Positions 1-40,219 of a stretch of 40,219 nt of DNA are shown here, one piece after another (the first letter of the stretch is position 1; every line of letters begins with the position of its first letter). The DNA lies in NCBI GenBank assembly GCA_945861895.1, contig CAMAWF010000023.1:1-40219 (forward strand), read 5' to 3'. A program made the position numbers and the translations under genes. The notes below the pieces were generated by a model. That model did no database searches, had not been told where the DNA came from, and saw only the letters and a list, made by a program, of their open reading frames with translations. The stretch comes from Rhizobium sp. Q54 (GTDB lineage: Bacteria > Pseudomonadota > Alphaproteobacteria > Rhizobiales > Xanthobacteraceae).

Positions 1-25
1 TCGTGAATACGAATAGGTCCGAACT

Positions 26-80
26 CCCTCACCCGGCTCGCGGTGTCGCCGCTCGCCACCCTCTCCCCCAAGGGGAGAGG
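26..80. repeat. Family A intergenic palindrome (partial unit)
   Basis: This stretch starts CCCTCACCCGGCTCGC and ends in a CTCTCCCC/GGGGAGAG stem. The same sequence words recur at 12674-12803 and 35248-35420, so it is a dispersed palindromic repeat. It sits immediately upstream of pntA2 and lies within its leader. Confidence 0.75.
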
Positions 81-102
81 GAAAAGAAGTAAGCAGGCTC
101 CC

Positions 103-426
103 ATGGACCACATCGCCACCGCCGTCGATCCCTTCGTGTTCCGCCTCTCGATTTTCGTGATGGCGGTTTTCGTCGGCTATTACGTTGTCTGGTCGGTGAC
201 GCCGGCCCTGCACACGCCGCTGATGTCGGTGACCAACGCCATCTCCTCGGTGATCGTGGTCGGCGGGCTGCTCGCGGTCGGTGTGCCGATGGCGACCGAC
301 AGCTCCGGTCCGCTGTGGGCGCGCGGGCTCGGTTTCGTGGCGCTGGTGCTCGCTTCGGTCAACATCTTCGGCGGATTTCTCGTAACCCAGCGCATGCTCG
401 GCATGTACCAGAAGAAAAAGAAGTGA
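103..426 (+). CDS. pntAB: NAD(P) transhydrogenase subunit alpha, membrane part (PntA2/PntAB)
   Basis: This is a 107-residue membrane protein matching the short second alpha subunit of proton-translocating NAD(P)+ transhydrogenase in alphaproteobacteria, where PntA is split into a soluble NAD-binding part and this membrane part. It shows three to four hydrophobic segments, roughly residues 11-33, 41-65 and 70-95, and ends in a lysine-rich tail. The ATG at 103 is chosen because the open frame upstream runs through a dispersed palindrome. The soluble alpha subunit gene is expected just left of the window edge. The pntB gene follows after a 127-base gap that holds another palindrome. The complete enzyme uses the proton gradient to make NADPH from NADH. 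Confidence 0.88.
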   Translation: MDHIATAVDPFVFRLSIFVMAVFVGYYVVWSVTPALHTPLMSVTNAISSVIVVGGLLAVGVPMATDSSGPLWARGLGFVALVLASVNIFGGFLVTQRMLGMYQKKKK

Positions 427-460
427 CGACGGCAATGAATTCCTCGCTTCGCAAAATGTC

Positions 461-543
461 GTCGTCATTGCCGGGCTTGACCCGGCAATCCAGCGAAATC
501 CATTTGTATAAGATGGATGCGCGGGTCGGGCCCGCGCATGACG
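461..543. repeat. Family B palindrome pair (pntA2-pntB gap)
   Basis: There are two inverted repeats in a row: TTGCCGGGCTTGACCCGGCAA, and a second one centred on the GCGGGTCGGGCCCGC region near 520-536, bounded by GTCAT and ATGAC. The same bipartite arrangement recurs at 2867, 10071, 16003 and 31166. It fills most of the gap inside the transhydrogenase operon and could form stable hairpins in the transcript. Confidence 0.85.
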
Positions 544-553
544 GAGTGTGGCC

Positions 554-1951
554 ATGAGCGCAAACATCGCCGCGCTGCTTTACCTCGTCGCCGGCGTTCT
601 TTTCATCCTGGCGCTGCGCGGATTGTCGCACCCGGAAACCAGCCGGCAGGGCAATCTGTTCGGCATGGTGGGCATGGCCATCGCGATGCTCACCACGCTG
701 GCCGCGCATCCGCCTTCCGACGGCATCGGCTGGGCGCTGGTCGCGGGCGGGCTGGCGCTCGGCGGCGGCACTGGCGCGGTGATTGCGCGCAAAGTGCCGA
801 TGACGTCGATGCCGGAACTGGTCGCCGCCTTCCATTCGCTGGTCGGCATGGCGGCGGTGCTGGTGGCGGCAGGCGCGTATTACGCACCGGCGGCTTTCGA
901 CATTGGCGCGCCCGGCAACATTCATAAGTCCAGCCTGGTCGAGATGTCGCTCGGCGTTGCGATCGGCGCCGTTACATTCACCGGCTCGATCATCGCGTTC
1001 CTGAAACTCTCCGGCCGTATGAGTGGGGCGCCAATCCTGCTGCCGGGGCGCCACATCATCAACGTCGCGCTCGCGGCGGTGACGATCTTCTTCATCTATG
1101 GGCTGGTGGTCTCGCAGAGCCAGATCGACTTCTGGCTGGTGACGGGTCTGGCGCTGCTGTTCGGCGTGCTCATCATCATCCCGATCGGCGGCGCCGACAT
1201 GCCGGTGGTGATCTCGATGCTCAATTCGTATTCGGGCTGGGCGGCGGCCGGCATCGGCTTCACGCTCGGCAATTCCGCGCTGATCATCACCGGCGCGCTG
1301 GTCGGCTCGTCCGGCGCGATCCTGTCCTACATCATGTGCAGAGGCATGAACCGCTCGTTCGTCTCGGTCATTCTCGGCGGTTTCGGCGGCGAGGTGGCGG
1401 GACCTGCCGCGGGCAAGGAGCAGCGCCCGGTAAAGCTCGGCTCCGCCGAGGATGCCGCCTACATCATGAAGAACGCCTCGAAAGTCATCATCGTGCCGGG
1501 TTACGGCATGGCGGTGGCGCAGGCGCAACATGCGCTGCGCGAGATGGCCGACCACCTGAAAAAAGAGGGCGTCGAGGTCAAATACGCCATCCATCCGGTC
1601 GCCGGCCGCATGCCCGGCCACATGAACGTGCTGCTGGCCGAGGCCAATGTGCCCTACGACGAAGTTTTCGAGCTGGAAGACATCAATTCCGAATTCGCCC
1701 AGGCCGACATCGCCTTCGTCATCGGCGCCAACGACGTGACCAATCCGGCGGCCGAGGATGACAAGTCCTCGCCGATCTACGGCATGCCGGTGCTGCAAGT
1801 CTGGAAGGCGGGCACGGTGATGTTCATTAAACGATCGTTGGCGTCCGGCTATGCCGGCATCGACAATCCGCTATTTTATCGCGACAACACCATGATGCTG
1901 CTCGGCGACGCCAAGAAGATGACCGAGGGCATCGTCAAGAGCATGGGCTGA
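554..1951 (+). CDS. pntB: NAD(P) transhydrogenase subunit beta
   Basis: This is a full-length PntB of 465 residues. The N-terminal part (about 1-265) is a series of hydrophobic helices forming most of the proton channel. The C-terminal part (about 285-465) is the NADP(H)-binding domain III, with VPGYGMAVAQAQ near residue 314 and GANDVTNPAA near 390. The start is the ATG at 554, with GGAG seven bases upstream; a GTG two codons earlier is less well placed. It pairs with pntA2 upstream to form the proton-translocating transhydrogenase in the inner membrane. The DUF3606 gene begins 17 bases after its stop and could be read through. Confidence 0.95.
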   Translation: MSANIAALLYLVAGVLFILALRGLSHPETSRQGNLFGMVGMAIAMLTTLAAHPPSDGIGWALVAGGLALGGGTGAVIARKVPMTSMPELVAAFHSLVGMAAVLVAAGAYYAPAAFDIGAPGNIHKSSLVEMSLGVAIGAVTFTGSIIAFLKLSGRMSGAPILLPGRHIINVALAAVTIFFIYGLVVSQSQIDFWLVTGLALLFGVLIIIPIGGADMPVVISMLNSYSGWAAAGIGFTLGNSALIITGALVGSSGAILSYIMCRGMNRSFVSVILGGFGGEVAGPAAGKEQRPVKLGSAEDAAYIMKNASKVIIVPGYGMAVAQAQHALREMADHLKKEGVEVKYAIHPVAGRMPGHMNVLLAEANVPYDEVFELEDINSEFAQADIAFVIGANDVTNPAAEDDKSSPIYGMPVLQVWKAGTVMFIKRSLASGYAGIDNPLFYRDNTMMLLGDAKKMTEGIVKSMG

Positions 1952-1968
1952 CTGCAAAGGAGATCGAC

Positions 1969-2334
1969 ATGGCAGACAACAAGAGCAAGCGCGGCGGTTC
2001 GGATCGTGGATTGATTGCAGTGAGCGAGCCTTACGAGGTTCGCTATTGGTCGAAGAAGTTCAAGGTGACGCCCGCGAAGTTGAAATACGCGGTCAAGAAA
2101 GTCGGCCATTCGGCCAAGAAGGTCGAAGCCTATATCAAGGTGCAAAAGCACAAGGCGCGCGACAAGGCGCTGATCGCCATCAGCCAGCCTTACGAAGTCC
2201 GCTATTGGTCGAAGAAATTCAAAGTCACGCCGGCCAAGCTGAAAGCGGCGGTGAAAGCCGCCGGCCATTCGTCTAAAAAAGTTGGCGCTTACATTAAGGC
2301 CAAGAAAAAGCGCCCGGCGAAGCGGAAGAAATAA
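1969..2334 (+). CDS. Tandem DUF3606 protein
   Basis: This is a small, strongly basic protein of 121 residues made of two copies of a DUF3606-like unit, at residues 12-57 and 65-110. The units share 37 of 46 residues, including the identical 19-residue block PYEVRYWSKKFKVTPAKLK, and have a 53-residue period. Most DUF3606 proteins I know of carry one unit. The C-terminus is lysine/arginine rich, and the charge pattern would suit nucleic-acid binding, but no function is established. The start at 1969 has AGGAGAT upstream. It follows pntB closely and converges on the acetyltransferase gene with only an 11-base gap, so the two transcripts probably overlap. Confidence 0.85.
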   Translation: MADNKSKRGGSDRGLIAVSEPYEVRYWSKKFKVTPAKLKYAVKKVGHSAKKVEAYIKVQKHKARDKALIAISQPYEVRYWSKKFKVTPAKLKAAVKAAGHSSKKVGAYIKAKKKRPAKRKK

Positions 2335-2345
2335 GGCGTGGGCAG

Positions 2346-2855
2346 CTAAAGCTTCCGCAACATCACCAGCGCATCGACGAAACCAAGACGCGGATGCGCG
2401 AAGACGCCGGGCAGGCGTCCGGCGATTTCAAAGCCGCAGGACTGCCACAGCCGTACCGCGCGCTCGTTGCTGGCGATGACGAAATTGAACTGCATGGCGC
2501 GGAAGCCGCGCGCCTTTGCGCGGGCGAGCGAATGCGCGCACATCGCCCGCGCGATGCCGCGCTCCTGCGCTCCGCTTGCGACCATGTAGCCGCAATTGGC
2601 GACATGACCGCCGCCACCAGGATTGTTGGCGCGCAGGTAATAGGTCGCGACGATCTCGCCGTCCTCGGCGACAAAGACTTCATGTGCGGCCGAGCGCCAA
2701 TAGGCCAGGGCATCTGTCCTGCTCCAGTCGCGCGGCAGCGGATAGGTCTCGCCGGCGCGGATCACCGGCTCGATGACGCGCCAGATCGCGTCGTCGTCGC
2801 TCGCTGTGGCGGGGCGGATATGAATGGACGCCTGTTGCGCTTTCATCGAGGACAT
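2346..2855 (-). CDS. GNAT-family N-acetyltransferase
   Basis: This 169-residue protein has the GNAT fold signature: an N-terminal beta-alpha segment (IHIRPATASDDDAI), the central strand with EDGEIVATYYL, and the acetyl-CoA loop region GAQERGIARAMCAHSLARAKARG, which corresponds to motif A. This is followed by FVIASNERAVRLWQSCGFE, the typical motif-B alanine/asparagine helix before the GF turn. The substrate cannot be read from the sequence. An alternative start three codons in (ATG at 2846) is possible. It converges with the DUF3606 gene and is divergent from the DUF3574 gene across a palindrome. Confidence 0.85.
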   Translation of the reverse strand: MSSMKAQQASIHIRPATASDDDAIWRVIEPVIRAGETYPLPRDWSRTDALAYWRSAAHEVFVAEDGEIVATYYLRANNPGGGGHVANCGYMVASGAQERGIARAMCAHSLARAKARGFRAMQFNFVIASNERAVRLWQSCGFEIAGRLPGVFAHPRLGFVDALVMLRKL

Positions 2856-2866
2856 GTGCTCATTAC

Positions 2867-2953
2867 TGTCATGGCCGGGCTTGTCCCGGCCATCCCGTTA
2901 ATGTGGGCAGTGCGTCCCCAAGCGGGATCGCCGGGACAAGCCCGGCGATGACA
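2867..2953. repeat. Family B palindrome pair (GNAT-DUF3574 gap)
   Basis: The left arm GTCATGGCCGGGCTTGTCCC and the right arm ending GGGACAAGCCCGGCGATGAC form two adjacent inverted repeats. It fills the divergent gap between the acetyltransferase and the DUF3574 gene, so their promoters must lie in or around it. Confidence 0.85.
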
Positions 2954-2965
2954 GGCAAAGAGACG

Positions 2966-3382
2966 ATGGCGTCGATCCGAAACCTTATCCTCGTTTTAAT
3001 CGTGGCTGCAACGCCGCTCAATGTCGCCGCGCAAAACCTGACATGCCGTCCGAGCGAAAAGTCGATGCTGCAGGTCGAGCTGCTGTTTGGCCGCAACATC
3101 GGCGGCCGTCTTGGCGTGAGCGAGAAAAAATGGTCGCGCTTCGTCGAAGCCGAGATCACGCCGCGTTTTCCGCAAGGCCTGACGGTGCTGGAGGCCGGCG
3201 GCCAATGGCGCGACACCGGCAACAAGCGCATCGTGCGCGAGCGCAGCAAGATCGTCGTGTTGATCGTGCCGGCGGATACCAATAGCTACGAGCGGCTCGA
3301 TGCGATCGTTGCCGCCTATAAGGATCGATTCAATCAGCAGGCGGTCGGCATGGTGGCGCGTCCGGTCTGCACCAATCTGTAG
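2966..3382 (+). CDS. DUF3574 secreted protein
   Basis: This 138-residue protein has a signal peptide at about residues 1-22 (hydrophobic ILVLIVAATPLNVAA, cleavage probably after VAAQ or AAQ). The mature part resembles DUF3574: VELLFGRNIG, a central FVEAEITPRFPQGLTVLEAGGQW segment and a C-terminal YKDRFNQQAVGMV helix. Two cysteines, one near the mature N-terminus and one near the C-terminus (VARPVC), could form a disulfide in the periplasm. The ATG at 2966 is preferred over an in-frame start at 2903, which lies inside a palindrome. No function is known for the family. It converges with the MgtC-like gene, with 8 bases between the stops. Confidence 0.85.
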   Translation: MASIRNLILVLIVAATPLNVAAQNLTCRPSEKSMLQVELLFGRNIGGRLGVSEKKWSRFVEAEITPRFPQGLTVLEAGGQWRDTGNKRIVRERSKIVVLIVPADTNSYERLDAIVAAYKDRFNQQAVGMVARPVCTNL

Positions 3383-3390
3383 CGCGATTG

Positions 3391-4083
3391 TCAGTCCCCG
3401 ACTGGCGTGATGCGGAATTCGATCACTTGCGACAGGCCGCGCAACTGCTTCGACAGCGATTCGATCGCGCGTTGGTCGCGACTGCGGATCGTCATGCGGT
3501 ACTCGAAAATCTTTCCGCCTTCCATCAGACGCGACGACAGATTGGCGACGGAGAATCCGTGCCTGCCGATGAGCTTGCGCACGGCTTCCTCGCTCATCAC
3601 CGACTTGCGGTTAAAGCCGATGACATGGTGGGCGTAGTATTCCGACGGCAGCATGTTCTCGATTCTTCGGAACACATGCAGCACCGCGACGGTGATGAAC
3701 GCGCCGAGAATGGCGGGAAAATAAAATCCGATCCCGACCAGGATGCCGAGCGCGGACGTGATCCAGATCGACGCCGCGGTGGTGAGCCCGCGCACGCTCA
3801 GCCCTTCCTTGAATATGACGCCGGCGCCGAGGAAGCCGATGCCGGTCATGATGCCTTGCGCCATGCGGGTCGGGTCGGCGCGGATGGTGTCGAGCGGCAC
3901 TTCCGTCATCCAGTTCAACTGATAAACCGTGACCAGCATGAGCAGCGCGGAGGCGAGGCAGACCAGCGAATGGGTGCGGAAGCCGGCGGGGCGGCCGTGC
4001 AGGCTGCGTTCCAGGCCGATCAATCCGCCGATGGCGAGCGCGGTCAGCAGGCGGACGACAATGACGATTTCATCGTTTGACAT
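3391..4083 (-). CDS. MgtC/SapB family membrane protein
   Basis: This 230-residue protein has the MgtC signature: an N-terminal hydrophobic segment with ALAIGGLIGLERSLHGRPAG, then TRMAQGIMTGIGFLGAGVIF and GLTTAASIWITSALGILVG, giving four to five membrane helices within about residues 8-140. A soluble ACT-like C-terminal domain follows (about 150-230). Family members modulate Mg2+-related or phosphate-related adaptation and inhibit the F-ATPase in some pathogens; a transport role is not established. The ATG at 4083 is chosen over a TTG-like upstream start because it begins directly before the first helix. It is divergent from the hydrolase gene by 48 bases, so the two share a promoter region. 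Confidence 0.87.
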   Translation of the reverse strand: MSNDEIVIVVRLLTALAIGGLIGLERSLHGRPAGFRTHSLVCLASALLMLVTVYQLNWMTEVPLDTIRADPTRMAQGIMTGIGFLGAGVIFKEGLSVRGLTTAASIWITSALGILVGIGFYFPAILGAFITVAVLHVFRRIENMLPSEYYAHHVIGFNRKSVMSEEAVRKLIGRHGFSVANLSSRLMEGGKIFEYRMTIRSRDQRAIESLSKQLRGLSQVIEFRITPVGD

Positions 4084-4131
4084 GAATCTGTCATATAACC
4101 GCAAGTGCCCCGGGCACAACTGGTTTTCACA

Positions 4132-4935
4132 ATGCCAAGCTTAAAGTGGCTGCTGATCGTCGTTTTTGCGGGCTACGGCGGCGTTCTGGCGCTGATGTAT
4201 CTGTTTCAGCGCAGCTTGATGTATTTCCCGGACACCGCGCGCACGCCGCCGGCCGCGGCCGGGCTGCCGCAGGCCGAGGAAATTTTTCTCGACACTGCGG
4301 ATGGCGAGCGCGTCATTGCCTGGCATGTGCCGCCGCAAGGCAGCAAGCTGGTCGTCTTGTATTTCCACGGCAATGGCGGCGCGCTGCCGCTGCGGGCGAA
4401 CCGTTTCCGCAATCTCACGTCCGACGGCACCGGATTGCTGGCGCTGTCCTATCGCGGCTATGGCGGCTCGACGGGGCGCCCGAGCGAGCAAGGACTTATC
4501 CGCGATGCCGAGGCGGCCTATCAATTTGCCGCTTTGCGCTACGCGCCGGGGCGTATCGTTCTCTGGGGCGAATCGCTCGGCACCGCCCTTGCCGTGGCGG
4601 TTGCCGCCACGCGGCCAGTCCCTGGGCTCATTCTCGATGCGCCATTTACGTCGGCGGCCGATGTCGGCGCCGCGGCCTATCCCTTCCTGCCGGTGCGCTG
4701 GCTGATCAAGGATTCATTCCGCTCGGACGAGCGCATCGTACACGTCAGCGCTCCCTTGCTGGTGCTGCACGGCGAGCGCGACGGCATCATTCCCATTTCA
4801 TTCGGCGAACGGCTGTTTGCTCTGGCGCGCGAGCCCAAGCGTTTCGTGCGCTTTGCGCAAGGCGGGCATGTCAATCTCGACGATCACGGCGCGATGAATG
4901 CGGTGCGTGCCTTTCTTGCCGAGCGCTTTCCATAA
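4132..4935 (+). CDS. Alpha/beta hydrolase (BEM46/ABHD13-like), membrane-anchored
   Basis: This 267-residue hydrolase has one N-terminal membrane helix (about residues 5-24) followed by MYFPD and a catalytic domain. The visible elements are the oxyanion loop HGNGG, the nucleophile elbow GESLG, the acid Asp in LHGERDGIIP and the catalytic His in GGHVNL, in the right order and spacing for a serine hydrolase. This layout is typical of BEM46/ABHD13-type enzymes anchored to the membrane with unknown substrates. The ATG at 4132 is preferred to the GTG at 4105, since the extra residues add nothing conserved. It converges on rpsU across a terminator hairpin. Confidence 0.88.
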   Translation: MPSLKWLLIVVFAGYGGVLALMYLFQRSLMYFPDTARTPPAAAGLPQAEEIFLDTADGERVIAWHVPPQGSKLVVLYFHGNGGALPLRANRFRNLTSDGTGLLALSYRGYGGSTGRPSEQGLIRDAEAAYQFAALRYAPGRIVLWGESLGTALAVAVAATRPVPGLILDAPFTSAADVGAAAYPFLPVRWLIKDSFRSDERIVHVSAPLLVLHGERDGIIPISFGERLFALAREPKRFVRFAQGGHVNLDDHGAMNAVRAFLAERFP

Positions 4936-4964
4936 AGCAAAAGCGCGGGCCGTAAAGCCCGCGC
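4936..4964 (-). terminator. Intrinsic terminator of rpsU
   Basis: The perfect 8-bp stem GCGCGGGC/GCCCGCGC (4943-4950 and 4957-4964) has a six-base loop. Read on the minus strand it is followed by TTTTGCTTT, so it fits a terminator for rpsU. It lies just past the stop of the convergent hydrolase gene. Confidence 0.75.
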
Positions 4965-5007
4965 CTGGAACGATTGCAGCAGCAATCGAAAGCTGATGAG
5001 CCATCTG

Positions 5008-5325
5008 TCAGCCGAAACGGCGTCCGCCACCGCCGCCCATGCCGCCGCCGCCCATGCCGCCGCGGCCGCCACCGGGGCCACCAGGCCCGCCGGCGCCGGC
5101 AACGATGCGGGGCTTCATCGGCAGCAGGCCTTCGCGCTGCATCTTCTTGCGCGCGAGCTTGCGGGCACGGCGGATCGCTTCCGCCCTTTCCCGCGCCTTT
5201 TTTTCCGATGGTTTTTCGTAATGGCCGCGAAGCTTCATCTCGCGGAAGATGCCCTCGCGCTGCATCTTTTTCTTCAGCGCCTTGAGGGCCTGATCGACAT
5301 TGTTGTCGCGAACGAGAACTTGCAC
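5008..5325 (-). CDS. rpsU: 30S ribosomal protein bS21 with glycine-rich tail
   Basis: This is bS21 of the small ribosomal subunit. Residues 1-72 are the conserved basic part, beginning [20 protein letters not shown]; it contributes to initiation near the 3' end of 16S rRNA. The rest (about 76-105) is an unusual tail almost wholly of Gly with Pro, Met and Arg. The heptapeptide KKMQREG appears twice, at residues 19-25 and 60-66. Total length is 105 residues against about 70 in E. coli; long tails are known in Rhizobiales. The start codon is GTG, with AGGAG six bases upstream. A terminator hairpin follows the stop. Confidence 0.93.
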
Positions 5326-5448
5326 CGTTGCTCCTGGGTTATCCGGCGGCCGGGATTAGGGTCGAAAACCCCTGAATTTCGGGGCTTCTGAGTCGCGCGG
5401 CAATAGCAGAAAAGGGGTTAAGAGTCTATCGCAGGGAAATATTGCAGG

Positions 5449-5703
5449 TCAGTTGTTCTGCCGTTCCAGCAAGGCTTTGCCGCGCTCGGTGACCACTACT
5501 TCGGCTTCTCCCATGGCTGCCCGCGCGCTTTTTCGCCGGATCAGGCCGTCGTCAAGCGCATCTTCCCATATCGACAGCTGAGGGCATGTGCTGCGCCAGG
5601 CGTCCATTGCCTGCCGATAGCTGCGGGGCGCCTCGGACAGCCAGGTCAGAAACTGGATTGTCAGGTAGCCCTTTGGGCCTTTCACGACCGTCGGCATGGC
5701 CAA
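5449..5703 (-). CDS. Conserved small hypothetical protein
   Basis: This is an 84-residue soluble protein I cannot assign to a named family. It begins near MPTVVKGPKGYLTIQF, contains a predicted helix with SYRQAMDAWRSTCPQL and has a C-terminal strand-like segment EAEVVVTERGKALLERQ that resembles the end of small winged-helix domains. The TTG at 5703 has GGAG six bases upstream; the ATG two codons later has a 12-base spacing, so TTG may be the real start. It lies 45 bases after purK on the same strand and could be the last gene of the purE-purK transcript. Confidence 0.6.
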   Translation of the reverse strand: MAMPTVVKGPKGYLTIQFLTWLSEAPRSYRQAMDAWRSTCPQLSIWEDALDDGLIRRKSARAAMGEAEVVVTERGKALLERQNN

Positions 5704-5748
5704 AATATGCTCCGAAATTCCGGCAGGTTCCAGGTCTCCGCGCAGCTG

Positions 5749-6852
5749 CTATTTCGCGCCTTGCCGCGCCGCGGGGAAAACCCTTGTCACATGCCCCATC
5801 TTGCGGCCCGGCCGCGCGTCCTTCTTGCCGTAAAGATGAATGCTGGCGCCCGGCACGCTGAGCCAGCGGGCATAGCCGTTCACCTCGGCGCCGATCAGGT
5901 TGACCATCTCCACCCGGCCGTGGCGGATGGGCTTGGCGAGCGGCCAGCCGGCCACCGCGCGGATGTGTTGCTCGAACTGCGAGACGGAAGCGCCGTCTAT
6001 CGTCCAGTGGCCGGAATTGTGCACGCGCGGCGCGATCTCGTTGACCAGCAAAGTGCGCCCCTTGCCCTTGCGGACGACGAACATTTCAACCGCCAGCACG
6101 CCGACATAATCGAAGGCTTCCGCGATGCGCTGGGCGATCCGCCGGGCCTCTTGCGCGAGCGCGGGCGAGACCGCCGCCGGCACCCTGGAGAGTTTGAGAA
6201 TGTGATCGCGATGTTCGTTCTCGGTGACGTCGAAACAGGCGATCTTGCCGTCTCGCGAGCGTGCGGCGACGACCGAGACTTCGCGCTCGAAATTCACGAA
6301 GCCTTCCAGGATGCACGGTGCCTGCCGCAACGCGCGCCAGGCCGCGGCGGCATCGCCGCCCAATTTGCCGTCTTTGGCGATCTTCGCCTGGCCTTTGCCG
6401 TCATAGCCGAGGCGGCGGGTTTTCAGCACGGCGGGCAGCCCGATGGTCTCGACCGCGTCGGCCAGTTGCGCCGCGCTATGGACGGGAGCATAGGGCGCGG
6501 TTGCGATTTTCAGCTTAGTGATAAAATCTTTTTCGATCAGCCGGTCCTGCGTCGTCTCCAGCACTTTTGGGTCGGGGAAAACCGGCTTGCGCGCCGCCAG
6601 AAAGGCCGCCGCCTCGGCCGGCACATTCTCGAATTCATAGGTTATGACATCGCAGGCGCGGGCGAATTTTTCCAGTGCCGCACGGTCGGAAAATTCCGCC
6701 AGCGTGGCGCGCGGCGCGACCTGGAACGAGCAGGCGTCGCGTTCGGAGGAAAATACATGGCATTGCAGGCCGAGCCGCGCGGTGGCCAGCGCCAGCATGC
6801 GGCCGAGTTGTCCGCCGCCGAGAATCCCGATGGTCGCCCCAGGCTTGAGCAC
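5749..6852 (-). CDS. purK: N5-carboxyaminoimidazole ribonucleotide synthase
   Basis: PurK makes N5-CAIR from AIR, ATP and bicarbonate in purine synthesis. The protein has 367 residues, the usual length. It begins with the Rossmann-like IGILGGGQLGRMLA (8-21), then TYEFENVPAE (71-80) and the ATP-grasp segment LKTRRLGYDGKGQ (143-155). EGFVNFEREVSV (183-194) and the metal-binding NEIAPRVHNSGHW near 270 follow. The start is a GTG immediately after the purE stop, which indicates translational coupling; no ATG is available before the conserved motif. The product is passed to PurE, encoded upstream. Confidence 0.96.
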   Translation of the reverse strand: MLKPGATIGILGGGQLGRMLALATARLGLQCHVFSSERDACSFQVAPRATLAEFSDRAALEKFARACDVITYEFENVPAEAAAFLAARKPVFPDPKVLETTQDRLIEKDFITKLKIATAPYAPVHSAAQLADAVETIGLPAVLKTRRLGYDGKGQAKIAKDGKLGGDAAAAWRALRQAPCILEGFVNFEREVSVVAARSRDGKIACFDVTENEHRDHILKLSRVPAAVSPALAQEARRIAQRIAEAFDYVGVLAVEMFVVRKGKGRTLLVNEIAPRVHNSGHWTIDGASVSQFEQHIRAVAGWPLAKPIRHGRVEMVNLIGAEVNGYARWLSVPGASIHLYGKKDARPGRKMGHVTRVFPAARQGAK

Positions 6853-7356
6853 TTAGCCCTTGGGGCGCAAGTTTTTGGGGTACTTGGCGACTGTCGCACT
6901 TTGGCGCGCGCGATAGGCGTCCAGCCGCTTGGCGATTTTTGCATCGGACAATGCCAGCACGCTCGCCGCAAGCAGGGCTGCATTGATCGCGCCGGGCTTG
7001 CCGATCGCCAGCGTGCCGACCGGCACACCCGCCGGCATCTGCATGATGGAGAGCAGCGAGTCCTTGCCTTCGAGCGCGGTGGTGTGCATCGGCACGCCGA
7101 ACACCGGCAGCGCCGTCATCGCGGCGGTCATGCCCGGAAGGTGTGCCGCGCCGCCCGCGCCGGCAATGACGACCTTGAATCCGTTCTTGCGCGCGTTGCG
7201 GGCGAATTCATAGAGCCGGGCGGGCGTGCGGTGCGCCGAGACGATCAGCGCTTGATAGCCGATCTTGAGGCCGTCGAGCGTCTCGGCGGCATGTGTCATT
7301 GTGCTCCAGTCGGACTGGCTGCCCATGATGATTGCGACCGATTTTGCTGCCGGCAT
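6853..7356 (-). CDS. purE: N5-carboxyaminoimidazole ribonucleotide mutase
   Basis: PurE converts N5-CAIR to CAIR. The 167-residue protein shows the class I PurE motifs: [14 protein letters not shown] (7-20), SAHRTP (40-45), the glycine-rich [12 protein letters not shown] near 65-76, and [18 protein letters not shown]. It is the first gene of the purE-purK pair, whose coding regions abut without a gap. The divergent diguanylate cyclase gene starts 98 bases away, so both promoters lie in that gap. Confidence 0.96.
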
Positions 7357-7454
7357 CCGCCCCCGCGATCCTCGCGCGCGCCCGAAAGGAAGCGGCGGAT
7401 TATAGGTTGGGGCTCCCCTGTGGCAAGCGGAACGGGACCTGTATCCTGCCTGTC

Positions 7455-8009
7455 ATGAAGGACGACGCCACCGAGACCATCCGGCTGAAAGCCGAACTCG
7501 CCGCAGCGCGCGCGCGGATCGCCGAGCTTGAGGCGCGCGCCGACATCGATCCGCTCACCGACATCGTCAATCGGCACGGCTTCGAACGCGAGCTGGCGCG
7601 CTCGCTGGCCTATGTGAAGCGTTACGGCACCGATGCGGCGCTGATCTATCTCGACCTCGACGGCTTCAAGCCGATCAACGACCGCCACGGCCACGCGGCC
7701 GGCGATGCGCTGCTCAAAGCGGTGGCCGCAGTATTGACCCGCCAGGTGCGCGCCTCCGATCTGGTGGCGCGGCTCGGCGGCGACGAGTTCGCCGTGCTGA
7801 TGTGGAATCTGGGCGCGCAAGCCGCGACTGCAAAGGCGCTGGAACTGGAAGAGCTGATTGCATCCGAGCGCGTCGGGCATGACGGTGGCGAGCTTGCCGT
7901 CGGCGTATCCGCCGGCGTTGCCACGCTCGCCCCGCACGATACGCCGGCGCAGGTGATCGATGCCGCCGACAGGGCGATGTATCTGCGCAAGAAGGAGCGG
8001 CGAAAATAA
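7455..8009 (+). CDS. GGDEF-domain diguanylate cyclase, short and soluble
   Basis: This is a 184-residue protein consisting of little more than a GGDEF domain. The active-site motif RLGGDEFAV is intact. The inhibitory I-site RASD lies five residues before it, so an active, product-inhibited enzyme making cyclic di-GMP from GTP is expected. Residues about 8-27 (KAELAAARARIAELEARA) form a short coiled coil likely to dimerise the cyclase. There is no membrane segment or sensor domain. The start at 7455 is the first ATG outside the purE reading frame; an upstream in-frame start would overlap purE. It ends in a strong hairpin. Confidence 0.9.
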   Translation: MKDDATETIRLKAELAAARARIAELEARADIDPLTDIVNRHGFERELARSLAYVKRYGTDAALIYLDLDGFKPINDRHGHAAGDALLKAVAAVLTRQVRASDLVARLGGDEFAVLMWNLGAQAATAKALELEELIASERVGHDGGELAVGVSAGVATLAPHDTPAQVIDAADRAMYLRKKERRK

Positions 8010-8033
8010 TCCCTCCCCCACCGGGGGAGGGAT
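8009..8033. terminator. Bidirectional hairpin between GGDEF and DUF465 genes
   Basis: This is an 11-bp perfect stem ATCCCTCCCCC/GGGGGAGGGAT with a three-base loop, starting on the last base of the GGDEF stop codon. On the minus strand it is followed by TATTTTC, so it can terminate the DUF465 transcript. On the plus strand it has no U-tract but may protect the mRNA end. Confidence 0.6.
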
Positions 8034-8040
8034 AAGAACA

Positions 8041-8247
8041 TCACGCAATAATATCCGGCGTGAGCTGGTCGTCGATGCGCCGGATCTGGTCGCGCAGATG
8101 CAATTTGCGTTTCTTCAGCCGCTGCACCTGGATCAGGTCGGAGCCGGGCGAATCAGCCAACGCCTCAATCGCGGCGTCGAGGTCGCGGTGCTCCTGCTGC
8201 AGGCGCGCCAATTGCTCCCGCAACTCCCGTTCTTCTTCTTTGTTCAT
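8041..8247 (-). CDS. DUF465 (YdcH-like) small coiled-coil protein, copy 1
   Basis: This 68-residue charged protein is predicted to be a helical hairpin: residues about 2-34 (KEEERELREQLARLQQEH) and 40-66 (LIQVQRLKKRKLHLRDQIRRI). The motif RLKKRKLHLRDQI matches the DUF465/YdcH family of unknown function. The ATG at 8247 starts the family core; an earlier in-frame start adds an unconserved MACEPAVA. A second DUF465 gene lies 222 bases away in divergent orientation. Confidence 0.85.
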   Translation of the reverse strand: MNKEEERELREQLARLQQEHRDLDAAIEALADSPGSDLIQVQRLKKRKLHLRDQIRRIDDQLTPDIIA

Positions 8248-8469
8248 CGCCACCGCTGGTTCGCAGGCCATCCCGTGGCCGGCCGCCGGTGCGTCAATAG
8301 CCTGATAATTATTGCGTTTTCCACAGGAGCGTTCAAGCGCCGAAGACGCGGTGTAGTAACGCTTTTAGTCGATTTGTTGCATCGCACACAAGGGAGTGCC
8401 GTCGACTTGCAGGACCCCCGCTGTACACTTACCTCGTCAGGGAGCCACTTGATTGAGGAGACATCCTGA

Positions 8470-8655
8470 ATGTCGATGCAATCGCACCTTGCGGAACTCG
8501 AAAAAAAGCACCAGGCGCTCGAGCAAGAGATCCACGAAGCCCTCGCGCACCCGGCTACCGATGACCTCAAAATCGTAGAACTCAAGCGTCGCAAGTTGCT
8601 CGTCAAGGAGCAGATCGTGCGTCTGCGGCAGGACCAAAGCACCAGCGTTCACTGA
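8470..8655 (+). CDS. DUF465 (YdcH-like) small coiled-coil protein, copy 2
   Basis: This 61-residue protein has the same two-helix plan as the divergent neighbour: MQSHLAELEKKHQALEQEI, then a turn with HPATDD, then IVELKRRKLLVKEQIVRLR. The family is DUF465; the molecular role is unknown. AGGAG nine bases upstream supports the ATG at 8470. A terminator follows within 35 bases, so it is probably a single-gene transcript. Copies 1 and 2 share the family core but are clearly diverged. Confidence 0.87.
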   Translation: MSMQSHLAELEKKHQALEQEIHEALAHPATDDLKIVELKRRKLLVKEQIVRLRQDQSTSVH

Positions 8656-8687
8656 CCGCATCGATCGTAGTTCATGTTTGCAAGCGG

Positions 8688-8722
8688 AACCGCCGGCTCG
8701 CTGCCGCGAGGCGGCGGTTTTG
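8688..8722 (+). terminator. Intrinsic terminator after DUF465 copy 2
   Basis: AACCGCCG (8688-8695) pairs with CGGCGGTT (8712-8719), with a GC-rich loop, and is followed by a short T-run. It fits termination of the DUF465 transcript before the next gene. Confidence 0.65.
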
Positions 8723-8762
8723 CGTTGCGGATTCGCGCTATGATGCGCGCGGGAGGGCGGTC

Positions 8763-9746
8763 ATGGGAAAAATAGCAAAAGTGCTCGCGGCGGTCGCCTG
8801 CGCGCTCGCGATTTTCGCCATCTTCGCCGGCGCGGCCACCGCTGCCGATTATCCGGCGCGAGCGATCACCCTGATCGTGCCGTTTCCGCCCGGCGGCGGC
8901 GTCGACGCCATGGCCCGCATCCTCGCTGAAAAATTATCCGCCGCGCTCAGGCAACAGGTCGTGGTCGAGAACCGCGGCGGTGGCGGCGGCAATATCGGAA
9001 CCCGCGCGGTGGCGCGCGCCGAGCCGGACGGTTACACGCTGATGCTCGGCCACACCGGCACCATCTCGATCAATCCGGCGCTCTACGCCAATGCCGGCTA
9101 CGATCCGCGCCGGGACTTCGCGCCGATCGGACTTGTCGCCGCGATGCCGGTCGCGCTGCTCGCGCATCCTTCGTTCCCGGCAAAATCGATCGCGGAGTTT
9201 ATCGCGCTCGCCAGACAAGACCCCGGCAAGCTCAACCTCGGTACTTCGGCGGTCGGCACCGGCAGCTATATGTGCGCCGAACTGTTCAAGGCGCTGGCCG
9301 GCATCGATGTCGCCATCATCCCCTACAAGGGCACCGCGCCGGTGATGAACGATCTGCTCGGCGGGCATGTGCCGATCGCCTTCGGCGTGCTGGCGCCGGC
9401 GCTCGGCAATCTGGAGGCCGGCAAGCTGCGCGCCATTGCGGTGACCAGCCTCAAGCGCACGAGCCTGCTGCCGGATGTGCCGACTTTCGATGAGTCCGGC
9501 CTGCCCGGTTTCGAGGCGGTGCTGCATTACGGCGTGCTGGCGCCGGCCGGCACCCCGAAGCAGATTGTCGACTTGCTCAATGCCGAATTGCGCAGGATCG
9601 TCGCCACCGACGAGGTGAAGAAACGAATTCATACCGAAGGCGGCGACCCGATGACATCGACGCCGTCCGAATACATGGCCGACATCGTGCGCGAAGAGGC
9701 CAAATGGGGCGGGCTGGTGAGAAAACTGGGATTGAAGGTGGAGTAG
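8763..9746 (+). CDS. Bug/TctC-family periplasmic substrate-binding protein
   Basis: This 327-residue protein has a clear signal peptide (hydrophobic residues about 7-26, AAATAADYPA cleavage region) and the full Bug/TctC family pattern. DYPARAITLIVPFPPGGGVD is at the mature N-terminus, with VVVENRGGGGGNIGTRAVA, PDGYTLMLGHTGT, and IPYKGTAPVMNDLLGGHVP in the second lobe. Such proteins bind small carboxylates in the periplasm, often for a TctAB transporter. No tctA or tctB gene is nearby, which is usual for orphan Bug proteins in alpha- and betaproteobacteria. The ligand cannot be read from sequence. Confidence 0.92.
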   Translation: MGKIAKVLAAVACALAIFAIFAGAATAADYPARAITLIVPFPPGGGVDAMARILAEKLSAALRQQVVVENRGGGGGNIGTRAVARAEPDGYTLMLGHTGTISINPALYANAGYDPRRDFAPIGLVAAMPVALLAHPSFPAKSIAEFIALARQDPGKLNLGTSAVGTGSYMCAELFKALAGIDVAIIPYKGTAPVMNDLLGGHVPIAFGVLAPALGNLEAGKLRAIAVTSLKRTSLLPDVPTFDESGLPGFEAVLHYGVLAPAGTPKQIVDLLNAELRRIVATDEVKKRIHTEGGDPMTSTPSEYMADIVREEAKWGGLVRKLGLKVE

Positions 9747-10043
9747 ATGGCCGTGCTTCGCGCCGCCGCATTCGCCATGTCGCTGCTGTCTGCGTTTTCC
9801 GCGCTGGCGCAGGACGTGAAGGGCATCGAACTCTGCACGCACGAAAAGCAGATGGACCGGCGCACCAGTTGCCTGCAAAGCAACGTCGAGTTTCTCCAGC
9901 AGAAGATCAACCGCAACGCGCTCGACGCGCAGCAGAAGCTCGCCGCCGCGAACAAAGAGATCGCGGCGCTGAAAGAGGCGCTGGTGAAGGTGCAGGCGTC
10001 GCTCGACGAACTGAAGAAGGCAAAGCCGGCGGAGAAGAAGTAG
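9747..10043 (+). CDS. Small secreted coiled-coil protein of unknown function
   Basis: The 98-residue product has a signal peptide (about 1-21, ending SAFSALAQ). It is followed by a short segment with two cysteines (ELCTHEK and TSCLQS) that could form a disulfide, then a long charged helix, NVEFLQQKINRNALDAQQ onward, ending in KKAKPAEKK. The helix is predicted to be a coiled coil. Its ATG directly follows the TAG stop of the Bug gene, so the two are translationally linked. I do not recognise a named family; periplasmic location is the only inference offered. Confidence 0.75.
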   Translation: MAVLRAAAFAMSLLSAFSALAQDVKGIELCTHEKQMDRRTSCLQSNVEFLQQKINRNALDAQQKLAAANKEIAALKEALVKVQASLDELKKAKPAEKK

Positions 10044-10070
10044 CCGGGGCGACGCGGCGTGAGAAGGATT

Positions 10071-10185
10071 GTCATTACCGGGCTTGACCCGGCAATCCAT
10101 GCTGAGTTGCTCCAACGGAGAGCTTCCGTAAGATTGCTACTCGCGGGACTTCATCATGGATGCCCGGGTCAAGCCCGGGCATGAC
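10071..10185. repeat. Family B palindrome pair, 115-base form (10.1 kb)
   Basis: The element is bounded by GTCATTACCGGGCTTGACCC on the left and GGGTCAAGCCCGGGCATGAC on the right, with a 60-70 base spacer. The copy at 31166-31280 has exactly the same length and the same outer arms. It separates the convergent secreted-protein and acyl-CoA synthetase genes and may act as a transcript-end structure. Confidence 0.85.
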
Positions 10186-10205
10186 CATTGAGAGATGGCG
10201 CTTGC

Positions 10206-11846
10206 TCACACCGCCTTCGCCATCTCCCTCAACTTGAACTTCTGAATCTTGCCCGTTGAGGTCTTCGGGATTTCCGCGAACACCACGTAGCGCGGGCATT
10301 TGTAGGAGGCCAAGTGCTTGCGGCACCACTCCACCAGTTCCTGCGCGGTCGCCTGCGCGCCCGGTTTGAGCTCGACGAAGGCGCACGGCGTCTCGCCCCA
10401 TTTCTCGTCCGCCTTCGCCACCACCGCGGCGGCGGCGACGGCGGGATGCTTGTAGAGCGCGTCTTCCACTTCGATCGATGAAATATTCTCGCCGCCGGAA
10501 ATGATGATGTCCTTCGAGCGGTCCTTGAGCTGGATGTAGCCGTCCGGATGCATGACGCCGAGGTCGCCGGTGTGGAACCAGCCGCCGGCGAAAGACTTCT
10601 CGGTGGACGCCTGGTTCTTGAGATAACCCTTCATCACCACCTTGCCGCGCATCATCACTTCGCCGAGCGTCTCGCCGTCGCGCGGAACCGGCGCCATCGT
10701 GTCGGGGTGCATGACGTCGAGGCCCTCAAGCGCGCCGTAGCGCACGCCCTGGCGCGCCTTCTTGGCCGCCTGTTCGCCGGCCGGCAGCCTGTCCCAACCG
10801 GCATGCCAATCGTTCACCACCGATGGGCCGTAACATTCGGTCAGCCCATAGAGATGCGTGACGTTGAAGCCCGCGCCCTTCATGGCGGCAAGCACGGCTT
10901 CCGGCGGCGGCGCAGCGGCGGTGAAAAATTCCACCACATGCGGCAGCGGCTTTTTTTCGCTGGCCGGCGCGTTGAGCAGCGTGGACATGACGATCGGCGC
11001 GCCGCACAGATGCGTCACTTTTTCGTTGGCGATTGCCGCGAACATCGCGGCTGCGCGCACCTGGCGCAGACAAACATGCGTGCCGGCGACCACCGAGATC
11101 GACCACGGGAAACACCAGCCGTTGCAATGGAACATCGGCAGCGTCCACAGATACACCGGATGCTTGCCCATGCCGCAGGTGACGATATTGCCGACGGCCA
11201 AGAGATAAGCGCCGCGGTGGTGGTAGACCACGCCCTTCGGATCGCCGGTGGTGCCCGAGGTATAATTGAGCGAGATCGCGTCCCATTCGTCGTCCGGCAT
11301 CTTCCAGGCAAAGTCCGCTTCACCCTGCGCGATGAATTCCTCGTATTCGATCTTGCCCAGCCGCTCGGCAAGTTGAGAATTTTGGCCGGTGAATTCGGGG
11401 TCGTCGTAGTCGATCACCAGTGGCTTGACCTTGGCGAGGCTAAGGGCCTCCTTCATCGGTTTGGAGAATTCGCGATCCGTGATCAGCACTTTCGTTTCGG
11501 CGTGGTCGAGCGTGAACGCAAGAATGGCGGCGTCGAGCCGCGTATTGAGGGAGTGCAACACCGCGCCGGTCATCGGCACGCCGTAATGCGCTTCCAGCAT
11601 GGCCGGCGTATTGGCGAGCAGCACGGACACCGTGTCGCCGCGCGCAATACCGCGCTTTGCCAGCGCCGACGCGAGCCGGCGCGAGCGGGCATAGAAGTCC
11701 CGGTAGTTCCAGCGCCGCTTGCCGTGGATGATGGCGGTGTGGTCCGGGAACACGGCGGCCGCGCGTTCCAGAAACGCCAGCGGCGTGAGCGGCTGGTGGT
11801 TCGCCGGATTGCGGTCGAGATCGGTGTCGTAGGGCGATTTCGTCAT
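10206..11846 (-). CDS. Acyl-CoA synthetase (AMP-forming), DmdB-like
   Basis: This 546-residue ANL-superfamily enzyme activates a carboxylic acid with ATP to an acyl-AMP and transfers it to CoA. It shows the P-loop-like YTSGTTGDPKGVVYHH, the LYGLTECYGPSV A5 motif, the GWFHTGDLGVMHPDGYIQLKD hinge region, and the C-terminal GKIQKFKLRE containing the catalytic lysine. The closest family pattern I recognise is the medium/short-chain group that includes methylmercaptopropionate-CoA ligase (DmdB), but substrate assignment is uncertain. The ATG at 11846 is chosen because it starts the conserved region (MTKSPYDTDL); an upstream frame adds 13 residues. It lies in the same direction as the TauE-like gene, 46 bases downstream of it. 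Confidence 0.9.
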   Translation of the reverse strand: MTKSPYDTDLDRNPANHQPLTPLAFLERAAAVFPDHTAIIHGKRRWNYRDFYARSRRLASALAKRGIARGDTVSVLLANTPAMLEAHYGVPMTGAVLHSLNTRLDAAILAFTLDHAETKVLITDREFSKPMKEALSLAKVKPLVIDYDDPEFTGQNSQLAERLGKIEYEEFIAQGEADFAWKMPDDEWDAISLNYTSGTTGDPKGVVYHHRGAYLLAVGNIVTCGMGKHPVYLWTLPMFHCNGWCFPWSISVVAGTHVCLRQVRAAAMFAAIANEKVTHLCGAPIVMSTLLNAPASEKKPLPHVVEFFTAAAPPPEAVLAAMKGAGFNVTHLYGLTECYGPSVVNDWHAGWDRLPAGEQAAKKARQGVRYGALEGLDVMHPDTMAPVPRDGETLGEVMMRGKVVMKGYLKNQASTEKSFAGGWFHTGDLGVMHPDGYIQLKDRSKDIIISGGENISSIEVEDALYKHPAVAAAAVVAKADEKWGETPCAFVELKPGAQATAQELVEWCRKHLASYKCPRYVVFAEIPKTSTGKIQKFKLREMAKAV

Positions 11847-11892
11847 CGGTGTCCTGTCCCATTCGCACGTTAGCGAAGAGGACACCCTGCGA

Positions 11893-12666
11893 TCAACCGC
11901 GCCACAGCTCCGTCAACCCGCTGCGGAGCAGTTCCAGGGAGATCAGCAGCACCAGCGCATAGGCGATATTATAGAACAACTCCGTCGGCGTGCGGCGCAC
12001 CAGCCAGATGCCGAGGAAATTGGCCGCCACCGCCAGCGGCAGCAGCGCCACCGAGGTGCTTAAGCCCGGGGTGGAGAATTGCCCGAGCGCGAAATAGGGC
12101 AGGATCTTCATGGCGTTCATCGACGCGAAAAAAATCATGTGGGTGCCGACGAGCGTGAGCTTTTCCATCCGCTGCGGCAGCGTGAACACCTGGAACGGCG
12201 GCCCGCCCGCTTGCGCCAGCATCGAGGTAAAGCCGGCGACGCCGCCCCAGAACACGCCGGCTGCCGCGTTCGGCGGCTTGGCCTGCGCGGGGCTGCGGCC
12301 GAACCAGGCGTTGAGCACGAAGGCGACGCCGATGACGCCGATGGCGAGCCGCACATGCGCGTCGGAGACATGCGCAGCCAAAAGCCACGCAAGGCCGACG
12401 CCGAGCGCGCCGCTGGGGAGCAGAATTTTCAGGTTCCACGCGCTCCATGCGCGCCGGTAGACCCAGACCGAGATCATGTCCTGGACGATCAGGATCGGCA
12501 GCAACACGGCGGCGGCCTCCAGCGGCGGCATCACGATGGCGAGCAGCGGGGTCGCCGCGGTGCCGACGCCGGCAAAGCCGCCTTTCGCCAGCCCGAGGAA
12601 GATGACTGCGGGAATGGCGCAAAGGTAGAAGATGGGATCGGTGATGACGGTCACGGGGCGGGCCAA
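11893..12666 (-). CDS. TauE/SafE (DUF81) family membrane transporter
   Basis: This 257-residue protein has about eight hydrophobic helices and the duplicated family motif: LGLAKGGFAGVGTAATPLLA near residues 24-43 and VAGFTSMLAQAGGPPFQVF in the second half. The family exports sulfite, sulfoacetate or related anions, but specificity is not visible here. The frame opens with TTG at 12666, with GAGG eight bases upstream. A GTG at 12654 gives the start MTVITDPIFYL and is also plausible. It precedes the acyl-CoA synthetase on the same strand and is divergent from prpE over a pair of palindromes. Confidence 0.85.
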   Translation of the reverse strand: MARPVTVITDPIFYLCAIPAVIFLGLAKGGFAGVGTAATPLLAIVMPPLEAAAVLLPILIVQDMISVWVYRRAWSAWNLKILLPSGALGVGLAWLLAAHVSDAHVRLAIGVIGVAFVLNAWFGRSPAQAKPPNAAAGVFWGGVAGFTSMLAQAGGPPFQVFTLPQRMEKLTLVGTHMIFFASMNAMKILPYFALGQFSTPGLSTSVALLPLAVAANFLGIWLVRRTPTELFYNIAYALVLLISLELLRSGLTELWRG

Positions 12667-12673
12667 CTTTCTT

Positions 12674-12803
12674 CCCTCGCCCCGCTTGCGGGGAGAGGGT
12701 GATGAGCGCCGGAACGGCGCGAGCCGGGTGAGGGGGCGTCACGATGCCCCTCACCCGCCCTCGCTTCGCTCGGCCGACCTCTCCCCGCGCAGCGGGGAGA
12801 GGT
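12674..12803. repeat. Two inverted family A palindromes (TauE-prpE gap)
   Basis: One unit runs from CCCTCGCCCCGCTTGCGGGG to GAGCCGGGTGAGGGG, and a second begins CCCCTCACCCGCCCTCGCTT in the opposite sense and ends GCAGCGGGGAGAGGT. The mirror-image pairing also occurs at 35248-35420. The element supplies the purine-rich sequence in front of the TauE-like gene. Confidence 0.85.
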
Positions 12804-12898
12804 GGAAGCGCGCGGATCAAAGCCCAGCCACTACCCCGGCGCCAGCCTTGTTTGTGCATGGCGGGCGCGACACAATCGGGGACAGGGAGGAGCGCCGG

Positions 12899-14818
12899 AT
12901 GGACGCGCCGACTAGCCGCTACCACGAGGTCTATGCGCGCGCGCAGCGCGACCCGGAGGGCTTCTGGGCGGAGGCCGCGCGCGAGATCGACTGGTACCAG
13001 CCGGCGACCAAAGTGTTCGACCCGAAAGCCGGGGTTTACGGCCGCTGGTTCGTGGGCGCCTCCTGCAACACCTGCTTCAACGCGCTCGACCGCCATGTGC
13101 TGCGCGGGCGCGCGGCGCAACCCGCGCTGATTTACGATTCGCCGATGACCGGCACCAAGACGGTCTTCAGCTACGCGCAGTTGCTCGACGAGGTGAAGAC
13201 GCTCGCCGCTATCCTGGTTGATTTCGGCGTCGTCAAGGGTGACCGCGTCATCGTCTACATGCCGGCTGTGCCTGAAGCCGTCATTGGAATGCTCGCCTGC
13301 GCGCGCATCGGCGCAATTCATTCCGTTGTGTTCGGCGGCTTCGCGCCCAAGGAGCTGGCCACGCGGCTCGACGACTGCCAGCCGAAAGTCATTCTCTCTG
13401 CAAGTTGCGGGCTCGAGCCCGGCCGCATCGTGAAATACAAACCATTGCTGGACGACGCCATTGCGCTGGCGAAATCCAAGCCGCAGGCCGTGCTCGTTCT
13501 CCAGCGCCCGCAGGAAACCGCGCCGCTTAATCCCGGCCGCGATCACGACTGGGGCGAATTGCGTGCCGCCGCCATCAAGGCAAAAAAATCCGCCGACTGC
13601 GTGCCGGTCGCCGCCACCGACCCGCTCTATATCCTCTACACGTCGGGCACGACCGGAATTCCCAAAGGCGTGGTGCGCGACAACGGCGGGCATCTGGTCG
13701 CGCTGAAATGGTCGATGAAAAATTTCTACGACATCGACCCCGGCGAGGTGTGGTGGTCGGGCTCCGACGTCGGCTGGGTGGTCGGTCACAGCTACATCGT
13801 CTATGCGCCGCTGCTGCACGGCTGCACGACGGTCCTCTACGAAGGCAAGCCGGTGGGCACGCCCGACGCCGGCGCGTTCTGGCGCGTGTGCGCCGAGCAC
13901 GGCGTGGTGGCGCTGTTCACCGCGCCGACCGCGTTCCGCGCCATCAAGAAGGAAGACCCGAAGGGCGCGCTGATCGGCAATTACGATCTGTCCAAATTCC
14001 GCACGCTGTTTCTCGCCGGCGAACGCGCCGATCCGCCGACGGTGGAATGGGCCGAACAGGTGCTGAAGGTTCCGGTGATCGATCACTGGTGGCAGACCGA
14101 AACCGGCTGGTGCATCGCCGGCAATCCGGTCGGCCTCGGCGCATTGCCGGTGAAATACGGCTCCGCCACCGTGCCGATGCCGGGCTATCACATCGATATC
14201 GTCGACGACGCCTGCAAGAAGCTGCCGGCCAACACGATCGGCTCGATCGTGGTCAAGCTGCCGCTGCCGCCGTCCTGCCTGCCGACGCTGTGGCAACAGG
14301 ACGAGCGCTTCAAGGAAAGCTACCTCGCCGAATTTCCCGGCTACTACAAGACGGCGGATGCCGGCTATATCGACGACGACGGCTACATCTACGTGATGAG
14401 CCGCACCGACGACATCATCAACGTCGCCGGCCACCGGCTCTCCACCGGCGGCATGGAGGAGGTGCTGGCCTCGCATCACGACGTTGCCGAATGCGCGGTG
14501 CTCGGCATCGCCGATGCGCTCAAGGGCGAGGTGCCGTGCGGCTTCATCGTGCTCAAAGCCGGCGTCAACCGCCCGCCGGAGGAGATCGAAAAGGAAATCG
14601 TCGCGCTGGTGCGCGAGAAAGTCGGCCCGGTGGCGTCGTTCAAATTGGCGATCACGGTGGCACGGCTGCCGAAGACGCGCTCGGGCAAAATCCTGCGCGG
14701 CACGATCAAGAAGATCGCCGACGGCGAGGCGTGGTCGATGCCGGCGACTATCGACGACCCGGCGATTTTGGATGAGATCAAGGTGGCATTGAAGGGCAAG
14801 GGCGTGGGGGTGACTTAG
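12899..14818 (+). CDS. prpE: Propionyl-CoA synthetase (PrpE-like)
   Basis: This 639-residue AMP-forming enzyme activates propionate (possibly also acetate) to the acyl-CoA. It matches PrpE end to end. RYHEVYARAQRDPEGFWAEA is at the N-terminus, GRWFVGASCNTCFNALDRHV follows, and ILYTSGTTGIPKGVVRDNGG is the ATP-binding loop. DHWWQTETGWC marks the acyl pocket, ADAGYIDDDGYIYVMSRTDD the hinge, and KTRSGKILRGTIKKI holds the catalytic Lys. AGGAG eight bases upstream supports the ATG at 12899. No methylcitrate or methylmalonyl-CoA genes are adjacent. The second acyl-CoA synthetase lies across the TauE gene on the other strand. Confidence 0.93.
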   Translation: MDAPTSRYHEVYARAQRDPEGFWAEAAREIDWYQPATKVFDPKAGVYGRWFVGASCNTCFNALDRHVLRGRAAQPALIYDSPMTGTKTVFSYAQLLDEVKTLAAILVDFGVVKGDRVIVYMPAVPEAVIGMLACARIGAIHSVVFGGFAPKELATRLDDCQPKVILSASCGLEPGRIVKYKPLLDDAIALAKSKPQAVLVLQRPQETAPLNPGRDHDWGELRAAAIKAKKSADCVPVAATDPLYILYTSGTTGIPKGVVRDNGGHLVALKWSMKNFYDIDPGEVWWSGSDVGWVVGHSYIVYAPLLHGCTTVLYEGKPVGTPDAGAFWRVCAEHGVVALFTAPTAFRAIKKEDPKGALIGNYDLSKFRTLFLAGERADPPTVEWAEQVLKVPVIDHWWQTETGWCIAGNPVGLGALPVKYGSATVPMPGYHIDIVDDACKKLPANTIGSIVVKLPLPPSCLPTLWQQDERFKESYLAEFPGYYKTADAGYIDDDGYIYVMSRTDDIINVAGHRLSTGGMEEVLASHHDVAECAVLGIADALKGEVPCGFIVLKAGVNRPPEEIEKEIVALVREKVGPVASFKLAITVARLPKTRSGKILRGTIKKIADGEAWSMPATIDDPAILDEIKVALKGKGVGVT

Positions 14819-14879
14819 TTTTCGTCTCCCTGCACGCGGGATAGGGAACGTCTCATCTCCATTTTACGGAAGGTCTTAG

Positions 14880-15557
14880 ATGGAAACTGCAACCGGTATA
14901 ATTTTTGGCGGTATCATAACAATACTAGTAGCCATTTGGGTCGAATGGTTACGCAGACCGAAATTACGGTTGTCGATTGAGCCGCCGATAGACGTAATCA
15001 TTAATCCGGGTAGTCTGAATTCACGGTCAATCCGTGTGCTCGTATCGAATGTCGCGCTCGGCCCCCTATGGTTTATGGTCCGCGCGCCTGCGTTACAATG
15101 TCGAGGCACGATCACATTCCATCGCTATGACGATGGACAGGATATTTTTGGTAGGCCAATGGCGGCACGCTGGGCCGGTACATTACAGCCGAACCCGATT
15201 CCTATCGTGGATGCAGCAGGTGTAGTTGTCTCTTACATACATGATCCCGAAAGGATCGGTGTCGGGTCCCGCATGGATATATATCCTGGCGAAAGTGAGC
15301 CGTTAGATGTTGTGGCTAGGATTGAAAATGATCAAGAATGTTATGGTTGGAATAACGAGACTTATTTTACTCGACCATTTGGTCGGAACCCAAACTGGAG
15401 ATTGGGATACGACCGTTTTCTTGTAAAAGTAAAAGTCTTGTCCTCGGGTCAAAAATGCGAAGGTGAATTCCGTCTAATAAACGATGTGCCGCGCAATGCG
15501 TTTCGATTAGAAAAAGCCAATCAAGAGGAAATGGAGAAGATTGCGCAAGAAAATTAA
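14880..15557 (+). CDS. Orphan membrane-anchored protein, AT-richer than neighbours
   Basis: I do not recognise a family for this 225-residue protein. It has one N-terminal membrane helix (about residues 5-23, TGIIFGGIITILVAIWVEWL) followed by RRPKLRLSIEP and a soluble part rich in predicted strands, with repeated VVARIEND- and FLVKVKVL-type segments that suggest a beta-sandwich. The topology would place it as an inner-membrane anchored protein; the orientation is uncertain. Base and codon use differ visibly from its neighbours, with many AT-ending codons such as ATA, TTA and AGA-type triplets, which points to recent acquisition. It stands alone between prpE and a broken antitoxin gene. Confidence 0.7.
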   Translation: METATGIIFGGIITILVAIWVEWLRRPKLRLSIEPPIDVIINPGSLNSRSIRVLVSNVALGPLWFMVRAPALQCRGTITFHRYDDGQDIFGRPMAARWAGTLQPNPIPIVDAAGVVVSYIHDPERIGVGSRMDIYPGESEPLDVVARIENDQECYGWNNETYFTRPFGRNPNWRLGYDRFLVKVKVLSSGQKCEGEFRLINDVPRNAFRLEKANQEEMEKIAQEN

Positions 15558-15613
15558 GCGGGTGCAGTTAGGCGTAGGATCGGTTGAGCGAGGCAATAAC
15601 CCATTACCTCGAC

Positions 15614-15642
15614 GTCATGGCCGGGCTTGTCCCGGCCATGAC
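15614..15642. repeat. Single family B palindrome (15.6 kb)
   Basis: GTCATGGCCGGGC and GCCCGGCCATGAC-type arms form a near-perfect 29-base inverted repeat. Only one half of the usual bipartite element is present. It lies downstream of the orphan gene and may serve as its transcript end. Confidence 0.8.
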
Positions 15643-15689
15643 GAAGCTTCACGAGCAACCAAACAACTTGAATCGGAGGTTTGGGATAC

Positions 15690-15989
15690 TCACCTCATAT
15701 GCTGCTCAAAATACCTTCGCAGAATAGCGTTGATCCTGGTCTGATAGCCTTTGCCCTGTGCGCGGAACCAGCCGAGCATGTCGGCGTCGAGCCGCAGCGT
15801 CATGTGTGATTTGCGGCGCGGCTGCGGCAGTTAGGTGGTGAGCCAGTCGATCTCTTCCATCGCGTCGTCGCCATTGCGGCCGGACGGCAGCGGCTTCTTC
15901 GCCGCAGCTTTCCAGTCGGTCTTGACCGCGCCGCGCTTTTGCATCGCGCGCAGATCAGCGGCCGTGCGCTTCACTTTTCTGCCGCGCAT
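15690..15989 (-). pseudogene. brnA: BrnA-type antitoxin gene with an internal stop
   Basis: Read on the minus strand from the ATG at 15989 (GAGAGGAC upstream), this frame encodes 52 residues rich in Lys and Arg, ending MEEIDWLTT. It meets TAA at 15831-15833 and then continues in the same frame for 46 codons to TGA at 15690-15692. The second half reads LPQPRRKSHMTLRLDADM and GYQTRINAILRRYFEQHM, the ribbon-helix-helix-like C-terminal domain of BrnA antitoxins. No frameshift is needed; one base change (for example TAA to GAA) would restore 99 residues. An ATG at 15803 could restart the C-terminal half. No BrnT toxin gene lies upstream, where a BrnTA operon would have it. Confidence 0.8.
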
Positions 15990-16002
15990 CGTCCTCTCCG
16001 CC

Positions 16003-16112
16003 GTCATGCGCGGGCTTGACCCGCGCATTCATGATGAGTCTTGGCGCAAAAAATCTTACCGCATTGCGTGCGGCTGGGCCACATGGATCGCCGGGTCAAG
16101 CCCGGCCATGAC
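16003..16112. repeat. Family B palindrome pair (brnA-DUF427 gap)
   Basis: The left arm GTCATGCGCGGGCTTGACCC and the right arm GGGTCAAGCCCGGCCATGAC frame a 110-base element between the broken brnA gene and the DUF427 gene. It ends about 14 bases before the brnA start, so any brnA promoter would lie inside or beyond it. Confidence 0.85.
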
Positions 16113-16141
16113 AAAAGGAGACAAGCCCGGACGAGCGGCCT

Positions 16142-16423
16142 TCAGCCGACCGTGACGTCTTTCCAAAATCCGAAACGATCGGCCGTCTGCTGCATCTTGG
16201 GCAGCGGCTTCTCATATTGCCAGGCGTTGCGGGCGTGGCGGACGCCGTCGATGACGACGTCGTAAAACTGCACGCCGTGCGGGCACTCGCGGTCCGATTT
16301 TGTTATCTCGGCTTTTTCCAACCAATCCCGGCGCACTGAGGTGGCCGGAAAATACCGGTAGCCGGCGCATTCGACGGCATCAAAGCTTTCGGCGATCACA
16401 TGGCCGCTGAGGATGGCTTTCAT
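16142..16423 (-). CDS. DUF427 family protein
   Basis: This 93-residue protein matches DUF427: MKAILSGHVIAESFDAVECA at the N-terminus, then YRYFPATSVRRDWLE, a CPHGVQFYDVVIDG block and a C-terminal AWQYEKPLPKMQQTADRFGF region. The conserved Cys and His in ECPHG are visible. The fold is a small beta-barrel; no biochemical activity is established. The ATG at 16423 is the family start. It lies 54 bases downstream of trcR on the same strand. Confidence 0.85.
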   Translation of the reverse strand: MKAILSGHVIAESFDAVECAGYRYFPATSVRRDWLEKAEITKSDRECPHGVQFYDVVIDGVRHARNAWQYEKPLPKMQQTADRFGFWKDVTVG

Positions 16424-16477
16424 CGTGTTGCTCGCATCGCAACCGCTCATTCCCGCGCAACCGAGCGGAAATAAAAC

Positions 16478-17200
16478 TTATTCCTTGTCCGCGTCCTCGA
16501 CTTTTTCCTTGCCGCCGAGCTGCTTGAGCTTGGCGAACACGGCGCTGACGTTAAGGTCGCCGCCCTTCTGTTCGTCGGCTTGCGCTGCGGCGGCCGCTTC
16601 CGCCTCCTTGCGCGCGGTGGTTTCGGCGGCAGGCAGCAATGTAGCGCCCGCGACTTCGGCGGCCTTCGGCTTTTCCTTGTTGGCGAGCTGCACTTCGAGA
16701 TCGAGGTCGGTCTGCGAGCATAGGCCGAGCGTCACCGGGTCCATCGGCGCCAGCGCCGCGGCGTTCCAGTGCGTGCGCTCGCGGATGCCCTGGATCGTCG
16801 ACTTGGTGGTGCCGACCAGCCGGATGATCTGCGCGTCCTTGAGTTCGGGATGATTGCGCACCAGCCAGAGGATGGCGTTGGGGCGGTCCTGGCGGCGCGA
16901 CACCGGCGTGTAACGGGGGCCCTTCTTGCCGCGCTCGGCGCCGGGGGTCACCACTTTCGGCGCGATCAGCGTGAGAACTTTGCTCGGATCGGCCTCGGCC
17001 TCGCTGATCTGCTCGCGGGTCAATTGTCCGGTCTGGATCGGGTCGAGGCCCTTGATGCCCTGCGCGGCGTCGCCGTCGGCGATCGCCTTCACTTCCAAGG
17101 GATGCAGTTTGCAGAACTCCGCCACCTGGTCGAAGGACAGCGATGTGTTCTCCACCAGCCACACGGCGGTTGCTTTCGGCATCAGCGGCGCGTCGGACAT
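16478..17200 (-). CDS. trcR: DUF1013 cell-cycle regulator TrcR
   Basis: This 240-residue protein is DUF1013, a family confined to alphaproteobacteria and named TrcR in current annotation. The N-terminal part (about 5-150) contains two helix-turn-helix-like regions, around TAVWLVENTSLSFDQVAEFC and AILWLVRNHPELKDAQIIRL. The latter is followed by VGTTKSTIQGIRERTHW, consistent with DNA binding. The C-terminal part is Ala/Glu/Lys rich, low in complexity and probably disordered, ending GGKEKVEDADKE. The ATG at 17200 matches the family start MSDAPLMPKATAVWL. It is divergent from the antiporter gene over 229 bases containing an inverted repeat (GATCATC/GATGATC, 17257-17273). Confidence 0.9.
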   Translation of the reverse strand: MSDAPLMPKATAVWLVENTSLSFDQVAEFCKLHPLEVKAIADGDAAQGIKGLDPIQTGQLTREQISEAEADPSKVLTLIAPKVVTPGAERGKKGPRYTPVSRRQDRPNAILWLVRNHPELKDAQIIRLVGTTKSTIQGIRERTHWNAAALAPMDPVTLGLCSQTDLDLEVQLANKEKPKAAEVAGATLLPAAETTARKEAEAAAAAQADEQKGGDLNVSAVFAKLKQLGGKEKVEDADKE

Positions 17201-17347
17201 GGGTGTTCTCCGGCAAATTTCCCCTGCGCTCCGCCCGCCCTCGGGGCGAAGCACCGGATCATCGGGGATGATCGGAAAGTGGCCGGAATATATGGTTTGA
17301 CTGCCCGAGGGGCAATGGTGCGGCATGATAATCGGTGCGGCTTATGA

Positions 17348-17389
17348 GATTTGACTGGATTTGACAGGTTCCGCTCATGTTCATAGCTG
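17348..17389 (+). promoter_or_regulatory. Candidate promoter of the antiporter gene
   Basis: A consensus -35 box TTGACA (17361-17366) is followed after 17 bases by TAGCTG (17384-17389) as a weak -10. The -35 box is the second unit of a ten-base direct repeat, GATTTGACTG/GATTTGACAG, at 17348-17367. A start site near 17396 would leave a leader of about 34 bases before the ATG at 17430. Confidence 0.4.
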
Positions 17390-17429
17390 AGCATTAATGC
17401 AAAAAGGGCGCTCAAGAGGGCTTTTTTGA

Positions 17430-18674
17430 ATGACCGATATGGAACTGGGCCGGCTGCTGTTGAGTCTGGTCAGTCTGCTCGTTCTGGCGTTGGGCTGTGG
17501 ACGTTTATTCGAGCGGCTCTCGATGCCGCACGTCATCGGGGAGATCGTTGGCGGCTTGATCCTGGGACCGAGCCTGCTTGGCTATGTGTTCCCCGATGTC
17601 CATGCCTGGATGTTCAAGGCCTTCCCGGCGCAGGATGCGCTGCTTTCCGCTTTCTACTGGATCGGTTTGATCCTGTTGATGTTCGTCGCCGGCTTCCGCG
17701 TTCAACGCGAGCTGACCCGCGACGACCGGCTCATCGTATCCGTGATGCTGATATCCAGCATCGTCTTTCCCATGCTGGGCGGATGGCATTTCACCGCGCT
17801 GGTCGATCAATCGCGCATGATGCACGCTGGCGCCAACCCGGTTTCGTTCCATCTGGTGCTGGCAATCGCGGCCGCGGTCACCTCCATCCCTTTCATCTCC
17901 CGCATTTTTATCGATCTCAATCTGATGGGGACGCGGTTTGCCAAGATCGTGCTGATGACGGCGACATTGCAGGATCTCGTGCTTTGGGCCGCGCTGGCGG
18001 TGGCGACCGGTCTCAACACCGGACAAAGCACCGATGGCGCCCGGCTGGGGACGGTGGTGGCCACCACGGTTTTTTTCATCGGGCTTTCGGTCGTGCTGGG
18101 CCCGCCATTGCTCGTTTGGCTAGGGCGGCGCATGCCGATCAAGCGGGAGAAGTCCGCGTTCGTCGGCTATTCGCTGGCCGTCTGCTTCGCGCTCACCGCC
18201 GTCGCCAGCCTGCTCGATATCAACGTCGTCTTCGGCGCCCTCGTCGCAGGCATCGTGATCGGCGCATTGCGGCAGGACGCGATGGAGGAAGTGAAGCAAC
18301 GGATCTCCGACGTTGCGCTTTGGTGCTTTGTTCCGATTTATTTCGCCATTGTCGGTTTGAAGATCGATCTTCCGAACCAATTTGATCTGCAAATGACCGT
18401 CGTGTTCATTGCGGTTTCATCCCTGGTCAAATTTCTGTCGGTCGGCGTGGCGTTGCGGCTTACCGGCATGCCACTCGTCACCGCGGTCAATTATGCTGTG
18501 GCGATGAATACACGCGGCGGTCCCGGCATCGTTCTGGCTTCGGTCGCGCTGGCTTTCCACATCATCACCGAAAGCTTTTTCGTCACGCTCGTATTGGCCT
18601 CGATTGTTACATCGCTAATGACCGGCACCTGGCTGCGGTTCATGCTGCGGCGCGGCCACTCTTTTGGTACTTAA
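17430..18674 (+). CDS. CPA2-family cation:proton antiporter (Kef-type membrane domain)
   Basis: This 414-residue membrane protein has 12 or 13 hydrophobic helices and typical CPA2 landmarks. MPHVIGEIVGGLILGPSLLG is near residues 32-51, LILLMFVAGFRVQREL near 80-95, and a central LQDLVLWAALAVATGL carries an Asp expected in ion exchange; MNTRGGPGIVLASVAL comes near the end. It exchanges K+ or Na+ for protons in the inner membrane; the ion is uncertain. It lacks the cytoplasmic RCK/TrkA-N domain that gates KefB/KefC. The start is the first ATG, with GAGG ten bases upstream. IspH follows, with its start 100 bases after the stop. Confidence 0.9.
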   Translation: MTDMELGRLLLSLVSLLVLALGCGRLFERLSMPHVIGEIVGGLILGPSLLGYVFPDVHAWMFKAFPAQDALLSAFYWIGLILLMFVAGFRVQRELTRDDRLIVSVMLISSIVFPMLGGWHFTALVDQSRMMHAGANPVSFHLVLAIAAAVTSIPFISRIFIDLNLMGTRFAKIVLMTATLQDLVLWAALAVATGLNTGQSTDGARLGTVVATTVFFIGLSVVLGPPLLVWLGRRMPIKREKSAFVGYSLAVCFALTAVASLLDINVVFGALVAGIVIGALRQDAMEEVKQRISDVALWCFVPIYFAIVGLKIDLPNQFDLQMTVVFIAVSSLVKFLSVGVALRLTGMPLVTAVNYAVAMNTRGGPGIVLASVALAFHIITESFFVTLVLASIVTSLMTGTWLRFMLRRGHSFGT

Positions 18675-18773
18675 GGAGCGGACAAGACAGGCATCCGCGG
18701 GGTTCCGGTGTGGCTGCGCTTGACAGGTCCGCATGAGAACCCCCATGTCGGGCTGGGATTTTGGTTGCAACCC

Positions 18774-19760
18774 ATGTCCGAAAACGACGCTGTAAAAGCC
18801 AAGCTGCCGCCGCTGCAGGTGCTGCTGTGCTCTCCGCGCGGCTTTTGCGCCGGCGTGGTGCGTGCCATCGATTCGGTCGAGCGCGCGCTCGCCCTCTATG
18901 GCCCGCCGGTCTATGTCCGCCACGAGATCGTGCATAACCGCTATGTGGTCGAGAGCCTGCGCGCCAAGGGCGCGGTATTCGTCGAGGAGCTCAATGAAAT
19001 TCCCGACACCGATGCGCCGGTGATCTTCTCCGCCCACGGTGTGCCGCGCTCGGTGCCGCAAGAGGCGGCGCGGCGGAATTTCTTCGCGCTCGACGCCACC
19101 TGTCCGCTGGTGACCAAGGTCCACCGCGAGGCCGAGATTCACCACCGGCGCGGGCGCGGGATCGTGCTGATCGGCCACGCCGGCCACCCGGAGGTGATCG
19201 GCACCATGGGCCAATTGCCCGAGGGCGCGGTGAGCCTGATCGAAACCTTGGCGGATGCAGCGGCGTTCGCGCCGAAGGACGAGAGCAAGCTCGCTTATGT
19301 GACGCAGACCACGTTGTCGGTGCACGACACCGCCGAAATCGTCGAGCATCTCAAGAAGCGCTTTCCCGCGATCGTCGGCCCGCACAAGGAAGACATCTGC
19401 TACGCCACCACCAACCGGCAGGAAGCGGTGAAGCGGGTCGCGCCGGTGGTGGATGCCATGATCGTCGTCGGCGCGCCGAACTCGTCGAATTCGCAGCGCC
19501 TGAAGGAAGTCGCCGAGCGTGCCGGCTGCCCGCATGCGGTGCTGGTGCAGGGGGCTGCCGATATCGACTGGAACGAATTCGGCGCGATCGCGCGGCTTGG
19601 CATCACGGCAGGCGCGTCGGCGCCGGAAATTCTGGTCGAGGAGATCATCGCCGCATTCGCGGAGCGCTATGACGTGCGCGTGGAAACCGTATCGGCCGCC
19701 GAGGAGGGGGTGTTCTTCCCGCTTCCCCGTCCGCTGCGCGAGAACCAGGCGGCGGAGTAA
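18774..19760 (+). CDS. ispH: 4-hydroxy-3-methylbut-2-enyl diphosphate reductase
   Basis: IspH is the last enzyme of the non-mevalonate isoprenoid pathway and makes IPP and DMAPP with a 4Fe-4S cluster. The 328-residue protein has the three cluster cysteines at about 25 ([13 protein letters not shown]), 110 ([12 protein letters not shown]) and 209 ([10 protein letters not shown]). It also has the HAGHPEV and NSSNSQRL substrate loops. The ATG at 18774 is preferred over an upstream in-frame ATG at 18708 because it gives the usual family start. ThrB begins 7 bases after its stop, so ispH and thrB are co-transcribed, an arrangement common in alphaproteobacteria. Confidence 0.97.
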
Positions 19761-19767
19761 CGCACGG

Positions 19768-20733
19768 ATGGCCGTCTACACCGATGTCGCGGCGGAAGAC
19801 CTTGCGCGCTTTCTTGGCGACTATGATGTCGGCGAACTGCTCTCCTACAAGGGCATCGCCGAGGGGGTGGAGAATTCGAACTTTCTCGTCCACACCGGCG
19901 CCGGGCATTTCATTCTCACATTGTACGAGAAACGCGTCGCGGCGGCCGAGCTGCCGTTCTTTCTCGGGCTGATGGAGCATCTGGCGGGCCGCGGGCTGAC
20001 TTGTCCGCAGCCGGTGAAAAACAAAAAAGGCGGCATGCTGGGGACGCTCGCGGGCCGCCCCGCGGCGCTGGTAACTTTTCTCGATGGCATGTGGATGCGC
20101 CGGCCGGCGGCGGGTCATTGCGCCGCCGTCGGCGAAGCGCTCGCCATGCTGCATCTTGCGGGCGCCGATTTTGCCATGCAGCGTCCGAATGCGCTTTCGG
20201 TCGGAAGCTGGCGCGCGCTCTACGCGCAGGCTAAGGGCGGCTGCGACAAGGTGCATGCCGGCTTGTCCGAGACGATAGCTATGGAGCTCGATCATCTCGA
20301 AGCGGCCTGGCCGCGCGATCTGCCACAGGGCGTCATCCACGCCGATCTCTTCCCCGACAATGTATTTTTTCTCGGCGCCAAGCTCTCCGGCGTGATCGAC
20401 TTTTATTTCGCCTGCACCGATACGCTCGCCTATGACGTCGCCATTTGCCTCAACGCCTGGTGCTTCGAAACCGACCATTCCTACAATGTCACCAAGGGGC
20501 GCGCGCTGTTGCAGGCCTACGGCAAAGTCCGGGCGTTATCGCCGGGCGAGCGCGCGGCCTTGCCGCTGCTGGCGCGTGGGGCGGCGCTGCGCTTTTTGCT
20601 CACCCGGCTGGTCGACTGGCTTGCCGTGCCGGCCGGCGCGCTGGTCAAGCCGAAGGATCCGTTCGAATATTTCCGCAAGCTGCGTTTCCACCAGGCGGTG
20701 AAAAGTGCCGGCGACTACGGTATCAGCGCATGA
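19768..20733 (+). CDS. thrB: Homoserine kinase, choline-kinase-fold type
   Basis: This 321-residue kinase has the aminoglycoside/choline kinase fold used for ThrB in alphaproteobacteria. [15 protein letters not shown] (about 29-43) is the nucleotide loop, and [18 protein letters not shown] carries the ATP-binding Lys. The catalytic loop [11 protein letters not shown] falls at about 191-201, followed by [20 protein letters not shown] with the metal Asp. It phosphorylates homoserine in threonine synthesis. The ATG at 19768 follows the ispH stop directly. The last codons and the stop lie inside a family C palindrome, and rnhA follows. Confidence 0.94.
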
Positions 20734-20813
20734 CCCCGAAAAGTGGAAACCGGTTTCCCGCCTTCGCGAAGCCCGCTTTGGCGGGCGAAGGAAGGTCGGA
20801 AAAGGTCATGCGC
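20726..20813. repeat. Family C palindrome overlapping the thrB stop
   Basis: The 88-base element begins GCGCATGACC and ends GGTCATGCGC, perfect ten-base inverted ends. It contains the core CCCGAAAAGTGGAAACCGGT and a nested CCTTCGC-GCCCGC/GCGGGC-GAAGG hairpin. Its left end supplies the final codons and TGA stop of thrB. A related element follows yqgE at 23487. Confidence 0.85.
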
Positions 20814-20827
20814 AGAAAAATAGTGTC

Positions 20828-21283
20828 ATGAGCGAGCAGCGCGTGACCGTTCATACCGACGGCGCGTGTTCGGGAAATCCCGGGCCCGGCGGCTGGGGTG
20901 CGATCCTCTCTTTTGGCGATCGGGAGAAAGAGCTCAAGGGCGGCGAGGCGCACACCACCAACAACCGCATGGAGCTCATGGGCGCGATCTCGGCGCTGGA
21001 GGCGCTCAAGCGGCCTTGCACCGTCGATCTCTACACCGACAGCGAATATCTGCGCGGCGGCATCACCGGCTGGATCAAGAATTGGAAGCGCAACGGCTGG
21101 CGCACGGCGGACAAGAAACCGGTGAAGAATATCGATCTGTGGCAGCGGCTCGACGCCGCGCTCGGCCAGCACGAACTGCGCTGGCACTGGGTCAAGGGCC
21201 ACGCCGGCCACGACATGAACGAGCGCGCCGATCAATTGGCGCGCGATGCCATCGCGGAAATCCGCGCGGCGGCGCGCGCCTGA
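20828..21283 (+). CDS. rnhA: Ribonuclease HI
   Basis: RNase HI cleaves the RNA strand of RNA-DNA hybrids. The 151-residue protein keeps all four metal-binding acids: D11 ([14 protein letters not shown]), E49 ([10 protein letters not shown]), D71 (LYTDSEYL) and D135 ([10 protein letters not shown]). H125 in the [15 protein letters not shown] loop is also present. It has the basic handle region [20 protein letters not shown]. The ATG at 20828 follows a family C palindrome that separates it from thrB. It converges with the peroxiredoxin gene, with only 5 bases between stops. Confidence 0.97.
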
Positions 21284-21288
21284 GCCGG

Positions 21289-21774
21289 TTACAACTGCTT
21301 GAGCAGATTTTCGGCGCTGGAAATCTCGGCCTTGCCGGGCGCGTCCTCGATGTTGAGAACCTTCACCGTGCCGTCCTCGACCAGCATCGCGTAGCGCCTG
21401 GAGCGCGTGCCGAGGCCGTTGCCGGAACCGTCAAACGTAAGGTCGATGGCCTTGGCGAACTCGCCGTTGCCGTCGGCGAGATACATGATCTTGCCTTCGG
21501 CGTCGGAGGCCTTGACCCACGCTTCCATCACGAAATGGTCGTTGACGGCGGTGACTGCGATGGTGTCGACGCCCTTGGCCTTGATGGCTGCGGCGTTGCG
21601 CACGAAGCCGGGCATGTGGGCCTTATGGCAGGTTCCGGTGAACGCGCCGGGCACGCCGAACAGCACGACCTTCTTGCCCTTGAAAAGCTCGTCCGTGGTT
21701 TTCCACGCCGGGCCTTCCGGCGAGGCCACGCGCAATTTGGCCTGGGGCAGGCGGTCACCGACCTTGATAGGCAT
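21289..21774 (-). CDS. Prx5-type peroxiredoxin with a single cysteine
   Basis: This 161-residue peroxiredoxin reduces peroxides through the peroxidatic Cys49 in the motif VPGAFTGTCHKAHMPGF, with the supporting Arg in TRSRRYAMLVEDGTV. It starts MPIKVGDRLPQAKLRV, as in Prx5 homologues. No other cysteine is present, so it has no internal resolving Cys and probably relies on glutathione/glutaredoxin or another thiol partner. It is cytosolic by composition. The DsbD-alpha-like gene lies 63 bases upstream on the same strand, a plausible redox pairing. Confidence 0.93.
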   Translation of the reverse strand: MPIKVGDRLPQAKLRVASPEGPAWKTTDELFKGKKVVLFGVPGAFTGTCHKAHMPGFVRNAAAIKAKGVDTIAVTAVNDHFVMEAWVKASDAEGKIMYLADGNGEFAKAIDLTFDGSGNGLGTRSRRYAMLVEDGTVKVLNIEDAPGKAEISSAENLLKQL

Positions 21775-21837
21775 ATTGATTCCTCCGCTTTGGGATTGTC
21801 GTTCGGTCAGCGGACAAACTAGCGCGCCTGAGCCGAA

Positions 21838-22689
21838 TTAGTCGAGATGGGTCTTGACCTCGACCGCCTTTTCGCCGGTCACCACCGTGAAGGTGAGTTC
21901 GTAACGGCCTTTCGGATCGACGCCGGGAGGCAGGCCGTCGAGTTCGAAGCCGAAATGCCGGCGACCCGGCGGCGCGCCTTGCGCCGGCTTGGGGATGGGC
22001 AGCGCCCACTCCGGCCCCGGCCCTTCGACGAAAATCTCGACATTTACGCCCGGCGGCGCGGCAAGCTCGACATAGACCAGCGGCTTGGGCGAACTTGTCA
22101 CGCGCCGTGCCGAGAAGCCGGCTTCGCCGGGCGAAACCGGTTTCGGCACCCGGGCTTCGGCGGCGGCAAGCGATTTGTCGTGCGTGCTCGCGGCGCCGGA
22201 CAGCGCAAGCTCGGCTGCTGCTTGCGCCGGCACGCATAGTTTCTCGCACACGGCGTAATCGAGTTTGAGGCGAAGCGTCACCGGCTGTCCCGCCTGCCAC
22301 GGCACGATCTGCAGCGGGAAAATCACGTCGCTCTTGTAGCCGATCGAAATGCCGCTCTCATCGGTGAAGCTGTACGGCGCCGGCCACAGCACCGTCACCG
22401 ATTTGACGTTGTCGGATTTGCCAAAATCGAAGCGCGGCGGCACACCGGAATCTCCGGAATAGCGCCAATAGGTTTTCCAGCCCGGCTGCATTTTTATCTC
22501 GACGCCGGCGCGCATCGCCGCAGCGCCCGTACCGTTCGTCGCCGAGCCTGCGATCAGCCGCGCGGCCGAGCGCAAATCCTGGTCCCACGATGAAGCGTCT
22601 TGCGCATATGCGGGGCTGCCCGGCGCCGCGAGCGCCAGGCAGATTCCGCATAACGGCGCGAGGCGCCAATGACCAAACCGCATGTCCAT
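21838..22689 (-). CDS. DsbD alpha-domain-like periplasmic protein
   Basis: The 283-residue product has a signal peptide (about 1-29, ending GSPAYAQ) and a periplasmic domain resembling the N-terminal alpha domain of DsbD/ScsB-type proteins. The visible landmarks are MQPGWKTYWRYSGDSGVPP, GYKSDVIFPLQIVPWQAGQ and the cysteine pair in LDYAVCEKLCVPAQA (CX3C). No transmembrane beta domain or thioredoxin gamma domain follows, so it is a free-standing alpha-like domain that must be reduced by another protein. Start M1 at 22689 or M3 at 22683 is possible. It is divergent from yqgE and is followed downstream by the peroxiredoxin gene. Confidence 0.85.
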   Translation of the reverse strand: MDMRFGHWRLAPLCGICLALAAPGSPAYAQDASSWDQDLRSAARLIAGSATNGTGAAAMRAGVEIKMQPGWKTYWRYSGDSGVPPRFDFGKSDNVKSVTVLWPAPYSFTDESGISIGYKSDVIFPLQIVPWQAGQPVTLRLKLDYAVCEKLCVPAQAAAELALSGAASTHDKSLAAAEARVPKPVSPGEAGFSARRVTSSPKPLVYVELAAPPGVNVEIFVEGPGPEWALPIPKPAQGAPPGRRHFGFELDGLPPGVDPKGRYELTFTVVTGEKAVEVKTHLD

Positions 22690-22788
22690 GACCCTCGGTC
22701 TATTGCCAATGCACAGACGGCGCCACTGAATTCATCGTGAGTTTTACTTGAACAAGCAGGCCGCGGCAGCCGCTATTTCGCCCAAATG

Positions 22789-22819
22789 TCGCTGTTGAAG
22801 TCGTTTAACAGCGATTTTT
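22789..22819 (+). terminator. Orphan intrinsic-terminator hairpin upstream of yqgE
   Basis: A perfect 8-bp stem TCGCTGTT/AACAGCGA (22789-22796, 22807-22814) with a ten-base loop is followed by TTTTT on the plus strand. No plus-strand gene ends before it; it lies in the divergent gap between the DsbD-alpha-like gene and yqgE. It could be a leader attenuator for yqgE or the end of a small RNA starting near 22700. Confidence 0.55.
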
Positions 22820-22869
22820 ATGGCGCATGTTCCGTTTGCAAAGCCGGAATCATGGGGTAACCTTTTTTC

Positions 22870-23487
22870 ATGAAGATCACACGCAAGCCATCGGCAAAGC
22901 GCGGCGGGCGCGGCTATCTGGACGGCCAGATGCTGATTGCGATGCCGTCCATGCATGACGAGCGTTTTGCCCGCAGCCTGATCTATGTGTGCGCGCATTC
23001 GACCGAAGGCGCCATGGGCATCATCGTCAATCATCTGGCGGCGAACGTTACTTTTCCCGATTTGCTCGTGCAGCTCGAAGTCATTCCGGCGGCCGACCGC
23101 ATTCAGCTTCACACGCGCGCGGAAACCGTGACGGTGCTCAAGGGCGGTCCGGTCGAAACCGGCCGCGGCTTCGTGCTGCATTCCGCCGATTTTTTCATCG
23201 AAAACTCGACGCTGCCGATCGACGAGGGCATTTGCCTCACCGCCACGCTCGATATTCTCAAGGCGATCGCGCGCGGCAACGGCCCGGTGAGCGCCATCCT
23301 CGCGCTCGGCTATTCCGGCTGGGCGCCGGGCCAGCTGGAGATCGAAATTCAGGAAAACGGATGGCTGCATTGCCCAGCCGACCCGGAATTGATCTTCGGC
23401 GCCGACACCGAGGGCAAATACCAAAAGGCGATGAAAAAGCTCGGCGTCGATCCCGGCATGCTTTCGAGCGAAGCCGGGCACGCCTAG
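22870..23487 (+). CDS. YqgE/AlgH family protein
   Basis: This 205-residue protein is YqgE (DUF179). It shows [20 protein letters not shown] at about 17-36, [18 protein letters not shown], the [17 protein letters not shown] segment and [15 protein letters not shown], in family order. The domain has a compact alpha/beta fold without known activity; the name AlgH came from Pseudomonas alginate regulation. The ATG at 22870 has GGGGTAA about 11 bases upstream. Its stop codon touches a family C palindrome. Confidence 0.93.
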
Positions 23488-23559
23488 CGCGTGATCCCGA
23501 AAAAGCCTGCCCCGGACTTGATCCAGGGTGGCAACCGGTTTTCGGACAAGATCACGCGC
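23487..23559. repeat. Family C palindrome abutting the yqgE stop
   Basis: The inverted ends GCGCGTGATC and GATCACGCGC match perfectly over ten bases and enclose CCCGAAAAAGCC and ACCGGTTTTCGGACAA. The first base is the last base of the yqgE stop codon. It resembles the element at 20726 in its core (CCCGAAAA, ACCGGTTT). It ends 12 bases before the stop of the convergent EAL gene. Confidence 0.85.
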
Positions 23560-23570
23560 CGACTAAAAGT

Positions 23571-26483
23571 TCAGCGCGCTATCTCCAGCGTGTCACTGGC
23601 GAGCAATTTTTCCGCGTCCTCCGCTGACATCGGCTCGCCGAATACATAACCTTGCGCGTATTCGCAGCCCATCTGATAAAGCTCGACGGCATCCGAATCC
23701 GACTCGGCGCCTTCCGCCACCACTTCCATGCCGAGATCGTGCGCCAGCGCAATGATCGAACGCAGGATCACCGGCCGCGTGCCGCGCGTGGTGGTGCGCA
23801 CGAACGACTTGTCGATCTTGATTGTGTCGAAAGGAAACCGTTGCAGATAGGCGAGCGATGAATGCCCGGTGCCGAAGTCGTCGAGCGAGAGGCCGGCGCC
23901 AAGCTCGCGAATGCGTGTGAGCATCTGCGCGGCGTGTTCCGGGTTTTCCATGACCAGCGATTCGGTCAATTCGAGTTTGAGCGTGCCGCGCACCAGCGGC
24001 GAGCGCGCCAGCACGGTGCGCAAATCGTGCAGCAGGTCATGACGCAAAAGCTGGCGCGACGAGACGTTGACGCTGGCGAAGACCGGATCGCGCACGCGCA
24101 CCGTGCGTTGCCATATGGCGAGCTGGCGGGCGGTGCGGTCGAGCACGAACAGGCCAAGATCGACGATCAGCCCGATTTCCTCCGCGATGGAGATGAATTC
24201 GGCCGGCGACATGCGCCCCATTTTCGGATGGTCCCAGCGCGCCAGCGCCTCGAAACCGGCGACCGAGCGGTCTTCCAGCCGGATGACCGGCTGATAGAGA
24301 ATGGTGATTTCCTCGCGCTCGATGGCGCGGCGCAGCTCCGATTCCAGCGTCAGCCGGTCGGTCTTGCGCGAACGCATCGCGGCCTTGAAAACTTCGATGC
24401 GGTCTCCGCCGATGCGCTTGGCGTGATACATCGCAAGCTCGGCGTCCTTGAGCACTTCCTCGGTGCGGTGCGGCTGGCTTTCCGACAGCGCCAGGCCGAT
24501 CGAGGCGGTGAGAAAAATTTCGCGGTCGTTGAAGGCGATCGGCGCGCGCAGCGCCCGGCGCAAGGTTTCGGCAAATGCGACGATGCGCGGCGGCTCGCGC
24601 TCGGAAATAAGAATGAGTGCGAATTGGTCGCCGGAGAGGCGCGCTAGCGTATCCTGCGGCTTGAGCAGCCGGCCGAGACGTCGCGCCATGGTCAACAATA
24701 TGGAATCGCCGACCGCCATGCCGACGGAATCGTTGACCTGCTTGAAGCGGTCGATATCGACCACGATCACCGTCGGGCGGATTGCGGGGTCCGAGCGCGC
24801 GAAAGCAAATCCCGCTTCGAGCCGGTCGAGAAACAATTCACGGTTTGGCAGCCCGGTCAGGTTGTCATGCACCGCGTCGAACAGCATCCGCTCTTCGGAA
24901 TTCTTGAAGTCGGTGACGTCGGTCAGCGTGCCGACGAGGCGCACCACCTCGCCGTCCGATCCGACCACCGGCCGCGCCTTCAGGGTGAACCAGAGAAAAT
25001 TCCCTTCTGCCGTGCTCAGACGGAAATCCTGCATCAGCTTCCCGCGCCGTTGTTCCAGCACGCTGTCGAGCGAGGCGCGGAAGCGGTCGCGGTCGAGCGG
25101 ATGCAGCACGTCGAGCCAGCGCACCGCCGGACCTTCCAGCGTGCCGCGTTTGAGCCCAAGCATCTGCTCGGTTTCCGGGCTGGTGAACACCTTGTCGGCG
25201 GAGACATCCCAATCCCAGATCATGTCGCCGGCGCCGGTCAACGCCAGCGCGCGGCGCTCGACGTCGGAGACGATGCCGTGGGTGATGCCGCCGGCGAAGG
25301 CATGCTGCATGACGGTGAACCCGATCAGCATCACGATCAGCACCAGGCCGCCGAGCAGGGCAGGGGCGATGATGTCGTTGGTGACGAAGCCGAGGATGGT
25401 GAGCGTGGCGGCGCACGACCACACCAGCAGCAGAAGCCAGGTCGGGATCAGCAGCACCGCGCGGTCGAAACCGTGGGTCGAGAGATAGACGACAAGCGCG
25501 AAACCGCATGCGGCGATTGCCGCCAGCGACAGCCGCGCAATGCCCGACGCGATCGCCGGATCGAACAGGGCAACCGCAATCAGCGCGACCAATCCTGCGA
25601 GCCAGGCCAAGGTGATGTGCGCGTAGCGCACGTGCCAGCGATTGAGATTGAGATAGGCAAATAGAAAGACCAGCAATGTCGCCGCAAGCGTCGCTTCGCC
25701 GACGGCGCGCCAGACCCGCTCGGCGCCCGCAGACATGTCGAATACTTTTCCCCAGAAGCCGAAGTCGACGCCGATATAGACCAGCACCGCCCATCCGAGC
25801 GCGGCGGCCGCCGGAAACATCACGCTGCCCTTGACCACGAACAAAATTGTGAGGAACAGCGCCAGCAGGCCGGCAATGCCGATGACGATGCCGTAATAGA
25901 GCGTGAAGCTGTTGATCTTGTCCTTGTAGGCGTCGGGCTCCCACAAATAAATTTGCGGCAGACGGTCGGTGCGCAATTCCACGACGAAGGTGATGACGCT
26001 GCCGGGATCGAGAGTGACGCGGAAAACATCGGCGATAGTACTTTCCTGGCGGTCGGGACGATCGCCGGAGCTCGGCGTGATGGCGGCGATGCGGGCAAGG
26101 CCGAGATCGGGCCAGATCACGCCGGAGCCGACCATGCGGTAATGCGGCACGACGATCAGGCGGTCGATCTGCTCGTCGCTGCTGTTGGCGAGCGCAAACA
26201 CCGCCCAGTTGATGCCGCCTTCGCGCGCGCGCAACTCGATACGGCGCACGATGCCGTCGGGGCCGGGAGCGGTTGAGATTTGAATGCGGTCGGCTTCGGT
26301 TTTCTGCCGCTCGACCGCGTCGGTGAGATCGATGGCCGAGACGTCGAGCCGCACGTTGACGGCTTCCACCGCCTGCGCGGAAGATGCGCCGATGACGGCC
26401 GCGCCAAAACCCGCGGCGGCAAGCAGCAGCGCCGCCGTAAACGCGGCGACACATCCGGCATTGGCGGGACGCGAGGTATTCAA
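23571..26483 (-). CDS. 7TM-PAS-GGDEF-EAL membrane signalling protein
   Basis: This 970-residue protein has a signal-like N-terminus (about 10-39) and a periplasmic domain (about 40-195). Seven or eight helices follow (about 196-405, beginning LYYGIVIGIAGLLALFLTIL), resembling 7TMR-DISM. Next come a PAS domain (about 415-540), GGDEF (about 545-710) and EAL (about 725-965). The cyclase motif is SGDQF instead of GGDEF (near 617), so it is probably inactive. The EAL domain keeps FEALARW, ELTESL, LDDFGTGHSSL and IKIDKSF, so cyclic di-GMP hydrolysis is likely, although the last loop reads AEGAES. The start is TTG with GGAGG eight bases upstream; no ATG fits. Confidence 0.92.
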   Translation of the reverse strand: MNTSRPANAGCVAAFTAALLLAAAGFGAAVIGASSAQAVEAVNVRLDVSAIDLTDAVERQKTEADRIQISTAPGPDGIVRRIELRAREGGINWAVFALANSSDEQIDRLIVVPHYRMVGSGVIWPDLGLARIAAITPSSGDRPDRQESTIADVFRVTLDPGSVITFVVELRTDRLPQIYLWEPDAYKDKINSFTLYYGIVIGIAGLLALFLTILFVVKGSVMFPAAAALGWAVLVYIGVDFGFWGKVFDMSAGAERVWRAVGEATLAATLLVFLFAYLNLNRWHVRYAHITLAWLAGLVALIAVALFDPAIASGIARLSLAAIAACGFALVVYLSTHGFDRAVLLIPTWLLLLVWSCAATLTILGFVTNDIIAPALLGGLVLIVMLIGFTVMQHAFAGGITHGIVSDVERRALALTGAGDMIWDWDVSADKVFTSPETEQMLGLKRGTLEGPAVRWLDVLHPLDRDRFRASLDSVLEQRRGKLMQDFRLSTAEGNFLWFTLKARPVVGSDGEVVRLVGTLTDVTDFKNSEERMLFDAVHDNLTGLPNRELFLDRLEAGFAFARSDPAIRPTVIVVDIDRFKQVNDSVGMAVGDSILLTMARRLGRLLKPQDTLARLSGDQFALILISEREPPRIVAFAETLRRALRAPIAFNDREIFLTASIGLALSESQPHRTEEVLKDAELAMYHAKRIGGDRIEVFKAAMRSRKTDRLTLESELRRAIEREEITILYQPVIRLEDRSVAGFEALARWDHPKMGRMSPAEFISIAEEIGLIVDLGLFVLDRTARQLAIWQRTVRVRDPVFASVNVSSRQLLRHDLLHDLRTVLARSPLVRGTLKLELTESLVMENPEHAAQMLTRIRELGAGLSLDDFGTGHSSLAYLQRFPFDTIKIDKSFVRTTTRGTRPVILRSIIALAHDLGMEVVAEGAESDSDAVELYQMGCEYAQGYVFGEPMSAEDAEKLLASDTLEIAR

Positions 26484-26655
26484 GCGATGCCCTCCAAGCC
26501 CCGCAGCCCAGGTTGCGTGCGCGCCATGCGCGACGAGACCAAGCCGGCGAACACGGGCAAGCGGTTCACCTTAGATTGCAGATTATGCCGTTTTCGCGGC
26601 TTTGAGGATGGCTTCATGAGCAGTTGGCGGCTCTCCGGCGGGCAAGACTGCGCGC

Positions 26656-27654
26656 TCAAACGGTGAGAACGATCTTGCCGATATGCGCGCTGGTTTCCAT
26701 GCGTGCGTGCGCCGCGGCGGCCTGATCCAGCGGGAAGGTCGAATCGACGATCGCCTTCACCTTGCCCGCGGCCAGCAGCGGCAAAACCTTCGCCTCGATG
26801 GCGCAGGCGATGGTGCCTTTGTCGGCAATCGAGCGCGAGCGCAAGGTCGAGCCGGTGTGATGCAGGCGCTTGAGCATGATGCGGCGGAAATCGACGGTCG
26901 CCTTCGGGCTGCCCTGGAAAGCGATCTGTACGATGCGCCCTTCGACGGCGGCGGCCTCGTAATTGCGCTCGATATAGCCGCCGCCCACCATGTCCAATAT
27001 TACATCGGCGCCCTTGCCGCCGGTCGCCGCTTTGACCGCGGCGACGAAGTCCTCGGCTTTATAGTTAACGGCGACGTCGGCGCCCAGTCGGCGCGTGGCC
27101 TCGCATTTATCGGCCGATCCGGCGGTGGTGATGACGCGCGCGCCGAACGCCTTGGCGAGCTGGATCGCCGCAGTGCCGATGCCGGAGGTGCCGCCGTGCA
27201 CCAGCAATGTCTCGCCGCTTTTGAGCGCGCCGCGCTCGAACACATTGTGCCAAACGGTGAAATAGGTTTCCGGGATCGCCGCCGCTTCGATGTCGGAAAG
27301 TCCGGCGGGAACCGGCAGCGCGTGGGTTTCGTGCGCGAGGCAATATTGCGCGTAGCCGCCGCCGATCACCAGCGCCATCGTGCGGTCGCCGGCCTTCCAG
27401 CGTTTGACGCCTGCGCCGAGCGCCACGATCTCGCCCGCGATCTCAAGTCCCGGAATATCGGGCGCGCCGTCCGGCGGCGGGTAGAGGCCCTGGCGCTGCA
27501 TGACGTCCGGGCGGTTGACGCCGGCGGCCGCGACCTTGACCAGGATCTCACCCGCGCCGGGCGTGGGCACCGGGCGCTCCTGCGGCACCAGCACTTCGGG
27601 CCCGCCGGGCGCACGGATCGCAATCGCTGTCATGCGGGACGGCAGTTGGGTCAT
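26656..27654 (-). CDS. Zinc-independent quinone oxidoreductase (QOR/PIG3-like)
   Basis: This 332-residue medium-chain reductase uses NAD(P)H to reduce quinones or similar electrophiles. It shows GAGEILVKVAAAGVNRPDVM near the N-terminus and LEIAGEIVALGAGVKRWKAG in the catalytic domain. The Rossmann segment LLVHGGTSGIGTAAIQLAKA with RVITTAGS follows, and then GADVILDMVGGGY. The zinc-binding Cys/His ligands of true alcohol dehydrogenases are absent, as in QOR enzymes. The ATG at 27654 has AGAGG five to six bases upstream; a second ATG at 27633 is possible. It is divergent from the DUF1192 gene. Confidence 0.92.
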   Translation of the reverse strand: MTQLPSRMTAIAIRAPGGPEVLVPQERPVPTPGAGEILVKVAAAGVNRPDVMQRQGLYPPPDGAPDIPGLEIAGEIVALGAGVKRWKAGDRTMALVIGGGYAQYCLAHETHALPVPAGLSDIEAAAIPETYFTVWHNVFERGALKSGETLLVHGGTSGIGTAAIQLAKAFGARVITTAGSADKCEATRRLGADVAVNYKAEDFVAAVKAATGGKGADVILDMVGGGYIERNYEAAAVEGRIVQIAFQGSPKATVDFRRIMLKRLHHTGSTLRSRSIADKGTIACAIEAKVLPLLAAGKVKAIVDSTFPLDQAAAAHARMETSAHIGKIVLTV

Positions 27655-27773
27655 CGGTGCCTCTGGTGAAATTGTGCGGCGTTGCGTCTGTTTAGGCGCG
27701 GCCAGGGAATGTGACAACCCGCAGCAAGGCGGTTAAAATTTGACGGTCACAATCGCTCTTGCCGGAGCCTGTC

Positions 27774-27968
27774 ATGCCAGCGATCGAAGACGACGAGCGG
27801 CCGAAAAAAAAGATCACCCACGAGCTTGGGCAGGACGTTGCCTTGCTTTCGGTCGAGGAGCTTGGCCTTCGCGTCGCGCTGCTGCAGCAGGAAATCGAGC
27901 GCCTGGAGGCGGCGAAGGCGAAGAAACTCGCCTCGCGCGATGTGGCGGATCAATTCTTCAAGCGCTGA
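27774..27968 (+). CDS. DUF1192 small protein
   Basis: This 64-residue protein matches DUF1192 of alphaproteobacteria: an acidic N-terminus (MPAIEDDERPKKK), then LSVEELGLRVALLQQEIERL as the main helix and a short C-terminal helix with ASRDVADQFFKR. A coiled coil in the middle is likely. GGAG seven bases upstream supports the ATG at 27774. The function is unknown. A CtrA box and a structured terminated region follow immediately, between it and rcdA. Confidence 0.87.
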   Translation: MPAIEDDERPKKKITHELGQDVALLSVEELGLRVALLQQEIERLEAAKAKKLASRDVADQFFKR

Positions 27969-28001
27969 AGCAGCCTAGGGCGTACTCAAATTATTGCACC
28001 C

Positions 28002-28016
28002 TTAACGCGTCGTTAA
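28002..28016 (+). promoter_or_regulatory. CtrA-binding box TTAA-N7-TTAA
   Basis: TTAACGCGTCGTTAA matches the full TTAA-N7-TTAA half-site pair recognised by phosphorylated CtrA, the alphaproteobacterial cell-cycle response regulator. TACTAAT at 28031-28037 is a reasonable -10 region. The box therefore sits where the -35 would be for a start near 28041-28044, the usual position for CtrA activation. Confidence 0.7.
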
Positions 28017-28040
28017 GCTTTCCCCTTCATTACTAATAAC

Positions 28041-28132
28041 CGTCCATCTTCATGGACGTTGAGTGGCTCCTGTCCACTCTGTTTGACGCCTCCCTGTTAT
28101 CAACTTAGCCGCCGGCACCGGCGGCTTTTTTT
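28041..28132 (+). ncRNA. Candidate CtrA-controlled small RNA
   Basis: The segment from about 28041 to the terminator forms three hairpins in a row. The first is CGTCCAT/ATGGACG with the loop CTTC (28041-28058). The second is GAGTGG/CCACTC with the loop CTCCTGT (28061-28079). The third is a GC-rich terminator (28108-28132). The single-stranded stretch between the second and third contains CCTCCCT (28089-28095), and the second loop CTCCT; both resemble anti-Shine-Dalgarno sequences used by alphaproteobacterial trans-acting RNAs. A CtrA box and -10 sequence precede it. An alternative is a terminated leader or the 3' end of the DUF1192 mRNA. No Rfam family was matched. Confidence 0.55.
28108..28132 (+). 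terminator. Strong intrinsic terminator before rcdA
   Basis: GCCGCCG/CGGCGGC (28108-28114, 28119-28125) with the four-base loop GCAC is followed by eight T residues. It should stop transcription from the DUF1192 or CtrA-box promoter, so rcdA needs its own promoter between about 28133 and 28276. Confidence 0.85.
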
Positions 28133-28276
28133 TGTCCCGTTTCGGGGCAGTTTTCGCCCTCCGGCCGGCAACTATGACGCAAGGTATGCGGCGCGGACGC
28201 TGGACAGGGCGGCCGGCCACGGGTCATGCTTGACCCCAAGGGGCGGAAAGCTCCGGGTTGGGTGAGGCGTAAGCGT

Positions 28277-28801
28277 ATGTCTGAGAACTCCGTGAGCGAG
28301 GCGCAGCCGGTTTCGTTCGGCGCGCGGCTGGCCAATTCGGCGGCGTTTGCCGATCTGTTCCGCGAAGGCATGGCGCTGGTGGAAGAGACCGCGACCTATC
28401 TCGACGGCCACGGCCGGCAGGAATCCAAGCGACTCGAGCGCGGCGCGGCGCTGGCTTATGCGACCGAAAGCATGCGGCTGACCACCCGGCTGATGCAGCT
28501 TGCTTCCTGGCTGCTGCTGCACCGCGCGGTCAAGGAAGGCGAAATGTCGCTTGCCCAGGCCAACAAGGAAAAAAGCAAGGTCAAGCTTTCGGTCGGCGAG
28601 TCGAGCGAGCCGAATAATTTCGAACTGTTGCCTGAGCCGCTGCAACGATTGATCGAACGCTCGCAAAAGCTCCAGCTCAAGGTGCGCCGCCTCGACGCCA
28701 CCATCCACAACCGTGTCGCGCCCGAACGCGCCATCCTGTCCAATCCGGTGGAGCGCCAGATCGGGTTGCTCAAGGCCGCCTTCGAGCAGGACGTGCGATA
28801 G
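28277..28801 (+). CDS. rcdA: Regulator of CtrA degradation (DUF1465/RcdA)
   Basis: This 174-residue protein is DUF1465, the family of RcdA. In Caulobacter, RcdA is an adaptor that helps deliver CtrA and other substrates to the ClpXP protease at the cell pole. The all-helical fold is visible: ASWLLLHRAVKEGEMSLAQA, LLPEPLQRLIERSQKLQLKV and a C-terminal NPVERQIGLLKAAFEQDVR. The ATG at 28277 with GAGG about ten bases upstream starts the family region; an in-frame upstream start adds basic residues. A terminator shared with rpmE follows. Confidence 0.88.
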   Translation: MSENSVSEAQPVSFGARLANSAAFADLFREGMALVEETATYLDGHGRQESKRLERGAALAYATESMRLTTRLMQLASWLLLHRAVKEGEMSLAQANKEKSKVKLSVGESSEPNNFELLPEPLQRLIERSQKLQLKVRRLDATIHNRVAPERAILSNPVERQIGLLKAAFEQDVR

Positions 28802-28834
28802 TCCGTCGGCCCTGCGACCGTCATCGGCCAAACA

Positions 28835-28858
28835 AAAACCCCGCGCGAGCGGGGTTTT
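28835..28858. terminator. Bidirectional terminator between rcdA and rpmE
   Basis: AAAACCCCGC/GCGGGGTTTT (28835-28844, 28849-28858) with a GCGA tetraloop carries T-runs on both strands. It serves the convergent rcdA and rpmE transcripts. Confidence 0.85.
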
Positions 28859-28882
28859 GCATTTTGCGGCGCGGTCGCCCGG

Positions 28883-29131
28883 CTATTTTTTTGCTTCGGC
28901 GGCCTTGTCGGCTTTGAGAAAGCCGGAGAATTTCTTTTGGAAACGCGACAGGCGCCCGCCGCGATCGAGCAGCTGCTGCTGGCCGCCGGTCCAGGCTGGA
29001 TGCGATTTCGGGTCGATGTCGAGATGCATGACATCGCCCTCCTTGCCCCAGGTCGAGCGGGTGGCGAATTCGGTGCCGTCGGTCATCACCACCTTGATGG
29101 CGTGATATTTGGGGTGGATATCCGGCTTCAT
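28883..29131 (-). CDS. rpmE: 50S ribosomal protein bL31
   Basis: This 82-residue bL31 of the large ribosomal subunit begins [20 protein letters not shown] and contains [20 protein letters not shown] and [20 protein letters not shown]. It lacks the CXXC pair of the zinc-containing form, so it is the C-minus type. The ATG at 29131 is the conserved start. It is divergent from the ABC exporter gene across a 198-base gap in which I see no further gene. Confidence 0.96.
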
Positions 29132-29329
29132 AGCAACGTTCCCGATTTTGTAATCCCGCGGCTTAACTTCGGCGCGCATTGCGCGCGTGCCGGCGGGGAT
29201 GAATTCGGCGGGTCTATACAGGACGCAAGGCGGCCCGGCAAGCCGCCGCAATTGCCTCGCAAGCCTTGAAAAGGCATTGTCCGGCCGAAACTGGCGCGGT
29301 TTTCAGTGTGGCGTTTCGAGGGAGCGTGA

Positions 29330-31141
29330 ATGAGTTCCGCCGGGGAAAACGATGGGCGCGGCGGCCTCGACAGCCCGTTGGCCGCACCGGGCGGGCGCAA
29401 GCTCAAACTCAAGCCGCTGGTTCTCCTGCTGCCCTATGTGGGCCGCTATCGCGGCCGCGTCGTTGCCGCCTTTGTCGCGCTCATTGTCGCGGCGCTCACC
29501 ACGCTGGCGGTGCCGGTTGCGGTGCGCCGCCTGATCGACTTCGGCTTCTCGGCCGAAGGCGTCGCGCTGATCGACAGCTATTTCGTCGTGATGATCGCGG
29601 TGGTGGCTGTGCTCGCAAGCGCCAGCGCCACGCGCTACTACCTCGTCACGACGTTGGGCGAGCGCATCGTTGCCGATTTGCGCAGCGACGTATTCGCCCA
29701 TCTCACCCGGCTGTCGCCGGCGTTTTTCGACCAGGCCAGGACCGGCGAGATGGTCTCGCGGCTCACCGCCGACACGACGCAGATCAAATCGGCGGTCGGC
29801 GCTTCGGTGTCGATTGCGTTGCGCAATCTCGTGCTGTTCGTCGGCGCCGCCACGATGATGGTGGTCACCAGTCCGCGGCTTTCCGGTTTCGTGCTCGCCG
29901 CCATTCCGGTGATCGTGCTGCCGCTGGTCGGTTTCGGCCGCTCGGTGCGCCGCCGCTCGCGCATGGCGCAGGACACGCTCGCGGACGCTTCCGCCTATGC
30001 CTCCGAGCTGATCGGCGCGATACGCACCTTGCAGGCCTTCACGCACGAACAAGCCTCGCAATCGCGCTTTTCATCCGCGGTCGAGCGCGCCTATGAAGCT
30101 GCGCGCAGCTCCACGCTGGCGCGCGCGGTGCTCACCGGCATCGGCATCTTCCTGGTGTTCGCCAGTGTCGTGCTGGTGCTGTGGATCGGCGCGCAGGACG
30201 TGCTGGCGGGAACCATCACGCCGGGCCGCCTCGGCCAGTTCGTGCTCTACGCGGTGTTCGCCGCCGGCGGTTTGGGCGAACTCAGCCAGGTTTGGGGCGA
30301 AATTGCGCAGGCCTCGGGCGCCGCCGAGCGGCTGTTTGAAATCCTTGCCGTCGATCCGAAAATTGCAAGGCCATCGAAGCCGGTCGCGTTGCCGGTGCCC
30401 GCGCGCGGCGAGGTCGCTTTCGACAAAGTATCTTTCGCCTATCCGACGCGGCCGGAGACGGCGGTTCTTAACGGCATTTCCTTCCGCGTGCGGCCGGGAG
30501 AAAAAGTAGCACTCGTCGGCCCCTCCGGCGCGGGCAAGAGCACGATCTTTCATCTAATCCTGCGTTTCTACGATCCGCTATCCGGCAGCGTGACCCTCGA
30601 CGGCGTAAAACTGGCGGACGCCGATCCGCTCGATCTGCGCCGCCGCATCGCGCTGGTGCCGCAGGACAGCGTCGTGTTCGCTGCTTCGGTGCGCGAAAAT
30701 ATTATTTTCGGCCGTCCGGAAGCGAGCGGCGCCGAGATTGCGCGGGCGGCCGAACTGGCGCTGGCGTCCGAATTCATCAATCGCATGCCGCAAGGTTTCG
30801 ACACGCCGATCGGCGAGCGCGGCGTCACGCTCTCCGGCGGCCAGCGTCAGCGTATCGCCATTGCGCGCGCCATCCTGCGCGATGCGCCGCTGTTGCTGCT
30901 CGACGAGGCGACCTCTTCGCTCGATGCAGAGAGCGAGAAGCTGGTGCAGGCGGCGCTGGAGCATCTGATGCAAGCGCGCACGACCATCGTCATCGCGCAC
31001 CGGCTGGCGACCGTACTCTCTTGTGACAGAATTCTGGTCATCGATAACGGCCGCATCGTCGAGGAGGGCACGCACGCCAAGCTTGCCGCCGCCGGTGGGC
31101 TCTATGCGCGGCTGGCGAAGTTGCAGTTCGAGCCGGCGTAG
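29330..31141 (+). CDS. ABC exporter, fused membrane and ATPase domains (MsbA/BmrA type)
   Basis: This 603-residue half-transporter has a membrane domain with six helices (about 40-325) and an ATPase domain (about 360-600). Walker [10 protein letters not shown] is near 397, the Q-loop is in LVPQDSVVF, the signature LSGGQRQR is near 501, Walker [13 protein letters not shown] near 521, and the H-loop is IAHRLATV. It should act as a homodimer exporting a lipid-like or hydrophobic compound; the substrate is not predictable. The ATG at 29330 has GGGAG upstream. It is followed by a palindrome and then genes on the opposite strand. Confidence 0.94.
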
Positions 31142-31165
31142 CGCGGCATCAAAGGCCCCGCCGTT

Positions 31166-31280
31166 GTCATTGCCGGGCTTGACCCGGCAATCCATGAAGC
31201 GATCCTGCAATTGCTGACCTACGCAAATCTTTCGCGAGTGGTCTCTCATCATGGATGCCCGGGTCAAGCCCGGGCATGAC
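31166..31280. repeat. Family B palindrome pair, 115-base form (31.2 kb)
   Basis: GTCATTGCCGGGCTTGACCC begins and GGGTCAAGCCCGGGCATGAC ends this element. It has the same length as the copy at 10071-10185, with a different spacer sequence. It lies between the convergent ABC exporter and acetyltransferase genes. Confidence 0.87.
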
Positions 31281-31306
31281 GCGGAGCGTGGGGTGCAGGT
31301 GTCTGA

Positions 31307-31765
31307 TTAAACAGGCCGCCAGTTCATCTTGTTGACGGTGATGCCCGAGCCCTGATTTTTGCCTTCGCCCGCATAGGCGAAGCCGTGCTTCTCGTAAAAG
31401 CGGATCGCGCGGACGTTGTCCTTGTTGACCATCAGATCGAGCCCCTTGGGCGACAGGCGTTTGGCTTCCACGAGCAGCGCCTCGGCGATGCCGCTGCCCC
31501 AGGATTCCGGCGCGACCACGATCTGATCGAGATAAAGCGTCACCGGATCGACGGTGACAAAGCCCACCAGCACGCCGCCATTTTCCGCCAGCACGATGCG
31601 TGCGACCGGCACCACCTCGTTGCGCCAGCGCTCGCGCCACCAGTCGACACGTTTGCCGAAGTCGAGGTGCGGGTAATGATGCTGCCATGTGCACCGCCAC
31701 AGTTCGATGGCCGCGGCTTCGTCGGCGGCTGTGTAGGGACGAAGATTATGCGCCGTAATCGGCAC
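31307..31765 (-). CDS. GNAT-family N-acetyltransferase (second copy)
   Basis: This 152-residue GNAT protein is unrelated in detail to the one at 2346. It shows NLRPYTAADEAAAIELWRC at the N-terminus, GVLVGFVTVDPVTLYLDQIV in the central sheet, SWGSGIAEALLVEAKRLSP as the acetyl-CoA loop, and RAIRFYEKHGFAYAGEGKNQ as motif B. The substrate is unknown. It lies 4 bases downstream of the ParE-type toxin gene on the same strand, so it probably shares the toxin-antitoxin transcript. Confidence 0.87.
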   Translation of the reverse strand: MPITAHNLRPYTAADEAAAIELWRCTWQHHYPHLDFGKRVDWWRERWRNEVVPVARIVLAENGGVLVGFVTVDPVTLYLDQIVVAPESWGSGIAEALLVEAKRLSPKGLDLMVNKDNVRAIRFYEKHGFAYAGEGKNQGSGITVNKMNWRPV

Positions 31766-31769
31766 GCGC

Positions 31770-32060
31770 TTATACCTCGCCCTTTTCAGGCTCTTTCCGC
31801 GCGGTATGCCGGAAATGGAGAATCACAATTTCCCCAGACACCAGTCGATAGTAGATGCGGTAGGGATAGCGCCTCGCAAATAGAACACGTACGTCGATCT
31901 CGTCTGACTGTTGGCCAGTTTCCGGAAAGTCCGACAGCCCCGCCGCAATTTTTTCCAATACTGTGACGACTCTTCGCGCCGCCGGCGGGTTTCGTTGTTC
32001 GATATATTTGCGAATGACTTCGAGATCGGAAAATGCGCGGGGAGTGTAACGAACCCTCAT
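31770..32060 (-). CDS. RelE/ParE-family toxin
   Basis: This 96-residue toxin has the ParE/RelE fold pattern: MRVRYTPRAFSDLEVIRKYI at the N-terminus, an Arg-rich RRVVTVLEKIAAGLSDFPET helix, and RRYPYRIYYRLVSGEIVILH in the C-terminal sheet. This sheet is typical of ParE-like gyrase inhibitors, although RelE-like mRNA cleavage is not excluded. Its ATG overlaps the TGA stop of the antitoxin gene (ATGA), the usual toxin-antitoxin coupling. An acetyltransferase gene follows after 4 bases. Confidence 0.88.
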   Translation of the reverse strand: MRVRYTPRAFSDLEVIRKYIEQRNPPAARRVVTVLEKIAAGLSDFPETGQQSDEIDVRVLFARRYPYRIYYRLVSGEIVILHFRHTARKEPEKGEV

Positions 32061-32284
32061 GCCCGATGTTTTTTGAAATAGGCTGCCACAACATCGTCAG
32101 GCACAAATTCGCCGCGTTCCGCTTGCGCGAGACCTTCCCGAACCGCCGCTCGCTCATCATCTGACAAGCGATAAACGCCGAGATGCTTCTTCTCGATATC
32201 GACCATCGACTGGATCAACTCAGCCTGCGCCTCCTCCGGCCAGTCGGCGATGCGATCAAGGATGGTTTCGACGATCTTGTTCAT
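32057..32284 (-). CDS. Antitoxin of the ParE-type module
   Basis: This 75-residue protein precedes the toxin. It begins MNKIVETILDRIADWPEEAQ and contains VYRLSDDERAAVREGLAQAE, followed by GEFVPDDVVAAYFKKHRA. The second half matches antitoxins of ParE/RelE modules that wrap the toxin. I do not see a clear ribbon-helix-helix; DNA binding may reside in the N-terminal helices. The promoter lies in the 44 bases between it and the MotB-like gene's stop, or upstream through the operon to the right. Confidence 0.82.
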   Translation of the reverse strand: MNKIVETILDRIADWPEEAQAELIQSMVDIEKKHLGVYRLSDDERAAVREGLAQAERGEFVPDDVVAAYFKKHRA

Positions 32285-32327
32285 TTGAGATGAATATCAC
32301 GAATCGCGGCCGGGAAAAACCCACCGC

Positions 32328-33356
32328 TCATCGCTCCGTCAGCTTTAATTCGATGCGGCGGTTGCGGCGGTAGGCTTCTTCGGACTTCTCGGCGTCGAGC
32401 GGCTGGAACTCGCCGAAGGCCGCGGCGACGAGGCGTTGCGGCGGCACGCCCCTGCTGACCATGTAACGGACGACGGCGATGGCGCGTGCTGACGACAATT
32501 CGTAATTCGATGGAAACTGCGCGCTTGCGATCCGCCGCACGTCGGTGTGCCCATCGACGCGCATCACCCAGGCGATCTCGGAAGGAATCTGCTTTTCCAG
32601 TTCGGTCAGCGCGCTTGCGATCTTGTCGATCTCGACGCGGCCCGCCGGCAGCAACTCGGCCTTGCCGCTGTCGAAGAAAACTTCCGACTGGAACACGAAA
32701 CGGTCGCCGACGATGCGCACGTCCGGCCGGTTGCCGAGAATTTCGCGCAGGCGCCCGAAGAATTCCGAGCGGAAGCGATTTAATTCCTGCACGCGTTGCG
32801 CCAGCGCCACGTTGAGCCGCTGGCCGAGGTCGGCGAGCTTGACCTGCGACTCCTTGTCTTTCTTTTCGGAGACTTCGAGGGCTGCTTCCAGCGCGGAAAG
32901 CTGGCGGCGCAATGCGGCGATCTGCTGGTTGAGCACTTCAACCTGCGACAGCGCGCGGGCGGAAAGGCTCTTCTCGCTTTCGATTTGCGTCGTCAGCTCG
33001 GCAGACTTGCTTTGCGCGGCCGCAATGCTGCTGCCGAGTTCTTCGCTGAGGCCCTTGTAGCGGTCGCGCTCGCCCTCGGCGGAGGCGAGACCGGCGCGCA
33101 ACTGCGCGATGGTTTCCTCGAGATTGACCTTGCCGGCTTTCTCCAGCGACAGCAGTTCGGTGAGCTGCGCGATCTGCACGTTCAAGCGGTTGAGCGCGGT
33201 GTCCTTGCCCGCCATCTCCTGTTGCAGGAAAAACTGCATCACGACGAAAACCGTGAGCAGGAAGATGATGCCGAGGATCAGCGTCGATAGCGCATCGACG
33301 AATCCCGGCCAGTAATTCATGCCGCTGTCGCTGCGGCGGGCGCGGGCAAGGGCCAT
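32328..33356 (-). CDS. MotB/OmpA-like envelope protein with long coiled coil
   Basis: The 342-residue protein has one N-terminal helix (about 20-44) with Asp21 in YWPGFVDALSTLI, in the position of the proton-channel Asp of MotB/ExbD/TolR. A long coiled coil follows (about 48-190), then an OmpA-like peptidoglycan-binding domain (about 210-340) with FFDSGKAELLP, VDGHTDVRRI and YELSSARAIAVVRYMVSRGV. It pairs with the MotA-like gene directly upstream (15-base gap). GAGGG eight bases before the ATG supports the start. No flagellar genes are near, so a general cell-envelope role is more likely than motility. Confidence 0.88.
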   Translation of the reverse strand: MALARARRSDSGMNYWPGFVDALSTLILGIIFLLTVFVVMQFFLQQEMAGKDTALNRLNVQIAQLTELLSLEKAGKVNLEETIAQLRAGLASAEGERDRYKGLSEELGSSIAAAQSKSAELTTQIESEKSLSARALSQVEVLNQQIAALRRQLSALEAALEVSEKKDKESQVKLADLGQRLNVALAQRVQELNRFRSEFFGRLREILGNRPDVRIVGDRFVFQSEVFFDSGKAELLPAGRVEIDKIASALTELEKQIPSEIAWVMRVDGHTDVRRIASAQFPSNYELSSARAIAVVRYMVSRGVPPQRLVAAAFGEFQPLDAEKSEEAYRRNRRIELKLTER

Positions 33357-33371
33357 ATGTCTATCCCTCGC

Positions 33372-34349
33372 CTACAGCTTGTTGACGTTCTCGCGCGCGA
33401 GTATTTCGAGCACGCGGCGGATCTCGCGCTGCTGCTCGGACTGCGAATCGACCCAATCGCGGATCATCTGCTGCTCGGTGCGCATGTGGTGGACGAGGCC
33501 CTGGATCGCTTCGGCAAGATTGGCCATGGCGCTGGTCGCCGCCTTGCTCGATCCCGCCTCGCCGATGGCGTCCTTGAGCCGTTCGATGGCGCCGCGCATC
33601 TCGCCGGGCATCGCGCCCGCGCCCTGGTCGGCGGCGTGGTCGTAGACCGTGGTGGAGAGCCAATCTTCAAGCTCGGTGTAGAAGCGGTTCTGCGCCTGGC
33701 TCGATTGCAGATCGAGAAAACCGAGCACGAGCGAACCGGCAAGACCGAACAATGACGAGGAAAACGATATGCCCATGCCGCTGAGCGGTGCGGCGAGGCC
33801 GGCGCGCAGCGAATCGAACATGCTGCTGGCGTCGCCGCCGGGCTTGAGATTTTGAATGACATCGCCGACCGAGCTGACGGTCTCGATCAATCCCCAGAAG
33901 GTGCCGAGCAGGCCGAGGAAGATCAGCAGCCCGGTCATGTAGCGCGAAATGTCGCGCGCCTCGTCCAGCCGCGTCGCAATCGAGTCGAGTATCCCGCGCA
34001 TCAATTGCGCCGACATCGCCATGCGGCCGACGCGGGCGCCGAGAATCGCCGCCATCGGCGCCAGCAGCACCGGCGGGCGATCGACCGCGAGGCCTGGATC
34101 GGCGAGGCGGAAATTATTGACCCAGGAGATTTCCGGATAAATCCGCAGCACCTGCCGGAACGAGAGCACGATGCCGATCAGCAGCACGCCGATGATGAGC
34201 CCGTTGAGGCCCGGATTGGCCATGAAGGCCACCATGATCTGCTTGTTGAGCGCGAAGGCGACGCCGCCGCAGAGCACCACGAACAGCAGCATCCGGACGA
34301 GATAAATCCGGGGTGAGGAAAGCTTGAGCGGGTCGAGGTCTTTCGCCAT
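33372..34349 (-). CDS. MotA/TolQ/ExbB-like membrane protein
   Basis: This 325-residue protein has four hydrophobic segments at about 18-37, 45-63, 140-162 and 193-215. The last two contain GLLIFLGLLGTFWGLIETV and MGISFSSSLFGLAGSLVLGF, which fit the MotA/TolQ/ExbB proton-channel family. The C-terminal third (about 230-325) is a soluble helical region with SEQQREIRRVLEILARENV at its end. Together with the MotB-like protein it should form a proton-driven stator-like complex linked to peptidoglycan. The MotB-like gene follows after 15 bases. Neighbouring suhB is on the same strand, 90 bases upstream. Confidence 0.87.
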   Translation of the reverse strand: MAKDLDPLKLSSPRIYLVRMLLFVVLCGGVAFALNKQIMVAFMANPGLNGLIIGVLLIGIVLSFRQVLRIYPEISWVNNFRLADPGLAVDRPPVLLAPMAAILGARVGRMAMSAQLMRGILDSIATRLDEARDISRYMTGLLIFLGLLGTFWGLIETVSSVGDVIQNLKPGGDASSMFDSLRAGLAAPLSGMGISFSSSLFGLAGSLVLGFLDLQSSQAQNRFYTELEDWLSTTVYDHAADQGAGAMPGEMRGAIERLKDAIGEAGSSKAATSAMANLAEAIQGLVHHMRTEQQMIRDWVDSQSEQQREIRRVLEILARENVNKL

Positions 34350-34439
34350 TTGCGTTCGGGTCTATGCCGGGTTTGGGCTGGCAATATGACACAGACGGGG
34401 GTTCAAGAAAAATAAATGGTTGCGCGTCCGGGCAGTTTT

Positions 34440-35228
34440 TCAGGCGCCTTTCACCGCGCGCAACACTTCGCGTTGCATGAATTCGTTGCCGGCGACGATC
34501 GTGCCCTTGGCAAACATGCCCTCGCCGCCGTCCAGGTCGGTGACGAAGCCGCCGGCCTCGCGCACCAGGATGAGACCGGCCGCCATGTCCCACGGCTTGA
34601 GGTCGCGTTCCCAATAGGCGTCGAAACGTCCGGCCGCGACCCAGGCGAGATCGAGTGAGGCGGCGCCGAAGCGGCGCAGGCCGGCGACCTTGCTCTGCAT
34701 GGCGGGAATCTCGCGCTGGCTGAGTGCAATGTCGCCGTGGCCGTAATGCGCGATTCCGCAGGAGACGATGGCGTCGGCTAACACTCTGCGCCCGGCGACG
34801 CGGATGCGCGCATCGTTGAGGAAGGCGCCCTTGCCGCGCTCGGCGATGAACAACTCTTCAATTGCCGGATTGTAGACGAGGCCGGCGACGATCGTTCCCT
34901 CGCGCTCGAGCGCGATGGAAATGGCGAACTGCGGAATGCCGTGCAAGAAATTGGAGGTGCCGTCGAGCGGATCTACGATCCAGCGGTGCGTCTTGTCGGC
35001 GCCGCCGCGGCTGCCGCCCTCTTCGCCGAGGAAGCCGTAATTCGGCCGCGCTTTGGTCAGTTCCTGGTACAGCGTCTCCTCGGCGCGGCGGTCGGCGGCG
35101 GAAACGAAATTCGCCGGACCCTTGAGCGAGACTTGCAGCTTTTCCAGTTCGCCGAAGTCGCGCTTGAGCGCGCGCGCGGCCTTGCGGGCGGCGGCGACCA
35201 TCACATTGAGAAGCGCGGAGCGAAGCAT
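34440..35228 (-). CDS. suhB: Inositol monophosphatase family protein
   Basis: This 262-residue Mg2+-dependent phosphatase is of the inositol monophosphatase/SuhB family. GEEGG carries a metal Glu, RWIVDPLDGTSNFLHGIPQF is the main metal-binding motif, and DLKPWDMAAGLILVREAGG holds the third metal Asp. The gene starts at ATG 35228 (MLRSALLNVMVAAARKAARA). The in-frame extension upstream lies in palindromes and is excluded. Substrate could be inositol phosphate or another sugar phosphate; a role in ribosome or transcription regulation as in E. coli SuhB cannot be judged. Confidence 0.92.
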   Translation of the reverse strand: MLRSALLNVMVAAARKAARALKRDFGELEKLQVSLKGPANFVSAADRRAEETLYQELTKARPNYGFLGEEGGSRGGADKTHRWIVDPLDGTSNFLHGIPQFAISIALEREGTIVAGLVYNPAIEELFIAERGKGAFLNDARIRVAGRRVLADAIVSCGIAHYGHGDIALSQREIPAMQSKVAGLRRFGAASLDLAWVAAGRFDAYWERDLKPWDMAAGLILVREAGGFVTDLDGGEGMFAKGTIVAGNEFMQREVLRAVKGA

Positions 35229-35247
35229 GGCTGCGTTTCTTTTCTTC

Positions 35248-35420
35248 ACCTCTCCCCGCGGGCGGGGAGAGGTCGGCGAGCGGAGCGAGCCGGGTGAGGG
35301 GGATTGATTGCTAAATGGCACGCCCCCTCACCCGGCTTCCTCGCGCCGGGAAGGTTTGCGTAGGCTGCTTACACGGGCGCGTGCTCGGAAGCCACCCTCT
35401 CCCCGCGAGCGGGGAGAGGG
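35248..35420. repeat. Two family A palindromes (suhB-Sel1 gap)
   Basis: The first unit runs ACCTCTCCCCGCGGGCGGGG to GAGCCGGGTGAGGGG. The second, in the opposite sense, runs from CCCCCTCACCCGGCTTCCTC to CCGCGAGCGGGGAGAGGG. Together they fill almost the whole 202-base gap between the Sel1 gene and suhB. Confidence 0.85.
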
Positions 35421-35430
35421 AAAAGACCGA

Positions 35431-36351
35431 TCAAGTGCGCGGGCGCGTAAGCGCGTCGAGCCACGGCTTTGCCGCCTGTTCGGCGGCGCTGCGGATGTCC
35501 GGCTTCTGCTTGGCGGCAAAATCGTCAAGCGCGGGGTCGCCGCGCCCACCCGCCTTGGCGATGAGATGCCACTTGATCGCTTCCGTCGGGTTGGCCGGCG
35601 CGCCGCGGCCGGCCGACAGGATCAAGGCCAGCCGGTTCTGCGCGATTGCGCTTCCGTTCCGCGCCGCCTTGAGGAACAGCGCGACGGCGGCGGATTCGTT
35701 CTTCGCCGTGCCGTCGCCGTTGAACTGCGCGATGGCGTATTCGACCATGGCGTCGAGATTGCCGGCGAGCGCAGCCTCGCCCATCAGCCGCGCCATCTCG
35801 TGCGCGTCCTTGCGCACGCCGCGGCCGTCTTTGTACATGGTGGCGAGCGCGTATTGTGCTTCCCGATTTCCCGCCTTGGCCGCGATCTGGAACAATTCGG
35901 CGGCGCGGCCGAAGTCCTGGCGGAACTGCTGGCCTTCCAGATAGAGCAGGCCGAGATTGTAGGCGGCCGGCGGGTGAGCGAGCTTCACCGCGGCGGCGAG
36001 CAGCCGGGCCGCTTCATCGCGGTCGCGCGCGCCGGCGCGGCCTTCGTAGCGGAACATCGCCAGCGCGAATATCGCCTCGCGGTCGCCGCGGTCGGCGGCG
36101 AGCTTGTACCACTGCGCGGCCTTGACGTCGTCGCGCCCTACGCCGAGCCCGTTGGCATAGAGTTCGGCCAGCAGCGTCATCGCCTTGACATCGAATTTTT
36201 CCGCGCGGCGCGTGGCCTCGGCAAACGCGGTGATGTAGTAGCCGCGCTGGTAGGCGCCATAGGCGAGATCGGGCGCTTGTTTCTGCGCTAGCGCGGGCGT
36301 GGCGAAGGGCGCATGCACCAGCGCGAGCAGAACGGCGGCATACGCTCTCAT
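35431..36351 (-). CDS. Secreted Sel1-repeat protein
   Basis: This 306-residue protein has a signal peptide (about 1-22, ending TPALAQ) and six Sel1-like TPR repeats. They are recognisable by lines such as AMTLLAELYANGLGVGRDD, AAYNLGLLYLEGQQFRQD, AQYALATMYKDGRGVRKD and AEAIKWHLIAKAGGRG-type segments. Such repeats are protein-binding scaffolds. Its ATG overlaps the stop of the ThiE-like gene upstream (ATGA), so the two are translated from one message. No enzymatic motif is visible; a periplasmic scaffold is the inference. Confidence 0.85.
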   Translation of the reverse strand: MRAYAAVLLALVHAPFATPALAQKQAPDLAYGAYQRGYYITAFAEATRRAEKFDVKAMTLLAELYANGLGVGRDDVKAAQWYKLAADRGDREAIFALAMFRYEGRAGARDRDEAARLLAAAVKLAHPPAAYNLGLLYLEGQQFRQDFGRAAELFQIAAKAGNREAQYALATMYKDGRGVRKDAHEMARLMGEAALAGNLDAMVEYAIAQFNGDGTAKNESAAVALFLKAARNGSAIAQNRLALILSAGRGAPANPTEAIKWHLIAKAGGRGDPALDDFAAKQKPDIRSAAEQAAKPWLDALTRPRT

Positions 36352-37007
36352 GCGATCCTCACCGGCAGCGCAAGACGCGCCGCCGCTGCGGCGGCCATCG
36401 CGCCGGGCCCGCGCGCATCGTTCCAGACCAGATCGCCAAGCGCGACGAAGTCGGCGCCCGCGGCCGCCAGCGCCGCGACCTCGTCGAGCGTTGCGGCGAA
36501 TCCGACGCAAGGCAACTCGAAGACTTCCGCCCACCAGGCGACGCGCTCCTCGACGGCCGCAAATTCAGGCCGCCGGCCGTCCGCGCCGGGCTCGCCGAAC
36601 ATGACGTAGTCGGCGCCGCCTTCGGCCGCGAGCATGGCGTCATGCCGCGTTGCAAGCCCGCCCGCGCCGGCGATGCCCGCGGGCTTGAGCGTGCCGAGCG
36701 CCGCCTGGAATGCTTCTAAGCCGGTGAGATGCGCGCCGTCCGCGCTAGCGCGCGCGGCGAGTTCCGGAATGCCGTCGAGCAAGGCCGCCGCGCCATGCTC
36801 CTGCAGCAGCGGGACCAGCGCCTTGGCGCGGTTGATCTGCGTGCGCTCGTCCGCATCCGCAAAGCGGAGTACGGCGGCGGCGAAATCGGCGGCGGCGAGC
36901 GCGGCCGCGAGAGTGCCGGCAAAGGCTGCGGCATCCTCGATCCGCGGGGTGATGAGGGTGAGGCGCGCCGGGCGCGGCGCTTCTTTTGGCGGTCGGGAGG
37001 CCATCAT
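36348..37007 (-). CDS. Divergent ThiE-like (thiamine phosphate synthase-fold) protein
   Basis: This 219-residue protein resembles thiamine phosphate synthase in overall order: RLTLITPRIEDAAAFAGTL, a central strand AAALLDGIPELAARASADGA in the position of the INDR-VADGVHLG block, HDAMLAAEGGADYVMFGEP and a C-terminal GADFVALGDLVWNDARGPGA. The catalytic Lys/Arg and diphosphate-binding residues of ThiE are not clearly kept, since the INDR motif reads LLDG. The assignment is therefore a TIM-barrel relative, not a confirmed ThiE. Start codons at 37007 and 37004 are both possible. It overlaps the Sel1 gene by 4 bases. Confidence 0.7.
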   Translation of the reverse strand: MMASRPPKEAPRPARLTLITPRIEDAAAFAGTLAAALAAADFAAAVLRFADADERTQINRAKALVPLLQEHGAAALLDGIPELAARASADGAHLTGLEAFQAALGTLKPAGIAGAGGLATRHDAMLAAEGGADYVMFGEPGADGRRPEFAAVEERVAWWAEVFELPCVGFAATLDEVAALAAAGADFVALGDLVWNDARGPGAMAAAAAARLALPVRIA

Positions 37008-37070
37008 CTCCGCATGCTAGCGCAATCCGGCGGAAAGGTGACGGCCCGTCCTCAGGCGGGCGGGGGAGAT

Positions 37071-37700
37071 TTACGGCATCGGCACGGCGCCCATGTCCTT
37101 GGGAACCTTGTAGCCCTTCTGCACCGCCGGGCGCTTGGCGATTGCTTCGTACCAGCGCTTCACGTTTGCGTATTGCTTCATGTCGATGGTCTGCCACTCG
37201 AAGCGCGAGATCCACGGCCAGATCGCGATGTCGGCGATGGAATAGGCATCGGCCACGAATTCGCGGCCTTCCAGCCGCGTGTTGAGCACCTTGTAAAGCC
37301 GGTGCGCTTCCTTCAGATAGCGCTCCTCGGCATAGGGCGCCTTGCCCGGATTATATTTCACGAAGTGGTGCACCTGGCCGAGCATCGGCCCGGGTCCCCC
37401 CATCTGCCACATCAGCCATTCGATCGTGCGATAGCGTGCCTCGCCCGACTTCGGCAGCAACTTGCCCGTTTTGTCGGCGAGATAAATGAGGATCGCGCCC
37501 GACTCCATCAGCGCCATGCCGTTGTCGCGATCGACAATCGCAGGAATGCGGTTGTTGGGCGCGATCTTGAGAAAATCGGGTGCGAACTGCTCGTCCTTGG
37601 TAATGTCGATGGCATGCACGGTGTAGGGCAGGCCGAATTCCTCCAGAGCGATGGAAACCTTGCGGCCGTTCGGCGTCGTCCAGGTGTAAAGGTCGATCAC
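37071..37700 (-). CDS. Glutathione S-transferase (GstB/YghU-like)
   Basis: This 209-residue protein has an N-terminal thioredoxin-like domain (IDLYTWTTPNGRKVSIALEE, then NNRIPAIVDRDNGMALMESG with the GSH-binding Glu-Ser). The helical C-terminal domain includes LMWQMGGPGPMLGQVHHFVK and YSIADIAIWPWISRF. The pattern resembles the YfcG/YghU disulfide-bond oxidoreductase branch of GSTs. The start is GTG at 37700, with AGGA eight bases upstream; no ATG lies in a suitable place. It is downstream of the flavoprotein gene on the same strand (93-base gap) and may be co-transcribed with it. Confidence 0.9.
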   Translation of the reverse strand: MIDLYTWTTPNGRKVSIALEEFGLPYTVHAIDITKDEQFAPDFLKIAPNNRIPAIVDRDNGMALMESGAILIYLADKTGKLLPKSGEARYRTIEWLMWQMGGPGPMLGQVHHFVKYNPGKAPYAEERYLKEAHRLYKVLNTRLEGREFVADAYSIADIAIWPWISRFEWQTIDMKQYANVKRWYEAIAKRPAVQKGYKVPKDMGAVPMP

Positions 37701-37793
37701 GGCAATGGTCCTATGTTCGGTGGTGCGTTTGGCACTCGCGGGAAGCGGTGCGTCTTTAGACACAAAACCTCCCGCGAGCAAGGAACCTCCCGA

Positions 37794-39305
37794 TCAGTTG
37801 ATGCCGTAGCGCCCCGGCGCGATCACGCCCTTCGGATCGAGTGCATGCTTGATAGCCGAGCAGGCCTCGCGGAACGGAGCCATGGTCTGCCCGAAATGCA
37901 GATCGTGATAGTCGAGCGGCGCGCGGCCAACGAACACGCCGCGAGCGGCGAACTCCTTCGACATCGCGCGATAACAGGCGTCGGCGCGCTTTCGCTCGTC
38001 CTCGTTTTCTCGGTTGAAAGTGATGACATGCAGGCCGCGCGCAAAACGCGGACCGCACACATTCATGACCGTGTAGTCGAGGCCGTGGTCCGCATAGATC
38101 TTGCGGCAGAGGTGCTGGAATTCATTCGCAATCTTGCCGTCCATCGGCGTGCCGGGGGTAAACCAGATATTGCCGCCACCCGGCCGCCACTTGAGCAGCC
38201 CTAATTCACCGAGGCTCGGAATGCCGGAGAAGGCGTTGATCGCGACCTGTAGCGGGGGAATTTTGCCGGCTTCCTCGTGCGAGATGTAACGTGCCTTGCC
38301 CGATTTGCAGAAGTGGTCGTGCACGCGCTGGATTTGCGGCTCGATCGCCGCCGCGCTCGGCCCGTAGAAGGCGCCTGACACCGTCCAGGCGCCGACGCCG
38401 AATTTCTCGCGCAACGCATGGCGGGCTGCCGCCGAGATCGCACGTCCGCTCGAATATTCCGGGCTCTCGCCTTCCGAGCCTGTGAGATAGAGATCGTTGG
38501 CGACACGGAACAGCGTGGGCACAAAGTTTGAAAGTTTGAGCGGGCGGCAAAGCTCGATGATTTCTTCCAGATCGTCGTCGTCCGGGAAAGCAAAATGGAA
38601 AGACTGGATCGCGGGCGGGCGGGGCAGCAGCCACACGCCCATGCGGGTCACGATGCCGAAGTTCGATTGCGTAAACAGGCCGTCGAGGATCGGTCCGAAG
38701 CTGTATTTCGACGTGTGCCAGTTCACCAGTTTTTCGTGGTCGAGCGAACCGTCGCCTGTGCGCAGTATCGCACCGTTGCCGAGCACGACCTCCATGCCGC
38801 AGGAGAAGCCGAAGTGATCGAAATAGGGCGTGTAGCCTGCGCCCTTGTCGAGCGCGTTGCCCAGCATGCCGCCCTGCGGCGGGCCGGAGGTGACGTCGAG
38901 CATCAGCTTGTTTCCGCGCCGTACCAGTTCGTCGTACATCGTCTGGTACGACACGCCGGGCTCGACGACGGCGTAAGCGAGGCGCTCGTCGATCTCCAGG
39001 ATGCGGTTCATCTTGTGACCGAGATCGACGATCACCAGGCCCGGCGTTGACGCCGAGCGGCTGCCGAGGCCGATATTATTGCCGGTGCTGATCGGATAAA
39101 GCGGCACGCCGTGAGCATTGGCGGCGCGTACGACAATCTGGACCTCTGCGGTGGATGATGGATAAACGACGCCGGCGGGACGGCGGTTTCCGCCCGGCAT
39201 CGTGTTCTCGCCGTAGCGCACCAGGGTTTCTTCGCTGCGGTTGATGGCGCCCGCACCGAGGCGGGATTCGAGTTCTTTGAAAAACGTGTCGAACGTGGCT
39301 GTCAT
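37794..39305 (-). CDS. VAO/4-cresol dehydrogenase-family flavoprotein
   Basis: This 503-residue FAD enzyme has a PCMH-type FAD-binding domain (about 40-235) with YPSSTAEVQIVVRAANAHGV and YPISTGNNIGLGS. VTSGPPQGGMLGNALDKGAG follows, and a substrate/cap domain ends LDPKGVIAPGRYGIN. The late RPGGGNIWFTPGTP segment matches 4-cresol dehydrogenase (PchF) and related VAO-family oxidases of phenols. A GlcF-like iron-sulfur gene lies 17 bases upstream on the same strand, with AGGA before this ATG, so they form an operon. The partner would normally be a cytochrome (PchC); here the iron-sulfur protein may serve instead. The substrate is not known. Confidence 0.88.
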   Translation of the reverse strand: MTATFDTFFKELESRLGAGAINRSEETLVRYGENTMPGGNRRPAGVVYPSSTAEVQIVVRAANAHGVPLYPISTGNNIGLGSRSASTPGLVIVDLGHKMNRILEIDERLAYAVVEPGVSYQTMYDELVRRGNKLMLDVTSGPPQGGMLGNALDKGAGYTPYFDHFGFSCGMEVVLGNGAILRTGDGSLDHEKLVNWHTSKYSFGPILDGLFTQSNFGIVTRMGVWLLPRPPAIQSFHFAFPDDDDLEEIIELCRPLKLSNFVPTLFRVANDLYLTGSEGESPEYSSGRAISAAARHALREKFGVGAWTVSGAFYGPSAAAIEPQIQRVHDHFCKSGKARYISHEEAGKIPPLQVAINAFSGIPSLGELGLLKWRPGGGNIWFTPGTPMDGKIANEFQHLCRKIYADHGLDYTVMNVCGPRFARGLHVITFNRENEDERKRADACYRAMSKEFAARGVFVGRAPLDYHDLHFGQTMAPFREACSAIKHALDPKGVIAPGRYGIN

Positions 39306-39322
39306 GGTTGTCCTCGTTTAGT

Positions 39323-40219
39323 TCACCAGAATCCGGCGCTATCGGCCGGCGTGTCGGGAGCGGAGACGGTCGGCTTTGCTGCGGGCGCGCGAAGGGCAAT
39401 CCCCTCGAGCGCTGGAGGACGCCGCCCGCCGGTCGCCCAGTCAAGCAATTCCACCGTGTGCACGACGGGCCGGCCGAGATAGCGGGAGAGCTGCGTCATG
39501 CAGCCGATATTGCCGGTCGCGACAATGTCGGGATCGGTGGACAGGATGTGCGCGGCTTTACGTTCGCCGAGCGCCTGCGCCATTTCAGGCTGCAGCAGAT
39601 TGTATGTTCCGGCCGAGCCGCAGCAGAAATGCCGCTCCGGCACGTCCACCACGTCGAAACCGGCGGTACGCAAGAGCGCACGCGGCTGTTCGATCACCCG
39701 CTGGCCGTGCTGCATCGAGCAGGGGTCGTGATAGGCCACGCGATAGGTTTGTGGCGCAGTGGGCGCGCGCAGGCCGATCGCGTGCATGAATTCGCCTATA
39801 TCGCGAGCGAGCGAGGCGATGCGCGCGGCATTTTCCTTGACGGCCGGATCGTGCGCGAAAAGGTGGCCGTAGTCCTTCACCGTGGTACCACAGCCGGAGG
39901 CGTTGACGATGACGGCATCGAGGCCGTGATCGAGAGCGCGCGTCCACGCGGCAATGGCGCGACTCGCCGCCGCGCGCGCTTCGTCCTCGCGGCCCATATG
40001 CAGCGCAAGCGAGCCGCAGCAGCCCGCGCCATCGGCGATCACCACCTCGCATCCGTGGCGTTGCAAAAGCCGGATGGTGGCGGCATTGATGTTGCCGTCA
40101 AGCGCCTGTTGCGCGCAGCCGGCGAGCAGCGCGACGCGTCGGCGCGCCTTTCCTTCGGCGCGGAAAACCTGAGGCGCGAGAATGTCGGGCGAGGCGCGCG
40201 CGGGGATCATGTCGAGCAT
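39323..40219 (-). CDS. glcF: GlcF-like iron-sulfur subunit, C-terminal part
   Basis: This is the C-terminal part, at least 298 residues, of a glycolate-oxidase iron-sulfur subunit-like protein whose N-terminus lies beyond the right edge. It has two CCG domains: VALLAGCAQQALDGNINAAT with VIADGAGCCGSLALHMGRED, and VAYHDPCSMQHGQRVIEQPR with HFCCGSAGTYNLLQPEMAQ. NASGCGTTVKDYGHLF between them is typical of GlcF. In GlcDEF the subunit passes electrons from the flavin subunit towards the quinone pool. The flavoprotein gene follows after 17 bases on the same strand. Confidence 0.85.
   Translation of the reverse strand: MLDMIPARASPDILAPQVFRAEGKARRRVALLAGCAQQALDGNINAATIRLLQRHGCEVVIADGAGCCGSLALHMGREDEARAAASRAIAAWTRALDHGLDAVIVNASGCGTTVKDYGHLFAHDPAVKENAARIASLARDIGEFMHAIGLRAPTAPQTYRVAYHDPCSMQHGQRVIEQPRALLRTAGFDVVDVPERHFCCGSAGTYNLLQPEMAQALGERKAAHILSTDPDIVATGNIGCMTQLSRYLGRPVVHTVELLDWATGGRRPPALEGIALRAPAAKPTVSAPDTPADSAGFW

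Follow-up and report, generated by a model that had tools for sequence, protein, structure and literature searches.

A CtrA-type box ahead of the conserved small RNA RF02356 beside rcdA in Rhizobium sp. Q54 and its relatives

In the 40,219-base stretch of Rhizobium sp. Q54 DNA analysed here, called the window below, a perfect TTAA-N7-TTAA box of the CtrA type lies ahead of an rcdA-like gene, and the question arises whether it serves that gene or a small RNA encoded between the two. RcdA aids the degradation of CtrA in Caulobacter, and depletion of RcdA in Sinorhizobium meliloti raises CtrA levels (PMC4433202). The answer that we consider rather probable is a CtrA-controlled small RNA of about 93 nt, the nearly invariant core of which, UUUGACGCCUCCCUGUU, pairs with ribosome-binding sites. 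If this were true, an RNA limb would have gone unnoticed in a bacterial cell-cycle circuit that is among the best studied, despite the occurrence of the RNA in 173 of 199 Rhizobiales genomes.

The box, TTAACGCGTCGTTAA, occupies positions 28002-28016 of the forward strand, on which all features named below lie unless stated otherwise. It is, as the preliminary description of this DNA had it, a perfect match, and the only one in the window, against 0.01 expected from shuffles; one further TTAA-N7-TTAA was met in 800 kb more sampled from the same genome (locus L305, position 11835). The -10-like element had been given as TACTAAT, but the one conserved in the consensus of the window's own family of loci (f1, 35 loci) is ATTACT (28029-28034), a few bases to the left; it still places the putative start near 28041. 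A scan with the sigma-70 consensus gave no promoter match ahead of about 28041 in the window. The stretch 28041-28135 folds with -35.4 kcal/mol (z -4.4), a value that none of 200 shuffles equalled, and the fold contains the elements given in the preliminary description: a first hairpin at the predicted start (28041-28058), a second (28061-28079, from the single-sequence fold) with the loop CTCCTGT (28067-28073), and an intrinsic terminator (28107-28133) composed of a stem at 28107-28126 and eight T residues at 28126-28133. The core, TTTGACGCCTCCCTGTT (28082-28098), is situated between the second hairpin and the terminator; it is nearly invariant in the alignment of relatives and is proposed here as the mRNA-pairing region. 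Its CCTCCC (28089-28094) had been described as a single-stranded CCTCCCT; the letters are there, but the centroid fold closes them into a loop on top of a weak hairpin (28084-28099) instead of leaving them plainly single-stranded, and in the single-sequence fold a weak pairing is predicted between the two flanks of the core. The downstream neighbour is indeed rcdA-like, a DUF1465 gene at 28277-28801 (PF07323, 8e-57). A DUF1192 gene lies upstream (27774-27968; PF06698, 2e-21) and rpmE, for ribosomal protein L31, follows on the reverse strand (28883-29122, start approximate; PF01197, 5.5e-25).

The proposal of a discrete small RNA with its own terminator is supported. The Rfam covariance model RF02356 (BjrC1505) matches 27992-28134 with 109.7 bits (cut-off 50) over positions 1-140 of 140. 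The small RNA, placed at 28041-28133 with its start deduced from the sequence, is a member of this known catalogued family, judged by sequence and structure, and so is not new as an RNA. The BjrC RNAs originate from a screen in Bradyrhizobium japonicum (Madhugiri 2012, as cited in PMC7143759). In the open-licence PMC literature, where one paper tabulates the name, no function was found for BjrC1505/RF02356, nor any report of its control by CtrA or of its conserved place before rcdA. The Rfam model starts 49 bases ahead of the likely start of the RNA, so that it takes in the CtrA-type box and draws this promoter element as a 5' hairpin; eight of the positions there (four pairs) are non-standard in the window, and the hairpin was rejected on this ground.

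RF02356 matched 54 of 60 relatives and 166 of the 199 Rhizobiales genomes. A second model, R1, was built from 67 transcript-only sequences with their RNAalifold consensus, in which stem 2 is absent; being made from the transcript alone, it could not be swayed by the box. It matched 173 of the 199 genomes. In the Alphaproteobacteria at large, R1 matched 61 of 289 genomes (4 of the 61 belong to Rhizobiales); the better of these matches share the same core and terminator, and the low scores (about 30-35 bits) are doubtful and perhaps partly due to chance.

The stems were written out by hand across the relatives, stem 2 being taken from the single-sequence fold of the window and not from the RNAalifold consensus. 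Two-sided changes were found in 14 of 20 pairs (5/6 in stem-loop 1, 3/6 in stem-loop 2 and 6/8 in the terminator), and 95.6% of the cells were paired, against 34-48% when the partners were slid. The observed covariation was reached by 0 of 500 shuffles on four of five measures and by 6 of 500 on the fifth. Stem 1 and the terminator also appear in the RNAalifold consensus, which in place of stem 2 has three pairs between the 5' side of that stem and the core. Loop 2 varies among relatives and the core is kept, which indicates that the core rather than loop 2 is the most constrained part outside the stems. At the locus of one relative (L160, 1497-1560) the predicted fold pairs the bases ahead of hairpin 1, GAGGCGTAATCC, with the RNA's own core, possibly a self-masking form.

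The box proved to be about as conserved as the small RNA. Among 158 Rhizobiales loci, 6 were without the core by the first pattern and 1 was short of upstream DNA, leaving 151 for scoring; a box with at least 7 of the 8 letters was present within the 70 nt examined upstream in 146 of them, and all 8 letters in 71, where letter shuffles give a box of at least 7/8 at about 5%. In 41 of 42 families, more than half of the loci scored reached the same threshold. Perfect boxes, counted over 154 loci, are concentrated in the two 20-nt bins from -100 to -61 relative to the core (73 boxes, against 8 elsewhere within 600 nt on either side). Since the first set of loci had been collected with the model containing the box, two sets found without it were scored as well. 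A box of at least 7/8 was present in all 20 further R1 loci, most of which match RF02356 too (G072, at a contig start, and G109 were left out), and in 42 of the 43 scorable among 44 named loci, collected with a pattern that joins the core to the bases behind it. Around the core, seven of these 44 duplicate unnamed loci read before, and with the duplicates removed the count is 35 of 36. The class set held 30 loci, of which 26 were taken and 25 scored, the omissions being the window's own locus (L161), one already in the Rhizobiales set (L163), two in which the core was absent by eye (L186 and L187) and one that did not fit the pattern (L173); two of the scored loci (L174 and L185) belong to Rhizobiales, hence 23 lie outside the order, and of these 21 have a box of at least 7/8 and the remaining two one of 6/8.

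The gene order is equally recurrent. Of the 158 Rhizobiales loci, 147 have rcdA downstream in the same orientation, and of 40 named loci with enough room, 37 have it no more than 1.3 kb away. The recurring block reads ADH (reverse strand), DUF1192 (forward), small RNA, rcdA (forward), rpmE (reverse) and ABC gene (forward), with ADH upstream in 117, DUF1192 in 121, rpmE in 109 and the ABC gene in 77 of the 158 loci, some of which have short flanks. At class level, rcdA adjoins 14 of 26 R1 loci, 2 of the 14 being in Rhizobiales. The family, its covariation, the terminator, the conservation of the box and the synteny are established as facts of sequence comparison, and what is new for RF02356, at the same level, is the strongly conserved CtrA-type box and the old position before rcdA; the one-line description of the family contains neither CtrA control nor a link to rcdA.

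What we infer beyond this concerns the start site, the binding of CtrA and its sign, the mechanism of pairing and the targets. CtrA, for which probable control of the RNA is suggested by the conserved motif, would bind at 28002-28016, with the centre of the box about 32 bases ahead of the putative start, and could act there as an activator or, less likely, as a repressor; CtrA is able to repress as well as to activate. Transcription would run from near 28041 to the intrinsic terminator ending at 28133. The 5' part of the RNA would be formed by the two hairpins, and the core would stand between hairpin 2 and the terminator with its CCUCCC in the loop of the weak hairpin. The core resembles an anti-Shine-Dalgarno sequence and likely acts as antisense to ribosome-binding sites; by pairing at the ribosome-binding sites of its targets, mRNAs which by this model would carry parts of AACAGGGAGGCGUC at their start, it would lower their translation while CtrA is active.

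One candidate for such a target, in the window's family, is the neighbour. An RNA feedback on CtrA degradation had been suggested in the preliminary description, and the corresponding narrower reading, in which the small RNA specifically represses rcdA and CtrA thereby shields itself from proteolysis, is a tentative one that we hold to be rather unlikely. In its favour, the ribosome-binding region of rcdA in the window contains GAGGCGT (28264-28270), complementary to the ACGCCTC of the core; in family f1, RGGCGT occurs in the rcdA start region of 34 of 34 loci and GAGGCGT in 25 of 34, and the core pairs there with a mean of -16.2 kcal/mol, compared with -11.8 for flank-shuffled cores. The ABC gene of f1 shows a similar shift, however (-3.3, n=20), and none was seen for DUF1192, rpmE and ADH in f1, the starts of the last two being rough. 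Across 37 families the core was better than flank-shuffled cores at rcdA in 27, by a small shift (-1.2 to -1.4), with p 1.1e-4 under the first controls; new random controls gave p 4.6e-4 with shuffled flanks, 0.0048 with fully shuffled cores and 4.3e-5 with the reversed core, but 0.051 when CUCC was held in place. Other rcdA segments also scored (-75 to -38, p 0.005; +12 to +49, p 0.002), as did two segments of the ABC gene (p 0.039 and 0.0065), and DUF1192 gave p 0.045 in the opposite direction. The significance of these other rcdA and ABC segments marks the family-level pairing test as loose; with it and the p of 0.051 under the stricter control, rcdA was rejected as a universal target.

In the own genome, rcdA ranked 21st of 561 genes by energy (with an alternative upstream start) and 70th by specificity, an unremarkable position. 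No target stood out, and rcdA was not singled out among these 561 genes, from rough calls on 840 kb (22%) of the 3.77 Mb genome. Nor did the core pair better than flank-shuffled cores with ctrA (n=25) or gcrA (n=27) between -30 and +7 of the start codon, and these two start regions were rejected as its targets. Over the 199 Rhizobiales genomes the RNA and rcdA occur together in 166, rcdA alone in 13, the RNA alone in 7 and neither in 13 (kinship ignored; six genomes negative for the RNA were deduced by comparing two tables), a co-occurrence which counts in favour of the repression of rcdA. The seven genomes with the RNA and no rcdA match belong to families f18, f45 and f50, and the box reached at least 7/8 in 6 of the 6 loci read. 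That box and RNA can persist without rcdA speaks against the RNA being no more than a leader of that gene, and equally against its having rcdA as sole target. Of the feedback idea there remains the complementarity to rcdA, which stands out in f1 and is weak across Rhizobiales; it makes rcdA a suggestive candidate target in the window's family, where repression would stabilise CtrA and close a positive feedback.

Nearly as well placed is the possibility that rcdA has the RNA as its leader: a single CtrA promoter would be followed by attenuation, with termination at 28107-28133 being partial or regulated, the short RNA would be a by-product and the box would control rcdA. We regard this as unlikely. 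The position of rcdA downstream on the same strand, nearly constant as described above, speaks for such a leader, and CtrA control of rcdA was predicted to be conserved in Rhizobiales, Caulobacterales and several Rhodobacterales (PMC2877005). Against it stand a terminator both strong and conserved, the persistence of RNA and box where rcdA has no match, and the RNAalifold consensus, the one place examined, which contains no anti-terminator. The terminator lends plausibility to the earlier statement that the box cannot drive rcdA by simple read-through, but partial read-through may occur, and S. meliloti has a second perfect box before rcdA.

The latter organism deserves closer attention, as CtrA binds its rcdA promoter region and yet depletion of CtrA leaves rcdA unaffected (PMC4433202), a further point against a leader, though weakened by the two boxes present there. 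In the record of strain Ak57 (L189) a diverged homologue, missed by RF02356 and found by R1 with 46 bits, lies at 2696-2802 between DUF1192 and rcdA; its first hairpin is much longer and of the core only CUCCCUGUU is kept. Perfect CtrA-type boxes occur at 2665-2679 and 2839-2853, the second between terminator and rcdA. Binding of CtrA without an effect on rcdA would be explained by a promoter of the small RNA, which may be the answer to this puzzle, although the second box complicates it. The gene is annotated from 2977 and hairpin 1 starts at about 2692, some 285 nt away. In PMC3616915 a start was assigned to a small RNA only when the next gene on that strand lay more than 300 nt further on; under this rule a start at hairpin 1 would be attributed to rcdA. 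rcdA is listed among the genes with CtrA motifs in both PMC3616915 and PMC2877005, and in agrobacteria it has been given several starts with possible CtrA sites upstream (PMC10469942). The older assignments of CtrA to rcdA may therefore be, in part, assignments of CtrA to the small RNA. It is tempting to go further and to see in the "rcdA" CtrA site of Rhizobiales the promoter of an ancient small RNA present in several alphaproteobacterial lines and made under CtrA, which in at least some families, that of the window included, would block translation of the adjacent rcdA and so slow CtrA proteolysis; we offer this as a speculation with a low chance of being right in full. The Ak57 record itself (CP090106.1) is labelled pSymB, yet it measures 3.7 Mb and carries the DUF1192-DUF1465-rpmE block, and is perhaps a mislabelled chromosome.

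Less probable still is a promoter which is not CtrA's, the box being an AT-rich repeat read by another regulator or a generic promoter element. The box is a motif match, which leaves room for such a reading, but both half-sites and their spacing are kept, with a family-weighted consensus TTAACc-N-tttg-TTAA (147 loci in 41 families, all selected to have at least 7/8 box letters). Published forms of the CtrA motif are TTAA-N7-TTAA (PMC12403871) and TAA-N7-TTAAC (PMC3616915), and a ctrA gene is present in the genome, encoding a protein 92% identical to the query. That a small peptide (MDVEWLLSTLFDASLLST, 18 codons in the window) is made instead of an acting RNA is very improbable and was rejected: the ATG of hairpin 1 does open a frame across the core, with a start codon in 31 of 35 f1 loci, and a start is present for the next frame in 155 of 158 loci (in 74 inside the core itself). 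Outside f1, however, only 60 of 123 loci offer an ATG, GTG or TTG start for the window's frame; in 11 of 12 f1 examples that frame continues into tails that differ; the length of the other frame ranges from 4 to 309 codons; and the core is nearly invariant at third codon positions too, while the stems keep pairing.

The CtrA-controlled small RNA favoured here was compared with known RNAs of related circuits. Like CcnA of Caulobacter, it would act in the CtrA circuit, and its promoter carries a conserved CtrA box as a motif match; CcnA, by its description, is set apart by its 182 nt, its location at the replication origin and its targets ctrA and gcrA (PMC8959179), with which, at -30 to +7 of the start codons, the present core paired no better than shuffled cores did. 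RF02356 matched 0 of 14 control genomes, Caulobacter vibrioides included. EcpR1 is likewise a conserved Rhizobiales small RNA acting on cell-cycle mRNAs, but is described as encoded downstream of divK-pleD, induced by stress and part of the stringent response regulon (PMC4414408); identity with it was rejected, the window locus lying between DUF1192 and rcdA. GspR resembles it as a small RNA, one that acts on ctrA mRNA (PMC5928217), and differs by its description as likely restricted to Sinorhizobium (PMC7143759). If the favoured reading is right, the core is an element defined by its sequence, which can be tested in any laboratory rhizobium.

A few genomes contain a second match to the RNA (G132:C14, G059:C439, G052:C3 and G002:C41). 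In the three second copies read (L142, L149 and L158) no adjoining rcdA was found, and in G052 the block appears as if split, one copy (L137) lying with rpmE and the ABC gene and the other (L158) with DUF1192 and ADH.
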